Shown here: positions 1 to 64,000 of the stretch, piece after piece
How the letters are laid out: every line of letters begins with the position of its first letter
Position numbering within the stretch: position 1 is the stretch's first letter
Translations under genes and position numbers: made by a program
The notes under the pieces: generated by a model
Seen by the model: only the letters and a program-made list of their open reading frames with translations
The model's database searches: none
What the model was told of the DNA's origin: nothing
Assembly (NCBI RefSeq): GCF_017468685.1
Contig: NZ_JAFUHT010000011.1
Location: 1-64,000 of the forward strand
Length of the DNA: 64,000 bases
Reading direction: 5' to 3'
Source: Methanobrevibacter sp.
GTDB taxonomy: Archaea > Methanobacteriota > Methanobacteria > Methanobacteriales > Methanobacteriaceae

Positions 1-144
1 TGGGTTAAATAACTATTTATCTTCTCACATATTTATAATTAACTACTTTTTAAAAAATTAAATTAAAAATCAGGAAATTTAAAAACAATAATAAAGAAAA
101 AAATAAAAAAATTAGAAAAAATTATTTATTGGACGGTCTCAGAA

Positions 145-1456
145 ATGGGAAATTTATTTGAAATGGACTTGAATATTACAATTTTTGACCACAGGGAATA
201 TGATCCCGAATTTAATGAAAATTATGCTAAAAATGGAACTGTTGATTTCAAACTTAATAACAAATATTGGGTTAAAAAACAAACTTATAAATACATGTCT
301 AAAAATAGTTTCAAATATATGACAACACTCTGGAACGAGTATATAGACAAATTCTGCAATTACACACGAAAAATACAACAAAAAGGACTGAAATTCAGCC
401 AAATCGCACATATATCATATGAATCCAAATCAGAAATAATAAACTCAGATTTTAACATCAATATCTCAAGACAAACAGTATACATCACAGAAAAAGAAAA
501 AACACCACTATACATATTCGAAAAAGAACAAAAATTAATGAAAGAAATTGAAAAATTAAACATCACCCCTAGCGGTTACTACAATTATGACGAAGAATAT
601 ATAAAGATTAATAAGGAAATTTATGTGAGATTAACGCTAATTGATGCTCATACACGAATGATAATCAATGACGAATTAATTCCTAAAAAAGATTTTAACA
701 AAAATTACATTGAAAAATTCCTCCAAGAATCCACAAAAGGAATAACACTAAACACAATAATCACAGACGGACACACATCCTATAAAGAAATAATAGAAAA
801 ATTAGACGCTAAACATCAATTATGCACCTTACACCTGATGCAAAACCTAATGACAAAATTAAACCCCATTATCCAAGGAAAAAACAGGAAAATCAAATCA
901 CTCACTGAAAAAAATATCAAAAAAAGAGACAGAATAGAAGAGCTAAAAAGTGAACAACCACTAAAAAGAGGAAGAAAGAAAAAAACAGACACCCAAGCAA
1001 TAAACAACTTAAACAAACGAAAAAAACCTAAATAAAGAAATAAAGGAAAACAATGAGAAAATAAAAGAATACAAAACGGAAATCAAAGAACTCCTAAAAT
1101 ACAAAAAGAAAATTCAAAAAATATTCAAAGCCAAAACATTAAAAACCGCAATGAAACATTTCAACGAATTAAAACAAAAACAAGAAGAAATACCCAAAGT
1201 TATTCAAGAATATGTTAAAAAACTAGATAAAAAAATTGATAGAATAATCGAACAAGTAAAAGACAGAGAAATACCTAAAACTAATAATTTAGTAGAATTA
1301 TTTTTTAAAGTAACATTTCCTGGTAAAATCAAAAGAATTTACCGAACATACGAAGGAGCACTAAACAAAATCAAATTAGACGACTTAAAATGGATAGAAA
1401 AAAATGTCATAGGATACCATCAAAAAAAAATTAATCAGTTGAATTTTTTACAGTAA
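145..1456 (+). pseudogene. DDE transposase, split by a frameshift
   Basis: Two overlapping reading frames together encode one transposase. The first (145-1035) carries an N-terminal helix-rich region and two acidic catalytic positions: Asp149 in a YDEEY context and Asp208 in TDGHTSY, followed by a CTLHLMQNL helix. The second, readable from about 1022 to 1456, continues the coiled, Lys-rich linker. It holds a TNNLVELFF motif whose Glu (codon at 1295) fits the third catalytic residue. The break falls in a run of seven A at 1020-1026: one A fewer would join the frames. No good ribosome binding site is seen and the frame is open upstream to about 67, so the true start may be lost or non-standard. 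The IS family is not certain and terminal inverted repeats were not found. It converges on the recombinase gene that follows. Inactive copy, programmed slippage or sequence error are all possible. Confidence 0.7.
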
Positions 1457-1470
1457 CGGAAAAAATATTA

Positions 1471-2577
1471 TTATTTCCCAATCATGCTTTTAAGACTGTC
1501 AATGTCGAATTTAAGTCTGTCCAATTCTAGTTTCAGTTCGTTTTTCTCATTTTCTATTTTGACAAACTCTGGTGATTTGACATGCAGCTTTTTAACTTCT
1601 GTGTTGATGGTTACTGCCTGCAGGTGTTCGATGTATTGGTATTTTAAATCTTCTGGATTGATCATGAAGTATGCTTGATCGGTTTTGTTTTTTGCTTTTC
1701 CCTGTAAGTCATTAACATCGTCTAGACTCATGCCGTCATTGTATAATGCTGATGCGTGGAATTTCCGTAGCATGTGGCTTCTGAATCTGTTGTAGGTGCC
1801 GATTTTTCCTAGTCCCAAATCGTCATTAATCTTTTGAAAATTAACTGTGAAATAATTTACAGCCATCTTAAACAGTTTGGATTCATTGGTGATGTTGTCG
1901 GTACGAGATAGGATGTGTGCGTTGATTGCTTTTACTGCTTCTGGGCTGCAATATGTGGTATAGTATTTGTTGGTCTTTTTACGGAGTATATTGAAAGTGG
2001 GAATGATTGTTTCATCATCTTCGATAATGTCAATTACCTCAAATATGTCCATATCTTTTCGTGGAAGATATTCAGACAATGCATCGATGTAATCTTGTAT
2101 TGTCAGGCTTAGTGTTTCTGCTCTTGCACATCCGCTGGAGCAAATGAACAGTATTGCAGCCTTCATAACTGGGCTGGCAATTCCTAATGCTTTTCTGATG
2201 ATTTCTTTATCTGGTAAATCACTGAAATAAATTGGTTGGGTTTTTTTGACTGATTTTTCGTTGATTTTTGGAAGTTCGTAGATTTCAATATCATAGAACT
2301 TGTAGAACTTGATGACATTAATCATGACTAATTTTACAGTGTTTAGGGCATAGTTTTCAAGTAGGTATTGTCTGAATTCCAGTAGTCTGGTTTTGATTCT
2401 GCGGTGTTTCCATTTGATTCCTTTGTTTTCTTCGTTTTCTGCTTCCATTAGAAGTTCATTGAGTTCCATTTCATGATATTTTGCATATTTTTCCAGTGCG
2501 TATGTGTATAGTCTTTGTGTGCCTGGTGAATGGTTGTATGTTACAAATAATGTTTTTAGCAATTCATTGTTTTTCAT
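1471..2577 (-). CDS. Tyrosine recombinase / phage-type integrase
   Basis: A 368-residue site-specific recombinase. The N-terminal third is a helical core-binding SAM-like domain. The catalytic domain shows the first Arg in a GCARAETLSL motif, a probable beta-hairpin Lys in LRKKTNKYY, His-x-x-Arg in SHMLRKFHA, an LQGKAK element in place of the usual LQGH, and the nucleophile Tyr in DQAYFM. The last 35 residues are a Glu/Lys/Leu heptad region that looks like a coiled coil, which is not part of a minimal XerA-like enzyme. A good ribosome binding site (AGGAGCT) precedes the ATG. It stands next to a broken transposase and no tRNA or obvious att site is adjacent. It could excise or invert an element, or be a domesticated recombinase; the substrate cannot be told from the sequence. 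Confidence 0.85.
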   Translation of the reverse strand: MKNNELLKTLFVTYNHSPGTQRLYTYALEKYAKYHEMELNELLMEAENEENKGIKWKHRRIKTRLLEFRQYLLENYALNTVKLVMINVIKFYKFYDIEIYELPKINEKSVKKTQPIYFSDLPDKEIIRKALGIASPVMKAAILFICSSGCARAETLSLTIQDYIDALSEYLPRKDMDIFEVIDIIEDDETIIPTFNILRKKTNKYYTTYCSPEAVKAINAHILSRTDNITNESKLFKMAVNYFTVNFQKINDDLGLGKIGTYNRFRSHMLRKFHASALYNDGMSLDDVNDLQGKAKNKTDQAYFMINPEDLKYQYIEHLQAVTINTEVKKLHVKSPEFVKIENEKNELKLELDRLKFDIDSLKSMIGK

Positions 2578-2736
2578 TGTTTTTCAGCTCCTTAAAGTGT
2601 TTGTAAAAACATTTTTGAAAAGAGCCAAAACTAACAATTTACGATAAGTATACAATAATATTTCTATATTGTTTCCAATAACGTACTTTTCTATTTTTCT
2701 AAAAACTTATTTATTTAAAAATCAATACTAATATTC

Positions 2737-3660
2737 ATGACTCTCAAAGTCTCAGATATTGGTGAAAAGGAATTAGTCAGATACATCATTGCCAATTCAA
2801 GGAATATCACTCCAGATGATACTGCAATCACCAAGTTCAACTCAACTAATCTTATTTCAACCTGCGACATGCTCATCCAGTCAAGGCATTTTCCACACAA
2901 CATGTCCTATTTTGACATGGGATTTAAAGCAGTTACAGTTAATGTAAGTGATTTGGCGGCTATGGGTGCAGAACCGTTAGGATTTCTCCTGGCAATTGCA
3001 CTTCCAAAGGATTTGAAAATCGATGATTTTAAACAAATCATTGATGGAGTACTTAAAGCCTGTGAGTATTATCATGTCCCATTGATTGGTGGCGATACCA
3101 ATGAGGCATCTGAAATCATCATTACCGGAACCGCACTGGGTCTGACCGATAAGCCATTGATGAAGGATACTTATAACATGGGGGATTTGATAGCTGTAAC
3201 GGGTAATTTAGGTCTTGCTGCATTAGGTTTCAATCTAAACACGCTTGATAATGTTTATGTTAAAAAAGCATTAAAGCCAAAAGCCAGAATTAAGGAGGGG
3301 CTGATTTTAAGGGATTATGCAACATCCGCTACTGACATTACCGATGGGCTTGCAAGCGAATTGTATGAGATTAAAAAGGACGGGTATGGTTTTATGATTC
3401 ATGAGGAGCTTTTAAACATCTCTGATGAATACAAAAGCATATCCAGTCAGTTGGGTTTGGATTATTTGGATTTGATACTTCATGTTGGAGAGGACTTTGA
3501 GTTATTGTTTACAATATCAAAGGAGAACTTTGATAAGCTGCCGATTGACTGCATGGTCATCGGTGAGGTTACAGATACTGACGTTGTTGAACTGACATTG
3601 GAAAACGGATTTGTTGAAAGAGTAAAGAATAAGGGCTATGAGCATTATGTTAGTGAGTAA
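2737..3660 (+). CDS. thiL: Thiamine-monophosphate kinase
   Basis: ThiL phosphorylates thiamine monophosphate to thiamine diphosphate, the last step of cofactor synthesis, using ATP in the cytoplasm. The 307-residue protein has the PurM/ThiL fold signatures: an early DDTAI metal site, STCDMLIQSRHFP, the KAVTVNVSDLAAMGAEPLG segment, the GGDTNEA loop, ATDITDGLASEL and HVGEDFELLFT. Length is usual for the family. No Shine-Dalgarno is visible; a TATA-like TTTATTTAA about 26 bp before the ATG suggests a leaderless mRNA. It overlaps the next gene by 23 bp, so the two are probably co-transcribed. Confidence 0.93.
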   Translation: MTLKVSDIGEKELVRYIIANSRNITPDDTAITKFNSTNLISTCDMLIQSRHFPHNMSYFDMGFKAVTVNVSDLAAMGAEPLGFLLAIALPKDLKIDDFKQIIDGVLKACEYYHVPLIGGDTNEASEIIITGTALGLTDKPLMKDTYNMGDLIAVTGNLGLAALGFNLNTLDNVYVKKALKPKARIKEGLILRDYATSATDITDGLASELYEIKKDGYGFMIHEELLNISDEYKSISSQLGLDYLDLILHVGEDFELLFTISKENFDKLPIDCMVIGEVTDTDVVELTLENGFVERVKNKGYEHYVSE

Positions 3661-4519
3661 TGAATTATACAAAAAAAGTTCAAAAACACAGAAAATCAGA
3701 TGTGAGATTTGTGCCAATTACTGCAAGATTGCTGACGGCAACCTCGGAGTGTGCAGACAGCATAAAAACATTAACGGGGAGCTTTTTGATGAATCTTATG
3801 GTATAGTTTCATCATTGAGTCCTGATCCTGTTGAAAAAAAGCCTCTCAATCATTTCATGCCTGGGACATTCACCTATTCGATTGGGGGTTTTGGATGCAA
3901 CATGACATGTTTGCACTGTCAGAACTATATGATATCACATGAATATGACATTAATTCTAGAGGTATTAAAATAACACCAGAGGCGATTGTGGAAAATGCA
4001 CTTAACTACAATTGTGACTCAATTGCTTGGACCTATAATGAACCTACAATACACTTGCCTTTCTCCAAGAAAACTTCCCTGCTTGCAAGAAGTAAAAACT
4101 TGAAGGTTATCTATGTAAGCAACGGCTACTTTTCAGACAAGTCTCTTAATGAAGTTTTAGGATTTGTCGATGCATTCAACATAGACATCAAATCAATGTC
4201 TAAGGATTTCTATAAAAAAGTCTGCGGTGCAGACTTGAACATTGTTTTGGATAATGTAAGAAGAGTATACTTGGAAGGCAAACATCTCGAAATCACCAAT
4301 CTGATTATCAATGATTATAATGATTCAGTTGAAGAGATAAATGAGTTATGCGATTTTGTAGTTTCCGAGTTAGGCCCTGAAGTACCGCTTCACTTTTCAA
4401 GAGCCTTTCCATACTATAAGATGGATGACATTTCACCTACAAAACCTGAAATTCTCTACAGGGCAAGAGAGATTGCACTTGAAAAAGGCATTGAAAATGT
4501 ATATTTGGGAAATATTTAA
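3638..4519 (+). CDS. amrS: Radical SAM enzyme, AmmeMemoRadiSam (AmrS/PflA-like) family
   Basis: A 293-residue radical SAM protein related to pyruvate formate-lyase activating enzymes. A Cys-rich N-terminus (CEICANYC, then GVC) precedes a GGFGCNMTCLHCQNY motif whose Cys87, Cys91 and Cys94 would bind the 4Fe-4S cluster that cleaves S-adenosylmethionine. WTYNEPTI and DAFNIDIKS are typical of the AmrS subgroup that accompanies AMMECR1 and Memo proteins, which are not in this window. The substrate of this family is not established. ATG codons at 3638 and 3647 are both possible starts; the gene begins inside the end of thiL. Confidence 0.85.
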   Translation: MSIMLVSNELYKKSSKTQKIRCEICANYCKIADGNLGVCRQHKNINGELFDESYGIVSSLSPDPVEKKPLNHFMPGTFTYSIGGFGCNMTCLHCQNYMISHEYDINSRGIKITPEAIVENALNYNCDSIAWTYNEPTIHLPFSKKTSLLARSKNLKVIYVSNGYFSDKSLNEVLGFVDAFNIDIKSMSKDFYKKVCGADLNIVLDNVRRVYLEGKHLEITNLIINDYNDSVEEINELCDFVVSELGPEVPLHFSRAFPYYKMDDISPTKPEILYRAREIALEKGIENVYLGNI

Positions 4520-5142
4520 GTGATGGTATGGTGGATGGTAAGTCCACCCTAATTAAATCAATCTATTCATCAAATAATGTCACTGATTAAAATTCCACTT
4601 CATTAGATTTCGTTTTTTAGAAACCTTCACCTTGAAAACTATTAACCTAGCTTTGATTCATATCAATCATTAATTAGAAATGTGTTATATCCTACCAATA
4701 ATGGTAGGAATATAAGTGGCTGCTAAAAAAATAATGCAGTCTAAAAACATTTCTACCATACACGGCCTCCATTGGGGCTAAACTGTGGAATGTTAAGTTT
4801 TTTTGCAATTTAGTCACCCTTTTAATAATTGATTTTTATTAGTTCCAGGGGTTAATATTTATTACTTTTTATATATAAAGTATTACTAAAATATTTTTTA
4901 AAAAGGTATAAATACAAGATTAATATTATAATAAAATATTGGAATGTTAAGTGGATTGCAATTTTTGTTATCCATTTTAATAATAGTTTAGGGTTTTTTA
5001 CCCTAATCTCATTATTAATGCTTATTTTTACTTATTTTAATTATAATTAAGAGTATTTGAAGTTTAAAATTAATTAAAATATTTTCATTTCATGATTCAG
5101 CAGTTTAATCATTAATTTTAAAAAAGAAGTTAAAAGTTAGTT
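4520..5142. other. Long non-coding region with hairpins and an imperfect direct repeat
   Basis: No convincing reading frame in 623 bp. Visible structure: a hairpin at 4530-4549 (GGTGGA/TCCACC); a strong one at 4691-4708 (CCTACCA, four-base loop, TGGTAGG) flanked by partly complementary ATAT; an imperfect direct repeat of about 45 bp, starting TGGAATGTTAAG at 4786 and 4940 and sharing TTGCAATTT and TTTTAATAAT; and a hairpin at 4988-5006 (TTAGGGT/ACCCTAA). It lies between the ends of two convergent units, so promoters for flanking genes are not needed here. It might hold a small RNA, a remnant element or simply decay products. Confidence 0.5.
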
Positions 5143-6399
5143 TCATTCACCAAAACTAACTCTTTCGAATTTTTCCAATGTTTTAAGTGATTTGGTTGCA
5201 TCCACACCAATTTTAGTAGTTGTACCATCACTTTCAGCTACAGGATCAAGGGATGAACCACGAACATTAGGAACAATCATAATGTCACGGTCACCTTTAA
5301 CACGAGTAGCTATAGCGTATTCAACGTCTTCAGCATCAAAAATATTAACATCAGTATCTACTGCAACACAGTGCTTGAGTGAAGGGTGAGCTGACAATGC
5401 TGCCATAATAGCATTCTTACCGTCACCTTCAGTTTGCTTGTTGATAGATACAACTGCATGCAACCAGCAGCAGCCTCCCTCAGTCAGGACAACATTTTCA
5501 ACTGTAGGAACTGCATTTTTAACCGCCTTGTAAATCCTAGGTTCCTGTGGAAGCCCTTGAAGTAACTTATGTTCAAATCCTGCAGGAACAATTGCATGAT
5601 AGCATGGATTGTCCTTTTTGATATGCATCTTGTTTAAATTAATAATCGGCTGGTCACGGATAATGTCGTAAGTATCAGTCAAATCAACGAAAGGACCTTC
5701 AGCAACGGTTTCAGTCACTGAAATATTACCTTCAAGAATGATGTCAGCTTGAGGAACTTCCAAATCACCGCATTTTATCAGTTCAAGTTCACCGTTCTTG
5801 AATGCATTTGCAACTTCCATTTCATTGTAGTCAATCGGTATTGAGGTAGTGCTTGCAAGAAGTATTGCAGGATCCATTCCGATAGCGATTGCAATGTCTA
5901 AGTCCTCACCTGCTTCCTGTGCATTTTGGAAGTAAGTGTAGAGGTTTCTAGGCACGATTCTGATAACCAGTCTTTTGTTGTCAAGCACCATCATACGATG
6001 GATTGAAGCGTTTTGAATGCCGGTTTTAGGATCACGTGCAAAGACAACACCTGCAGTGATATAAGCTCCGCCGTCACGTTTGTAATGGGTTAAAATAGGG
6101 ATTTTATCCAAATCGATTTCCAAATTATCATATTCAGAAAAATCAGTGAATTTTTCAACTTTCAATGGGTTTTCCATTGCATCAATGATTTTTTCAGTAA
6201 TCTCTGAAACTTCACAGTTGATTGACTTAGCGATTTTGTCACGTGTATTGCAGATTCCGGTAACAACAGGCATGTCATATCCTTTAACGTTTTTGACAAT
6301 AACAGTGTCTTTAGGATATTCTCTCAATACTTTAGAGATTTCATATTCAGTTGAAAGCTCATCAGTAATTTCTATAATGTTTTCATCTTTAATGTTCAT
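5143..6399 (-). CDS. UbiD-family decarboxylase (possible anhydromevalonate phosphate decarboxylase)
   Basis: A 418-residue UbiD-type, prenylated-FMN dependent (de)carboxylase. Recognisable segments are [77 protein letters not shown] and [12 protein letters not shown]. Archaea with the modified mevalonate pathway use a UbiD homologue to decarboxylate trans-anhydromevalonate phosphate to isopentenyl phosphate for lipid synthesis; in a methanogen with one copy that is the likeliest role, but this is inference. The prenyl-FMN maker UbiX is not in the window. Start supported by GTGATAAT before the ATG. It lies 7 bp downstream of purE in the same orientation. Confidence 0.85.
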
Positions 6400-6406
6400 A
6401 TTATCA

Positions 6407-7429
6407 CTAGAATGTTATTTTTTTATCTTTTAGCTTATCAAGAAGGCCTACCATCTCAGGATTTCCAATACCGAGGATTTCACCAGTAAGAACTGCAGCA
6501 TTTTTGCCGTTGTTTATGCCGACTGTTGCAACAGGCACTCCTGGAGGCATACTGACGGTAGTAAGCATATAATTGTCTCCATTTTCATTGGTACATGGAA
6601 CTCCAATAACAGGTCTTGCAGTAAGACCGACAATTCCTCCTGTAACCTGTGAAGAGTTGGAGCTGACTCCAATGAATATTTTAGCATTTTTCATAGATTT
6701 GACATAATTAATGAATTTCTTGTTTGATCTGATTGGACAGACTACTTTTATGTCATATGTGATTTTAAGTCTTTCTAATATCTTGGTTATTTTTTTTGCA
6801 GTTGCAACATCATTTTGCCTTCCAACAATAATGGCCACTTCAGCGTCTTTGTTTTTGCATTCGCTGTTTTCTTCATCCACTTCAGCCTTATTTATTTCGA
6901 GATTTTTAATTCTTATAAAGTCATTTTCAATGTAAGGCCTGTCAATTACCTGAACTATGCTTTCATTGCTGTCAATAACTTTCATTGCATATTCTTTTCT
7001 AAGTTCAATGACTTTTTTGTGAACTTCGTCATCATGAAGACCGATAAACTGCGCTGCAAGTATCGCAGCATTGTCTCCACGGTCTATTCCAACGGTAGCA
7101 ATTGGGGAAGGATATGGCATTTGAACAATTGATTCTAATGCATCTATTCCACCAGTCTTAACATCAACAGGCACTCCAATAACCGGTCTTGGTGTGTAAG
7201 CGGCAATTGAGCCTGGTAAGTGTGCAGCTAGACCTGCAATACCTATAAAAACTTCAATTCCAGCATCAGTACCTTGTGTCACAATTTCACGAACAAGATT
7301 AGGTGTTCTGTGGGCTGATGCTATTTTTAAACTGTATGGTATTTCCAATTTATCTAATATGTCCATGGATTTTTCTGCAATAGCAATATCTGATCCACTT
7401 CCAAGAATAATCATTATCTTTGCTGTCAT
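6407..7429 (-). CDS. purE: Two-domain PurE (N5-CAIR mutase / AIR carboxylase)
   Basis: PurE makes 4-carboxy-5-aminoimidazole ribonucleotide in purine synthesis. The 340-residue protein is a tandem duplication. Residues 1-160 are a full PurE domain with [11 protein letters not shown], the catalytic SAHRTP (His40), [20 protein letters not shown] and [13 protein letters not shown]. Residues 205-335 repeat the fold ([36 protein letters not shown]), but the segment matching SAHRTP reads CPIRSN, so this copy lacks the catalytic His. Family members are usually about 160-170 residues. A duplicated PurE is, as far as I recall, common in Methanobacteriales. SD AAGGGAT precedes the ATG, and a TATA-like TTTAATATATATTAAA lies at about 7479-7494, giving it its own promoter downstream of tex. 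Confidence 0.92.
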
Positions 7430-7492
7430 TTTAAAATCCCTTCTAAAAAAATAAATTTTATATTCACTATAAAATATTGATTTTAATATATA

Positions 7493-9640
7493 TTAAATTA
7501 TCATTGATAAATTAATCCTGTTCCGCTTAGTGTCAACATCAAGAACCTTAACATCAACAATATCTCCGACACTGACTATGTCTAAGGGGTGCTTTACAAA
7601 CCTGTCAGATACCAATTGTGAGATATGAACCAGTCCGTCCTGATGAACTCCAATATCTACAAAAGCACCAAAATCAACAATATTTCTTACAGTTCCCTGC
7701 ATTACCATGCCGATTTCCAAATCATCAATTGATAACACGTTTTTCCTAAGCATAGGCTTTGGCATATCTTCACGAGGGTCACGACCAGGCTTTTTAAGCT
7801 CATGAATAATGTCTTTAAGGGTTTCAGGACCGATATGCAATTCCTCTGAAATTTCATCAAGGTCTATGTTATCCAATCTGAGATTGCTTTCACCGATATC
7901 ATTGACTGAATAATTCAACTTCTTTAACAGTTTGAATGTTGCATCATATGATTCCGGATGGATTGTAGTGTTATCCAATGGATATTCGGGATTGTCAATT
8001 TTTACAAAACCTGCACACTGCTCAAAAGTCTTTTTACCAAGTTTGCTGACATTCAACAGTTCCTTACGGGAGCTGAAACTGCCGTTTTCCTCACGATACT
8101 TGATTATATTTTTTGCGGTAGTGTTTCCAATACCTGAAACATAATTCAACAGGCTTACAGAAGCAGTGTTTAGGTCAACTCCAACTTCATTAACTACTTT
8201 TTCAACTACACCGCCTAAAGATTCCGATAACTGTTTCTGATTCATGTCATGCTGGTATTGGCCGACACCAATGGATTTAGGGTCAATCTTAACAAGTTCA
8301 GCTAATGGATCCTGCAGTCTGCGGGCAATTGAAACCGCACTTCTTTCACCTTCTGAAAAATCAGGGAATTCCTCATCAGCCAATTTTGAAGCAGAATAGA
8401 CTGATGCACCAGCTTCATTAACGATGATGTACTCGACACTAGTTCCTTTGATGATTTGTGCAACTATTTCTTCTGATTCCCGTGAAGCGGTACCATTGCC
8501 GATTGCAATGACATTAATATCATACTTGTCAATCAACTCACGAACAGTCTTAATTGACTCTTGAACCCTATTTTGCGGTTCGGTCGGATAAATCAGACTG
8601 GTATCCAAGACTTTTCCCGTTTCATCAATGATGGCCAACTTACATCCGGTTTTAAATGCAGGGTCCCATCCAAGAATGGTTTTGCCGACAAGTGGACTTT
8701 CCATCAGCAGCTGATTCAGGTTTCGGGCAAACACTTCAATTGATTTTTCCTCAGCCTTTTCAGTCAGATAGTTTCTGATTTCACGCTCAATTGCAGGTGA
8801 AATCAATCTTTTATATGCGTCCTTGACAGATTCTTTAATGATTGGAGTAGTGTATCTGTTGTACTCTATCTTTTCAGGGATTTTTGAAATGTTTTTAAGC
8901 ATGTGTCTGTTGAGATATTCTATGATTTCATCAGTTTCACAAACAATCTTTACCTTAACAACTCCTTCCTTTTCAGCACGGTTGATTGCTAAAATCCTAT
9001 GGGGTGGAATCTTTTTAATGTTTTCTGAATAATTATAGTATGTATCATATTCTGTGGATTTCTCCTTGTCTTTTGCTTTTGTCTCAATCTGGCTGGTATA
9101 AAAGGTATTCTGTCTTATCTTTTTTCTAAAAGTAGAATTATCTGAAATGATTTCTGCAATAATGTCCTGAGCACCCTGAATAGCATCTTCGGGAGTTTTA
9201 ACCTCATCATTAACATAATTTAGGGCTATCTTTTTAACACTTTGTTTAACATCCTGCTTTAAAATGATGTCGGCTAATGGTTCAAGGCCTTTCTCACGTG
9301 CTTTGGTTGCTCTAGTCTGTTTTTTGCTTTTAAACGGCCTGTATATGTCTTCAAGTTCAACCAGTGTTTCAGCTTTAATGATTTTGTTTTTCAAATCATC
9401 GTCAAGTTTTCCAATCTCATCAATTCTTTTGATGATTTTTTCCTTTTTATCTTCCAGATTACGCAGATATTTTAACCTTTCATCAAATTTCCTTAGTGTT
9501 TCATCATTCAGTGAGCCGGTTACATCTTTTCTATACCGTGCGATGAATGGTATTGTGTTACCATCATCAATCAGTTTGATTACCTTTTTAACCTGCCAAT
9601 TTTTTAGATTCAATTCTTTTTCGAGTGCTTTAACTATCAT
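7493..9640 (-). CDS. tex: Tex-family S1 RNA-binding protein
   Basis: A 715-residue Tex-like protein, a conserved nucleic-acid-binding factor linked in bacteria to transcription. Order of parts: N-terminal helical domain (PFIARYRKDVTGSLNDE), a YqgF/RNase H-like domain (GWDPAFKTGCKLAIIDETG, NVIAIGNGTASRESEE), tandem helix-hairpin-helix motifs (ASVSLLNYVSGIGNTTAKNI, LLNVSKLGKKTFEQCAGF) and a C-terminal S1 domain (GTVRNIVDFGAFVDIGVHQDGLVHISQL). I place the start at the second Met (9640), because the frame's first codon is TTG and AGGTAG sits just upstream. It is the first of three same-strand genes with purE and ubiD. Confidence 0.93.
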   Translation of the reverse strand: MIVKALEKELNLKNWQVKKVIKLIDDGNTIPFIARYRKDVTGSLNDETLRKFDERLKYLRNLEDKKEKIIKRIDEIGKLDDDLKNKIIKAETLVELEDIYRPFKSKKQTRATKAREKGLEPLADIILKQDVKQSVKKIALNYVNDEVKTPEDAIQGAQDIIAEIISDNSTFRKKIRQNTFYTSQIETKAKDKEKSTEYDTYYNYSENIKKIPPHRILAINRAEKEGVVKVKIVCETDEIIEYLNRHMLKNISKIPEKIEYNRYTTPIIKESVKDAYKRLISPAIEREIRNYLTEKAEEKSIEVFARNLNQLLMESPLVGKTILGWDPAFKTGCKLAIIDETGKVLDTSLIYPTEPQNRVQESIKTVRELIDKYDINVIAIGNGTASRESEEIVAQIIKGTSVEYIIVNEAGASVYSASKLADEEFPDFSEGERSAVSIARRLQDPLAELVKIDPKSIGVGQYQHDMNQKQLSESLGGVVEKVVNEVGVDLNTASVSLLNYVSGIGNTTAKNIIKYREENGSFSSRKELLNVSKLGKKTFEQCAGFVKIDNPEYPLDNTTIHPESYDATFKLLKKLNYSVNDIGESNLRLDNIDLDEISEELHIGPETLKDIIHELKKPGRDPREDMPKPMLRKNVLSIDDLEIGMVMQGTVRNIVDFGAFVDIGVHQDGLVHISQLVSDRFVKHPLDIVSVGDIVDVKVLDVDTKRNRINLSMII

Positions 9641-9788
9641 CAAATTCTACCTGAAAATATTTTTTTTCTTTTTCTAAATCAATTTTATTTCTTTTTGAAT
9701 AATAATTTTTTGTTTAAATTAACAAAAACATTTATAACTATTTAATTAATAAAGTTATTAATGTAGTAACTTTTATTGGTGAATTTGA

Positions 9789-11507
9789 GTGTATTGGTTT
9801 TTAGTAATTATCGTATTTTTACTGGCTGGTATAAAAAGTGAAAAGCCTAAAAAGTACCAAAAGGTTTCAGTGATTATTCCCGCATATAATGAGGAGGAAA
9901 CCGTTTCCAAAGTCATTGAAGTTGTAAGCAAGGTATCCTTTGTAGATGAGATCATCGTTGTTAATGACGGATCATCTGACAATACTGAAGCGGAAGCTAC
10001 CAAAACGGGAGCAATAGTGATAAATCATGAAACAAATAAGGGAAAGGGTGAAGCGCTATACACTGGTTATAAGGAAGCGGAATGTGACATCATCGCATTC
10101 ATCGATGCAGACATATACAATTTAACTTCACGTAAAGTAGAAGCGATGATTAAGCCTATTTTGGATGGCAAAACTGATATTACAAAGACAAAATTTTCAC
10201 GTGCTAGCGGAAGGGTAACAGAACTTACCGCAAAGCCTTTACTTAACTTTTTCTTCCCGGAAATTTCATTTGAACAGCCTTTAAGCGGTCAGTTTGCAGC
10301 ACGTAAGGAAGTATTGAAAAAGATTAATTTTGAAAAGGATTATGGTGTGGATGTAGGTATTGTTATTGATGCTGATGTATTGGGGATTTCAATAACAGAA
10401 GTTGATATCGGTGCAATCGAACATGACATGTCTCCACTATCAGACCTGAATCTGATGGCAAATGAAGTTGTAAGAACAATCATAAGCCGTGCCAACAAGT
10501 ATGGTAGGGTTGTTATGATTGATGACATTGGTTATTACATCAGAATGGCTATTTTAGGATTGTTACTGGTTATTTTAGGATTGTTTACAATATTTTTCGT
10601 GAAATTTGTTCCGTTGTCTGTTGGAGTTATAATTTCTGTCATTGGTCTTATAATTGCAATTTACTATATAGTTAAGGTAATTGTGAAATCCATTGTAATG
10701 TTTAAAAAGACTCCTCGGGCCAATCTTGTCCGGTCTTTTGTTAAGATTCATTTCCCAATGATTATTTCACTGATTATTTTGATTTTGATGATTTCAACAT
10801 TCATTGGTGCAGCACACTTTGAACATGGCGTTTTGTCAATTGAGCCTAATTCCAGAAACCTGATTATTTATGCTGATGATTCTCCAAGGGACAATTCAAT
10901 CACAGTCAGAGGACCATATACTGTTGACAGTGCAATTGAAAACGAATCGGATATGATACGGATGCCGGCAGATGCAATGCTAACGCTCGGTATCAAATAT
11001 AATGATACGATGGTCATAGGTGATGAAAAATATGTCATAAATGAAACAAGGCCCGGAGAACCGGATGTATTAAGGTTGCCTATTGAAGCTAAAAAGGAAT
11101 TGAATGTTCAAGATGAATATGTGATACAGAATAGCCGCCTTAAAGAAATATTTTCAGATTCAATCATAACTCATAGTTATGAAAATAACAATATAACAGT
11201 CTATGAAAAGTATATAGTTTCATCCAATGATAAAAAAGCATCAAACTATGAAATATTAGTTAATAATGAATCAATACTTACTTCAGCAGGAATATTCAAG
11301 CAAAATGCCTCATATAACATAGCCATTGACGGCGAGTATGTTACTTCAATAAAATATCCAGAAAATAAAACATTTATCTATGGTGATGATACTGTAGACA
11401 TAATATTTAAGGATAATAATATAACTTCAATAAAAATACCTGTTCGTCAAAATCATGGGGATTTCCTGAATTTTGAATTTGAAAAATTACTTGAAGAAAA
11501 CGAGTAA
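9789..11507 (+). CDS. Membrane GT2 glycosyltransferase with AbrB-like repeats in a C-terminal domain
   Basis: A 572-residue protein starting at GTG, with GGTGAA six bases upstream. Residues 1-15 are hydrophobic. Residues 25-240 are a GT-A family 2 transferase (VSVIIPAYNEEETVSKVI, VNDGSSDNT, NKGKGEALYTGY, FIDADI). Three to four membrane segments fill about 255-345. The remaining 225 residues carry two similar stretches, MIRMPADAMLTLGIKYNDTM and VLRLPIEAKKELNVQDEYVI, that resemble the swapped-hairpin AbrB/SpoVT strand pattern, then Asn-rich beta sequence with potential N-glycosylation sites. The catalytic part resembles dolichol-phosphate or glucosyl-3-phosphoglycerate type transferases; the sugar is unknown. 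The C-terminal domain probably lies outside the cell. A hairpin terminator follows the stop. Confidence 0.8.
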   Translation: MYWFLVIIVFLLAGIKSEKPKKYQKVSVIIPAYNEEETVSKVIEVVSKVSFVDEIIVVNDGSSDNTEAEATKTGAIVINHETNKGKGEALYTGYKEAECDIIAFIDADIYNLTSRKVEAMIKPILDGKTDITKTKFSRASGRVTELTAKPLLNFFFPEISFEQPLSGQFAARKEVLKKINFEKDYGVDVGIVIDADVLGISITEVDIGAIEHDMSPLSDLNLMANEVVRTIISRANKYGRVVMIDDIGYYIRMAILGLLLVILGLFTIFFVKFVPLSVGVIISVIGLIIAIYYIVKVIVKSIVMFKKTPRANLVRSFVKIHFPMIISLIILILMISTFIGAAHFEHGVLSIEPNSRNLIIYADDSPRDNSITVRGPYTVDSAIENESDMIRMPADAMLTLGIKYNDTMVIGDEKYVINETRPGEPDVLRLPIEAKKELNVQDEYVIQNSRLKEIFSDSIITHSYENNNITVYEKYIVSSNDKKASNYEILVNNESILTSAGIFKQNASYNIAIDGEYVTSIKYPENKTFIYGDDTVDIIFKDNNITSIKIPVRQNHGDFLNFEFEKLLEENE

Positions 11508-11519
11508 AAAATAAGTATA

Positions 11520-11546
11520 AATAACCTTGATTAAAGGTTATTTTTT
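11520..11546 (+). terminator. Hairpin terminator between convergent genes
   Basis: A perfect 9-bp stem (AATAACCTT / AAGGTTATT) with a five-base loop is followed by a run of T. It lies just after the glycosyltransferase stop and overlaps the stop codon of the convergent mmp11 gene. Confidence 0.7.
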
Positions 11547-12476
11547 ATCATATGCCTTAACGGCTTCTTCAACATCATCATAAAGTCCAAGTGCAGCTAA
11601 AGCACCAACTTTACCTTGCTCCCCTGTAACTGCAATCAATGGAATGTTTAATTCATCTGCAACGGATTCTGCAGTTTCAACATCCATCATTCCGGATTTG
11701 GTAGCAATTGAATATTCCCTCAACTTTTCAGGAATGTCTAATCCTTCTAGAATTGCAATTGCAGTTTTATCAGATAATGTATCTCTTTTAAGTATTTCAA
11801 TAACTTTATCAATCAACTCTTGTTTTTTAGATTCTTCAACAGCAAATGTCAAAGCAATTGAAACACAATTTTGAGTTTTATGAGGATTATGAGGATATAA
11901 CTGAACAATAATATGATCCAAATATTCGAATCCCAAATCCCTTAGTTCAACACCAAGGTTATGTGCCATAGTCCAAGTGGCTCCAGCATCCTTAACATCG
12001 GTATCGTCAACACCGATAACAACCTTTTCAAGTTTAGGTGTTACAACGGTTGCTCTTCCAACCTTTGATCCTCCACCAACATCAAGAAGCTCGATGTATT
12101 TTACACCGTCACCCATACCTCTACACATTCCGGCTCCTACACCTGCACCGGCAAGACCTGCATGTGTAACTTTAACTTCATCTCCATCAATAACAATTTC
12201 ATCGATTCCGGCAGCATTAAAACTTGCCTGCAAGTCAAGAGGGGCACTACCAGCATGACATTTGTAAACATGTTTGTTCCCGTCACGATAAGCGGAATCA
12301 ATCAATTCTGAATTGTTTCTGTATTGATGCAGTAACCAATGAGACCCTGAAATACAGGGATGGTATTCTACAAGTTCCACCTTGTCTCCATCAACCATAG
12401 TAAGTACTTTTTCATATGGTGCAATCCATGGGTCTTGGAATTTTTCTCTTAATTCATCTGGCTTTAGTATTTCCAT
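11538..12476 (-). CDS. Methanogenesis marker protein 11
   Basis: A 312-residue protein of a family found in methanogens and named methanogenesis marker protein 11; its biochemical role is not settled. Key stretches are HPCISGSHWLLHQYRNN, HAGLAGAGVGAGMCRGMGDGV and VIGVDDTDVKDAGATWTMAHNL. The GVDDTD motif recalls the metal/ATP site of TiaS-type tRNA-modifying enzymes, so a nucleotide-dependent reaction is plausible. The start is set at the ATG at 12476 (frame opens with TTG at 12479), with GTGAT upstream overlapping the end of ribH. It is the last gene of the leu-rib unit. Confidence 0.9.
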   Translation of the reverse strand: MEILKPDELREKFQDPWIAPYEKVLTMVDGDKVELVEYHPCISGSHWLLHQYRNNSELIDSAYRDGNKHVYKCHAGSAPLDLQASFNAAGIDEIVIDGDEVKVTHAGLAGAGVGAGMCRGMGDGVKYIELLDVGGGSKVGRATVVTPKLEKVVIGVDDTDVKDAGATWTMAHNLGVELRDLGFEYLDHIIVQLYPHNPHKTQNCVSIALTFAVEESKKQELIDKVIEILKRDTLSDKTAIAILEGLDIPEKLREYSIATKSGMMDVETAESVADELNIPLIAVTGEQGKVGALAALGLYDDVEEAVKAYDKK

Positions 12477-12483
12477 CAAATCA

Positions 12484-12900
12484 CTAGATTTCTTTTAATC
12501 TGTCACACATTTTGATAGCTGCTTCAACAGCACTTTTTGCGTTTTTAACACGTCTGTGAGCATCCATTCTGGTCATACCCGGACCTGTAATTCCAAGTGC
12601 TACTGGAGTATCATATTCTAAAGCTAAATCAGCTATTTTACGGGAAGCATGTTGTGCTACAATCTGATCGTGGTCGGTTGCACCTTCAATCACAGCACCG
12701 AGAGTGATTATAGCATCGTATTCATCTTTTTGTAATAATTTTTTGATTACAAGAGGCATATCGAATACGCCTGGAACTGCAACTACTTTTGTAATTTCAC
12801 ATCCTCTATTTTTTGCTTCTGCTTTTGCAAGCTCTAACATCATTTGTGTAATATCATAGTTAAATTCAGCAACAACTGCTGCTATTTCATATTTTGCCAT
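12484..12900 (-). CDS. ribH: 6,7-dimethyl-8-ribityllumazine synthase
   Basis: RibH condenses 5-amino-6-ribitylaminouracil with dihydroxybutanone phosphate to give the riboflavin precursor lumazine; in methanogens this also supports flavin and F420-related chemistry. The 138-residue protein has VAEFNYDITQMML, VPGVFDMPLVIKKLL, the phosphate-binding GAVIEGATDHDQIV and the family's C-terminal helix (RRVKNAKSAVEAAIKM). Archaeal enzymes are this short. SD GAGGATTGAT lies 4 bp before the ATG. It is directly downstream of a 37-codon membrane protein gene. Confidence 0.93.
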   Translation of the reverse strand: MAKYEIAAVVAEFNYDITQMMLELAKAEAKNRGCEITKVVAVPGVFDMPLVIKKLLQKDEYDAIITLGAVIEGATDHDQIVAQHASRKIADLALEYDTPVALGITGPGMTRMDAHRRVKNAKSAVEAAIKMCDRLKEI

Positions 12901-12925
12901 TTATATCAATCCTCTTTTTTTTGTT

Positions 12926-13039
12926 TTATGCGCCACCGCTAAATATAATGAGTAAAAATCCAGCTACCCCACTAACTACCATAATGAATATGATAAAAAG
13001 TGCTGCTAATTGCATTCTAGTCATTTTTTTGAAATTCAT
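12926..13039 (-). CDS. Small single-span membrane protein, 37 residues
   Basis: A short gene between leuB and ribH. The product begins MNFKKMTRMQLAALF, followed by a hydrophobic stretch of about 23 residues and ends FSGGA. A basic N-terminus before one transmembrane helix predicts N-in topology. GGAGAT lies nine bases before the ATG, and the stop is 25 bp before ribH with its own SD, so it fits the operon. I do not recognise a family; size and topology recall Sec61beta/SecG-like or other small membrane subunits, but nothing in the sequence proves that. Confidence 0.65.
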   Translation of the reverse strand: MNFKKMTRMQLAALFIIFIMVVSGVAGFLLIIFSGGA

Positions 13040-13060
13040 TTTTTCATATCTCCATTTTTT

Positions 13061-14065
13061 TTATAAATTATTTTTAACTGCTTCAGCCAGTTCAGTAGTT
13101 GATGCTGAACCGCCCAAATCACCAGTTAAAGTATTGGCATCATTTAGAACTTTTAAAATTGCGGCTTCGAATTTATCTGCCGCTGTATTTTCACCTAAAT
13201 ATCTGAGCATCATTATTGATGAAAGCATCATAGCTATTGGATTAGCCTTGTTTTGACCAGCAATATCCGGTGCTGAACCATGAACAGGTTCAAATAAAGC
13301 ACCTTCTTCACCAATATTGGCGGAAGGTATTAAACCAAGACCACCTACAAGACCTGCTCCTTCATCAGATAATATATCGCCAAATAGATTTGTGGTTACA
13401 ACCACTTCAAAACTTTCAGGTTGGGTTATAAGATACATTGCAGTTGCATCTACATAAAAGTCCTCAGTTGCAATGTCAGGATAGTCTTTTGCAACTTCAT
13501 AGAAAATTTCTTTAAATAACCCATCGGTCTTTTTCAATACATTTGCCTTATGAACTGCGGTCACTTTTGTCTTATTATTCTGTTTTGCATACTCAAATGC
13601 ATATCTTATTATTCGTTCTTCTGCTTTTCTTGTTATTATGCGTCTTGCAATTGCCCCTTCATCAGTATAGGACTCTTCATCGGCAATGTACATTCCTTCA
13701 GTATTTTCACGCACAATCATAAAGTCAATGTTGTTGAATAATGAGTTAGTATTAGGATAAGCTTTAACAGGTCTTAAATTAGCAAACATTTTCATTTCTT
13801 GTCTGATTTTAACAATAACATCAGCTGCAGTCTCACCTGCTGCACCAAATAAACATGCATCAGAATCTCTAATCATATCTAAAGTTTCATTTGGAAGTGC
13901 AGTACCATTTTTCTCGAGGCATTCATCTCCCGCTTCACCGTAAACATATTCGAAATCAATATCTAATGTATTCAAAACATCTAATGTTGCATCCATTACT
14001 TCACGGCCAATTCCATCTCCTGGAACAACTGCGATTTTATAACTATTTGTTTTTGAGGTACTCAA
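13061..14065 (-). CDS. leuB: 3-isopropylmalate dehydrogenase (or homoisocitrate dehydrogenase)
   Basis: A 334-residue beta-decarboxylating dehydrogenase using NAD and a divalent metal. Seen are AVVPGDGIGREVMDATL, the substrate-binding RENTEGMYI, VTAVHKANVLKKTDG (catalytic Lys), TNLFGDILSDEGAGLVGGLGLIPSANIG (metal Asp residues) and PVHGSAPDIAGQNKANP (nucleotide loop). Methanogens hold both LeuB and the paralogue AksF (coenzyme B synthesis); adjacency to leuC and leuD favours leucine. The start appears to be a TTG at 14065, 4 bp after GGGTGGT and 23 bp inside leuD; no ATG lies near. Confidence 0.85.
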   Translation of the reverse strand: MSTSKTNSYKIAVVPGDGIGREVMDATLDVLNTLDIDFEYVYGEAGDECLEKNGTALPNETLDMIRDSDACLFGAAGETAADVIVKIRQEMKMFANLRPVKAYPNTNSLFNNIDFMIVRENTEGMYIADEESYTDEGAIARRIITRKAEERIIRYAFEYAKQNNKTKVTAVHKANVLKKTDGLFKEIFYEVAKDYPDIATEDFYVDATAMYLITQPESFEVVVTTNLFGDILSDEGAGLVGGLGLIPSANIGEEGALFEPVHGSAPDIAGQNKANPIAMMLSSIMMLRYLGENTAADKFEAAILKVLNDANTLTGDLGGSASTTELAEAVKNNL

Positions 14066-14519
14066 TTAAACCACCCTGATTTAAAATTTCTAACATGAAT
14101 GGAGGTAATTTTTTAAATTTAATAGTTTCTCCATTTTCAGATGTTATTGTAGCATTTTCCATATCAACTTCAATTGTCTCTTCATTTTCAACTAATTTGC
14201 TAATTCCCGGAGCTTCAAGAAGTGGAACTCCAACATTTGTAGCGTTTCTGTAAAATATTCTTGCAAAGGATTCGGCAATCACTGCAGAAACTCCAACACC
14301 TTTTAGTGCGATTGGAGCATGTTCACGTGATGAACCGCATCCAAAGTTTTTACCACCAACAATAAAGTCGCCTTTATTGCATTTTTTGTAAAAATCCGGG
14401 TCTAATCCTTCCATACAATGTTGGGCTAATGTTTCTTCATCAGTGTAAATTAAGTATCTTCCAGGAACAATGATGTCTGTATCAATATCGTCTCCAAATT
14501 TCCATGCTTTTCCTTTCAC
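14043..14519 (-). CDS. leuD: 3-isopropylmalate dehydratase small subunit
   Basis: The swivel subunit of isopropylmalate isomerase, 158 residues: [45 protein letters not shown] and [18 protein letters not shown]. The specificity loop reads YLIY; archaeal isopropylmalate isomerases have a hydrophobic loop here whereas homoaconitases have YLRT, so leucine synthesis is favoured (from memory of the M. jannaschii enzymes). The start codon is GTG with GGAGTGATATT directly upstream. It follows leuC by 4 bp and overlaps leuB. Confidence 0.9.
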
Positions 14520-14523
14520 AATA

Positions 14524-15768
14524 TCACTCCGGTGCAGTTATTCTTCCTTCAATTGCTGAAGCAGCAGCAACAGCAGCTGAGGATAAGTATACTTTACCAT
14601 CACTTGAGCCTTGTCTTCCTTTGAAGTTTCTGTTTGAAGTTGAAAGACTTACTTCACCTGGTCCGATAATTCCGGTGTGTCCTCCAAGGCATGGACCACA
14701 ACAAGGAGCAGATACAAGAGCTCCGGCTTCAACGAATATTTTAAGTAATCCTTCATCCAATGCTTTAAGATAAACTTCTTTAGATGCTGGTATAACTAAC
14801 ATTCTAGTTCCGTTAGCTACTTTTTTACCTTTTAAAACTCTTGCAGCATCTCTCAAGTCACTAAGTCTACCATTAGTACATGAACCTAAAAATACCTGAT
14901 CGATTTCTGTATCAACCTCACTAACAGGTTTTACATTGTCAACATTGTGAGGACAAGCAATTTGAGGTTCCAAATCATTTACATCAATATCAATTATATT
15001 AAGAGAAGGTGAATCCAAATCGGTTTTAAATATTTTATACGGTTTGCTGGAACGTTTTTCAACATAATCGATGGTTTTTCTGTCAGGTTCTACCAAACCT
15101 GTTTTTCCACCCATTTCAATGGCCATATTGCACAGCACCATTCTATCTGAAACACTCATGTCAGATACTGTTTCGCCTGCAAATTCACAGGCTTTGTAAG
15201 TTGAGCCGTCTGCACCCACTTGGCCAATAATATGCAAAATTACGTCTTTAGCATAAACATTATCTTTCAATTTACCTGTAATATTGAATCTATTGGTTTC
15301 AGGCACTTTAAACCATAAGTTTCCTTCAGCAAATACCATAGCCATATCAGTTGAACCGATACCTGTTGCAAATGCACCTAAAGCACCATGAGTGCAAGTA
15401 TGTGAATCTGCACCTACAATGACTTCTCCAGGTATTACATGACCTTTTTCAGGTAGAATTTGATGACAAACTCCTGCATTAACATCATAAAAATGTTCAA
15501 TACCTTGTTTTTTAACAAATTCTCTCATAACTATATGATTATTTGCTGAATCGATTGAATCTGCTGGAACCTGATGGTCAAATGGAATTACAATTTTTGA
15601 TGAATCCCAAACCTTTTCAGCTCCGATTTTTTCAAAAGATTCGACAGAAAGAGGACCGGTTAAATCGTGAGTCATTGCTATATCAATATTTGCTATAATT
15701 ATATCTCCTGCTTCCACATTTTCTTTTCCGGAAGCTCTAGCTAATATTTTTTCAGACATTGTTGGCAT
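14524..15768 (-). CDS. leuC: 3-isopropylmalate dehydratase large subunit
   Basis: The aconitase-fold catalytic subunit with a 4Fe-4S cluster, 414 residues. Cluster ligands are the Cys in [14 protein letters not shown] and the two in [41 protein letters not shown] is the substrate/cluster region. It pairs with LeuD to interconvert 2- and 3-isopropylmalate. AGAGGTT precedes the ATG, and a TATA-like stretch (TATATATTTATC on this strand) lies at about 15790-15801, so the leuC-leuD-leuB-small protein-ribH-mmp11 unit starts here. Confidence 0.93.
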
Positions 15769-15858
15769 ATTTCTAACCTCTCAATAATGATAACTATATA
15801 TATTTATCAAAATATATAAACTCTCTTTTAATTGCAAATTTTTTTACTTTTTTTAATA

Positions 15859-15869
15859 TTTATATATAA
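15859..15869 (+). promoter_or_regulatory. TATA box of the DUF2264-like gene
   Basis: TTTATATATAA centred about 26 bp before the ATG at 15890. This spacing predicts that transcription begins at or next to that ATG, i.e. a leaderless mRNA, and argues against the upstream ATG at 15869. Confidence 0.55.
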
Positions 15870-15889
15870 TGTTTAACATAAGATTACTC

Positions 15890-17101
15890 ATGAGCAACTC
15901 ATTTTTTAATAGATTCAAAAAAGAAGAAAAGCCTCCTGTTATTGAAAAACAGGCTCCTGTTTGGGAAGATAGGATTTATTGGGTTTCAACATTACAGAAA
16001 ATAGCATTTCCAGTTTTGAATAATTTGGCTAGAGGATCACTTAGAAAAAACATGCCATATGAATCAAACAGTACTGAAGGACAGAAATTTACATATCTGG
16101 AAGCATTTGCTCGTGTTTTTAATGGTATTGCTCCTTGGTTAGAATTGGGTGCTGATAATTCTGAAGAAGGTCACGTACGTGCAAAATATCTTCAGTTAAC
16201 CTTAAAATCAATTAAAAATGCTGTTAGTACCAATAGTAATGATTATATTTTTGTTGTTGAACCAAAACAATCTTTAGTTGATGTTGCTTTATTTGCTCAA
16301 GGATTACTCAGAGCTAAAACCCAAATTTGGCTTAATTTACCAATGGATGTTCAGGCTAGAATTATTCGTGAATTAAAAAATACTAGAATTATAGCTCCTT
16401 ATGAAAATCATTGGTTATTGTTTACTTCAATGATTGAAGCTGCTCTTTTAGAATTCACTGGTGAATGTGATAAAGAGAGATTGATTTATGCTATTTCTAA
16501 GTTCAGAGATGAATTATATGTAGGGGATGCAATCTACTCCGATGGTGAAGATTTTGAAGTGGGATACTTTAACAGTCTCGTTATTCATCCGATGCTTAAT
16601 GATATTTTAACCGTAATGAGAAAATACGGTCTTCAAGATGGAGAATTTTTAGACGTTCAATTAATGAGGTCTTCAAGATTATCTTCTCAGCTTGAAAGAT
16701 TAATTTCACCTGAAGGAACATATCCTCTTTTGGGAAAAGCATTATCATATCGCTGTGGAGTATTTCATTTGCTTTCACAGGCCGCACTTTTAAAAATATT
16801 GCCTAGAAATATTTCACCAGCACAGGTTAGATGCGCTCTTACAAAGGTTATTCAAAGACAATTCACCGGAAACCAGAATTTTTCTAGCGAAGGATGGTTA
16901 CTTTGCGGTTTAAATGCATCACAGATGGAAATCTGTGAGGATAATATCAATACTGGAAGTTTATATGCATGCTGTGCAATATTCCTGCCTTTAGGATTAA
17001 GAGCGGATGATGTATTCTGGAAGGCACCATCTGAAGAGTGGAGTAGTCAAAAAGCTTGGAATGGCCATCAAATACACTCAGACCAATCAATTAATTTTTA
17101 A
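15890..17101 (+). CDS. DUF2264-like protein
   Basis: A 403-residue cytoplasmic protein (no signal peptide) that matches what I know of the DUF2264 family: WVSTLQKIAFPVLNNLARGSLRKNMP near the N-terminus, FTYLEAFARVFNGIAPWLELG, NHWLLFTSMIEAALLEFTG, DGEDFEVGYFNSLVIHPM and RCGVFHLLSQAALL. The Trp/His-rich helical pattern suggests an alpha/alpha barrel as in some glycoside-active enzymes. The family is mainly bacterial, so lateral transfer is possible. No function can be assigned. I prefer the ATG at 15890 because of the TATA spacing. Its end overlaps the convergent wecC by 4 bp. Confidence 0.72.
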   Translation: MSNSFFNRFKKEEKPPVIEKQAPVWEDRIYWVSTLQKIAFPVLNNLARGSLRKNMPYESNSTEGQKFTYLEAFARVFNGIAPWLELGADNSEEGHVRAKYLQLTLKSIKNAVSTNSNDYIFVVEPKQSLVDVALFAQGLLRAKTQIWLNLPMDVQARIIRELKNTRIIAPYENHWLLFTSMIEAALLEFTGECDKERLIYAISKFRDELYVGDAIYSDGEDFEVGYFNSLVIHPMLNDILTVMRKYGLQDGEFLDVQLMRSSRLSSQLERLISPEGTYPLLGKALSYRCGVFHLLSQAALLKILPRNISPAQVRCALTKVIQRQFTGNQNFSSEGWLLCGLNASQMEICEDNINTGSLYACCAIFLPLGLRADDVFWKAPSEEWSSQKAWNGHQIHSDQSINF

Positions 17102-18336
17102 TTCAACTCATATAAGTTCCCGTAATTATATAATTTAATTTCTGGAGGAACTTCTTTTATTATATTTTTTGTGTCAAATATTACTGGATTTTTAGTGTTT
17201 TCTTTTATTAAATCGTAATCGATGTGTTTAAATTCATCATGGTCACATAAAACCAGAATTAGGTCGGCATCTTTTGTGGCCTCATCTAAACTTACAAAAT
17301 TAGGATTGTCAATGTGAGGGTCATGAATAGCTATTTTATAATCATTACTTAATTTGGATATAATTTCATATGCTGGACTTTCCCTGTCATCTCCGGTATT
17401 TCCTTTATATGAAACACCTAGTATTGCGATTTTACCGTCTGAAATTATCTTTTTCACATTTTCACAGACAAAATCTGGCATTGAATTGTTTGTATCACGT
17501 GCCAGCTTAATGATTTTTGCTGTTTCTGGAGCTTTGGCATAAATAAAATATGGATCAATTGCAAGGCAATGTCCTCCAACTCCAGGTCCTGGGGAGTGAA
17601 GATTAACTCTAGGATGTTTATTTGCCATTTCAATAACATCTAATGCATTTACACCAATTTCAGCACAAATTTTTGCAAGTTCATTTGCAAGGGCTATGTT
17701 AACATCTCTGAAGGTATTTTCCATGCATTTTGAAAGTTCTGCTGTTTTTGCTTCAGTAAGCATCAAATCTCCTTCAACGAACTGACCGTAAACTTCACTG
17801 GCTTTAACTGCACATTCAGGTGTTACTCCACCTATTATTCTGTCATTATGTATTAATTCGTCGATTATTTTTCCAGGTAGTACTCTTTCAGGACAATGTG
17901 CAAGATATAAGTCCTTTCCTATTGTAAAACCTGCTTTTTCAAAAATAGGTTTTATCACTTCGTCTGTTGACATTGGAGCTATTGTTGATTCAACAATAAC
18001 AGTATTTCCCTTTTCAAGATAAGGTAAAATTGATTCACATGCTGTTATTACATAACTTAAATCGCAGCTATAATTTTCAACAATATATGGTGTCGGTACG
18101 GTGATTATGAAAGCATCAGCTTTTTGAGGGGTTAGACTAGCTTTGTATACTTTTTTTTCCACTGCTTTTTTGATAATGTCGGATATTCCTGGCTCTTCAA
18201 TATGTATAATTCCATTATTTAAGTTATTAATCATTTCTTCAGAAATGTCTACTCCGACTACTTCGCAGTGATTACGAGAAAAAAGTGCTGCAGTCGGAAG
18301 TCCAATGTAGCCTTGACCAATAATACACACTTTCAT
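17098..18336 (-). CDS. wecC: UDP-sugar dehydrogenase, WecC type (UDP-N-acetylmannosaminuronate or related)
   Basis: A 412-residue NAD-dependent UDP-sugar 6-dehydrogenase of the nucleotide-sugar dehydrogenase family. Rossmann GQGYIGLPTA at the N-terminus, VPTPY, VESTIAPMST, AHCPERVLPGK, ELSKCMENTFRDVNIALANELA, the catalytic Cys257 in GVGGHCLAIDPYF and the C-terminal GVSYKGNTGDDRESPA. The length and sequence are of the UDP-ManNAc dehydrogenase subgroup rather than UDP-glucose dehydrogenase. In a pseudomurein-walled methanogen it could serve N-acetyl-talosaminuronate or another surface uronic acid; this is inference. It is divergent from rfbD across 74 bp. Confidence 0.88.
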   Translation of the reverse strand: MKVCIIGQGYIGLPTAALFSRNHCEVVGVDISEEMINNLNNGIIHIEEPGISDIIKKAVEKKVYKASLTPQKADAFIITVPTPYIVENYSCDLSYVITACESILPYLEKGNTVIVESTIAPMSTDEVIKPIFEKAGFTIGKDLYLAHCPERVLPGKIIDELIHNDRIIGGVTPECAVKASEVYGQFVEGDLMLTEAKTAELSKCMENTFRDVNIALANELAKICAEIGVNALDVIEMANKHPRVNLHSPGPGVGGHCLAIDPYFIYAKAPETAKIIKLARDTNNSMPDFVCENVKKIISDGKIAILGVSYKGNTGDDRESPAYEIISKLSNDYKIAIHDPHIDNPNFVSLDEATKDADLILVLCDHDEFKHIDYDLIKENTKNPVIFDTKNIIKEVPPEIKLYNYGNLYELN

Positions 18337-18410
18337 AATTTCTAACTCCCTTGTTTAAATATTACATATAAATATATATAGAAACTAATATTAAAGTTTT
18401 AAGTGATATT
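18337..18410. promoter_or_regulatory. Divergent promoter region wecC / rfbD
   Basis: AT-rich 74 bp between the two start codons with a TATA-like cluster (ACATATAAATATATATAG, 18363-18380) usable on either strand. Toward rfbD, AAGTGATATT gives a Shine-Dalgarno just before the ATG; toward wecC, GGGAGTTAG lies 7 bp before its ATG. Confidence 0.5.
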
Positions 18411-19250
18411 ATGAAGATTTTAATTACAGGTTCTAATGGAATGTTGGGCCATGATTTAATAAAAGTTTTGGAAGAAAATAATGAATTGATTCTTACAACT
18501 TCTAAAACATTTGATATTACAGATAAAAAGCAAACAATGGATTATATTTGTGATACCAAACCGGACATAGTTATTAATTCGGCGGCTTACACTGATGTTG
18601 ACGGTTGTGAGCAAAATCAGGACCTTGCATATGCGGTTAATGGAGATGGTGTTCGTAATTTGGCACTAGCTTGCAGAGAAATTGATTGTCCATTGGTTCA
18701 TATCAGCACTGATTATGTATTTGATGGCAGTGCACGTGATCCTATTGCAGAGGATGGTGAAATAGGTCCTATAAGCGTTTATGGTAAAAGCAAGCTTAAA
18801 GGTGAAGAAGCTATCTTGGAAATACTTGATAAATATTTCATTGTCAGGACAGCTTGGCTATATGGAATTAATGGCCGTAATTTTCCTAAAACAATGCTTG
18901 AATTAGCTCAAAACCACTCTGAAATAACTGTTGTTTATGATGAAGTTGGTACTCCTACATATACTCCCGATTTAGCTTATGGAATTTCTCAATTGATTGA
19001 AACAGATTATTATGGAACTTACCATCTGACTAATTCCGGAAGTTGCTCATGGTGTGAATTTGCAAGATATATTTTTGAGATTGCTGATAAGGATGTAAAG
19101 GTTATTCCAGTAACTGCATCTGAATTTGCAAGACCTGCACCAAGACCAAGCTATTCAGTTTTAAATAATAAACAATGGGTTGAAAATGGTTTTAAACCTC
19201 TTAGAAATTATAAAGAAGCGATAAAAGAATATATTGAGTTGATTAAATGA
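18411..19250 (+). CDS. rfbD: dTDP-4-dehydrorhamnose reductase
   Basis: RfbD/RmlD reduces dTDP-4-dehydro-L-rhamnose to dTDP-L-rhamnose, the last step of the pathway. The 279-residue short-chain dehydrogenase has GSNGMLGHDL (NAD(P) site), NSAAYTDVDGCE, HISTDYVFDG, the catalytic YGKSKLKGE pair and RTAWLYG. It opens an operon that also carries rfbA, rfbC and rfbB. Its TGA overlaps the ATG of the following ribonuclease gene (ATGA), which couples their translation. Confidence 0.95.
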   Translation: MKILITGSNGMLGHDLIKVLEENNELILTTSKTFDITDKKQTMDYICDTKPDIVINSAAYTDVDGCEQNQDLAYAVNGDGVRNLALACREIDCPLVHISTDYVFDGSARDPIAEDGEIGPISVYGKSKLKGEEAILEILDKYFIVRTAWLYGINGRNFPKTMLELAQNHSEITVVYDEVGTPTYTPDLAYGISQLIETDYYGTYHLTNSGSCSWCEFARYIFEIADKDVKVIPVTASEFARPAPRPSYSVLNNKQWVENGFKPLRNYKEAIKEYIELIK

Positions 19251-19696
19251 ATAAAAAATTTATTTTAGTCATTGCATTAATCATTGCTTTATTTGGTATT
19301 TCTGCAGTTAGTGCAGGTTTTTTTGACTTTTTAAAGTTTGATGATGGTGCAAGTGACATAAATGTAGTGGAAGACGGAGAATATTGTACAGTTGATGAAG
19401 TTTCAGCTTATATTAAGGAATTTCACAAACTTCCAAGTAATTATATCACAAAAAAACAAGCCAATGCATTAGGCTGGCATGGAGGCCCACTTAAAAAATA
19501 TGCACCGGGAAAAAGTATTGGTGGGGATACATTTACAAACAGGCAGCATATACTTCCTGACAGTGATGATAAATACATTGAATGTGATATTAATGCAAAT
19601 GGAACCAGTCGTGGTGCAGAAAGAATAGTCTACAATACCGGTGATTATAAAGTGTACTATACTGACGATCATTACGCTACATTCACAGAGGTTTAA
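19247..19696 (+). CDS. Secreted barnase-type ribonuclease
   Basis: A 149-residue protein that aligns by eye over its whole mature length with barnase. Residues 1-23 are a signal peptide (MNKKF, hydrophobic core, AVSA cleavage site). The mature part has FHKLPSNYITKKQANALGW, APGKSIGGDTFTNR and a C-terminal half with all four key barnase positions: Glu112 (general base, barnase Glu73), Arg122 and Arg126 (Arg83, Arg87) and His142 (general acid, His102) in DDHYATF; Lys61 matches Lys27. The enzyme should cut single-stranded RNA, preferably after G. It is coupled to rfbD (ATGA overlap) and followed one base later by its inhibitor gene. Export suggests action outside the cell or in the wall, as for bacterial guanyl-specific RNases; the biological target is unknown. 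Two Cys (47, 113) are extra relative to barnase. Confidence 0.93.
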   Translation: MNKKFILVIALIIALFGISAVSAGFFDFLKFDDGASDINVVEDGEYCTVDEVSAYIKEFHKLPSNYITKKQANALGWHGGPLKKYAPGKSIGGDTFTNRQHILPDSDDKYIECDINANGTSRGAERIVYNTGDYKVYYTDDHYATFTEV

Positions 19697-19697
19697 A

Positions 19698-19925
19698 ATG
19701 ATTTTAGATGGTAAATTAATTAACCAGCAGGGGCATGATTATTTGATGGAGGCTTTAAATTTGCCGGATTATTACGGTAAAAATCTTGATGCATTATATG
19801 ATTGTCTTTGTGAGATGGAATGTGAAATCGAATTGACTAATTCTTGTGAAATCGATAAGGATATTCTTGACACATTTCAAGATGCTGCTGATGAAAACAA
19901 ATTTTTAAAATTTAAAATAATATAA
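19698..19925 (+). CDS. Barstar-type ribonuclease inhibitor
   Basis: A 75-residue cytoplasmic protein of the barstar family. The signature [16 protein letters not shown] closely matches the barnase-binding helix of barstar: Tyr25, Asp31 and Asp35 correspond to Tyr29, Asp35 and Asp39, Tyr34 replaces Trp38, and Asp62 replaces Glu76. I choose the ATG at 19698 rather than the longer frame from 19641, because GAGG lies 7 bp upstream, the start follows the ribonuclease stop by one base and the product then begins exactly like barstar (MILDGKLI). It should protect the producer from enzyme that folds before export. It is about 15 residues shorter than B. amyloliquefaciens barstar, mainly in the middle. 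Confidence 0.92.
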
Positions 19926-19942
19926 AAAACAAAGTGATTATT

Positions 19943-20809
19943 ATGAAAGGTATAGTTCTAGCAGGCGGTTCAGGAACTCGTTTATATCCTATTACTAAGG
20001 CTGTTTCAAAACAGTTATTGCCACTATATGACAAACCGATGATTTATTATCCAATTTCTGTTCTTATGCTTGCAGGAATCAAAGAAATATTAATTATATC
20101 CACTCCTCGCGATTTACCAATGTATAAAGATTTGTTGGGAGACGGATCCAGTTTGGGAATCAAATTTGAATATGCCGTTCAGGAAAATCCTAACGGCCTT
20201 GCAGAAGCATTCATCATTGGTGAAGACTTCATTGGAAATGATAATGTTGCACTTATTTTGGGAGACAACATTTTTCACGGACACAGATTCACAGAAATTC
20301 TTGAAAGGGCAATCAATCTTGATGAAGGAGCAGTAATATTTGGATATTATACTAATAATCCTGAAGCGTTTGGTGTTGTTGAATTTGATGATGATTGGAA
20401 TGTTTTATCAATAGAAGAAAAACCAGAAAAGCCAAAATCAAATTATATTGTTCCAGGTCTTTATTTCTATGATAATGATGTAATAGAAATTGCTAAAAAT
20501 GTTAAACCGTCCGACAGAGGGGAAGTTGAAATCACTTCTGTAAATGAGGAATACTTAAAACGCGGAAAACTTAAAGTTGAACTTCTCGGAAGGGGTATGG
20601 CCTGGCTTGATACCGGAACTCATGAAGGACTACTTGAAGCGGCCAATTTCATAGAAACAGTTCAAAAAAGACAAAGTTTATACATCGCTTGTCTGGAAGA
20701 AATTGCTTATCTTAAAGGATACATTGATGATAATCAGTTATTAAAAACTGCTGAAGAACTTAAAAAAACCGATTATGGTCAATATTTATTTAATTTAGTT
20801 AAAAGGTGA
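19943..20809 (+). CDS. rfbA: Glucose-1-phosphate thymidylyltransferase
   Basis: RfbA/RmlA joins glucose-1-phosphate and dTTP into dTDP-glucose, the entry step of dTDP-rhamnose synthesis. The 288-residue protein starts [18 protein letters not shown] (nucleotide site) and shows [31 protein letters not shown] and [13 protein letters not shown]. Start at 19943 is supported by GTGAT upstream; an in-frame GTG at 19934 is part of that site. Length is standard. Confidence 0.95.
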
Positions 20810-20813
20810 TTTT

Positions 20814-21371
20814 GTGGGAAAGTTTAATTTTATTGACACCGGAATTGAGGGTATGTTTGTTGTTGAACCTACTGTTTTTGAGGATAACAGAGGATATTTT
20901 ATGGAAACATACCAGGAAAACGATTTTAAAGAAGCGGGTTATGATTTAACTTTTGTTCAGGATAATCAATCAAAATCAAGTAAAGGTGTATTAAGGGGTC
21001 TGCATTTACAATTAAATTATCCTCAAGGTAAATTGGTCCGTGTCATTAAAGGGGAAGTATTCGATGTTGGAGTTGACCTTAGAAGCGATTCACCAACTTA
21101 CGGTAAATGGTATGGTGAAATATTGTCTGAAGACAATAAGAAACAATTGTATATTCCTCCAAAATTTGCACATGGATTTTTAGTACTTTCTGATGAAGCA
21201 GAATTTTTATATAAATGTACAGAGTTTTATCATGGCGAAGATGAGAGCGGAATCATGTGGAATGATGAGGATATTGCTATTGACTGGCCATTGGATGGCA
21301 TTGATGAAATAATATTATCCGATAAAGATAAAGAGTGGAAAACCTTAAAAGAATCAAATATTAAATATTAG
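20814..21371 (+). CDS. rfbC: dTDP-4-dehydrorhamnose 3,5-epimerase
   Basis: RfbC/RmlC epimerises C3 and C5 of dTDP-4-dehydro-6-deoxyglucose. The 185-residue cupin has FEDNRGYFMETY, QDNQSKSSKGVLRGLHLQ (catalytic His), GKLVRVIKGEVFDVGVDLR and IPPKFAHGFLVLSDEAEFLYK. The start is GTG at 20814, following GGTGAT by five bases. It lies 4 bp after rfbA. Confidence 0.95.
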   Translation: MGKFNFIDTGIEGMFVVEPTVFEDNRGYFMETYQENDFKEAGYDLTFVQDNQSKSSKGVLRGLHLQLNYPQGKLVRVIKGEVFDVGVDLRSDSPTYGKWYGEILSEDNKKQLYIPPKFAHGFLVLSDEAEFLYKCTEFYHGEDESGIMWNDEDIAIDWPLDGIDEIILSDKDKEWKTLKESNIKY

Positions 21372-21379
21372 GGATTATT

Positions 21380-22387
21380 ATGACAAATATTTTAGTTACT
21401 GGCGGAGCAGGTTTTATAGGAAGTAATTTTGTAAGATATATGGTGAATAAATACTCAGATTATCATATAATCAATTTGGATGCTCTAACTTATTGCGGAA
21501 ATCTTGAAAACTTAAAAGATATTGAAGATAAAGACAATTATACTTTTGTTAAGGGTGACATTAGGGATAAAGAAATTGTAGATGATCTGGTTAAGAAATC
21601 TGATTATGTAATTAATTTTGCTGCTGAAAGCCACGTTGATAGGAGTATAGAAGACCCTGAGATATTTATTAAATCAAACGTGTTGGGCACACAAGTTCTT
21701 TTAAATGCCTCTAAGGAATACGGTGTTGAGAAATATATCCAAATATCCACTGATGAAGTTTATGGAACATTGGGAAAAACCGGATATTTCACTGAAACTA
21801 CTCCTCTACAACCTAATAGTCCTTATTCAGCTTCTAAAGCTGGTGGAGATTTAATCACAAGGGCATACTTTGAAACATTTGATTTGCCTATAAATATTAC
21901 TCGCTGTTCAAATAATTATGGGCCGTATCAGTTTCCAGAAAAACTAATTCCTCTAATGATTTCTAATACATTGGAGGATAAGAAATTACCTGTTTATGGT
22001 GACGGTAAAAATATTCGTGACTGGCTGCATGTTCACGACCACTGTACTGCAATAGATTTGGTTTTACATGAAGGTAAGTTGGGTGAAGTCTATAACATTG
22101 GTGGAAACAATGAAAAAGAAAATATTTATATTGTAAAACTGATTCTTGAAACTTTAGGAAAAGATGAATCATTGATTGAGTTTGTGACTGATCGTTTAGG
22201 TCATGATAGGCGTTATGCTATTGATTCATCAAAGATTCAGGATGAGCTGGGCTGGAATCCGGATTATACATTTGAAGTAGGTATTAAAGAAACAATTCAA
22301 TGGTATCTTGACAATCAGGATTGGACCAACAAAATCAAAAGCGGACAATATCAGGAATATTATGAAAAAATGTATTCAAATAGGTAG
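21380..22387 (+). CDS. rfbB: dTDP-glucose 4,6-dehydratase
   Basis: RfbB/RmlB converts dTDP-glucose to dTDP-4-dehydro-6-deoxyglucose using bound NAD. The 335-residue extended SDR has ILVTGGAGFIGSNFVRYM, FAAESHVDRSI, ISTDEVYG, YSASKAGGD (catalytic Tyr/Lys) and RCSNNYGPYQFPEKLIP. AGGGATT precedes the ATG. It completes the rhamnose pathway set; a 230-bp AT-rich gap with T-runs follows. Confidence 0.95.
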   Translation: MTNILVTGGAGFIGSNFVRYMVNKYSDYHIINLDALTYCGNLENLKDIEDKDNYTFVKGDIRDKEIVDDLVKKSDYVINFAAESHVDRSIEDPEIFIKSNVLGTQVLLNASKEYGVEKYIQISTDEVYGTLGKTGYFTETTPLQPNSPYSASKAGGDLITRAYFETFDLPINITRCSNNYGPYQFPEKLIPLMISNTLEDKKLPVYGDGKNIRDWLHVHDHCTAIDLVLHEGKLGEVYNIGGNNEKENIYIVKLILETLGKDESLIEFVTDRLGHDRRYAIDSSKIQDELGWNPDYTFEVGIKETIQWYLDNQDWTNKIKSGQYQEYYEKMYSNR

Positions 22388-22617
22388 TGATTTACACTTG
22401 AAATTTACCTCTTAATTTTATAATATTCATTTTTTATTATTTTTTTTATAAAATGTTCAAATAATTTCTTTTAACAATCAATTTATATTTATATTTTTTA
22501 ATTCGAAATTCCATGATTTTTTCTATTTTTAAGATAATTTTATATATTATTATTCTTTAATATTAATTGATAATGTAAATTAAAAATTTATTTATTTTTT
22601 GGGAAATGGTGATTTGG

Positions 22618-22884
22618 ATGTTGGAGCAATATTTGCCTTTTGTAGGATTAATTATTTTTGGTAATATCGAAAATTTAGTATTATCTTCTCAAGGTGTTGT
22701 GGCTGGTGTTAATTCGGTTAAATTAGGTGTTGCAAGTTTCATATGTGTGGCTGCATGGTTAGCCATTGGAACATTTGGTACACAACTATTAATTAATTAT
22801 GTTGATTTTATTGATTTCATTGGTGGTTTAGCTATCCTTATTTTAGGAGCTCAGGCAATGATTACTTCAATTAGGGGTGAATAA
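22618..22884 (+). CDS. Small membrane protein, first of a tandem paralogous pair
   Basis: An 88-residue, very hydrophobic protein with three likely membrane helices. It shares FGNIENLVL, AIGTFGT and FIGGLAILILGAQA with the next gene. The start is taken at 22618 because GGTGAT sits four bases upstream; an in-frame ATG at 22606 would add four residues. Acidic and Asn residues inside the first helix (GNIEN) suggest ion or substrate contact. I do not recognise the family; a half-size transporter or lipid-carrier flippase working as a heterodimer with its neighbour is a reasonable guess in a glycan cluster. A promoter with TATA-like TTTTATATATTA (22539-22550) lies upstream. Confidence 0.75.
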   Translation: MLEQYLPFVGLIIFGNIENLVLSSQGVVAGVNSVKLGVASFICVAAWLAIGTFGTQLLINYVDFIDFIGGLAILILGAQAMITSIRGE

Positions 22885-22885
22885 G

Positions 22886-23164
22886 ATGGATCCGGAAATT
22901 AGGCATTTTTTACCACTATTGGTTTTCGGTAACATTGAAAACTTGATTTTAGCGGCACAAGGTGTTGCAGCACATGTTGACCCTGTTGGATTAGCTATTT
23001 TAAGTTTTATAGCTGTACTTTGCTGGCTTTTAATTGGAACATTCGGTACAAAAGTGGCAATGAAATATGCTAGAGCAATTAATTTCATCGGCGGTTTAGC
23101 AATATTCATTTTAGGTATTCAGGCTATTGTTGAAGCTATTCCTGGAATGTTAGCATTTTTCTAG
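22886..23164 (+). CDS. Small membrane protein, second of a tandem paralogous pair
   Basis: A 92-residue paralogue of the preceding gene, with the same three-helix layout and the shared FGNIENLIL, LIGTFGT and FIGGLAIFILGIQA motifs. The start at 22886 lies one base after the previous stop, with AGGGGTGA a few bases upstream; the frame is also open from a GTG at 22877. The pair most likely arose by duplication and works as a two-subunit complex. Seven bases separate it from the TagF-like gene, so it probably belongs to the same transcript. Confidence 0.75.
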   Translation: MDPEIRHFLPLLVFGNIENLILAAQGVAAHVDPVGLAILSFIAVLCWLLIGTFGTKVAMKYARAINFIGGLAIFILGIQAIVEAIPGMLAFF

Positions 23165-23170
23165 ATTTTC

Positions 23171-24250
23171 ATGCCGTATTTAAAGCACAAAGTATATGGC
23201 TTATTATTTAAGCTATTTAAACATACTCATGTTGAAAATAATCGAATTTCTTTTATTATTGATTCAAAAGAATCATTCAAAGGCAATTTGGATTATATTA
23301 AAAAGGAATTTGAAAAAAGGGGAGATTATGAATTCCACTTTTTTTACAAAGACAAATTGTCTTTCGGCAGCTTTAAAAAATTAGCCGGTTCCAAATTCAT
23401 ATTTTTAAACGATAATTTTTTCCCACTTGCTTTCATGAAATTCGGTTCAAATAATGTGATAGTCCAATTGTGGCATGCTCCTGGAGCTTCAAAGAAATTT
23501 GGAGGATCTGTGGATATTGGCAGTCGTGAAATATTAAGTAAAATCTCTCAAAATACCGATTACTTAATTGTTACATCTAAAAATATTATCAGCTATTATA
23601 GTGAAGCTTTTCAAATGCCTAAAGATAAGATAAAACCTTTAGGGCTGCCAAGAATGGATTATTATTTTGAAAATCATAATTTAAATAAATTAAAAAAAGA
23701 TTTTTGTGAAAAATATTCCTTGTCTCAAGATAAAAAGATTATTCTTTATGCTCCAACTTTTAGAGATGAGGAAAAATTCAACAATGTTTTTAATTACCTT
23801 GATTTGGATAAATTTAATGAAAAATTAAGTGATGAGTATATTTTAGCTTTAAGACTTCATCCCAAGATTAAAGATTTCTATAAAGATGATATTTCTGCTC
23901 AAGGGAAGTATGTAGATGTGAGCAATTGGGAAAGTGAACAGGAATTAATGTTGATTAGTGACGTCTTAATCACAGATTATTCATCTATCATGATTGAGTA
24001 TTCAGCTTTAAATAAGCCAACTGTATTTTTCACATATGATTTAAATGAATATCTGGCTAACGAACGTGGATTTTACTATGATTTTAAAACAACTGTTCCA
24101 GGACCTATTGTTTATACTTCTGATGAGTTGATTGATGTTATTGAAAATGAGAAGTTTGATAAAAGTAAAATATCTGAATTTGTTAAGACACAATTTGATG
24201 AAATTGACGGTCGTTCATCTGAAAGAATTGTTAATTACTTATTAAAATAA
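23171..24250 (+). CDS. CDP-glycerol glycerophosphotransferase-like (TagB/TagF family)
   Basis: A 359-residue protein of the teichoic-acid glycerophosphotransferase family. Diagnostic stretches are VQLWHAPGASKKFGG (catalytic His), YLIVTSKN, PLGLPRMDYYF, ILYAPTFRDE, LRLHPKIKDFY and the CDP-binding DVLITDYSSIMIEYSALNKPT. Bacterial members add glycerol- or ribitol-phosphate from CDP-alditol to a wall polymer. Here it lies among GT2 transferases and a phosphoglycosyl transferase, so a phosphodiester-containing surface polysaccharide is likely. No membrane span is evident. CDP-glycerol synthesis genes are not in the window. Confidence 0.85.
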   Translation: MPYLKHKVYGLLFKLFKHTHVENNRISFIIDSKESFKGNLDYIKKEFEKRGDYEFHFFYKDKLSFGSFKKLAGSKFIFLNDNFFPLAFMKFGSNNVIVQLWHAPGASKKFGGSVDIGSREILSKISQNTDYLIVTSKNIISYYSEAFQMPKDKIKPLGLPRMDYYFENHNLNKLKKDFCEKYSLSQDKKIILYAPTFRDEEKFNNVFNYLDLDKFNEKLSDEYILALRLHPKIKDFYKDDISAQGKYVDVSNWESEQELMLISDVLITDYSSIMIEYSALNKPTVFFTYDLNEYLANERGFYYDFKTTVPGPIVYTSDELIDVIENEKFDKSKISEFVKTQFDEIDGRSSERIVNYLLK

Positions 24251-24261
24251 AGGAAGATAAA

Positions 24262-25221
24262 ATGGATAATATTAAGGTTAGTGTAATTGTCCCAGTATAT
24301 AACGCCTCAAAGTATATAAGTAAAACTTTAGATTCAATTATTACTCAGGATTTTGATAGTTTTGAGATAATTGTCATTGATGACGGCTCATCAGATAACA
24401 GTTTGGAGATAATTCACAATACGTTAAATGAATGTGAAATTCCAAATAAGATAATTCATCAGGAAAATTCCGGTGTTAGTGTAGCAAGAAATGTGGGAAT
24501 TGATGAGTCAAAAGGTGATTACTTAGTTTTCATTGATGCTGATGATTATGTAAGCTCAAATCACATATCAAGTTTATACAATGGCAAAACAGATTTCAGT
24601 TTAACATTATATGCTAAAAAAGAAGGCAGTAAAATAACAAATCTTGATAAGTACTCACAAGACACAATTTCAACACATGATTTTATTAAAATGGAACTTA
24701 ACATGGAAATCACATTCAATTTCTTCCAATTAATGTATAAATCAGATATAATTAAAAATAACAATATTAGATTTACACCGGGCATTGTATACGGTGAAGA
24801 TACAGAATTTGCACATAAGGCACTAAATTACGGAGAAAATATTGCTATTAATAATGAAGTAACCTATTTTTATGTTCAACACTCACAGTCAGCTATAAAC
24901 ACCACTGAATACAAACGATTCGGAATTGTCGAAATATTTGAAAATATTGCCGAGTTCTACAAACAAAACAATAAACCTGAATTCAGCCACCTGATAATTA
25001 CTTCACGTATACCAAAAGCAATATTTGGAAATATGAACTTCTTTTTTTATAATGGATATGATTTTAATGAAGTAACAGCTAAAATGGATGAATTAAATTT
25101 GTTTGAAAAGCTATCCAAATATCAGGGCGACAGTAAATTTAAACTAAAAATAAAGTTATTCTTATTAAATCCGAAATTATATTATAAGATATGGAGAAAA
25201 CTTAAAAATTCAATTGATTAA
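24262..25221 (+). CDS. Family 2 glycosyltransferase
   Basis: A 319-residue GT-A enzyme: VSVIVPVYNASKYISKTLDSI, VIDDGSSDNS, NSGVSVARNVGID and the DXD metal site in FIDADDYV; the acidic GEDTEFAHKAL fits the catalytic base region. It adds one sugar during assembly of the surface glycan; donor and acceptor are unknown. AGGAAG lies eight bases before the ATG. No membrane anchor. Confidence 0.88.
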   Translation: MDNIKVSVIVPVYNASKYISKTLDSIITQDFDSFEIIVIDDGSSDNSLEIIHNTLNECEIPNKIIHQENSGVSVARNVGIDESKGDYLVFIDADDYVSSNHISSLYNGKTDFSLTLYAKKEGSKITNLDKYSQDTISTHDFIKMELNMEITFNFFQLMYKSDIIKNNNIRFTPGIVYGEDTEFAHKALNYGENIAINNEVTYFYVQHSQSAINTTEYKRFGIVEIFENIAEFYKQNNKPEFSHLIITSRIPKAIFGNMNFFFYNGYDFNEVTAKMDELNLFEKLSKYQGDSKFKLKIKLFLLNPKLYYKIWRKLKNSID

Positions 25222-25222
25222 T

Positions 25223-26182
25223 ATGAAAGTTTCTGTAGTTACACCAAATTATAATGGAGAAAAATTTCTTAAAACATTTTTTGAATCTTTAAACAATGAT
25301 TCTGACTTAATTGGAGAGGTAATCATAGTTGACAACGGATCAACTGATAAAAGCAAAGAATACATTAAAAACAACACTTTTAACTTTCCTGTCATATTGA
25401 TTGAAAACACAGATAATCTAGGTTTTTCACCGGCAGTTAATCAGGGAATTTTAAAAGCCAGATATGAATATATATTCTCACTTAACAACGACACTGAGAT
25501 TAAGCCGGGATCCATTAAGGCTTTAACAGATTTGATATCTTCAGATGAGAATATTTTTTCAGTACAGGCTAAAATGCTTCAGTATAACAATAAGCAATTA
25601 ATCGATGATGTTGGAGATGAATATAATCTTCTTGCATGGACCAAAAAAACAGGAGAAAACCATAATTCAAACGAATACACGGAAGTTTGTGATATCTTTT
25701 CTGCTTGCGCCGGAGCGGCAATGTATAAGAAAACCCTTCTAAATGAAATAGGCATGTTTGACAATAATTTTTTTGCATATATGGAAGATGTTGATTTGGC
25801 AATACGCTCTAAAATAAACGGATATAAGAATCTGTTATGTCCTGATGCAATCGTTTATCATATCGGTTCTGCAACATCCGGTAGCAGATATAACGAATTT
25901 AAAGTTCGTTTGGCTGCTCGAAACAATGTGTGGGTAGTTTATAAAAATATTCCAATACCATTAAAAATAATCAACTTCATATTCCTGTTTTTAGGATTTT
26001 TAATCAAATATCTGTTTTTTGTTAAAAAGGGATTCGGTTCAACATATCTGGAAGGCATAAAAGAGGGATTGTCAAGCAGAAGTAAAATTGATAAAGTCAA
26101 ATTCAAATCTAAAAATACAAAAAACTATTTTAAAATTGAATACAGATTAATAATTAATACTCTTAAATTTTTAAAAAAATAA
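25223..26182 (+). CDS. Family 2 glycosyltransferase, rhamnosyltransferase-like
   Basis: A 319-residue GT2 enzyme with VSVVTPNYNGEKFLKTFFES, VDNGSTDKS, NLGFSPAVNQGI, SLNNDTEI as metal site and FFAYMEDVDLAIRSKINGYK. The NLGF..AVNQG and ED.DL..R patterns are those of the rhamnosyltransferase-like branch, which fits the nearby dTDP-rhamnose genes. A C-terminal hydrophobic stretch (about residues 250-272) may touch the membrane. The ATG at 25223 follows the previous stop by one base; the frame opens with a TTG at 25214. Confidence 0.87.
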   Translation: MKVSVVTPNYNGEKFLKTFFESLNNDSDLIGEVIIVDNGSTDKSKEYIKNNTFNFPVILIENTDNLGFSPAVNQGILKARYEYIFSLNNDTEIKPGSIKALTDLISSDENIFSVQAKMLQYNNKQLIDDVGDEYNLLAWTKKTGENHNSNEYTEVCDIFSACAGAAMYKKTLLNEIGMFDNNFFAYMEDVDLAIRSKINGYKNLLCPDAIVYHIGSATSGSRYNEFKVRLAARNNVWVVYKNIPIPLKIINFIFLFLGFLIKYLFFVKKGFGSTYLEGIKEGLSSRSKIDKVKFKSKNTKNYFKIEYRLIINTLKFLKK

Positions 26183-26194
26183 ATAGTGAGTTTT

Positions 26195-27052
26195 ATGGAC
26201 CTTTCAGTTGTAATTGTAAATTATCAAACATTTGAGTTAACAAAAAATACAATTAATTCTATTTTAGAATATGAATATCCCTTTGATGTTGAGATATTTG
26301 TTGTGGATAATGCGTCCAGCGATGATAGTTTATCAAAACTTAAGGATTATTTCGGAAATAAGGTTAAATTTATCGCTTCAGTTGAAAATAATGGATTTGC
26401 AGCAGGTAACAATCAGGCCTTAAGACAAGCCACTGGCAAATATCAGCTGCTTTTAAACTCAGACACTATTGTATGGGAAAATACATTAGGAGACATTTAT
26501 AATTACATGGAAAATCATCCTGATGTTGGAGCATGCGGATGTCAGGTTCTTTTGGAAAACGGCGAACTTGACAAAGCCTGTAAAAGGTCATTTCCAAATG
26601 TCAAAAACTCATTTTTCAGACTGTTCCATATTCCTACTAAAAGCAAGGATGACAACTATAATTTAACTGACCTGCCTGATGGGGAAGTTTATGAAATAGA
26701 CTGTCTGACAGGTGCATTCATGTTCATGAGAAAGGAAGCACTGGACCAGATCGGTCTTTTGGATGAAACATTTTTCATGTATGGTGAAGATATTGATTTA
26801 TGTTATCGCATTAAGCATGGCGGCTGGAAGATAATATATTATGGCAAATCAAAAATAACTCACCTTAAAGGGGCAAGTAGCAAAAAACAAAAATCCAAAC
26901 TTATTTATGAATTTTATCGAGCAATGTATATTTATTATAAAAAACATCATGCAGATGAATCCTTTTTCATAGTCAATTGGGTAGTTTATATTGGAATTGC
27001 ACTTTTATGCGCTTTAAAACTTTTTTTAAATATCTTCAAAAAGAAAAATTAA
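26195..27052 (+). CDS. Family 2 glycosyltransferase, rhamnosyltransferase-like
   Basis: A 285-residue GT2 enzyme: LSVVIVNYQTFELTKNTI, VDNASSDDSLS, NNGFAAGNNQALRQATG, LLNSDTIV as metal site, CLTGAFMFMRKEALDQIG and FFMYGEDIDLCYRIKHGGW. These are typical of the GT2 rhamnosyltransferase branch, close to the preceding gene in type. The C-terminal end is hydrophobic. The ATG at 26195 follows a GTGAG site; an in-frame GTG at 26186 is the alternative start. Confidence 0.87.
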   Translation: MDLSVVIVNYQTFELTKNTINSILEYEYPFDVEIFVVDNASSDDSLSKLKDYFGNKVKFIASVENNGFAAGNNQALRQATGKYQLLLNSDTIVWENTLGDIYNYMENHPDVGACGCQVLLENGELDKACKRSFPNVKNSFFRLFHIPTKSKDDNYNLTDLPDGEVYEIDCLTGAFMFMRKEALDQIGLLDETFFMYGEDIDLCYRIKHGGWKIIYYGKSKITHLKGASSKKQKSKLIYEFYRAMYIYYKKHHADESFFIVNWVVYIGIALLCALKLFLNIFKKKN

Positions 27053-27103
27053 TTAATGTATAAATATAATATATATTATAAACTAGTTTTTTTGGTAGTT
27101 ATT

Positions 27104-28507
27104 ATGATAAAGGAAAATCAAAGGGCATTGAATGTAATATTGATATTAATTGATGTTTTAGTGATAACTGTATCACTTATATGTTCAATTTGGTTAAGAT
27201 TTAAGACTACTTTATTTGGCCCGCTCGGAGGGCATTTAGGTTTGCAAAGTTATCTGCTGTTTTTAATCTTGGCTGTCATTCCTGTTTATCTGATATTATA
27301 CTTTGCATTTGGCCTTTATAAGCCTCGCAGAACTTACAAAAATATCTTTTCAGAAGCTACTCAAATAATAAAAGTCAATATATTATCTTTCCTTATTCTG
27401 GTTTCAATTCTATTTATTATAAACCAGCCTGACTATTCCAGGATAATGCTATTTTTACTTGCTATAATAGCAACTTTCTTTGGAATTATTGAAAGATTTG
27501 TCATTAGAAGTGTTTTAAAGAATTTAAGAGTTAATAATAAGAATTTAAAACATATTCTAATCGTTGGAGACAATGATTTGGCATTCACATTCGCTCGCAG
27601 AATCAGAGAAAATCCTTATCTTGGTTTTGTTGTTAGCGGATTTTTAGGAAGGGCTGAGCATGTTGGTATGGAAGTTGAAGGCAGTAGCATCATAGGTGCC
27701 TTTAAAGATTTGGATAAGGTACTTGAGAAAAATAGATATGATAGAGTTGTTTTGGCTATTCCTTTAAAATATTATTATAAGATTAATGAACTAGTGGAGA
27801 GTTGTGAAAAAGTAGGAATTAAGGCGGAAATTATTCCTGATTATATAAGATATTTCCCAGCACAACCATCAGTTGACATGATTGAAGACATTCCTATAAT
27901 CAATATTCGTTATGTTCCGTTAGATGATGATTTTAATAAATTTTTAAAATACCTTTCTGATTATGTAATATCACTCATAGCTATTATAATAACATCACCT
28001 ATCATGATTATAACAGCTATTGCAATTAAATTAACATCTCCGGGCCCTATAATCTTTAAGCAAGAGAGAATGGGCTATAATGGTAAGACATTCATGATGT
28101 ATAAATTCCGTAGTATGAGAGTACAGGATCCAAATGAAGAAAAATCAGAATGGACCACTCGTGATGATCCAAGAAAAACCAAAGTTGGAGATATAATTAG
28201 AAAAACCAGTATTGATGAATTGCCGCAGTTTTTCAATGTCCTAAAAGGGGATATGAGTGTAGTTGGTCCAAGACCTGAAAGACCATATTTTGTAGAACAA
28301 TTCAAGGAAACAATTCCAAAATATATGGTTAAACATCAAGTAAAACCGGGTTTGACCGGATGGGCTCAAATACATGGTTGTCGTGGTGATACTTCAATCA
28401 AAAAACGTATTGATTATGATATAGAATATGTAGAAAACTGGCACATGGGTTTAGACTTGGCTATAATGATTAAAACCGCAGTTAAGAAAAATCCTAATGC
28501 ATATTAG
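27104..28507 (+). CDS. Polyprenyl-phosphate sugar phosphotransferase (WbaP/WcaJ type)
   Basis: A 467-residue membrane enzyme that starts glycan assembly by moving a sugar-1-phosphate from a UDP-sugar to a polyprenyl phosphate. Four to five membrane helices (residues 10-125), a Rossmann-like middle domain (ILIVGDNDLAFTFARRI), one more helix near residue 300 and the catalytic bacterial sugar transferase domain: SPGPIIFKQERMGYNGKTFMMYKFRSM, KTSIDELPQFFNVLKGDMSVVGPRPE and PGLTGWAQIHG. I choose the ATG at 27104 because the product then begins MIKENQRALNV; the frame is open from 27056. A TATA-like run at 27058-27082 could give an internal promoter. It closes the cluster. Confidence 0.9.
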   Translation: MIKENQRALNVILILIDVLVITVSLICSIWLRFKTTLFGPLGGHLGLQSYLLFLILAVIPVYLILYFAFGLYKPRRTYKNIFSEATQIIKVNILSFLILVSILFIINQPDYSRIMLFLLAIIATFFGIIERFVIRSVLKNLRVNNKNLKHILIVGDNDLAFTFARRIRENPYLGFVVSGFLGRAEHVGMEVEGSSIIGAFKDLDKVLEKNRYDRVVLAIPLKYYYKINELVESCEKVGIKAEIIPDYIRYFPAQPSVDMIEDIPIINIRYVPLDDDFNKFLKYLSDYVISLIAIIITSPIMIITAIAIKLTSPGPIIFKQERMGYNGKTFMMYKFRSMRVQDPNEEKSEWTTRDDPRKTKVGDIIRKTSIDELPQFFNVLKGDMSVVGPRPERPYFVEQFKETIPKYMVKHQVKPGLTGWAQIHGCRGDTSIKKRIDYDIEYVENWHMGLDLAIMIKTAVKKNPNAY

Positions 28508-28607
28508 CATTTCTGTGAATTTGTGCATGTGTGCACTTTGGCAATATTTAAATAAATTTTTTGATAAATTGATATTGAGATTACTTTTCAAATGCTCTCT
28601 CTCTAAC

Positions 28608-28616
28608 TTTATATAC
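28608..28616 (+). promoter_or_regulatory. TATA box of the RPA-radA operon
   Basis: TTTATATAC about 50 bp before the RPA start codon, followed by a strong Shine-Dalgarno (GAGGGG, 28651-28656). This predicts a short leader of about 25 bases. Confidence 0.5.
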
Positions 28617-28662
28617 ACTATAAATATAAAATTATAATTAACTTTTCTATGAGGGGTTTGGT

Positions 28663-31260
28663 ATGCAAGAAAAAATTTTACAAGAATACGAAAAAGTTAA
28701 AGATAAACTTTCTGAAGAAGAGTTCTTAGAAGAAATTGAAAGATTAAAAGCAGATAATGATGGAATTGATTTCATTGATGATTTTGGTGCTGCACAAATG
28801 GTGGTGCAAAACCATAATGGAGTTGACACATCTATTTTTGAAAATACACAAGAAGAATCTTCATCTGAAATGAGTGAAGACATTCAGGAAAGATATGATA
28901 AAGTAAAAGACTTAATTTCTAAAGAAGAATTCTTTGAAAGGATGGAAAAATTCAGACAACAAGAAATTGAAAATCCATTTATGACCGATGTGAGCTTAGC
29001 GGACATGGTTGTTGGAGAATTTGTTGAAGAAGAACCTGAAAGACATGCGGATCCTCCGGAATTTGTTAAACCTATTAATCAGCTTGAAGCCAATAGTCGT
29101 GATGTAAATATAGCTGGTAGGGTAATTTCAATTTCAAATCCAAGATCATTTAAAACACGTAAAGGTCAAAGTGGGGAAGTATGTAATGTTGAATTAAAAG
29201 ACAACACTGGTGAAATCAGAGCAGTATTCTGGACACAGAATATTAAATTGCTTAAAAATGTCACTGAAGGAGATATTATTCAAATTAAAGAGACTGACAT
29301 TAAAGAAGGATATACTGGCTTAGAAGCTAATTTAAGACCAAGATCTACTCTTATTCATTTGGATGAAGACCCTTCAAGATTCCCGGCTTATGAAGAAGAA
29401 ATTACAAAAATTGCTGATATTGAACCGGAAACAAAAGTTAATATTATTGCAAGAATTATTAGAATTCCAACAATTAGAAGCTATGAAAAAAATGGAAAAG
29501 AAGGAAAAGTTGCATCTCTTGAATTACAAGATGATTCAGGACAAATCTCTTACACATTATGGAATAAAAATGTTGAATTGATCAATGATTTGAAATTAGA
29601 AGATGGGGACACAGTTAAAATTCTTCAGGCACAAGCACGTCAAAGACAAAACAGAGATGGTGAAAATGAAATTTCACTAACTCATTGGGATGGAAGAATT
29701 ATTAAAGGAGATTATGACGTTCCCGAAATCCAACAGGTATTTACACCTATTGGGGATGTAAGTGAACAAAGAGATGTTTCCATTATAGGAGTTGTATCCA
29801 GATTACAAGATATCAAAGTATTTACAAGAAAAACAGACAATACTGAAGGTAAATTAAGAAACTTTGATGTAAGGGATGCAACCGATGAAATAAGAGTAAC
29901 AGTTTGGGGTGATGACACCAACATTCCAATTAATAAAGGTGATTTCATTAAAATTATTGGCGGTGATGTTAGATTTGATGAATATACTCAAAGCCAATAT
30001 TCCATGAATACTAATTTCAATACTCAAATCACTGTTAATCCTGAAAACTTACCACTTGAAACAATTGATGAGTTGGAAGCAATAAGAAATGAATTACATC
30101 CTGTTCCTATTGGAGAAATACAATTCGATTTCGATGAGGACGGAGTTGAAATTGATATTCAGGGCAGAATTCTTTCCCTAGAAGATCCAAGAGAATTCCA
30201 AAGAGATGATGGTAATATAGGAGTTGTTCGTTCAGCATTATTTGCGGATGAATCAGGTAAAGTCAGATTGTCCTTTTGGAATGAGAAAGCTCAAGGAGAT
30301 TATGCTGTAGGTGAAGCGTACAGAATTGAAAATGCTAGAACTAGACTTGGTATGTACAGTGTCGATTTAAATATTGGTGGAAGTGCTAGAATTATAAGAT
30401 TATCTGAAGAACAAGCATCTGCAATGTTTATTCCTGAACTTGCTACATTAGAAAAAGCAATTTATGATTATAAGAAAATTGAAGACCTTGATGAGGAGGA
30501 AGAAGACAAAATTATCATTGGTAGAGTCATTGAATTAAATGATATTCGTACTTTTGACAGAGACAACGGTGATACTGGTTCTGTAAGAAATATTGAAATT
30601 GCCGATGATACCGGATCAATTAGGGTCGTATTGTGGGATAAGGATGCTAATATGGAATTAGAAATGGGTCAACCACTTAAAATACAAAACCCTCGTTTAA
30701 CATTAGATATGGATAATCGTCTTCAAGCAACCGTATCTGGTGGTACAACTATTTTAGATCCAAGTGAAAAAGAACTAGCTGAATTACCTTCTCAAGAAGA
30801 ATTAATGGAATCTATATTTGTTTCAAAACCTATAGAATCCTTATTAGAAGATGATACTAATGTTCATATAACTGCTAGAATTAAAGAAGTATTCGCTGAT
30901 AAAATATTGCTTAAAAAATGTCCAAATTGTAATGAAAATGTTGAAGAAAGTGAAGATGAATACATCTGTGATAACTGTGGTCATGTTTTCGATGAACCAA
31001 AATACACTCTTATGATCCCTACAAGAGTAGAGGATGATACAGGAGAAATTCCAGTTACTTTCTTTGGCGATTTAGCAGAACAACTTATTGACATGAAAAA
31101 AGAGGAAATAATTTCTCTTATGGAAGATACTTATGATATTAGTGATAAGCTTCAAGATTTAGTTGGAATGACTATTGAAATTATTGCTAATGTAAGTTTC
31201 AATGAATATACTGAAGAAAATAGGTTAAATCCTAAAAAACTTTTGAATAAATACTTTTAA
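28663..31260 (+). CDS. rpa: Replication protein A, multi-OB-fold single-stranded DNA-binding protein
   Basis: RPA coats single-stranded DNA during replication, repair and recombination. The 865-residue protein starts with two similar helical repeats (EYEKVKDKLSEEEFLE and RYDKVKDLISKEEFFERM), then holds at least five OB folds, each with a VNIAGRVISI..PR.FK/G..V.N..L.D.TG.IR...W pattern (for example about 145-245, 260-360, 385-480, 515-610 and 650-745). A C-terminal zinc finger has Cys753, 756, 769 and 772, followed by a final OB-like domain. Such long single-chain RPAs are typical of Methanobacteriales and Methanococcales. radA follows by 26 bp. Confidence 0.93.
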   Translation: MQEKILQEYEKVKDKLSEEEFLEEIERLKADNDGIDFIDDFGAAQMVVQNHNGVDTSIFENTQEESSSEMSEDIQERYDKVKDLISKEEFFERMEKFRQQEIENPFMTDVSLADMVVGEFVEEEPERHADPPEFVKPINQLEANSRDVNIAGRVISISNPRSFKTRKGQSGEVCNVELKDNTGEIRAVFWTQNIKLLKNVTEGDIIQIKETDIKEGYTGLEANLRPRSTLIHLDEDPSRFPAYEEEITKIADIEPETKVNIIARIIRIPTIRSYEKNGKEGKVASLELQDDSGQISYTLWNKNVELINDLKLEDGDTVKILQAQARQRQNRDGENEISLTHWDGRIIKGDYDVPEIQQVFTPIGDVSEQRDVSIIGVVSRLQDIKVFTRKTDNTEGKLRNFDVRDATDEIRVTVWGDDTNIPINKGDFIKIIGGDVRFDEYTQSQYSMNTNFNTQITVNPENLPLETIDELEAIRNELHPVPIGEIQFDFDEDGVEIDIQGRILSLEDPREFQRDDGNIGVVRSALFADESGKVRLSFWNEKAQGDYAVGEAYRIENARTRLGMYSVDLNIGGSARIIRLSEEQASAMFIPELATLEKAIYDYKKIEDLDEEEEDKIIIGRVIELNDIRTFDRDNGDTGSVRNIEIADDTGSIRVVLWDKDANMELEMGQPLKIQNPRLTLDMDNRLQATVSGGTTILDPSEKELAELPSQEELMESIFVSKPIESLLEDDTNVHITARIKEVFADKILLKKCPNCNENVEESEDEYICDNCGHVFDEPKYTLMIPTRVEDDTGEIPVTFFGDLAEQLIDMKKEEIISLMEDTYDISDKLQDLVGMTIEIIANVSFNEYTEENRLNPKKLLNKYF

Positions 31261-31286
31261 AAATAAAAAAATAAGGAATGATTATT

Positions 31287-32222
31287 ATGGTTGAATTAAG
31301 TGATTTACCAGGTGTTGGAGAAAAAACAGCAGAAAAATTAAAAGATGCAGGTTTCGCTGATATGATGAGATTAGCAACAGCTACTCCAAAAGAATTATCA
31401 GTAAAAGCTGAAATTGGAGAAGGAGTTGCTGAAAAAGTTATTGAAGCTGCTCGTAGAGCTGAGAACATTACATTTGAAACTGCATTAGAAGTAGATGAAA
31501 GAAGAAAAGATGTTGGACACATTACTGTTGGAAGTCAAGAATTCAATGATTTAATAGGTGGAGGAATTGAAACCCAATCTATCACTGAAGTGTTCGGTGA
31601 ATTTGGATCTGGTAAAAGTCAAATCTCCCATGAATTAGCTGTTACTGTTCAATTACCAGAAGAACTTGGAGGTCTTGATGGAGAATGTGTATTTGTTGAT
31701 ACTGAAAACACTTTCCGTCCAGAAAGAGTAAGACAAATTGCAGAAGGATTCGAATTAGATACTGAAGAAGTGTTAAGTAGAATTCATGTTGCACGTGCAT
31801 TCAACTCTTCTCACCAAATTTTAATGGTTGATAAAATTAATGAACTTATTCAGAGTGGAGCTAATGTTAAATTGGTTATTGTTGATTCATTAATGGCTCA
31901 CTTCAGAGCAGAATATGTTGGAAGGGAATCATTAGCTGTCAGACAACAAAAATTAAATCAACATTTACATTCACTTCAACAAATTGCAAACACATACAAT
32001 GTTGCAGTATTTTTAACTAACCAGGTTCAAGCTAAACCAGATTCATTCTTTGGAAGTCCTACCAAAGCTATTGGTGGACACGTTTTAGGTCACGCTTCCA
32101 CTTATAGAATTTGGCTTAAAAAAGGTTTGGCTGGAAAAAGAATCGCACGTTTAGTGGATTCTCCTCATTTACCTGAAGGTGAATGTGTATTTAAAATTAC
32201 TAGCGAAGGTATCGTTAGTTAA
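31287..32222 (+). CDS. radA: DNA repair and recombination protein RadA
   Basis: RadA is the archaeal RecA/Rad51 recombinase, forming filaments on RPA-cleared DNA and driving strand exchange. The 311-residue protein has an N-terminal helix-hairpin-helix ([20 protein letters not shown]), the linker, Walker [25 protein letters not shown], Walker [14 protein letters not shown] and the L2 region [20 protein letters not shown]. The ATG at 31287 fits the GGAATGAT site better than the ATG at 31278. Co-transcription with RPA matches their joint role. Confidence 0.96.
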
Positions 32223-32305
32223 TTTTAAAATTTTTATCTTTTTTTAAATTTTATCTATTTTTCATTGATTAATTTTAAATACTTTTATAATTTAAAGTAA
32301 GTATT

Positions 32306-33211
32306 ATGAATGCAATTGAAATTACTATTTTATCAATCATCATAATGATTGGATTAGGGTATTTCCTTAAAAGGATTGATTTTTTAAGCGAAAAAGATAT
32401 CGACCCTTTCAATAGAATAGTAATGTATATTTTAATGCCCTGCATGATTTTTCATGCTATTTATTCTGCAGATTTATCTCTATTGCCTAAGTTAGGAATT
32501 TTACCATTTATTATATTGGCATCATCATTTGCTACAGGTATTGTATCTTATTTAATATTAAGGCAATTGAAGTTGGATGACATCACTCTTTGGAGTGTAC
32601 TGGTTACAGTCATGATTGCTAATACTGCTTTTATGGGATATCCGGTAACTTTAGGTATTTATGGAGCTGATGGGTTTTTAAGGGCTATCTTCTGTGATAT
32701 GGCTACATTATGTATTTTTTTAATTTTATCATTTGTTTTGATATTGAAATTCGGAGGCACTGTCAAGACTGCCGTTAGAAAAATTGCTTTGTTTCCGCCA
32801 TTATGGGCTGTTGTTTTAGGTTTAGGCTTTAATTTCTTTAATATACCAATTGGACCTGTCATTGACAATACTGTAAATTATCTTGGTCAGGGCGCCATTC
32901 CATTGATTATGATTGCTTTAGGCCTTTCAATTGATTTCAGTGCATTGTCTAGAAGCAAATCCATGATTGCCTTTACATCTGTAATGAAATTGGCATTTTT
33001 TCCGATTGTTGCTTTCATTATTGTATCGCAAGTTGGTTTGGTGGATCTTCAGCATACAGTTTCAGTTGTTGAGGCCGCTATGCCCTCAGGCATGATGTCA
33101 TTGTTACTTGCAATAACCTACAAGCTTGATTATGAACTGACTTCGGATTGCATATTAATCAATACTGTAATCTCTTTGATTACACTTCCTATAATTATCA
33201 TGTTATTGTAG
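32306..33211 (+). CDS. AEC (auxin efflux carrier) family transporter
   Basis: A 301-residue integral membrane protein with about ten helices in two inverted halves. Features of the AEC/MdcF family: GYFLKRIDFLSEKDIDPFNRIVMYILMPCMIFHAI in the first half, NTAFMGYPVTLGIYG, and an ending with AMPSGMMSLLLAITYKLDYELTSDCILINT. Family members export or import organic acids or related solutes; the substrate here is unknown. It is a single gene after radA with its own AT-rich upstream region. Confidence 0.88.
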   Translation: MNAIEITILSIIIMIGLGYFLKRIDFLSEKDIDPFNRIVMYILMPCMIFHAIYSADLSLLPKLGILPFIILASSFATGIVSYLILRQLKLDDITLWSVLVTVMIANTAFMGYPVTLGIYGADGFLRAIFCDMATLCIFLILSFVLILKFGGTVKTAVRKIALFPPLWAVVLGLGFNFFNIPIGPVIDNTVNYLGQGAIPLIMIALGLSIDFSALSRSKSMIAFTSVMKLAFFPIVAFIIVSQVGLVDLQHTVSVVEAAMPSGMMSLLLAITYKLDYELTSDCILINTVISLITLPIIIMLL

Positions 33212-33463
33212 TAAAAAATTTGAAATTTAATTTAACATAAATTTATTATTTCTAAAAATAATGATAATAATTCTTTATTTTAATTAATAATCTTTAGTTA
33301 AGTTTTATTTTTATTTTAAAGCTATTTTTAATGAGATTTTACTTCATCATATATAAGTGTTACTCCAAGTATTTTATAGAAACCTTTATAAATGTGTATT
33401 TACTACATTTATATATCTAATACTATGTAAAATTTTACTAAACTATTTTTAAATTGCAATTTT

Positions 33464-33475
33464 TTATATATATTA
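33464..33475 (+). promoter_or_regulatory. TATA box and leader of hdrA
   Basis: TTTATATATATT lies about 40 bp before the hdrA ATG and AAGGTGAAT (33497-33505) forms a strong ribosome site. The rest of the 298-bp gap after the AEC gene is AT-rich and shows no gene or clear repeat. Confidence 0.55.
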
Positions 33476-33509
33476 GATATTTTTCACGACTTGTACAAGG
33501 TGAATTAAT

Positions 33510-35501
33510 ATGGCAGAAGAAAAAAGAGATAATAACGAAGAATTAAGGATAGGTGTTTACGTCTGTCACTGTGGTGTTAACATTGGTGGAGTTGTAGACT
33601 GTCCTGAAGTAGCAGAATATGCTAAGACATTACCAAATGTTGTATACGCAACAGACTACAAATACATGTGTTCCGACCCTGGTCAAGCTATGATCCAAGA
33701 GGACATTAAAGAGAAAAACTTAAACAGAATTGTTGTAGCTGCTTGTTCCCCTCGTCTTCACGAACCTACTTTCCGTAGATGTGTAGAAGAAGCTGGATTA
33801 AACAAATTCTTATTTGAATTTGCTAACTTAAGAGAACAAGACTCCTGGGTACACATGAACGAACCAGAAGCAGCTACCGAAAAAGCAAAAGACTTAACTC
33901 GTATGGCTGTTGCAAAAGCAAGATTACTCGAACCATTAGAAGCTACCAAAGTAGCAGTAGATAACAAAGCATTAGTTATCGGTGGTGGAGTAGCAGGTAT
34001 CCAAACCGCATTAGATTTAGGTGACATGGGATTCAAAACCTACATGGTAGAAAGAAACCCAACCATTGGTGGAAGAATGGGACAATTAGATAAAACATTC
34101 CCAACTCTTGACTGTTCAATGTGTATTTTAGCACCTAAAATGGTAGACTGTGCAAAACACGAAAACATCGAATTAATTTCCTACGCAGAAGTTAAAGAAG
34201 TAGACGGATACATCGGAAACTTCAATGTAAAAGTTGAGAAAAAAGCAAGATACGTTGATGAAGCTTTATGTACTGGATGTGGCCAATGTCAAGAAGCTTG
34301 TCCTATCGAAATACCTAACTACTACGACGAAGGTGTAGGTATGGTAAAAGCTGCTTACATTCCATTCCCTCAAGCTGTACCATTATGTGCAACTATCGAT
34401 AAAGACTACTGTATCGAATGTAACTTATGTGTACAAGCATGTGGACCAGAAGCTATCGACCACAACCAACAACCTGAAATCATTGAATTAGAAGTTGGTA
34501 CTATTGTAGCTGCTATCGGTTACGACCCATTCGATCCTTCCGGTATTTACCAATACGGATACGGACGTTTCTCAAACGTAATCACTGCTATGGAAATTGA
34601 AAGGATGATTAACGCATCAGGTCCTACTGGTGGACACGTTATCAAACCTTCCGACGGTATTGAACCTAAACGTGTAGCATTCATCCACTGTGTCGGTTCC
34701 AGAGATGAAACAATTGGTAAACCATACTGTTCCAGAGTATGTTGTATGTACTCCATGAAAAACGCTCAATTATGTATTGACCACGAACCTGATACCGAAG
34801 TAACTTGTTACTACATGGATATTCGTTCATTCGGTAAAGGATACGAAGAGTTCTACAAAACATCTCAAGAAAAATATGGTATTGAATTTATCAGAGGTAA
34901 ACCTGCACAAATCTTCGAAAACGATGATTTAACCTTAACTATCAGAGCAGAAGATACTTTACTCGGTAAAGTAACTGAATACACTTACGATTTAGTTGTA
35001 TTAAGTGTTGGTCTCGAACACTCTGCTGGATCTGACGAACTCAGACAAACCTTAGGTTTATCCAGATCTGCAGACGGATTCTACATGGAAGCTCACCCTA
35101 AACTCAGACCTGTTGACACCTTAACAGATGGTGTTTACATTGCTGGTGTAGCACAAGGTCCTAAAGATATTCCTGACTCCGTAGCACAAGGTTCAGCTGC
35201 AGCATCCAGAGCAGCAATCCCAATGGCTAAAGGAGAAGTAGAAATCGAACCTATTATTGCATCTAACGATGAAACTATTTGTGGTGCTTGCCAAGTATGT
35301 GTTGAATTATGCCCATTCGATGCTATTTCAATCGCAACTGGTGTAGGTGGAAAAGAATTTGCACAAATTAACTCCGCATTATGTAAAGGATGTGGTACTT
35401 GTGTAGGTGCATGTCCATCTGGTGCTATGAACCAACAACACTTCAAAACCGAGCAAATTATGGCACAAATCAGTGCTGCTCTTGAAGACATAGGTAAATA
35501 G
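33510..35501 (+). CDS. hdrA: CoB-CoM heterodisulfide reductase subunit A
   Basis: HdrA is the FAD-bearing, electron-bifurcating subunit of the cytoplasmic HdrABC-MvhADG complex, which couples reduction of the CoM-S-S-CoB heterodisulfide to ferredoxin reduction with H2. The 663-residue protein has an N-terminal CHCG cluster region (Cys19, Cys21), GxGxxG FAD motif [16 protein letters not shown] near residue 155, [15 protein letters not shown], and four CX2CX2CX3C 4Fe-4S motifs ([48 protein letters not shown]). All Cys are present. Codon choice is richer in C-ending codons (AAC, TAC, ATC) than the neighbours, as expected for high expression. hdrB and hdrC are not in the window. Confidence 0.96.
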
Positions 35502-35504
35502 ATT

Positions 35505-35534
35505 TAGAGATTAATTTCTCTATTTCTTTTTTTT
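35505..35534 (+). terminator. Terminator of hdrA
   Basis: A stem TAGAGA / TCTCTA around TTAATT, directly after the hdrA stop, is followed by a long run of T. Confidence 0.6.
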
Positions 35535-35661
35535 ACTTTTTTTTAAACTTTTTTTCTTAATTATAAATTAATTTCAAATACTCTATTTTTTCATAACTCT
35601 TATATTATAAGATAAACAAAAATTTAATCATAAATATATAATTGGATATTAGGTGTAGTAA

Positions 35662-36933
35662 ATGACTAATTATCATGATGAAATTTTAAACTTTGAAAAA
35701 ATAGCAAAAGAACATACTGAATACATGAGAAACAGTATCAACTTAATCGCTTCCGAAAATGTTACAAGTGTAGAAGTAACAGAAGCATTAGCAACTGATT
35801 TTGCACACAGATATGCTGAAGGACAAGCATTCGAAAGATTCTACGAAGGATGTCAATACGTTGATATAATCGAAGACAAAACCAAAAAACTATCCTGTGA
35901 AGTCTATGACTGTGACTATGCAAATGTACAACCGGTATCAGGTGTAACAGCAAACCTTGCAGCATTCTTTGGATTTGCAAAACCTGGTGAAAAAGTAATG
36001 GCACTTGAAGTACCATCCGGAGGACACATTTCCCACGCAGACGTAAGTGCAGCAGGAATACGTGGACTCAAAACTGTATTCCACCCATTAGACAAAAACG
36101 TTATGAACATTGACATCGATGCAATGAACAAGAAAATCCTTGAAGAAAAACCACAAATCGTATTGTTCGGAGGAAGCCTGTTCTTATTCCCACACCCAGT
36201 AAAAGAAGCTCGTGAAGCAGCTGACGAAGTGGGCGCAACAATCATGTATGACGGTGCACACGTATTAGGTCTTATTGCAGGTGGACAGTTCCAACAACCT
36301 CTAAAAGAAGGTGCAGATGTAATGATGGGATCAACCCACAAGACATTCCCAGGTCCACAAGGAGGAATCATCCTATCCCATGCGGAAAATGCTGATTTAA
36401 TCGATGAAGCAGTGTTCCCTGGTGTTGTAAGTAATCACCACTTGCACCATTTGTTAGGTTTAGGAATTGCAACAGCTGAAATGTTAGAATTTGGTGAAGC
36501 ATACGCAAAACAAACCATTAAAAATGCTCAAGCATTAGGTCAAGCAATGTATGAAAGAGGATTTGACGTATTATGTGAAGACCTTGGATTTACTCAATCC
36601 CACCAAATTGCAGTTGACTTAACCAACATCAGATCAGCATCAGACGTTGCAAAAGAACTGGCTGACAACAATGTAATCCTTAACAAAAACCTCTTGCCAG
36701 GAGACAACCGTGACAACTCCGATGACCCATCAGGTCTCAGAATTGGTACTCAGGAAATCACAAGAAGAGGCTTAAAAGAAAAAGAAATGGATGAAGTTGC
36801 TGAGTTCATCAAACGTGTAGCAGTGGATAAAGAAGACATTGCAGATGAAGTTGCTGAGTTCATGAACCAATACACAAAACTCGATTATGCATTCTCTGAC
36901 AGAGATGCTTACCAATATCATAAATTAGATTAA
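35662..36933 (+). CDS. glyA: Serine hydroxymethyltransferase
   Basis: A 423-residue PLP enzyme that makes glycine from serine; methanogen enzymes pass the one-carbon unit to tetrahydromethanopterin. Seen are [36 protein letters not shown], the [12 protein letters not shown] region, [14 protein letters not shown] and the PLP-lysine loop [18 protein letters not shown] lies upstream of the ATG, and ATAAATATATAA (35630-35641) gives a TATA box about 26 bp before it. A flavoprotein gene begins two bases after the stop. Confidence 0.94.
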
Positions 36934-36934
36934 T

Positions 36935-37627
36935 ATGAGAATAGCCTTTGCATTTACTGGAGCTGGTCATTTACTCCGTGAATCAGTTAAAGTCGCTCGT
37001 GAATTGTCAAAAAATCATGAAGTGACAGTATTTCTATCAGGAGCAGCGGAAGAAGTCCTTAAAATGTATGGACTTTATGAAAGCGTTGTTGAAATCACTG
37101 GTGGAAAATACCGAGAGCTTGCAACTGATTCCACACAAAAATTCTCATATCCAATAACAGGTCGCTTATCACTTGGTAAGTACGACCTATTAATAGTTTC
37201 ACCGGCTACAGCAAATACAGTTTCAAAAATAGTCTATGGAATAGCAGACACACTCGTTACAAATGCGGTGGCACAGGCTGGAAAAGGTGCAGTTCCCGTT
37301 TATATGGTACCGGTAGACATTCATCCGGGACCAATTGACACTGTACTTCCATCAAAAATGGAGTTGTCCAAATGTGAAAACTGCGATGACTGTGTAGCTG
37401 CGCTAGTATGTGAACAGGGTGCAATTATTCCTCACACTGAAATAGATTTAACAAAATGTATTGGCTGCGGATTGTGTCGAAATTCATGCCCAAATGATGC
37501 AATTTCAGAAGGTAAAATCATAACAATCTACATGAGAGACATTGATATTGAAAACACTCGCAAGTTGGAAAGTATTGATGATATTAAAATCTTTGAAAAC
37601 CCCGAAGATATTTTAGATCAAATCTAA
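36935..37627 (+). CDS. Flavoprotein with two 4Fe-4S motifs, dihydromethanopterin reductase (DmrX)-like
   Basis: A 230-residue protein: an N-terminal flavoprotein/decarboxylase-like domain (RIAFAFTGAGHLLRESVKVA, FLSGAAEEVLKMYGL, LIVSPATANTVSKIVYGIADTLVTNAVAQAGKG) and a C-terminal ferredoxin-like part with CENCDDCVAALVC and CIGCGLCRNSCPN. This is the layout of the archaeoflavoprotein / dihydromethanopterin reductase (acceptor) family, which reduces dihydromethanopterin to the tetrahydro form. Being two bases after glyA, a tetrahydromethanopterin-dependent enzyme, fits this role. No clear ribosome site, so translation may be coupled. Confidence 0.8.
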   Translation: MRIAFAFTGAGHLLRESVKVARELSKNHEVTVFLSGAAEEVLKMYGLYESVVEITGGKYRELATDSTQKFSYPITGRLSLGKYDLLIVSPATANTVSKIVYGIADTLVTNAVAQAGKGAVPVYMVPVDIHPGPIDTVLPSKMELSKCENCDDCVAALVCEQGAIIPHTEIDLTKCIGCGLCRNSCPNDAISEGKIITIYMRDIDIENTRKLESIDDIKIFENPEDILDQI

Positions 37628-37903
37628 TTTATCTCCTATTTTTAATTTTAACCTATCTTTTTTTGTTTCTAAAATATATTTGGCTTTTTTTTCAGGCTTG
37701 TAAAACCTCCAGGGTTTTAAACTAATCTTATCAAAAATAATTTTGTTCTCATTTATAAAATAGACATCAATTTCAAATTTCATGAACATGGTATGGACCG
37801 ATGAGTCCTTCAGGTTTGTAAAAAGCATCATATTTTCAAAGTCTTTTTTTCCCATCAAACCTTTGAAACGTTTAAAAAAAGTATTTGCATATATTAATTT
37901 CAT
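37613..37903 (-). CDS. DUF192 family protein
   Basis: A 96-residue member of the DUF192 family: YANTFFKRFKGLMGKKDFENMMLF, TMFMKFEIDVYFINENK and the ending KYILE..K....KIGDKLDL. These small beta-rich proteins have no settled function. Most bacterial members are exported; this one lacks a signal peptide. Its end overlaps the convergent flavoprotein gene by 15 bp. Confidence 0.85.
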   Translation of the reverse strand: MKLIYANTFFKRFKGLMGKKDFENMMLFTNLKDSSVHTMFMKFEIDVYFINENKIIFDKISLKPWRFYKPEKKAKYILETKKDRLKLKIGDKLDLI

Positions 37904-37961
37904 GAATTAATATCTGATTTTAATCTATTTAAGTTTTTAACAAGTTTAAAGCAATATTGAC

Positions 37962-38627
37962 TTAAATATATGATTTTGATGTGATTTCACCATTCATCAG
38001 GTCTTTAATCGCTATTCTGAAGTCTTCCTTTTCGAATGCGCCGGGGATAATCAGCTGTTCCTGTGATGTGTCTAAAAAATAAAGAGGTATCGATTCGACT
38101 CCCATGACTATGGCATCCTCTTCGTCAATCTGAACTTCAAAGTCATATGAATCGCCTTCAAGCATGCTTCTTATTTCATTCTCATCCAACCCCAAATCAG
38201 ATGCAATTTCGACCAGCACATTAATGTCGGCTATGATTTTATTTTCAATGAAATTTGCCTCATATATTCTAAAGACAACTTCAATGCCAACTTCACCATG
38301 TCTGTTTTGAACATATTTCACTAATCTGTGGGCATTTCTTGAGGATGTTAGCTTGATGTCGTGGTAGTTCATTTGAATACCATCTTTTAGAGCGATTTTT
38401 TCTGTTTCATCAACTTTTTGACCAGCAATTTCTGGTGTCAAACCGTATTTAATCACATTTTGTGTAATTATTGAACCGGTTGCGGTGTCAAATAGTGTTG
38501 GGTAAAGCTCAAAGGGCTTCATCTCCCATTTAACATCAACATTTGTCTCATCAATAGCTTTTTTCAAACGGTTTAATCCTATATATGAGTTTGGACAGTT
38601 GAAATCGCTCCAAAAGGTTATTTTCAT
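37962..38627 (-). CDS. DsbA/FrnE-like thioredoxin-fold protein
   Basis: A 221-residue cytoplasmic protein of the DsbA family, FrnE / 2-hydroxychromene-2-carboxylate isomerase-like branch. The N-terminal beta strand and active-site segment read FWSDFNCPNSYIG, the helical insert fills residues 60-165 and the cis-proline loop is GVESIPLYFL. The active site is CPNS, so the second Cys of a CXXC pair is missing and ordinary disulfide exchange is unlikely. Its ATG overlaps the stop of a 37-codon gene (ATGA). Confidence 0.85.
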   Translation of the reverse strand: MKITFWSDFNCPNSYIGLNRLKKAIDETNVDVKWEMKPFELYPTLFDTATGSIITQNVIKYGLTPEIAGQKVDETEKIALKDGIQMNYHDIKLTSSRNAHRLVKYVQNRHGEVGIEVVFRIYEANFIENKIIADINVLVEIASDLGLDENEIRSMLEGDSYDFEVQIDEEDAIVMGVESIPLYFLDTSQEQLIIPGAFEKEDFRIAIKDLMNGEITSKSYI

Positions 38628-38737
38628 TTTTTATCCTCTTTTTTGGATTCGGCTCTTTTCTTTTTGGATAATTTATAGAGTTTGTTTATATTATCTATTG
38701 ATCTTATTATTGTGTTGTATTTTCTAAAAAATCCCAT
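38624..38737 (-). CDS. Small basic protein, 37 residues, coupled to the FrnE-like gene
   Basis: A short frame encodes a protein starting MGFFRKYNTIIRSIDNINKL and ending in a run of Lys, Glu and Asp. It is soluble, basic and probably helical. The stop codon overlaps the next gene's ATG in ATGA, which suggests translational coupling. There is no Shine-Dalgarno before its ATG, so it may be leaderless or not translated. No family recognised. Confidence 0.45.
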   Translation of the reverse strand: MGFFRKYNTIIRSIDNINKLYKLSKKKRAESKKEDKK

Positions 38738-39076
38738 AAGTTAATGTATTGATATCATTGTTAAAGTAGTTTAACATTATATCTGGTGTCTGGTTATCGG
38801 AGTTTTTTGTAATATAAATATTCATATTCTTTTAATTTCATATACAGCTACTTCTTTTAATCAAACTCTAATTCTCACTATCATTTATTTAATGCATATT
38901 GCATTTAAAATAATAAAAAGTATTTCATAAAATATCAAAATAATAAGGTCTTATTTTATTTAAATTGCACATAAAACAATTTCTATTTTTAAAATTTTGC
39001 CTATTCAATAACCTTTATTTATTATTTGAAACAAAAAGATACATATTGTAAATTAATTGATAAGTGTGTTGATAAA
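38738..39076. other. Intergenic region upstream of ileS
   Basis: Strongly AT-rich, with no reading frame I would support. Visible elements are a hairpin-like TTAATGCA/TGCATTTAA around 38890-38909 and the sequence ATTTAAATTGCACA (38958-38971), which recurs with one change at 39096-39109 in the ileS leader. Divergent promoters for ileS and the small basic gene must lie here, but none stands out. Confidence 0.4.
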
Positions 39077-39145
39077 ATGGAAAATATTAGTCAATATTTA
39101 AATCGCACACTTCATCAAAATGCATTAGTTACGAGGAGTTAAAAA
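39062..39145 (+). promoter_or_regulatory. Structured leader of ileS with a 21-codon upstream frame
   Basis: Inverted repeat AAGTGTG (39062-39068) / CACACTT (39106-39112) brackets 37 bases. Within it starts a small frame (39077-39142, MENISQYLNRTL...) whose TAA lies inside the ileS ribosome site GAGGAGTTAA. It lacks a clear Shine-Dalgarno and has only one Ile codon, so attenuation by isoleucine codons is not supported; coupling or a protein-binding site remain possible. Confidence 0.4.
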
Positions 39146-42100
39146 ATGCCAATAAAAGAGGCAGATAAATCATATGATCATGAAAAGATAGAAAAAAAGG
39201 TTCAAAAATTCTGGAAACAGGAAGAAACCTTTAAAAAGGTAAATGAACTTAGAGAAAAAGGCCCAAAATATTCATTTTTAGATGGACCACCATACTGTAG
39301 CGGTAAAATACATTTGGGAACAGCCTGGAATAAAATCATCAAGGATTCCTACTTGAGATACAAATCCATGAACGGATTCAGCTTAAGAAGACAGGCAGGA
39401 TGGGATATGCACGGTCTTCCAATTGAAAACAAGGTAGAGCACCTGATGGGAATTCAATCCAAACAGGAAATCGAAGAAATCGGAATAGACAAGTTTGTCG
39501 ACAAATGCCGTGAATTTGCAATTGAAAACAAGATTGCAATGGAAAATGAATTCGATCAGATAGGTGTCTGGATGGACTGGGATGACCCATACATGACACT
39601 TGATCCAAAGTATATGGAATCATCATGGTGGATGCTTAAAAGAGCAAACGAACAGGACCTGCTTGTAAACGACCAAAGAGTAATCAGCTGGTGTCCTCAC
39701 TGTGGAACAGCACTTGCAGCAGCTGAAATTGAATATGAAGAAAAAGTCGACCCATCCATTTATATCAAATTCCCGGTCAAAGGTGAAGAAAACACTTACT
39801 TCCTTGTATGGACAACCACTCCATGGACATTACCTGCAAACCTTGCAATCTGTGCAAACCCGGAATTCGATTATGTTTACGTTTCAAAAGACGGTGAAAC
39901 CTACATTCTAGCAGAAAACCTGATGGAAGATGTTTTAGGAAAACAAGTCAAAATCCACAGAACAAAAATCCCTGCAGAATCAGAAGATGAAGAAGACAAA
40001 ATCATCGAAGAAAAAGAAGTGATGTATGAAATCATCAAGACCGTAAAAGGTGAGGAACTAATCGGTCAGGCTTATGATTACATTTTAGCAGATGAAATTC
40101 CAAAACAGATGGAATTCGACTCACAAATCGAAAAGGTACACACAATCCTTCCGGGAGACCATGTTGAGCTTGGTGAAGGTACTGGTTTGGTACATACAGC
40201 ACCAGGACACGGTCCTGACGACTTTGAAGTGGGAAAAGCTAACGGACTTCCAATATTCTGCCCTGTAGGTGAAGACGGATGCTTTACTGAAGATGCAGGA
40301 AAATACACTGGCAAATTCACAAAAGAAGAAAATCAACAAATTATTGATGATTTGGAAGCTAAAAACTTGATGTACAGAGCAGAAACCATTGAACACAGAT
40401 ATGGTGTATGTTGGAGATGTAAAACCCCTATCATCTATCGTGCAACAAAACAGTGGTTTTTGAAAGTAACTGAAATCAAACAGAAAATGCTTGATGAAAT
40501 CGAAAAAGTCGAATGGGTACCTAAATGGGCTGGAGAAGGAAGATTCCATGACTGGGTGGACAATGCACGTGACTGGACAATCTCAAGACAAAGATACTGG
40601 GGTATACCAATACCAATTTGGGAATGTCCTGACTGTGGCGAGCTAAAGGTAATAGGCTCCTTAAATGAACTAAAAGAAGAATCCTTAAATGAAATCAATG
40701 TAACTGATGCAGAATTAATCCACAGACCATATGTAGATGAAGTGGAAGTTAAATGTGACTCTTGTGGAAAATCTATAAAAAGGATTCCCGACGTACTTGA
40801 CGTATGGATTGATTCCGGTGTAGCGGGATGGGCATCCCTATACTATCCTGAAGAAAAGGAAAAATTCGAAGACTGGTTCCCTTATGACTTCATCACAGAA
40901 GGTCATGACCAAACAAGAGGATGGTTCTACTCACAATTAGGTACAGGAGTAATTGCAATGGGTCAAAGTCCATACAAGAAAGTATTGATGCACGGATTCG
41001 TTCTAGACGAGCATGGAAACAAAATGTCAAAATCCCTAGGAAACGTTGTAGCTCCAGAAGAAGTTATTGAAAAATACGGAGCTGATGTACTCAGATTCTA
41101 CCTCTTATGGGCTTCAAAACCATGGGATGACCTTAAATTTGTATGGGAAGAACTTTTAAACATCAACAAGATGTTCAACATTCTATGGAATGTATATGTA
41201 TTTTCAACAACTTATATGTCACTTGACAACTTCAATCCAATAGGTTTAAGTGAAGATGATATTATTTTACGCTCTGAAGACAAATGGATTATTTCCAAAG
41301 CCAACAGCTTAATTAAAGAGGTTGCTGAAGACCTTGATAACTTATTCTTCCATAAGGCAACACGTAAAATCAACAATTTCATACTTGAAGACCTGAGCCG
41401 CTGGTATGTAAGGCTCATCCGTGGAAGAACATGGGTTGAAAGTGACGATCCGGATAAACTGGGTGCATACTACAGTCTATACACTGCGCTTGTCAAACTA
41501 ATCCAGGTGTTATGTCCGATAGCACCTCATGTATCAGAGGAAATCTATGAAAACCTTGTAAAAGGAGTGAACCCTGAAGCGCCTGAAAGTATTCATATGC
41601 TTGACTGGGAATATGATGAGGATGCAATCAACACAGAACTTGAAGCAAAAATGGATGTGGCACGTGAAGTGATTGAAGCATCAATAAGGGCAAGAGATAT
41701 GGCACAGTACAAGCTCAGATGGCCTGTATCAGACATCACAGTAGTGTCTGAAGATGAAAATGTTCTCAATGCAATTGAAGAGTTAACAGACATTATCAAA
41801 GACCAATCAAACACAAAAGAAGTATTGGGTGCAAGTGAATTTGAAAAACTCTCATACAATGCAAAACCTAATCTCAAAATACTTGGTCCAAAACTTAAAG
41901 GAGACATGGGTAAAGTCGTAAAAGGATTAAAGACAGCAGATGGTAATCAAATTAAAGCAGAACTTGAAGCAAACGGTACTGTAACAATTGAAGGAATTGA
42001 ATTGAACTCTGAAGAGGTATTGTTTGACTCAGAATTGCCTGATGACTTTGTATCATCAGAATTTGAAGGCGGTAATGTATTTGTAAATACTAACATTACT

Positions 42101-42382
42101 CTTGAAATCAGACAGGAGGCAATGGCACGTGAACTCATAAGAAGAATTCAGGACATGAGAAAAGACATGGACCTTGATGTGGAAGCAAACATCAATGTTG
42201 ATGTTGAAACTTCATCCGAATTCAAGGACTTAATCGTACCGCAATCAGAAATGATTTCTCATGAAGTAAGGGCAAACAGCCTAATCATAACTGATGCAGA
42301 AGAATGCAGTAAAGATTCTAAAGATTATACCAAAGAATGGGATATCGAAGGAGAAAAAGTAATAATCTCAATTAAAAATTAA
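39146..42382 (+). CDS. ileS: Isoleucyl-tRNA synthetase
   Basis: IleRS charges tRNA-Ile and edits misactivated valine. The 1078-residue class I synthetase has the HIGH-type motif [17 protein letters not shown], the CP1 editing domain ([32 protein letters not shown]), [20 protein letters not shown] zinc site, the KMSKS loop [15 protein letters not shown] and a long anticodon-binding C-terminal part. Length is usual for the archaeal/eukaryal type. GAGGAG lies a few bases before the ATG. First gene of an ileS-purL-moeA-protease unit. Confidence 0.97.
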
Positions 42383-42392
42383 GGGTGTTAAA

Positions 42393-44534
42393 ATGACTTT
42401 AACAGATTCTGAAATGGAATATATTGAAGGAATCCTCGGTAGGAAAATGAACGAACTGGAAGAAGGAATGCTTGATGTAATGTTTTCAGAACATTGCTCA
42501 TACAAAAGCAGCAGAAGATTTCTAGGAGCTTTTCCTACTGAAGGGGAAAACATTATTTTAGGTCCGGGTGACGATGCGGGACTTGTAAGTGTAACTGATA
42601 AATATGCATTAGCAGTTGGAATGGAATCACACAACCACCCATCAGCTATCGAACCGTACGGTGGAGCAGGAACAGGTATTGGTGGAATTCTAAGGGATAT
42701 TATCTCAATGGGAGCAATGCCTATAGCACTTCTCGATTCACTCAGATTCGGACCACTTGAAAATGACCAAAAATCAAGATACCTCTTTGAGCATGTCGTA
42801 AAAGGAATCTCCGATTACGGTAACCGTGTAGGGGTTCCAACAGTGGCAGGTGAAATAGAGTTTGATGAATCATTCAGAACAAACCCTCTTGTAAATGTAA
42901 TGTGCGTAGGGCTTGTTGAAAAGGATAAAATCGTACGTGGACAGGCACCATATGTCGGTGATGTATTCCTACTTATGGGTGGAACAACAGGTCGTGACGG
43001 AATTCACGGTGTTACATTTGCATCAGAAGAGCTGACATCGGATTCAGAAACCGAAGACAGACCTGCTGTACAGGTGGCAGATCCGTTCACCAAAAAAAGA
43101 GTGCTTGAAGCATCTCTCGAAATACTTGAAAAAATCAATGTAAGCGGTGTAAAGGACCTCGGTGGAGGAGGTCTCACATGCTGTATTTCAGAACTTGTGG
43201 ATGAGTCAAACAATGCGGCATTCGTTGACTTGCGCTCAATCCCATTAAGGGAAACCGGAATGACTCCATATGAAATAATGCTTTCAGAGTCACAGGAAAG
43301 AATGGTATTTGTTCTTAATCCTGATGATGTCAAACTGGCTCAGGAAATCTGTGACAAGCATGAAATCGTATCTGCAGTCATAGGGGAAGTCCGTGAAGGA
43401 AACAACATGATTATTTCAGATGAAGGCGAGGAAATTGCCAACTTGCCAACTATCTTACTTGCAGATCCTCCTTCAATCGAAAGGCCGGTAAAAGAGATAC
43501 CTGAAGATACTGAAAAAATTGAGCTTAAGGAACCTGGTGTTTATGAATCCTTGCCAAAATTATTGTCCAGTCCGAATATTGCTTCAAAGGAATGGGTGTA
43601 CAAACAATATGACCATGAAGTTCAGGTCAGGACTGTTGTAAAACCTGGTGATGATGCAGCAGTGCTTAGAATCGATGAAAACACAGCTGTTGCACTCACA
43701 ACCGATTCAAACACAATTCACACTAAACTCTCTCCATTCGATGGAGCTGCAGGATGTGTTGCAGAAGCAATCCGTAATGTAATTTCAATGGGAGCAACCC
43801 CTTATGCGGTAGTTGACTGTCTTAACTTCGGAAACCCTGAAACCCCTGAAATCCTATGGCAATTCAAAACAGCAATTGAAGGAATGAGTCTTGTTGCGGA
43901 AAACTTTAATGCACCTGTAATAAGTGGTAATGTTAGTTTCTATAACGAAACAGAAGGAATTAAAATCAATCCTACACCTGCTGTTGGTGTCATCGGTGTT
44001 GAAGATATTGAAAACATAAGAACAATGGACTTCAAAAACGAAGGGGATAAAATCATTTTAATAGGTAAAACCTATGATGAACTTACAGGTTCTGAATACC
44101 ACAGAACAATCCATAACCTTGAAAAAGGAACTGCTCCAAGAATCAGAATAGATGAGGAAGTTGCCAACGGTCAAACAGTTCTTGATTTAATCTCCAACGA
44201 TAAGGATAAAAACATCACAGCAGTCCACGACGTATCAGCAGGAGGTCTTGCAGTTGCACTGTCCGAAATGGTTATCAAATCAGGTTTAGGATGTGACGTA
44301 AACTTGAAAGATGATAATCTGGATAAAATCCAATTGTTATATTCAGAAAGCCATGCAAGATATTTACTTACAGTAAAAGCTGATGCATTGGACGATGTTT
44401 TAGCACAAATTGATGTTCCATGTGAAGTTATCGGTGAAGTAAAAGGTACTTCATTGAATGTAAATGATCATGAATTTAGTTATGAAGATTTGAATGATGC
44501 ATACCATGGTGTTATTGAAAAATACATGGCTTAA
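42393..44534 (+). CDS. purL: Phosphoribosylformylglycinamidine synthase subunit II
   Basis: The ATP-dependent synthetase subunit that converts FGAR to FGAM with PurQ and PurS (not in this window). The 713-residue protein is the short PurL form: [15 protein letters not shown] (catalytic His), [46 protein letters not shown], then a second PurM-like half with [23 protein letters not shown] and [20 protein letters not shown] lies before the ATG, 10 bp after ileS. Confidence 0.96.
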
Positions 44535-44553
44535 AATGACTTGGGGGAGTTAA

Positions 44554-45771
44554 ATGTTTTTATCAAAACTAGATTCATTATCAAATGCTAGAAATCTAAT
44601 CAGCGACAATCAAAAAACCACAGATGTTGAAGAAATTTCCATTTGGGATGCTCACAAAAGGGTTTTGGCTGAGGATATTATGGCATTTCATGACTCACCG
44701 CCTTTTGATAAATCAGCGATGGATGGTTTTGCATTGATTGCAGAGGATACTTTTGGCGCATCGAATTCCGCACCTAAGGAATTAAAAATAATTGATGCTA
44801 TTGGTGCGGGAGACTTTTCATCCAAAAAGGTAGGTGAAAATGAGGCTATTGTAATTGCTACAGGAGCTCCTATTCCTGATGGGGCAAATGCAGTTTTGAT
44901 GAAAGAATACACAACAACTGATGGGGATGATTTGACAATTTATTCTCAGGTAACTCCTGGTGAAAACGTTTCTCCCAAATCTGAGGATATCAAGAAAGGC
45001 CAAAAAATTCTGGATAAAAATACATTCATCAGATATCAGGAATTGGGCTTGATAGCTTCAGCCGGATACGATAAGGTTAAAGTCTATAAAAAGCCTAGGG
45101 TTAAAATCATCATAACAGGAAATGAATTGGTAGAGCCTACCAAGGATGAAATCGATAAGGCTAAAATCATCAATTCAAATCAATTCACAATCAAGGCAAT
45201 GGTTGAGGATTCAGGTGCAATTTGCGATATTGGTCATGCTGGCGATAGCTTTGATGAGGTTAAACAAGCTGTTTTAGATGCTAGTGTGGATTATGATGTC
45301 ATAATGACAACTGGAGGCACTGCCATCAGTAAAGGTGATGTTGTGCTTGATGTTGTTGATGATATCGGTGAGATATTATTCCATGGTGTTGCAATAAGGC
45401 CGGGAAAGCCTGCCGGTGCAGGTATTGTCAATAATAAGATGATTTTCACTTTTTCAGGTCAGCCTGTTGCGGCAATGTCTCAGTTTGACATGTTTGCAAG
45501 GAAATATTTGTTTGAAATGCAGGGCAGGTCATTCACTTATCATGTTGTTAAAAGAATCTCCCAGCTTAAAATACCTTCACAGCTTGGAAGGACTGATTTC
45601 ATACGTGCGGTGTCTGATGACGAGCATGCAAAGCATGTCTTGAACAGGGGTTCTGGCATTATTCGCTCAATGGTTGAAGCGAACAGCTATATCATAATTG
45701 ACGAAAACGATGAAGGATATCAAAAGGATGATATAGTTGATGTAGTATTCTTTGATTCACTACTTTGGTAG
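44554..45771 (+). CDS. moeA: Molybdopterin molybdenumtransferase
   Basis: MoeA inserts molybdate (or tungstate) into adenylylated molybdopterin, needed for formylmethanofuran dehydrogenase and formate dehydrogenase. The 405-residue protein has FDKSAMDGFALIAEDT, AIVIATGAPIPDGANAVL, ITGNELVEPT, TTGGTAISKGDVV and HGVAIRPGKPAGAG, with a C-terminal domain IV. SD GGGGGAG before the ATG. MoaC of the same pathway begins at the right end of the window. Confidence 0.95.
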   Translation: MFLSKLDSLSNARNLISDNQKTTDVEEISIWDAHKRVLAEDIMAFHDSPPFDKSAMDGFALIAEDTFGASNSAPKELKIIDAIGAGDFSSKKVGENEAIVIATGAPIPDGANAVLMKEYTTTDGDDLTIYSQVTPGENVSPKSEDIKKGQKILDKNTFIRYQELGLIASAGYDKVKVYKKPRVKIIITGNELVEPTKDEIDKAKIINSNQFTIKAMVEDSGAICDIGHAGDSFDEVKQAVLDASVDYDVIMTTGGTAISKGDVVLDVVDDIGEILFHGVAIRPGKPAGAGIVNNKMIFTFSGQPVAAMSQFDMFARKYLFEMQGRSFTYHVVKRISQLKIPSQLGRTDFIRAVSDDEHAKHVLNRGSGIIRSMVEANSYIIIDENDEGYQKDDIVDVVFFDSLLW

Positions 45772-45787
45772 AGGAAGTGTCATTTTA

Positions 45788-46918
45788 ATGAATGGAATTT
45801 ATTATTATTTGATAGCTTTTGTTATCATCTGGGTATTGGTTGCAATATTTCATGAAAAGTTATCCGCTCATGGTGTGGAACTTGAATTTCCAGTTATAAT
45901 GTGGAAAACCCAGCGTCTGAGGGGACTGATATCCAGAATCAACAACCTTTCACCAAAATTCTGGCGTTGGTTTATGAATGTTGGAGTCATAGTGGCATTT
46001 GGAGCTATGATATTCATCACTTATACGATAATATCTACCTTGCCATCTGTTTTTGAAACTCCATCAGTTTCTATAGTCATTCCGGGCGTTGACGTTCCGG
46101 GCTCTCCAATATATGTCCCATTGGGTTATGGACTGATTTCACTTGCAACAGTACTGGTTGTCCATGAGTTCTCACATGGTGTTCAGTCAATCGGTGAAAA
46201 TATACCGATTAAGTCAATTGGGCTTTTGCTTTTTGCAATTATTCCGGGAGCATTCGTTGAACCTGATGAGGAAAAATTAAAAAAAGCTAAAAACTCATCA
46301 AAACTAAGGGTTTATGCAGCAGGATCAATAGCTAATGTTTCACTTGCTCTAATAGCTCTGATTTTGCTGTCACTCGTTTCTTTTGGAATTCCACATTATT
46401 TTGCAGAAGACGGCATTGAAATTGCAAGAGTCGTTTCGGATTCACCTTCCGATGGAATACTGAAGGATGGAATGGTTCTTGAAGAAATAAACAATCAAAA
46501 GATTAATGATTCTCAATCTTATGTAGATATTGTAAGTTCATTCTCTCCCGGAGATAAGGTGGAGGTTCAGACAAATCATGGAACATATGATGTTACTTTG
46601 GGCAAAAATCCAAATAACGAATCAGTTGGATTTTTCGGAATACAGGCAAACAAGCATTTCGAGCTTATAGACAATAGTTTAGGTCCGATTCCATGGGTAT
46701 TATTTGAGCTTGTTGAGCTGTTCCAATGGGTTGCAATGCTTAATCTGGGAATAGGACTGTTCAATCTGCTTCCAATCAAGCCTTTGGATGGAGGATACAT
46801 GCTTGAGATATTGCTCAGCTATAAATTATCCGAAGAGCATTACAGACCAATTGTAAATGCATTATCAGTAGTTTTAGCAATGGTTATAGTGTTCAGTCTG
46901 GTTGCAGGTTTTCTTTAG
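45788..46918 (+). CDS. Site-2 protease family (M50) membrane metalloprotease
   Basis: A 376-residue intramembrane zinc protease. HEFSH in VLVVHEFSHGVQSIGE gives two zinc His and the catalytic Glu; the third ligand lies in NLLPIKPLDGGYML. A PDZ domain (IARVVSDSPSDGILKDGMVLEEINNQKI) sits between the membrane halves. Four to six helices. It presumably cleaves membrane-bound regulators or signal-peptide remnants. The start at 45788 follows GGAAGTG; a longer frame begins inside moeA at 45752. Confidence 0.9.
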   Translation: MNGIYYYLIAFVIIWVLVAIFHEKLSAHGVELEFPVIMWKTQRLRGLISRINNLSPKFWRWFMNVGVIVAFGAMIFITYTIISTLPSVFETPSVSIVIPGVDVPGSPIYVPLGYGLISLATVLVVHEFSHGVQSIGENIPIKSIGLLLFAIIPGAFVEPDEEKLKKAKNSSKLRVYAAGSIANVSLALIALILLSLVSFGIPHYFAEDGIEIARVVSDSPSDGILKDGMVLEEINNQKINDSQSYVDIVSSFSPGDKVEVQTNHGTYDVTLGKNPNNESVGFFGIQANKHFELIDNSLGPIPWVLFELVELFQWVAMLNLGIGLFNLLPIKPLDGGYMLEILLSYKLSEEHYRPIVNALSVVLAMVIVFSLVAGFL

Positions 46919-46945
46919 TTTGAATCATTAAAAAAAGTAAAAAAA

Positions 46946-46969
46946 AGAAAGAATAATCAAATTCTTTCT
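46946..46969 (-). terminator. Bidirectional hairpin between the protease gene and fprA
   Basis: Perfect 8-bp stem AGAAAGAA / TTCTTTCT with an eight-base loop, directly after the fprA stop; on the minus strand it is followed by a T-rich run, so it best terminates fprA. Confidence 0.65.
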
Positions 46970-46971
46970 AA

Positions 46972-48198
46972 TTATAATTCTTTACAAGCTTGAGCTAATT
47001 TTTTACCTAACTCGTAGCTTGCATCATCTTCTTCAGCTGTAGGTACAAAGTAGATTTCTTGAGTGTCTACAATATCGAATCCACAGTTTCCTAATTCTTC
47101 AGCGAGTTTTGCAGGAGCTCCTCCTCTTCCACCCATAGAACCGAAGGTAACTGCTTTTCTTTCAATACCTGTTCTGTTGAAGAGTAAACCTTTTAAGTAG
47201 TACATGATGTCTCCGATACTTGGGTATGGTACATCGTTGATTGTTGGATCACCAATTGCTACTCCTTTACTGGTTAGGATACTTTTGACGATTTCGGACC
47301 TTTCATCTTCGTGCAAGAAGAAGATTTCAACATCATATCCTTCAGACATTGCACCTTCTGCAATTTCATGAGCCATTTGTTGGGTTGAGTAGTGCATGGT
47401 ATCGTAGATGATTGTGATTTTGTCTTCACATACACCGGTAGCCCAGTTTTGGTAAGCTCCGATAATTTGCATTGGGTCGGTCCAGATTTGACCGTGGGAT
47501 GGTGCAATCATTTTGATTTGTTCGAGTAAACCTAATTCAACAACTTCGTTTAATTTTTTGAGAACTAATTTTGAAAGTGGTGTGATTAGGTTTGCATAGA
47601 ATTTTTGTGCTGCATCCATTAAAACATATTCTGGGATTTCATCAGAGAATCTTTGGGTGAAACATAAGTGTTGACCGAATGCGTCGTTAGGGAATAAAAT
47701 ACCAGTTTCATCAGCAAGTAATGTGAACATGCTGTCAGGCCAGTGTAATAAGAATGCATCTAAAAATGCTAAAGTTCTTCCGCCAACATCTAAGCTGTCA
47801 CCAGTTCCTACAGTTATGAATTCTGCTCCTTCAAGTGCAGGGTAGTGTTTTAATAAACCTTTTACTGCGATTTCAGTACAGTAAATTGGTGCTTCAGGGA
47901 ATCTTTTGTGTAAGTCCACTAATACTCCGGAGTGGTCTTTTTCCACGTGGTTTTGGATGATGTAGTCCACTTTAACTTCTTTACCTTCTTGTGCGAATGC
48001 ATCATCGATACGTGCCATCATTTCTTTGGTTTTTCCAGGGTATGCATTATCGATTAATGCTACTTTGTCTTCACCAAATACAAGGTATGCATTGTATGTG
48101 GTTCCGTCTAATGTGTAACCGTGATAGGTTCTTAAATCCCAATCGAGTACACCAATCCAGTATACTCCATCAGCTATTTTTTGTGCATTAGCTTTCAT
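46972..48198 (-). CDS. fprA: Coenzyme F420H2 oxidase (flavodiiron protein)
   Basis: FprA reduces O2 to water with F420H2, protecting the anaerobe. The 408-residue protein has an N-terminal metallo-beta-lactamase domain with the diiron motif NHVEKDHSG (His84, Glu86, Asp88, His89), [21 protein letters not shown] and APSHGQIW, then a flavodoxin domain ([33 protein letters not shown]). GGAG precedes the ATG. A TATA element (ACTATATATAATAA on this strand) and an upstream palindrome at 48289-48301 mark a regulated promoter; the same palindrome occurs before the MsvR-like gene. Confidence 0.95.
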
Positions 48199-48288
48199 TT
48201 TTAAATCTCCATATTATAAATTGACAATCCATAAAACTATAGATTATGGTTATCTATGCTATTTTTATTATATATAGTTTTGTTTTAT

Positions 48289-48301
48289 ACGAACAGTTTG
48301 T
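48289..48301 (-). promoter_or_regulatory. Probable MsvR-type operator upstream of fprA
   Basis: ACGAACAGTTTGT, a palindrome with one mismatch (ACGAAC-A-GTTTGT), about 20 bp upstream of the fprA TATA box. It sits in a longer context (TGTTTTA before, ATT after) shared with 52101-52113. A second TATA-like element facing right (TTTTATATAAAATAA, about 48316-48330) means the site also lies beside a possible promoter of the ATPase gene. Confidence 0.6.
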
Positions 48302-48396
48302 ATTCTTTTAAGGTTTTTTATATAAAATAAATTTACAGGTGTAAAATTGATAAGTATCAGAATTATTTTATGTGTTTCATGGAAATTTTTAGATTC

Positions 48397-48518
48397 TTGA
48401 AAACATAAGAAACATAAGAAACATAAATTTTTTTTATGTTTTTTATGAAAATTTTTAAATACTTTTGAAAACATAAGAAACATAAGAAACATAAATTTTT
48501 TTTATGTTTTTTATGAAA
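48397..48518 (+). repeat. Direct repeat, two 54-bp identical units at 68-bp period
   Basis: The unit at 48397-48450 recurs exactly at 48465-48518. Each holds three ACATAAGAA-like steps and a perfect inverted repeat AAACATAAA / TTTATGTTT. A decayed partial unit precedes it (48367-48396). The units lie in the putative leader of the ATPase gene and may form successive hairpins, act as binding sites, or be the result of replication slippage. Confidence 0.85.
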
Positions 48519-48540
48519 TGTCTTGTTGGAGGTTATAGCT

Positions 48541-49707
48541 ATGAAACATAATCCTTTCAGAAAACGAACAGGAATCTTGCCATCATATTTTACTGGCCGT
48601 GAAAATGAATTAAATGAACTTAAAAAAATATATAACTCAACTAAAATGGGAGTTCCAGGCCATTTAATATTATATGGACCAAAAGGCATTGGAAAAACAT
48701 CTTTACTATTAAAATTTCAAGAGGAAATAACCAATATTGGTGAGGTATATTCAGTTAGAATTCCATTAATGGAAGGAAATTTTGAAGATATTTACTCATT
48801 AATAATAGAAAAATGTTCCGATACATTAAATATTAATATTGGACATTTTTGGGAGAAAATAAGTTCACTAGGTATTAATATACCCTTCATCGGAGGAGTA
48901 TCAGTATCACGTGAAATTCCTAAAACCAGTCCTGCTGTTGCTTTTGAAAAAATTTTAAACGTGATTTATGATGAGTTGGGTTCTGACAATCCTGTCTTAA
49001 TTCTATTGTTTGATGACCTTCAAAGGATTATGGGCAATGATGAAACAATGAAAATATTAAGCATATTGCAAAATGCTCTTGTAGAATTAAATCTAAAAGG
49101 AAAAAACATAATGTTTGTAGCTACAGGATCAGAAGACATTTTCAATAAAATACAAGATAAACTTGACTCAGCAGTAAGGATATTTGAACCTTATTTGATT
49201 GGACCATTATCTTATGGGGAAGTATATGATGCAATTAACATTCCGATTAAAAAACAAAATGTGACATTTGAAGAGGATGTCTTAAAGGCAATATATGAAT
49301 TGTCTAACGGGATTCCATATTATATGCAAATACTTGCCTACAGTTGTTTTGAAGAAACTAACGAAAATGATGAAGTAACTATGGTTGAGTTTAAAAAGGC
49401 CTCTATGTATTCCCTAAACATTTTAGCTCAACGTGAATTTAAAGCATTATTCAGTAAATCTACTACGGAAGAGAGAAAAATACTGTGTTTGATGGCTGAA
49501 AATGATGAAACAGTTTTATCTTATTCATATATTAAAGAGAATGCTAATTTAAAATCAGAACCTTCAGCATTGCTAAAAAATTTAGTTAACAAAAATATGA
49601 TAATCAAACCGTCAAGAGGTAAATACAAATTAAAAAACAATCTTTTCAAATTATACTTGCAAAACTTAAAGATAAATCAGGAAACAGGTTTAATTAACAA
49701 TTACTGA
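48541..49707 (+). CDS. AAA/STAND-like ATPase
   Basis: A 388-residue P-loop ATPase of the archaeal ATPase_2/AAA_16 type. LPSYFTGRENELNELKKIY opens the domain, Walker A is LYGPKGIGKTSLL, Walker B LILLFDDLQRI, sensor region VATGSEDIF; residues 295-375 look like a winged helix. The start at 48541 follows GGAGGTTATAGCT. Such proteins resemble Orc1/Cdc6 relatives but lack their hallmark length, and many are carried on mobile or defence loci. It stands alone behind repeat DNA; role unknown. Confidence 0.8.
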   Translation: MKHNPFRKRTGILPSYFTGRENELNELKKIYNSTKMGVPGHLILYGPKGIGKTSLLLKFQEEITNIGEVYSVRIPLMEGNFEDIYSLIIEKCSDTLNINIGHFWEKISSLGINIPFIGGVSVSREIPKTSPAVAFEKILNVIYDELGSDNPVLILLFDDLQRIMGNDETMKILSILQNALVELNLKGKNIMFVATGSEDIFNKIQDKLDSAVRIFEPYLIGPLSYGEVYDAINIPIKKQNVTFEEDVLKAIYELSNGIPYYMQILAYSCFEETNENDEVTMVEFKKASMYSLNILAQREFKALFSKSTTEERKILCLMAENDETVLSYSYIKENANLKSEPSALLKNLVNKNMIIKPSRGKYKLKNNLFKLYLQNLKINQETGLINNY

Positions 49708-49840
49708 ATCAGTAATAAATATTAAAAATTAAACTTCTTACCTGAGTTTGAGTGAAAGTATGCGAACAATATCATACATTTTATATGAACATTTTTTGTG
49801 AATTGCTATCTAATGTTATGCTAAATTATTAATTTTTCAT

Positions 49841-50419
49841 TTATTTTAAATTATCAATTAAATCTTTGTATCCTAAGCCATAGATTGCAATGACTGTTCT
49901 TTGCATTGCACCGAAGCATATAAACATTATTAGTAGTCCCCATACATAATCCCAGCTTTGAAGGAGATGATTGCTGGAAAAGTTTATCATTGCAATTATT
50001 GATGTTAGTCCAAGACACAATGCAGTGATTAAACCGGGAGTGTAAGGCTTTTCCATTTTGTGAAGTTTAATGCCTATTATATGTATAAATGTTTCAAATA
50101 ATCCCAAGTAAACAGGAACTAACGTTAACAAAGTATATTGTGTAAAAAAAGGTACAAATGTAATTATGATTAATAAAACAGTAACTGGAATATGTGCAGC
50201 ATGTATCTGAGTTGGAGTTGCTTTGAGCTTGAAGAATTTTAACATTAATTTTGCAAATCCTCCCGGCAAGCGTGTTTCTTCCCATTCATGAAGGGTGAAA
50301 AGAAACATATAAACTAACATGGTCTTTTGAACCAAATTCAAACTATTATAAAACAACGCTGAAAATGTCACCATTCCAAACATGATGAAAGTAAGAATTT
50401 CCAAATTATATTCTCTCAT
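49841..50419 (-). CDS. HXXEE-motif membrane protein
   Basis: A 192-residue integral membrane protein with five to six helices. His44, Glu47 and Glu48 in FTLHEWEETRLPGGF, and later IHAAHIPV and FIHIIGIKLH, are the conserved polar residues of the HXXEE family. They suggest metal binding or membrane hydrolase activity, but the family has no known function. Start ATG at 50419. The 133 bp between it and the convergent ATPase gene contain no feature I can name. Confidence 0.8.
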   Translation of the reverse strand: MREYNLEILTFIMFGMVTFSALFYNSLNLVQKTMLVYMFLFTLHEWEETRLPGGFAKLMLKFFKLKATPTQIHAAHIPVTVLLIIITFVPFFTQYTLLTLVPVYLGLFETFIHIIGIKLHKMEKPYTPGLITALCLGLTSIIAMINFSSNHLLQSWDYVWGLLIMFICFGAMQRTVIAIYGLGYKDLIDNLK

Positions 50420-50482
50420 TGAAACACCAATAACTATTCTGAACCGTAATATTAAAATTTATAGGTGGTTTTGTTTAATTTC

Positions 50483-51190
50483 TCAGCTAATGTCCTTTAT
50501 TACTTCACCTGCAATTATCAGTCCTGCAACAGAGGGTACAAAAGAAACGCTGCCTTTAACTTTAAATTTTTTATTATTTTTGTTAATCTCATGGTCGTGT
50601 GTGTTTATTGCGTGTTCTTTTGAATAGACAACTTTCAATTTTTCTATATTTCTCTTTTTTAAATCCTTTTTCATTATTCTGGCAAGCGGACATACTGAGG
50701 TTTCATAAATGTCAGCCACTTCAAACATTGTAGGGTCCAGCTTGTTTCCTGCTCCCATTGCGGAGATAACTGGAATGTCAAGTTCATCACATTTGCATAT
50801 GATAGCAATCTTTGCCATTATTGTGTCTACACAGTCAACGGCATATGACAAGTCTTTTGTGATGATATCAATTTCTGAATCAGCTGTGTAAAATTCCCTA
50901 TGGACATCAACATTCGCATCAGGGTTGATATCTAGGATTCTCTGCCTCATCAAATCAACCTTATACTCGCCTATTGTTTTTGTTGTTGCAATCAGTTGTC
51001 TGTTGATGTTGCTTTCATCCACCTTGTCAAAATCAACTAAAATGAAATTTCCTATTCCGCTTCTGGCGAGTCCTTCACAAACAAATGAGCCTACGCCTCC
51101 AAGACCAAAAATGGCAACTTTCGCTTCTTTTAATTTTTTCATTCCCTCATTTCCAATTAACATTTCTGTTCTTGAAAATTTTTCTTCCAT
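50483..51190 (-). CDS. tcdA: tRNA threonylcarbamoyladenosine dehydratase-like (TcdA/ThiF family)
   Basis: A 235-residue E1-like enzyme. SRTEMLIGNEGMKKLKEAKVAIFGLGGVGSFVCEGLARSG carries the ATP site; VDFDKVDESNINRQL is the adenylation motif; SAMGAGNKLDPTMFEVADIYETSVCPLAR and the ending KGSVSFVPSVAGLIIAGEVI are typical of TcdA/YgdL, which cyclises t6A in tRNA. GGTGAGTG lies before the ATG. A ThiF/MoeB role is less likely, as the zinc Cys pairs are absent. Confidence 0.88.
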   Translation of the reverse strand: MEEKFSRTEMLIGNEGMKKLKEAKVAIFGLGGVGSFVCEGLARSGIGNFILVDFDKVDESNINRQLIATTKTIGEYKVDLMRQRILDINPDANVDVHREFYTADSEIDIITKDLSYAVDCVDTIMAKIAIICKCDELDIPVISAMGAGNKLDPTMFEVADIYETSVCPLARIMKKDLKKRNIEKLKVVYSKEHAINTHDHEINKNNKKFKVKGSVSFVPSVAGLIIAGEVIKDIS

Positions 51191-51289
51191 TTACACTCAC
51201 CAAAAAATATAATTTAATTTAAATTAATTATATAATAATTGATGTCAATACAATAAAAACTTAATGCAAATGGAGATTTTTAGATATTC

Positions 51290-52039
51290 ATGATAATAGA
51301 TACTCATTGCCATATTTATAAAAGTGAAATGGAAGATGCAGAGGAAATAATTAAAAAGGCTGCAAAAAATGATATACGTATAATATTGAACGGCACAAAT
51401 CCTTTAAGCAATAAAGAAGTATTGGAGCTGTCATCCAAGTATGATAATGTTTATGCAGCTTTGGGATATTTGTATTCATTTGCAGATGAGGTAACTGATG
51501 GAGATATTCTTCTTCTGGATAATCAACTTGATAGCGATAAAGTGGTGGCAGTAGGTGAGATTGGTCTTGACTATTACCATACAAAGGAAAACAGGGATAA
51601 ACAAAAACAATTATTTGAAAAAATGTTGAATCTTGCAGAAAAACATGATTTGCCGGTTATAGTGCATTCCAGAAAATCGATGCAGGACACATTTGACATA
51701 TTGAAAAAACATGATGCTGTAGGATCCATGCACAGTTATCAGGGTTCTGTTGAAATGGCACAGGAATTTATTAAATTAGGTTTTTATATTGGTATAGGGG
51801 GTACAATCACCCACAAAAACAATAAAAAAACAAAAATGTTGGTTAAAAAAATAGATATTGGTCATATGCTTGTTGAAACAGATTCTCCATATTTGACTCC
51901 AGAAGAGAAAAGGGGTGAGAGAAATACATCCCTCAACTTGAATTATATAACAAGTAAAATGGCGCAAGAATTGGACATGGGTGAAGATGAGGTAATAGAA
52001 ATAACTGCGCAAAACGCTAAAAGATTATTTAAAATATAA
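51290..52039 (+). CDS. TatD-family metal-dependent hydrolase
   Basis: A 249-residue TIM-barrel hydrolase with the family's metal ligands: IDTHCHIYKSE at the N-terminus, VAVGEIGLDYYHTK, LPVIVHSRKSMQDT, MHSYQGSVEMA and LVETDSPYLTPEEKRGERN. TatD proteins are magnesium-dependent nucleases or deacylases. Divergent from tcdA over a 99-bp AT-rich gap. GGAG lies further than usual from the ATG. Confidence 0.92.
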   Translation: MIIDTHCHIYKSEMEDAEEIIKKAAKNDIRIILNGTNPLSNKEVLELSSKYDNVYAALGYLYSFADEVTDGDILLLDNQLDSDKVVAVGEIGLDYYHTKENRDKQKQLFEKMLNLAEKHDLPVIVHSRKSMQDTFDILKKHDAVGSMHSYQGSVEMAQEFIKLGFYIGIGGTITHKNNKKTKMLVKKIDIGHMLVETDSPYLTPEEKRGERNTSLNLNYITSKMAQELDMGEDEVIEITAQNAKRLFKI

Positions 52040-52100
52040 TGTTTTAACCTTCCGTGTTCACATGTGTCATATTGTATCTGAACTATTTATTTTGTTTTAA

Positions 52101-52113
52101 ACGAACAGTTCGT
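52101..52113 (+). promoter_or_regulatory. Probable MsvR-type operator upstream of the regulator gene
   Basis: ACGAACAGTTCGT is a perfect palindrome (ACGAAC-A-GTTCGT) flanked by TGTTTTAA and ATTTATT. With one change it equals the site before fprA. It lies about 135 bp before the regulator start, consistent with autoregulation from a promoter within 52115-52200. Confidence 0.6.
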
Positions 52114-52248
52114 ATTTATTTCTTTTTTAATTTTTACAACTGTTTAAATTTTAAAAAAATTTTTAAACAATATTATAATTTTTAATTTTTAGTTACATTT
52201 ATTAAGCAATAATTTTAAATAATATTATATCTATTGGGGGATGGTTAT

Positions 52249-53019
52249 ATGAGTGAACAAAAGCCAATACAGATTTTTTCAAATTTAAACGAAAACATCG
52301 GGGTCAATGTAGTAAAAAGTCCAGTAAAGTTAACAATTCTTGAAATGTTAAGGGACAGTGAAATGGAATTTGATGAAATTGTTAGTAACACTGGTAAATC
52401 AAAATCAACAGTATCCGTACATTTGAAAAGTTTAAGGGAAAATGGAATAATCTCTTACAGAGTACATCCAAAAGACAACAGAAAAAAAATATTTTATATC
52501 AACTCAAAATACTTGGGATCAGTAAACATATCCGAACCAAAAGAAATTGAAGAAACACAATCAGACTACATTATAAATAATATAATCAAGGACGATGGTG
52601 AATTCTCAACATTACTATTCCATACATTAAAGTCAATGCTTATCCAGGAAGGGGTTAATATAGATCCTATTTTACAATCAACAGGAAACAGTATTGGTAA
52701 ATCCATATTTGATACTATTTATGATGATGATTTGGATGTTTTCATGGATAATATTGCTGAATTTTGGCAAAGAAAGGGGCTCGGCAAATTAACATATAAA
52801 ATAGGTCAGATAATAAAGATAACTACTTATGATTGTTTTGAATGCAAACTTCTTCCAAGAACAGGAAAACCTGCATGCTTTTTAGACACCGGAATATTTG
52901 AAGGATTATTTACAGAATTCTTTAATTTGCCGGTAAGTGTAATAGAAACCCAATGCTACACAATGGGTGATGAAAAGTGTGTGTTTGAGATTGAACCTCA
53001 ACACATTAAAAATTACTAA
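52249..53019 (+). CDS. msvR: MsvR-like redox regulator: winged helix plus V4R domain
   Basis: A 256-residue transcription regulator. Residues 20-85 form an ArsR-like winged helix (KLTILEMLRDSEMEFDEIV, SKSTVSVHLKSLRENGIISYRV). The C-terminal half is a V4R domain with Cys-rich elements DCFECKLLP, KPACFLDTGIFEGLF and TQCYTMGDEKCVFEIE. This layout is that of MsvR, the methanogen-specific regulator that senses redox state through V4R cysteines and controls the F420H2 oxidase operon in Methanothermobacter. The start at 52249 follows GGGGGATGG. Its stop overlaps convergent cbiL by 4 bp. Confidence 0.82.
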   Translation: MSEQKPIQIFSNLNENIGVNVVKSPVKLTILEMLRDSEMEFDEIVSNTGKSKSTVSVHLKSLRENGIISYRVHPKDNRKKIFYINSKYLGSVNISEPKEIEETQSDYIINNIIKDDGEFSTLLFHTLKSMLIQEGVNIDPILQSTGNSIGKSIFDTIYDDDLDVFMDNIAEFWQRKGLGKLTYKIGQIIKITTYDCFECKLLPRTGKPACFLDTGIFEGLFTEFFNLPVSVIETQCYTMGDEKCVFEIEPQHIKNY

Positions 53020-53720
53020 TCATCCTTAAACTGTATGATGGTAGTTGTCAAGTAAGGTTTTTCAGTTGAAAAGCCTTCAATAATCTTTTCGTTTTCACGA
53101 GTGCAATTTTGAACAGAATAAATTTCTTTTTCTCTATTTTTAGCTTCAATAGTTGATTCCAACTCACTTGTATTTCTTGAAGCTTTCATAAGAACAACGG
53201 AATCACTATACTCTAAAACATCATCTAATCTATCATCGATTTTAGGAACAATAGTCAAAATATCATTTTGCTCAACAAGAGCCTTGTTTCTTGCAGCTGC
53301 GCAAGCTGTAAATGAGGTAATTCCTGGAATTGTTTCGATTTCATATCTGTCAATTAATTTTTTCTGCACATAGGAGTAGGTACTGAAAATTGAAGTGTCT
53401 CCAAGGGTGATAAATGCCACATCCCTTCCACTGTCGAGGTATTGTGCAATCATCTCAGCAGCACTATTCCATATCTTTTCAAGCTCTTTTTTATCTTCAA
53501 TCATTGGAAAAATAGGTTCTACAAGCATTAATCTTTTAAAATCTTTTCTTTCTTCAAGTATTGGTTTAACAATAGATAATGCGATACTTTCTTTTTCTTT
53601 TGATGATTTTGGTGAGAATACTACTGGAACAGTTTTTAAAACTCGAGCAGCTTTTAAAGTCAATAATTCAGTATCTCCAGGTCCTACACCAATTCCAATT
53701 AATTTTCCTTTTTCAGCCAT
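53016..53720 (-). CDS. cbiL: Cobalt-precorrin-2 C20-methyltransferase
   Basis: CbiL methylates C20 of cobalt-factor II/precorrin-2 with SAM in anaerobic cobamide synthesis; cobamide serves Mtr and methyltransferases. The 234-residue tetrapyrrole methylase has GKLIGIGVGPGDTELLTLKAARVL, VAFITLGDTSIFSTY, ETIPGITSFTACAA and VLMKASRN. GTGAT precedes the ATG. Confidence 0.9.
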   Translation of the reverse strand: MAEKGKLIGIGVGPGDTELLTLKAARVLKTVPVVFSPKSSKEKESIALSIVKPILEERKDFKRLMLVEPIFPMIEDKKELEKIWNSAAEMIAQYLDSGRDVAFITLGDTSIFSTYSYVQKKLIDRYEIETIPGITSFTACAAARNKALVEQNDILTIVPKIDDRLDDVLEYSDSVVLMKASRNTSELESTIEAKNREKEIYSVQNCTRENEKIIEGFSTEKPYLTTTIIQFKDD

Positions 53721-53805
53721 ATAATCACTTTAACATTTTAAATACAATTTTGCAAAATACTTGTCTACTAATTATTTATAGTACTACTTTACTAATATAT
53801 TTTTG

Positions 53806-55635
53806 ATGTCAGATTCAATGTTTTGTCCAAATTGTGGAATGTTAAAAAGTAATTGTGTTTGTGGAAAATACAAGAATGAAAGACCAAAAGGTCCTACTAA
53901 TTTATTTAGCTTTGCTAAGCCTAGAAAATCATCTATTTTGGATGATGAGATTCCTGAAGTATATTCTGTTGAGAATTATCAGCAAGATGAGGGAACTGCA
54001 GCATATTTGAAAGAAATTTATCCTCATATAGATGATGAAATTATTGTTAATTTTCCTTTCAAACAACCTAGAATGGGACAATTGGAAATTATACAGGATA
54101 TAAATGATGCAATAAAAAAAGGTTACAAGTATATTATTTTAGAGGCAGGTACAGGTACAGGTAAATCAGCAATTGCTACAACTCTTGCTAAAATGTATGA
54201 ATCTGCTTATATTCTAACAATGACAAAGCAACTGCAGGCGCAATACTCTAATGAATTTGATTTTCCTCTGGTTAAAGGAAGAAGCAATTTTGCATGCTTG
54301 CATGATAATCTTGAGTCAACATGTGATATGGGGGACTGTAAAACAACTCCAACATCAGCCAAATTTTTCTGCCCTTATGGAGTTGCAAAAAATCCGACAT
54401 TGGATGCTGAACTTGCATTTGAAGATTCATTTGGAGGAACCGTATTCTACCAGTCAGATGCGCATTGCCATTACTGGAATCAGAAGGCCAATTCAGTAAA
54501 CTCTCCAATTACATTGATGAACTATGATTATGCAATTGTTGAGTTAAATTATGTAAAGCATTTTGGAAAACGTTCATTATTGATTTTAGACGAAGCCCAC
54601 AATATCGAGAACAAATTAATGTCAACTATGGAAGTTACATTATATAACCGGACTCTTGAAAAGGATATTAATAAAATAATGTCAAAATCAATTCTTGAAG
54701 ACGGCGAACTTGAAGATTGGGTAATGGAAGTCGATGCAATAAGGGAATCCTATGAGGAAATTGACTTAAAAGATGTAAGTAAAAATAAAGCAGACAGGAT
54801 AAGATCAACAATCGCCAGACTTAAAACTCTTAAGGATAATCTTGAAAAGGAACCAAGAAATTGGGTAATTGACACAGATGAAACAAGCGTTTGTTTTAAA
54901 CCGTTGAGAGTCCATCATTACGCTAAAAACCACCTGTTAAAATATGGAGATGTTGTAATATTTATGAGTGCAACAATCCTTTCACATAAAATGTTTTCAA
55001 AATGGTTGGGATTAAATCCGAATGAAGTATACCACATTAAGGTTGACAGTCCGTTTACCAAGGAAAAAAGACCAATTATTCTTAATCTTGCAGGAAAAAT
55101 GTCTGCAAACAGAATAAAAAACACTGCACCGAAAACAATCCCTATACTGCAGGAGATTCTTAAAAAACATGAAGGGGACAAGGGTTTGATACACACTCAC
55201 AGCTATAAATGTCAGCAATACATTACAAATAACCTTTATAATTCCCGTTTGGTATCACACACTTCAAAAAACAGGGAACAGGTATTGAATTTCTTTGAGA
55301 AAGATGAAAATCCTTTAGTATTGGTTTCTCCATCAATGAGTGAAGGTGTGGATTTGCCATATGATAAATGCAGATTCCAGGTTATTTATAAAATACCGTT
55401 CCCATATCTCGGAGACAAACAGGTCAATATGAGGATGAAAAGGGATAAGAAATGGTATGCATATAAAACAGTAATGACATTAATGCAGGCGTATGGTCGT
55501 GGAATGAGGGCTGAAGATGATTCCTGCTACACTTACATTATAGACAGTGATATTAACATGTTATTCAAAAGTCCAATGTATAGATCACTGATTCCTGACT
55601 TTTTTAAAGAGGCAGTTGTTAGGGTGAAAAAATAA
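53806..55635 (+). CDS. Rad3/DinG-like superfamily 2 DNA helicase with Fe-S motif
   Basis: A 609-residue XPD/DinG-type helicase. An N-terminal zinc-like knot (CPNCGMLKSNCVC) precedes motif I AGTGTGKSAIA, an Fe-S-type Cys set (FACLH, STCDMGDC, FFCPYG), the DEAH box LLILDEAHNIENK, motif III VIFMSATIL, and the C-terminal helicase motifs LVSPSMSEGVDLPYD and QAYGRGMRAEDD. Probable role in repair or R-loop/G4 resolution. A TATA-like ATTTATAGT at 53771-53779 about 30 bp before the ATG suggests a leaderless message. Its stop lies one base from a convergent tRNA gene. Confidence 0.9.
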   Translation: MSDSMFCPNCGMLKSNCVCGKYKNERPKGPTNLFSFAKPRKSSILDDEIPEVYSVENYQQDEGTAAYLKEIYPHIDDEIIVNFPFKQPRMGQLEIIQDINDAIKKGYKYIILEAGTGTGKSAIATTLAKMYESAYILTMTKQLQAQYSNEFDFPLVKGRSNFACLHDNLESTCDMGDCKTTPTSAKFFCPYGVAKNPTLDAELAFEDSFGGTVFYQSDAHCHYWNQKANSVNSPITLMNYDYAIVELNYVKHFGKRSLLILDEAHNIENKLMSTMEVTLYNRTLEKDINKIMSKSILEDGELEDWVMEVDAIRESYEEIDLKDVSKNKADRIRSTIARLKTLKDNLEKEPRNWVIDTDETSVCFKPLRVHHYAKNHLLKYGDVVIFMSATILSHKMFSKWLGLNPNEVYHIKVDSPFTKEKRPIILNLAGKMSANRIKNTAPKTIPILQEILKKHEGDKGLIHTHSYKCQQYITNNLYNSRLVSHTSKNREQVLNFFEKDENPLVLVSPSMSEGVDLPYDKCRFQVIYKIPFPYLGDKQVNMRMKRDKKWYAYKTVMTLMQAYGRGMRAEDDSCYTYIIDSDINMLFKSPMYRSLIPDFFKEAVVRVKK

Positions 55636-55636
55636 G

Positions 55637-55710
55637 CGGACCTGGAGGGATTTGAACCCTCGATCTTGGGATCCGAAGTCCCACGTCATTCCTAACTAGA
55701 CCACAGGCCC
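55637..55710 (-). tRNA. tRNA-Arg (anticodon TCG)
   Basis: 74-base cloverleaf on the minus strand. Acceptor GGGCCTG pairs with CAGGTCC (one G-T), anticodon stem TGGGA/TCCCA with loop CTTCGGA (anticodon TCG, reads CGA), T stem GAGGG/CCCTC around TTCAAAT, discriminator G. CCA is not encoded. No intron. It faces the helicase gene one base away. Confidence 0.95.
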
Positions 55711-55723
55711 CACATTAGAAATA

Positions 55724-56701
55724 TTATTTTTCTTCTTTAGAGTCAATTGAAATGATTTCTATATCCTCGATGTCTTCAACTTCAGCGAAAATATCATCAA
55801 TTGATTCACTTTCAAGCTTTGCTTGTTCGTATTCGATATCTTCAATTTCTTCAGCAGTTAACTCGTCATTTTTCGGAGTCTTTTCTTTTGCCGGAGGTAA
55901 ATCTTCGATATCTTCAACAACAGGCTTTTTACTAGAAGTAGTAGGTTTTTTAAGAGAAGTTTTTAAATCTTCAATATCAAATTCTCCTATTTTATAAGAT
56001 TCTTTATCTAGGGGAATTTTACTTTTTGGTATAACTTTCGGGGATGGTTTTTCTTTTTTGGTGTTATCATCATCTTTTTTGTCTTCATCTTCATTGTCAA
56101 TAGAGTCAATTCTGCTTGTAATATTTCCAAACGGATTTTTAATATCGAACAATTTGAAAATTCCATAACATAATAAGAATAATCCTACAATTAGGAAAAT
56201 AACAAACATGAAGCTACTTTCACCGGCAACAACATTGTCTATTACTCTATCACTACGTGATTCAAATATGAAAACAGATATGATTAAGAGGATGATTCCA
56301 AGTATTGAACTGACAATAGCTAGAATAGGTTTTCCTCTAATTTTCGCATTGATGATATTATCGAAGTTTTCACTTATTTCTCCGACAAAATCATCTTCGA
56401 ATTCATCGTATTCGTCATTTTCGTTTATATCTTCACTTTTTGGAGTTTTGATAATAAATTCTTCATCGATTGGGTTTTCTTCTAAAGTAATGGCACTTTT
56501 GTCTTCATCACCGGGATGGTAAATGAATTCATCATCGATTTCTAATTCTTCATAATTAAGATTGTCTTCATTGAGATAGCTTATTAATTCAGAATCCTCT
56601 TCGATGTCTTCAAAGTTTATGGATTCTTTCTCGTCTTTGACATTGTCTATCATGTCTTTCAAATTAGAAATCCTATGCTCTTTTTCTTTAGATTCTTTCA
56701 T
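55724..56701 (-). CDS. Acidic two-span membrane protein of unknown function
   Basis: A 325-residue protein with an Asp/Glu-rich N-terminal region (1-120), two membrane helices (about 124-146 and 164-186; ILAIVSSILGIILLIISVFI and SFMFVIFLIVGLFLLCYGIF) and a charged, Pro/Lys/Glu-rich tail ending in IEDIE repeats. Both long ends should face the cytoplasm. No catalytic motif seen. It lies 12 bp after TFS, with AAGGT before the ATG. Possibly a cell-envelope or division scaffold; the family is not recognised. Confidence 0.75.
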   Translation of the reverse strand: MKESKEKEHRISNLKDMIDNVKDEKESINFEDIEEDSELISYLNEDNLNYEELEIDDEFIYHPGDEDKSAITLEENPIDEEFIIKTPKSEDINENDEYDEFEDDFVGEISENFDNIINAKIRGKPILAIVSSILGIILLIISVFIFESRSDRVIDNVVAGESSFMFVIFLIVGLFLLCYGIFKLFDIKNPFGNITSRIDSIDNEDEDKKDDDNTKKEKPSPKVIPKSKIPLDKESYKIGEFDIEDLKTSLKKPTTSSKKPVVEDIEDLPPAKEKTPKNDELTAEEIEDIEYEQAKLESESIDDIFAEVEDIEDIEIISIDSKEEK

Positions 56702-56713
56702 GAAAAAACCTTC

Positions 56714-57022
56714 TTAATCGTATTCTCTCCATTTATGTTTGCATTTTTTGCATGTGAAAAAACGGGTAGGTGCTTCATCAGCACTACGGGTTTGCTTTAA
56801 TTCGTAAGTAGCTTTATCATGTCCACATTTAGGACAAATTTCAGTTACGCCTTCACCCATATCTATATCTTCAACATATTTTACAGTTTCTTCAGCATTA
56901 ATCTCTTTTGAAACTTCATATTGTGCATTGTCGTTTAACTCGTTTGAGTATCCGCATTTATTACATTTTAAAACGCCATTGTTTGGAAGCATCATAGCCC
57001 CACATTCAGGACAAAATTCCAT
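56714..57022 (-). CDS. tfs: Transcription elongation factor TFS
   Basis: The 102-residue archaeal TFIIS homologue rescues stalled RNA polymerase by stimulating transcript cleavage. The N-terminal zinc ribbon is CPECG...CNKCG, the C-terminal one CPKCG...CKKCK, and the catalytic Asp-Glu pair lies in RSADEAPTRFF. GGGAG precedes the ATG. Confidence 0.95.
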   Translation of the reverse strand: MEFCPECGAMMLPNNGVLKCNKCGYSNELNDNAQYEVSKEINAEETVKYVEDIDMGEGVTEICPKCGHDKATYELKQTRSADEAPTRFFTCKKCKHKWREYD

Positions 57023-57107
57023 TTACTCTCCCTCAATTTAATCTTTAAATTATATGTAATATTAAATAATCTTTTTTTTAAGCTATTTAAATATTAACCT
57101 TAAATAT

Positions 57108-57524
57108 TCATTTTTTAGCTTTATTTATACAATCTTTAATTATTTTTCTGTGGTCAAAAGCAATTTCAAGGTTGTTTAAATCATCCTGTGAAAAGATACC
57201 AATATCTTTAGCATCGCTATTGGCATTTTTACTTGTAAAATCTCCTTTAGCAGTATATGCTACAGTAACTGTGTGTCCCCTTGGGTCTCTATCCGGTTTG
57301 GAGTAAACATTTACCAAATCAATGAGTTCAACATCAATGCTTGTTTCCTCTTTGGCTTCTCTAACTGCTGCGGTTTCTACACTTTCACCGTATTCAACAA
57401 ACCCTCCGGGCAATGCCCAACAATCTTTATATGGTTCATTTTTTCTTTTGATTAAAATAAAATTAAAATCATTATCAAAAATAAAAATGTCCGCTGTTAG
57501 GGAGGGAATTTTATAATCTGCCAT
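57108..57524 (-). CDS. NUDIX hydrolase
   Basis: A 138-residue NUDIX protein. The Nudix box is intact: GGFVEYGESVETAAVREAKEET, then ISVDVEL-like continuation, with upstream FILIKRKNEPYKDCWALPG. It hydrolyses a nucleoside diphosphate derivative; the YSKPDRDPRGHTVTVAY stretch is seen in ADP-ribose pyrophosphatase-type members. GTGGTTAG before the ATG. Confidence 0.9.
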   Translation of the reverse strand: MADYKIPSLTADIFIFDNDFNFILIKRKNEPYKDCWALPGGFVEYGESVETAAVREAKEETSIDVELIDLVNVYSKPDRDPRGHTVTVAYTAKGDFTSKNANSDAKDIGIFSQDDLNNLEIAFDHRKIIKDCINKAKK

Positions 57525-57552
57525 CTAACCACTATAAAAATAAAAATTGAAG

Positions 57553-57831
57553 CTATAAAGCTTCATCAATAAGTTGTTTAAAGTTAGAACTTTCTTTTTG
57601 TAATTCTTCTGCTGCTTTTTTCAATACAGTTCTAGGTCTTTTTCCTCTTTTGGTTTTAATTGTCATTTGTGGTTTTCCAGTAAGAGGGTGATCGATATTG
57701 TAAACAGCATATTCAACATCAGGATCCTGCATTAAGATATGTCTTAAAGCATTACAAACTCCGTGACTTTCATCTTTTACTTCAAAAGTGAGTTCTAAAG
57801 TTTTATCCTCAATAATTTCAAAATTTTCCAT
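57553..57831 (-). CDS. rpoL: DNA-directed RNA polymerase subunit L
   Basis: The 92-residue Rpb11-like assembly subunit that pairs with RpoD: LELTFEVKDESHGVCNALRHILMQDPDVEYAVYNIDHPLTGKPQMTI pattern (shown in part), with the conserved HPL and GKP elements. GGTTGAT before the ATG; 14 bp after csl4. Confidence 0.94.
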   Translation of the reverse strand: MENFEIIEDKTLELTFEVKDESHGVCNALRHILMQDPDVEYAVYNIDHPLTGKPQMTIKTKRGKRPRTVLKKAAEELQKESSNFKQLIDEAL

Positions 57832-57845
57832 TTTATCAACCTTAA

Positions 57846-58415
57846 TTAATCATTAACATAGTTTTTAGAGACTTTACGTCTTTCTTTTTTATTGCAAGTA
57901 TTACACTGAAGTTCATTTTCTTTTTGTGTAGTATGCATGTAATCTCTACAACGGGTACACATTGCCTTTAGGACTCCACAATCATCATCCACAGTTCCCA
58001 AATCAACATTGTCTCCGGTAATTTTCACTACTTTTGCCTGAATGATGTCTCCTATTCTAAAAGCATCAGATAATTTTTCTAAATAATCTTTTTTTGCTTG
58101 TGAAATGTGAATAGCTCCCATATAAGGTAGAGCTAATGGTCTTCCATTATCTTTCATACAGTCGATTTTAACGTTAGCCCTTTGAGGTTTGATATCAGTT
58201 ATCTGACCATAAACAACATCTCCAACTTTCAAAAGAGCTGGTTTTGCATCTGACACAACAGAAATTACCTTCATTTTTTGATTAATTTTAACATTTCCTA
58301 GTACTGCTGATTTAATGTCTCCATTATCATCATAAGTACCTTCTCCTGGTAGGTATTGCTCAATAATTCCCAATTTGTCTCCAGGCATTACTATTTTTTC
58401 TTCTTCCACACTCAT
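57846..58415 (-). CDS. csl4: Exosome RNA-binding subunit Csl4
   Basis: Csl4 caps the archaeal exosome and helps to recruit DnaG and RNA. The 189-residue protein has the N-terminal beta domain (MPGDKLGIIEQYLPGEGTYD), an S1 domain (KVGDVVYGQITDIKPQRANVKI; AIHISQAKKDYLEKL) and a zinc ribbon CTRC...CNTC. GGTGAT lies before the ATG. Confidence 0.93.
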   Translation of the reverse strand: MSVEEEKIVMPGDKLGIIEQYLPGEGTYDDNGDIKSAVLGNVKINQKMKVISVVSDAKPALLKVGDVVYGQITDIKPQRANVKIDCMKDNGRPLALPYMGAIHISQAKKDYLEKLSDAFRIGDIIQAKVVKITGDNVDLGTVDDDCGVLKAMCTRCRDYMHTTQKENELQCNTCNKKERRKVSKNYVND

Positions 58416-58530
58416 ATTAAAATCACCAAAAATATAAAAATTTCTTTAATATAATAACTTTATTCATGTTTATATTTAAAAGTATTTATTATTTTGTTTT
58501 TATTTAAATCGATGTTTAATTCTTTTTATC

Positions 58531-58641
58531 CTAAAACAATATTGATATGAACTTATAATATTGTTTTAGACTTATATAGATACTTTTAAAAGTAATGAAG
58601 TTCATAATATTATTTAAACTTTGAATGGATAAACTCCATTC
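58531..58641 (+). promoter_or_regulatory. Dense inverted repeats upstream of the unknown operon
   Basis: Three nested structures. A perfect 13-bp inverted repeat CTAAAACAATATT (58531-58543) / AATATTGTTTTAG (58557-58569). An 8-bp one ATGAACTT (58547-58554) / AAGTTCAT (58598-58605). A hairpin GAATGGA (58623-58629) / TCCATTC (58635-58641) with a five-base loop. ATAATATT-TTT segments also repeat directly. A TATA-like TTATATAGA (58572-58580) lies inside, so the first two may be operators and the last a leader hairpin. Confidence 0.65.
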
Positions 58642-58682
58642 TTTAATTTTAAAATTAATATAAGAATATAGGAGGTTTAAAA

Positions 58683-59285
58683 ATGTCAAATCAACTTAAT
58701 AGTAAGTATAATTTTCTTTCATCCGAAAAAGAAATCTATGATTTCATTAATGAAAATGAAAATACATTAAAAATAATTAATGCAATGGAACCGCAATTAA
58801 TTAAACATTTTCCTAATAATGAATTGTCAATTGAGATTTGCGATAAATTAGGATGGACAACAGAAACCAAACTGTTGCTTAATGTTCATGTTGATGAGGA
58901 AATGTTTTTCAATGGCATGTTGGATCATTTCAACGAAATCTATCATGACATTAAACCCCTCATTGAAAATATTGAAAATACTGTTGTACTATTCCCCAAA
59001 ATTTCAAATAAAAACTTTGATAGATTAAGCAATACCAGTGCAATTAATCTTATGGCACGAACTGCATACTTTAATAATTATAATAATGGAATAATTCAAA
59101 GGGAAATGAGTTTTAGAGAAATTCCAAAGTCTCAACAGGTCGATGAGATAATTGAATATTGCAGAACCCATAACAATCCAAATATTTCAGACATAGTATA
59201 TGACCTGCAGCTCGAGCTTTTCACTGTGGATGATATTCTAGATGAACTGGAGGAAAAAGGCATTCATTTGGATGTTAAATATTAG
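58683..59285 (+). CDS. Unknown protein, first gene of a two-gene operon
   Basis: A 200-residue soluble, acidic protein with no signal peptide or membrane span. The middle (about 50-130) mixes helix and strand: ELSIEICDKLGWTTETKLLLNVHVDEEMFFNGMLDHFNEI pattern in two parts, then NTVVLFPKISNKNFDRLSN. The C-terminal 50 residues (QQVDEIIEYCRTHNNPNISDIVYDLQ; LFTVDDILDELEEKGI) read as a winged-helix-like module. I do not recognise the family. A perfect AGGAGG site precedes the ATG; codon use matches the neighbours. It stands on the opposite strand between csl4 and dph2. Confidence 0.75.
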   Translation: MSNQLNSKYNFLSSEKEIYDFINENENTLKIINAMEPQLIKHFPNNELSIEICDKLGWTTETKLLLNVHVDEEMFFNGMLDHFNEIYHDIKPLIENIENTVVLFPKISNKNFDRLSNTSAINLMARTAYFNNYNNGIIQREMSFREIPKSQQVDEIIEYCRTHNNPNISDIVYDLQLELFTVDDILDELEEKGIHLDVKY

Positions 59286-59298
59286 ATGGTGATGCAAT

Positions 59299-59484
59299 AT
59301 GACAATCTATGTTAAAAAAGGAGATAGAATTAAAGGCGATAGGATTCAATGTGAAGCCAGAAAAATTAGTGACCCTATCCCTATTCCGAAAAGTGGCAGG
59401 CATAAAACGCAACAAATAATTTTGAGGAATAATGCAGAATGTGAAATTAAAAAAGAGTCCAAACATATGGTTGGAAAAGATTAA
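59299..59484 (+). CDS. Unknown small basic protein, second gene of the operon
   Basis: A 61-residue, Lys/Arg-rich protein (KKGDRIKGDRIQCEARKISD, PIPIPKSGRHKTQQI) with a GDRI repeat. It starts 13 bp after its neighbour, with GGTGATG in the gap, so translation is credible. The charge suggests nucleic-acid binding. Size and pairing would suit an antitoxin or small partner protein, but nothing proves it. The stop lies in a terminator hairpin shared with dph2. Confidence 0.65.
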   Translation: MTIYVKKGDRIKGDRIQCEARKISDPIPIPKSGRHKTQQIILRNNAECEIKKESKHMVGKD

Positions 59485-59499
59485 AGTTTTTCTAACCAT
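59467..59499. terminator. Bidirectional terminator holding two stop codons
   Basis: A 12-bp stem ATGGTTGGAAAA / TTTTCTAACCAT (one G-T pair) with a nine-base loop. The TAA of the small basic gene lies in the loop and the TAG of dph2 in the right arm. Confidence 0.6.
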
Positions 59500-60508
59500 A
59501 TCTTTCATGGAACAAAATTTCATCCAGTTGATAGTTTTCCCATTCACGCTTATTTAAAACAATTTCTAATTCCTGTGGTGTTAAAAGCGGTTTTTTATAC
59601 ATCTGTGAATCATCAATAGCTATTCTTGGACATGCACTGACGACAAATGCATCCAATTCCATATATGGGAGCAATGCATCGGGAGTCACATTATCAACCA
59701 GTATGATGTATGATTCCATTCCGTGTTCTTTAAGCAGTTTTTTGGTTTCTTTTGCCAGTGCCATACGGTATTGTCCCTCTTTTGAGGATACCAGAATTCC
59801 CCATTTTTCAGCGCTGCGAGCTTTGGTTATTCTTGCAAAACGAATTCTTAAAATCCTGTCTGCAAACTCCTCCATGTTTCTGATTTCAGAGTTATAGGGA
59901 TCCAAGGCAAGTACGGGGGTGTTTGAAAATAGTTTTATTCCCAGCGGATGGAAATTTCCGTTACCTATGAACAGTATCACATCCACTTCCAAATCCTTGA
60001 TTGATGAGAAATTGCATCCCAGAACCTGTCCCTTTCTGGTTGATGGGGATGAGCCTAAAATCACTTCTTTTCCGTTGTCTTCAAGAAAATCCTTTGTTTC
60101 ACTTAAAAGATGCAAATGCTGTGTTGTTGTTACAAGTCCTATTCGTGAGTATTCCTTTAAGTATTCCAAACTTTTTTTAAGGTCTTTTCTTATGTCGATT
60201 TTTGAGTATGCTTCAATGAACAGTGTCGGGATTTCATATTTCAAAGGAAGCGGGGTGTGGCCGTAATGAATAATTAAATCCACTGAACCTTTCATTTTCC
60301 AGTCGCCGACATCACATGCTCCAAAACATGGATCTCCTGAAATTATAACAATTGCATCGGTTTCCTCTTCTATTTCACGAGCTATTTTTGTGGCTTGAAC
60401 CTTTAGGCCTTCTGGAAACTGTAATCCAACTGTCTTTGCATCGATTGAGTTGATTTTTCGAATTACCTTGTCTAAATCCATATCATACATTGACATTTTA
60501 ATCTTCAA
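59492..60508 (-). CDS. dph2: Diphthamide synthase subunit Dph2
   Basis: Dph2 is a non-canonical radical SAM enzyme that transfers the aminocarboxypropyl group of SAM to a His of elongation factor 2. The 338-residue protein has three Cys regions that bind the 4Fe-4S cluster ([30 protein letters not shown]), plus IHYGHTPLP and [11 protein letters not shown]. It overlaps the upstream hpt gene by 11 bp. Confidence 0.94.
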
Positions 60509-61067
60509 TTGTGCTTTCGATAACTACCTTGCCGTCAATAACATCTAATTTTACAATAGATAAAACATCGATTCCGGTTTCTTTTTTAACTATTTCCTTT
60601 CCCTGACCTTTGTCAATGATTGCCACTACGGATTTTAAATCCAAACCCATATCCTGCAATGTCTTAATCAATGCCACTAGGGTTCCTCCGGTACTTACAA
60701 CATCGTCAATGAGCAAAATCTTTTCACCTTCATGCAAATCGTTAACATAAAGGTTTGATGAGCCGTAACCGGTTTTTTGATATACTTCCTTTTCACCTGG
60801 CAGGCCATATTGTCTTTTACGAATCACGACAAATGGAATGTCTGTTGCAAGGGACAATGCAGTTGCCAAGTGTATTCCCATTGCTTCCACAGCTACAATC
60901 TTATCAATGTTCAAGTCAGCATACTTGTGCACTGCAAGTGACAGTTCTCTAAGCATTATAGGGTCCATTGCAGGAACACCATCACTTATAGGATTTACAA
61001 AATAGTTGTAATCTCCTTTTTTGACAATTGGGGATTCTTCTAATGATTTGATTACTTCTTCTAACAT
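60498..61067 (-). CDS. hpt: Hypoxanthine/guanine phosphoribosyltransferase (archaeal type)
   Basis: A 189-residue purine salvage enzyme. [36 protein letters not shown] and the PRPP motif [18 protein letters not shown] are typical of the archaeal Hpt/Apt-like group. The ATG at 61067 (GTGAG upstream) begins [18 protein letters not shown]; the longer frame from 61253 runs antisense through the ffh start and is not credible. Confidence 0.92.
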
Positions 61068-61152
61068 AGTACTCACACGAAAATTATTAAAACTTAATAA
61101 ATATAAATATATCTTAATATAATAATTAACTTTTCTAATAGATGTGATTAAT

Positions 61153-62496
61153 ATGCTCGGAAATTTAGGAGAAAATCTTACTAATACTATGAAAAAATTA
61201 GTAGGAATGTCAGTTATTGATAAAAAAACAATAAAAGAAGTTGTAAAAGACATACAACGTGCATTAATTCAATCTGACGTTAATATTAAATTAGTTTTAG
61301 ATTTATCAAAAAAAATAGAATCACGTGCTCTTGAAGAGGAACCTCCAAAAGGTATTACTCCAAGAGAACATGTTATAACAATTATTTATGAAGAAATGGT
61401 CAACCTTTTAGGCAGTGAAGCAGCAGGCCTTGACATTAACGACAGACCATATAAGATATTATTCCTCGGTCTTCAGGGTTCAGGTAAAACCACCACTATA
61501 GGTAAGCTGTGCAGATACCTGCAAAAGAAAGGTTTCAACCCGGCTGTTGTATGTACAGACACATGGAGGCCGGCAGCATATGAACAGTTAAGGCAGCTGA
61601 CTGAAGAGATGGATGTTCCTTTATATGGGGATCCTGACAATAAGGATGCACTTGATTTGGCCCAAAAAGGTCTTAAGGAGTTCAAAAACCGTAAGGTCAT
61701 AATTTTCGATACTGCAGGAAGACACAAGGAAGAATCCGATTTGATTGCTGAGATGGATGAATTGGATAATATCATCAATCCTAATGAAGCTATTCTTGTA
61801 ATTGACGGTACAATCGGTCAGCAGGCAGGTGAACAGGCAAAGGCATTTTCACAGGCAACTGACATTGGTTCAATTATCATTACAAAACTTGACGGTTCAG
61901 CAAAAGGTGGGGGTGCAATGTCTGCTGTAGCTGAAACTGGCGCTCCAATCAAATTCATCGGTACAGGGGAAAGAGTGGATGACTTTGAACTCTTTGACCC
62001 TGAAAGATTCATTTCCAGACTGCTTGGTATGGGAGACATCAAATCCCTTATAGAAAAGGCAGAGGAAAACATCGATGAGGATATTGCAGAAAAGACCATG
62101 AACAACATGCTTACAGGTAAGTTCACATTGATGGATATGAAAAACCAGTTTGAGATGATGAACAGCATGGGTCCGATGCAGCAGGTCCTCAACATGATTC
62201 CGGGTATGGGAAACAAAATCTCAAAAGAGGCATCTAAAATGACAGAAGAGAAATTGGAGTCATATAAAATCATGATGTCTTCAATGACAGAAGAGGAGAT
62301 GCTCAATCCTAAAATCATAAAACAATCCAGAATTCAGAGAATCGCAAGAGGATCTGGTGTTGATGAAAGTGAAGTTAAGGAACTATTGAAATACTACAAC
62401 AACACCAAAAAGACCATGAAAGGAATAGGAAAACGTGGCGGACGCCTGAGAGGGGGAGCCATGAACCGTATGATGGGACAATTCATGCAAAGATAA
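61153..62496 (+). CDS. ffh: Signal recognition particle protein SRP54
   Basis: SRP54 binds 7S RNA and signal sequences and delivers ribosomes to FtsY. The 447-residue GTPase has the N domain, G1 [27 protein letters not shown]3 [10 protein letters not shown]4 [11 protein letters not shown] and the Met-rich M domain ([40 protein letters not shown]). The ATG at 61153 follows GTGAT. pus10 begins one base after the stop. Confidence 0.96.
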
Positions 62497-62497
62497 T

Positions 62498-63703
62498 ATG
62501 AAATTAGCTAGTGATATTTTAAAGGAAACTGATGGTAAAATCTGCAAGCATTGTCTTGGACGCAAACTGTCAAGAACAATCGAAGGCGCAAACAATATCG
62601 AAAGGGCAGACAAGGTCTGTGAAGAGTTAAATATTGACTTGGATGATGTTGATTGTGTAATCTGTGATAACATATTTTATAAGCTGGATGATAATTTATA
62701 TGATAAGATTGATGCTAAAATAAACCAGCTTGGTGTTGAGTTCGATACATTTCTTGTAGGTTCACAAATTCCCAAAGATATTCAAAAACGTGATGAGGAA
62801 TTGTCTGAAAAATTCAATTTAGGTGTTGAAACTCTTAAAAAGGAAGTTAACAGGTTAATTGGTCTTGGAATTTGGGAAAGGTATGATAAGGATGCCGAAT
62901 TTGAAAGACAGGACATTGTTTTCAACATAGATTTGACTAAAAATCCGAAAGTCAGAATTCAGATTAATCCGTTATACATAGAAGGAAAATACAATAAGCT
63001 AAAACGTGGAATACCTCAAACCAAATGGCCATGCACAAAATGCAAAGGCAGAGGTTGTGAAGAGTGTAATTACACAGGAAAACAGTATCCAGAATCCGTT
63101 GAAGAGCTAATATCCGAGCATTTCTTAAAAGTAACCAATGGACGTGAAGCAAAATTCCACGGTGCCGGTCGTGAAGACATTGATGTATTGATGCTTGGTT
63201 CAGGAAGGCCATTTGTATTGGAAATTAAGGAGCCAAGAATAAGAAATATTGATTTGGCCGAAATGGAGGAAAAAATCAACAAAATCAATGAGGGAAAGAC
63301 CTCATACCATAACCTGCACTTATGCGAAAGGCCAAGAAAAGCTGAAATAAAGCAATCCTCACCTGATACATATAAGGTTTATCAGGCTATTGTAAAATGT
63401 GATGAGGCATATGATGAGGATAAATTAAAAGATTTGTTGAAACTGGATGAAATAAACCAGCAAACACCTCTAAGAGTACTTAGAAGAAGAACTGACATGG
63501 TTAGAATCAAGCATGTTCTGGACTTGTCTTATGAAGTGATTGACGATAAAACTTTTAGCATGAAAATCAAAACAGAAGGAGGACTTTACATCAAGGAACT
63601 GATATCCGGAGATGAGGGAAGAAGTCAACCTAATGTAAGTGAGATATTGGGTGTTAATGCAGTTTGTGAACAGTTGGACGTATTGGAAGTAAGTGAAAAG
63701 TGA
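62498..63703 (+). CDS. pus10: tRNA pseudouridine synthase Pus10
   Basis: Pus10 makes pseudouridine 54 and 55 in archaeal tRNA T loops. The 401-residue protein has an N-terminal THUMP-like/zinc part (CKHCLGRKLSRTIEGANN, CVICDN), a second Cys set (WPCTKCKGRGCEECNYTGKQYPES), and the catalytic Asp in FHGAGREDIDVLMLGSGRPFV pattern. The end (TEGGLYIKELISGDEGRSQPNVSEIL) is typical. Confidence 0.94.
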   Translation: MKLASDILKETDGKICKHCLGRKLSRTIEGANNIERADKVCEELNIDLDDVDCVICDNIFYKLDDNLYDKIDAKINQLGVEFDTFLVGSQIPKDIQKRDEELSEKFNLGVETLKKEVNRLIGLGIWERYDKDAEFERQDIVFNIDLTKNPKVRIQINPLYIEGKYNKLKRGIPQTKWPCTKCKGRGCEECNYTGKQYPESVEELISEHFLKVTNGREAKFHGAGREDIDVLMLGSGRPFVLEIKEPRIRNIDLAEMEEKINKINEGKTSYHNLHLCERPRKAEIKQSSPDTYKVYQAIVKCDEAYDEDKLKDLLKLDEINQQTPLRVLRRRTDMVRIKHVLDLSYEVIDDKTFSMKIKTEGGLYIKELISGDEGRSQPNVSEILGVNAVCEQLDVLEVSEK

Positions 63704-63707
63704 TAGT

Positions 63708-64000
63708 ATGGCAGAAGAATTTACACATTTAACAGACAGTGGAGTACACATGGTTGAAGTGGGCGGAAAACCCGATCAAAAAAGGCGTGCAATAGCACAG
63801 GGAAGCATATTTTTAGACAAACACACTATTGAACTGATTCAAAACGAGGATATAAAGAAAGGAAATGTTTTAACTACTGCCCAAATTGCAGGAATACAGG
63901 CTGTTAAAAACACTTCTTCAATAATACCATTATGTCATCCGTTGGCTTTGACAGGAATTGAACTTGATTTTGTAGTAAAAGAAGATGAAATCATTGCAAA
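63708..64000 (+). CDS. moaC: Cyclic pyranopterin monophosphate synthase, 3' end outside the window
   Basis: Only the first 97 codons are present. MAEEFTHLTDSGVHMVEVG opens the protein, then RRAIAQGSIFL and SIIPLCHPLALTGIELDF with the conserved CHP. MoaC forms cyclic pyranopterin in molybdopterin synthesis, the same pathway as moeA earlier in the window. The start follows the pus10 stop by four bases. Confidence 0.92.
   Translation, partial: MAEEFTHLTDSGVHMVEVGGKPDQKRRAIAQGSIFLDKHTIELIQNEDIKKGNVLTTAQIAGIQAVKNTSSIIPLCHPLALTGIELDFVVKEDEIIA

Follow-up and report, generated by a model that had tools for sequence, protein, structure and literature searches.

An exported barnase-type ribonuclease and its barstar in Methanobrevibacter: an old gene pair of probable gut-bacterial origin, settled in the rfb operon

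Barnase is an RNase that cuts on the 3′ side of G, and barstar inhibits it by obstructing its active site. The pair of Bacillus amyloliquefaciens shares with the archaeal locus described below, as far as can be predicted for the latter, the fold, the catalytic and interface residues, and the division into an exported enzyme and a cytosolic inhibitor. The archaeal genes differ from those of B. amyloliquefaciens in lying next to each other, and in an rfb operon. In Bacillus licheniformis, the secreted N1/T1 RNase balifase and the barstar orthologue YrdF occupy one operon, as here, which in that Bacillus host is under phosphate-starvation control (PMC5021464). Pairs of the same simple kind were noted by Zhang et al. 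(2012; PMC3482391), whose passage on them includes ‘a few other methanoarchaea’ and names no species for these. Methanosphaera stadtmanae has a putative secreted RNase (barnase), the sister-genus homologue of the enzyme studied here, which a survey lists in one line as a transfer candidate, with barstar unmentioned in the text (PMC3445992). Barnase-barstar pairs in methanogens have been known since 2012; what is added here is their distribution, locus, anchoring and origin, and the history of the locus.

The window analysed here (a 64,000-nucleotide stretch of DNA from Methanobrevibacter sp., to which all unprefixed coordinates refer) carries such a pair among the genes for dTDP-rhamnose synthesis, arranged as follows:

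18411-19250, plus strand: rfbD/rmlD, dTDP-4-dehydrorhamnose reductase, upstream neighbour (TIGR01214, 331 bits)
19247-19696, plus strand: guanyl-type ribonuclease of the barnase family, 149 aa, carrying an export signal at its N-terminus (PF00545, PDB barnase match, predicted fold)
19247-19315, plus strand: signal peptide MNKKFILVIALIIALFGISAVSA, inferred cleavage between VSA and GFF (hydrophobic N-terminus in 89/89 archaeal homologues)
19388-19693, plus strand: barnase domain with K69, E112, R122, R126 and H142 (barnase K27, E73, R83, R87 and H102)
19698-19925, plus strand: barstar, predicted cytosolic inhibitor, 75 aa, without signal peptide (PF01337 and predicted fold)
19943-20809, plus strand: rfbA/rmlA, glucose-1-phosphate thymidylyltransferase, downstream neighbour (TIGR01207, 493 bits)
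20814-21371, plus strand: rfbC/rmlC, dTDP-4-dehydrorhamnose 3,5-epimerase (TIGR01221)
21380-22387, plus strand: rfbB/rmlB, dTDP-glucose 4,6-dehydratase (TIGR01181)

rfbD and barnase share 4 nt, the stop of the one overlapping the ATG of the other (ATGA), and barnase and barstar are exactly 1 nt apart (TAA at 19694-19696, ATG at 19698). The initial annotation had read this stretch as a signal-bearing barnase with Glu112, Arg122, Arg126 and His142, followed one base later by a barstar-like inhibitor with Tyr/Asp/Asp contacts, the two lying between rfbD and rfbA; coordinates and TIGR matches bear out the placement, and the family, structure and alignment evidence below bears out both identities.

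The 149-aa ORF matches PF00545 in a profile search (64.9 bits, where the cut-off is 24 bits; E=1e-17; profile positions 4-97 of 98) and, with phmmer, solved barnases in the PDB at about 1e-25. Its AlphaFold model has a mean pLDDT of 89, with values above 90 across the domain, and is matched by Foldseek with barnase/binase at prob 1.00 and an rmsd of 1.1-1.5 Å. In an eight-sequence alignment, Glu112, Arg122, Arg126 and His142 fall on E73, R83, R87 and H102 and are invariant, and Lys69 takes the place of K27; among the archaeal homologues, K27 is kept in 89/89, E73, R83 and R87 each in 88/88, and H102 in 87/88. The guanine-contact positions are more nuanced: N58 is retained in 88/89 archaeal copies and R59 in 86/89, S57 is mostly Thr, and Glu60 has become Gln in 80/88, so the base preference may differ. 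Over the enzyme domain the identity to B. amyloliquefaciens barnase is ~48%. The Ala74 of that enzyme is Cys in 88/88 archaeal copies (Cys113 of the window RNase, 19583-19585), a residue that adjoins the catalytic Glu and is invariant in archaeal and gut-bacterial members alike; a second Cys (YCTVDEV) is present in part of the archaeal RNases only.

The 75-aa ORF matches PF01337 (profile search, E=1.2e-12, 48 bits), and its model (pLDDT 95) has the barstar chain 1b3s_D as sole significant structure match (TM 0.78, prob 1.00); structure prediction of the single proteins recovered both folds. Of the residues through which barstar contacts barnase, Y29, D35 and D39 are present and W38 is replaced by Tyr; in archaeal barstars as a whole, Y29 is found in 85/86, D35 in 86/86 and D39 in 87/87, and W38 is conservatively Tyr or Phe, which sets them apart from the B. 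amyloliquefaciens protein. NCBIfam contained no matching model for either the window RNase or the window barstar. In close pairs barnase has a median dN/dS of 0.125 and barstar one of 0.44, rough estimates from sequence pairs that are non-independent; judged by these values and by the nearly invariant residues, both genes are maintained as working proteins.

Judged by hydropathy and a simple pattern rather than a trained predictor, 89/89 archaeal and 39/41 gut-bacterial RNases begin with a strongly hydrophobic segment, as against a single, borderline case among 87 barstars. An export signal on the enzyme and none on the inhibitor suggests that barstar protects the cytosol. The type of signal varies by clade: it looks cleavable in the host genus, takes the form of an N-terminal helix in Methanosphaera, and includes a lipobox (VSGC) in 14/16 RNases of the M. 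ruminantium clade. A lipobox also occurs in 18/41 bacterial relatives, compared with 10/61 other hydrophobic-start ORFs of the same loci. The signal motif V(S/T)AGF(F/L)DF is confined to the barnase gene within the source genome; in the M. ruminantium clade a similar motif, SVSAGLFDFL, begins a different protein.

How widely is the pair distributed? Carriers have one PF00545 gene each and amount to 56/67 genomes of the host genus, 89/151 of the order and 89/152 of the phylum; they span five genera, all of one family, and within the host genus, Methanosphaera and the M. ruminantium clade most species are carriers. Records with names in public collections belong to Methanobrevibacter and Methanosphaera. 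Barstar is present in 87/139 genomes of the family, behind the RNase gene in all 87, and directly follows it in 87 of the 89 archaeal cases. Barnase stands without barstar in the remaining two: in G048 the contig ends at this point, and G077 is a genome without barstar whose exported barnase keeps its catalytic residues (L114, after 3546); downstream of it lies an AT-rich tandem repeat that contains a run of N. Decay is also seen on the enzyme side: an internal deletion in G036 (L120/L200) takes out E73 and R83 and causes a frameshift, and the RNase of G104 is frameshifted near its end, barstar being intact in the former and kept in the latter. At the rfbD-rfbA junction of G031 (L210, 2337-2504), a decayed barnase start is fused to a barstar end (scores of 75 and 60.5 against maxima of 56.5 and 50.5 in 200 shuffles); by its sequence, this remnant is that of a pair lost as a unit, by internal deletion. 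The corresponding junction of G038 held no trace of the pair beyond shuffles. We take one pair-less genome of the set to be M. smithii PS, and the carriers to include M. ruminantium M1, M. stadtmanae and M. millerae SM9. Since several species, presumably M. smithii PS among them, do without the pair, its role is not essential.

The search of other genomes that the initial annotation had called for found the same pair at the same rfbD-rfbA junction, with graded divergence, in 55 genomes of the host genus. There, rfbD lies immediately upstream of barnase in 55 of the 56 carriers, with the ATGA overlap in 42 of these 55; the exception, G026, falls outside the rfb clade in both the RNase tree and the joint tree. 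In M. millerae, two ABC-exporter genes separate barstar from rfbA. In sister genera the pair has no rfb genes beside it; the M. ruminantium clade, for example, has it between a glycosyltransferase gene and thrS (the latter named by eye from its sequence). The proposed tie to surface-sugar genes thus holds as a conserved link in the host genus and is absent from the sister genera, a distribution that argues for shared location or regulation and against a shared pathway. In four genomes branching early on the rfbD tree, rfbD and rfbA are ~10 to 130 bases apart with the pair absent, so its insertion into rfb, at moderate node support, looks derived. At the pair's usual place after rfbD, on the opposite strand, G007 (presumably M. 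smithii PS) has an adhesin-like ORF with Ig repeats (Big_1, Big_3_5; L211:2364-3653, minus strand).

Barnase and barstar had been introduced in the initial annotation as proteins of bacilli and relatives; that framing does not hold for this pair, whose nearest relatives outside the archaea come from Clostridia, Kiritimatiellae and other rumen and gut anaerobes (Anaerovorax, Lachnospiraceae, Oscillospiraceae, Kiritimatiellae and Treponema). These rumen and gut relatives, Clostridia and Kiritimatiellae included, mostly have the tandem pair, with barstar close by in 37/41. The nearest gut-bacterial pair, that of Anaerovorax odorimutans L168 (51% and 49% identity), is likewise an exported RNase and barstar in tandem, its bacterial RNase being lipid-anchored through a lipobox, whereas the window enzyme has a plain signal peptide. 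In the RNase tree, the archaea lie on one side of a branch with support 81/95, and Bacillus barnase sits on a long branch distant from them, which speaks against bacilli as donors. The joint tree of RNase and barstar contains one archaeal clade (95/93), nested among gut-bacterial pairs, in which genera largely fall into clades of their own, and the phylogeny asked for at the outset, Bacillus barnase included, does place the archaeal pairs far from Bacillus and among those of gut bacteria. Distances of the two proteins correlate (r=0.87 over 110 pairs) and, along with the single archaeal clade, fit a pair that was acquired once, long ago, as a unit. These sequence data point to one ancient acquisition from a gut-bacterial lineage, probably by an ancestor of Methanosphaera and Methanobrevibacter sensu lato, then to a move into the rfb operon within the host genus, and to some losses; transfer between archaeal genera may have occurred as well. 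The suggested transfer from gut bacteria is in this way upheld as to its source, and not as a recent or peculiar event, the gene being old and single-copy. Phage carriage is disfavoured by the lack of a match in the phage collection and of a confirmed relative in viral contigs, and plasmid carriage found only four distant matches in the plasmid collection.

We consider it likely that the locus is a simple barnase-barstar pair, made up of a toxin-type RNase and the protein that gives immunity to it, with an exported enzyme, a cytosolic inhibitor and a single gut-bacterial acquisition behind both. At the level of sequence, this reading draws on both predicted folds, the active-site and interface residues, the export signal restricted to the enzyme, the linkage of the pair and the phylogeny. 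A single message would probably span rfbD, barnase, barstar and rfbA, with translation coupled at the ATGA. The signal peptide would then export the RNase, which would cut RNA on the cell surface or beyond it, probably on the 3′ side of G residues. Barstar would stay in the cytosol and plug the active site of RNase not yet exported, or of RNase entering from kin, thereby leaving the cell unharmed by its own enzyme.

What might such an enzyme be for? The absence of a delivery or repeat domain, the single copy, the lack of toxin swapping and the membrane anchoring in sister genera make us lean towards RNA turnover, or scavenging of nutrients such as phosphate and nucleosides, at the surface, to which we would assign about half of our belief. 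Phosphate starvation induces balifase, the relative from Bacillus whose operon is laid out in the same way (PMC5021464), and this is counted on the same side. Toxin-immunity gene order and the gut habitat leave room for antagonism, in which a released or contact-borne RNase would enter rival archaea or bacteria, or non-kin, and barstar would confer immunity on kin; its molecular part is the one just proposed, only the role differs, and it remains a serious, if not the favoured, possibility. Toxin precedes immunity gene, the order known from polymorphic toxin systems, in the archaea as in 37/41 gut-bacterial relatives, polymorphic toxins make use of barnase domains (PMC3482391), and a second, degenerate barstar in tandem in M. 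stadtmanae is reminiscent of immunity arrays. Against this, delivery, repeat and receptor domains are all absent from the RNase, lipid- or helix-anchored enzymes of the sister genera would not diffuse, and there is no polymorphism across 89 genomes: polymorphic toxins combine a delivery or trafficking domain with an exchangeable tip, and the 149 aa found here comprise an export signal and a barnase domain, the same in all 89. A role of some other kind is unlikely, and wall turnover, also suggested in the initial annotation, found nothing in its support.

Three further readings deny the pair a function at the surface, its independence from rhamnose synthesis or its very residence in the genome. 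Two adjacent genes for a toxin and its inhibitor, lost as a unit, would suit an intracellular toxin-antitoxin or abortive-infection pair whose hydrophobic N-terminus is incidental, but an export segment that changes in type and yet is present in nearly every archaeal and bacterial RNase is hard to call incidental, the toxin gene comes first, and the collections of phages and viral contigs yielded no confirmed relative; we hold this improbable. Less likely still is a functional part in the dTDP-rhamnose or surface-polysaccharide pathway, for which the ATGA coupling to rfbD and the stable location across the genus can be cited; the sister genera keep the pair elsewhere, early-branching members of the host genus have rfbD adjoining rfbA without it, and nothing in the chemistry of barnase connects it with the pathway. 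Assembly contamination, or a recent transfer confined to the source genome, has nothing in its favour and can practically be dismissed, since 55 genomes have this pair at this junction and diverge from one another by degrees; the signs of contamination that were to be looked for are excluded by that junction. 

Gut methanogens other than lineages such as M. smithii might, quite tentatively, be pictured as holding at their surface an RNase, with immunity to it, by which they inhibit non-kin or feed on the RNA of dying neighbours, an interference or feeding trait from gut bacteria kept by most species of the host genus. Antagonism by archaea is poorly documented (PMC12352652). The pair is old and single-copy, its active site is conserved, most species in the major genera of gut methanogens have it, and the species lacking it are natural controls; a direct test is therefore possible of whether extracellular RNA is turned over or weaponised by methanogens. 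The locus is also a case of a bacterial gene pair that settled into an archaeal operon, with an export signal that changes between clades.

Two minor observations concern small neighbouring ORFs. In G127, which we take to be M. stadtmanae, the second barstar-like ORF lies in tandem behind the first (L083:3496-3735, minus strand; 28% identity, E=3e-9) and has Glu at the D39 position. Downstream of rfbB in the window, two overlapping ORFs without an NCBIfam match (22606-22884 and 22877-23164) encode mutually similar small membrane proteins with a GNIENL..QGV motif and form a tandem duplicate.
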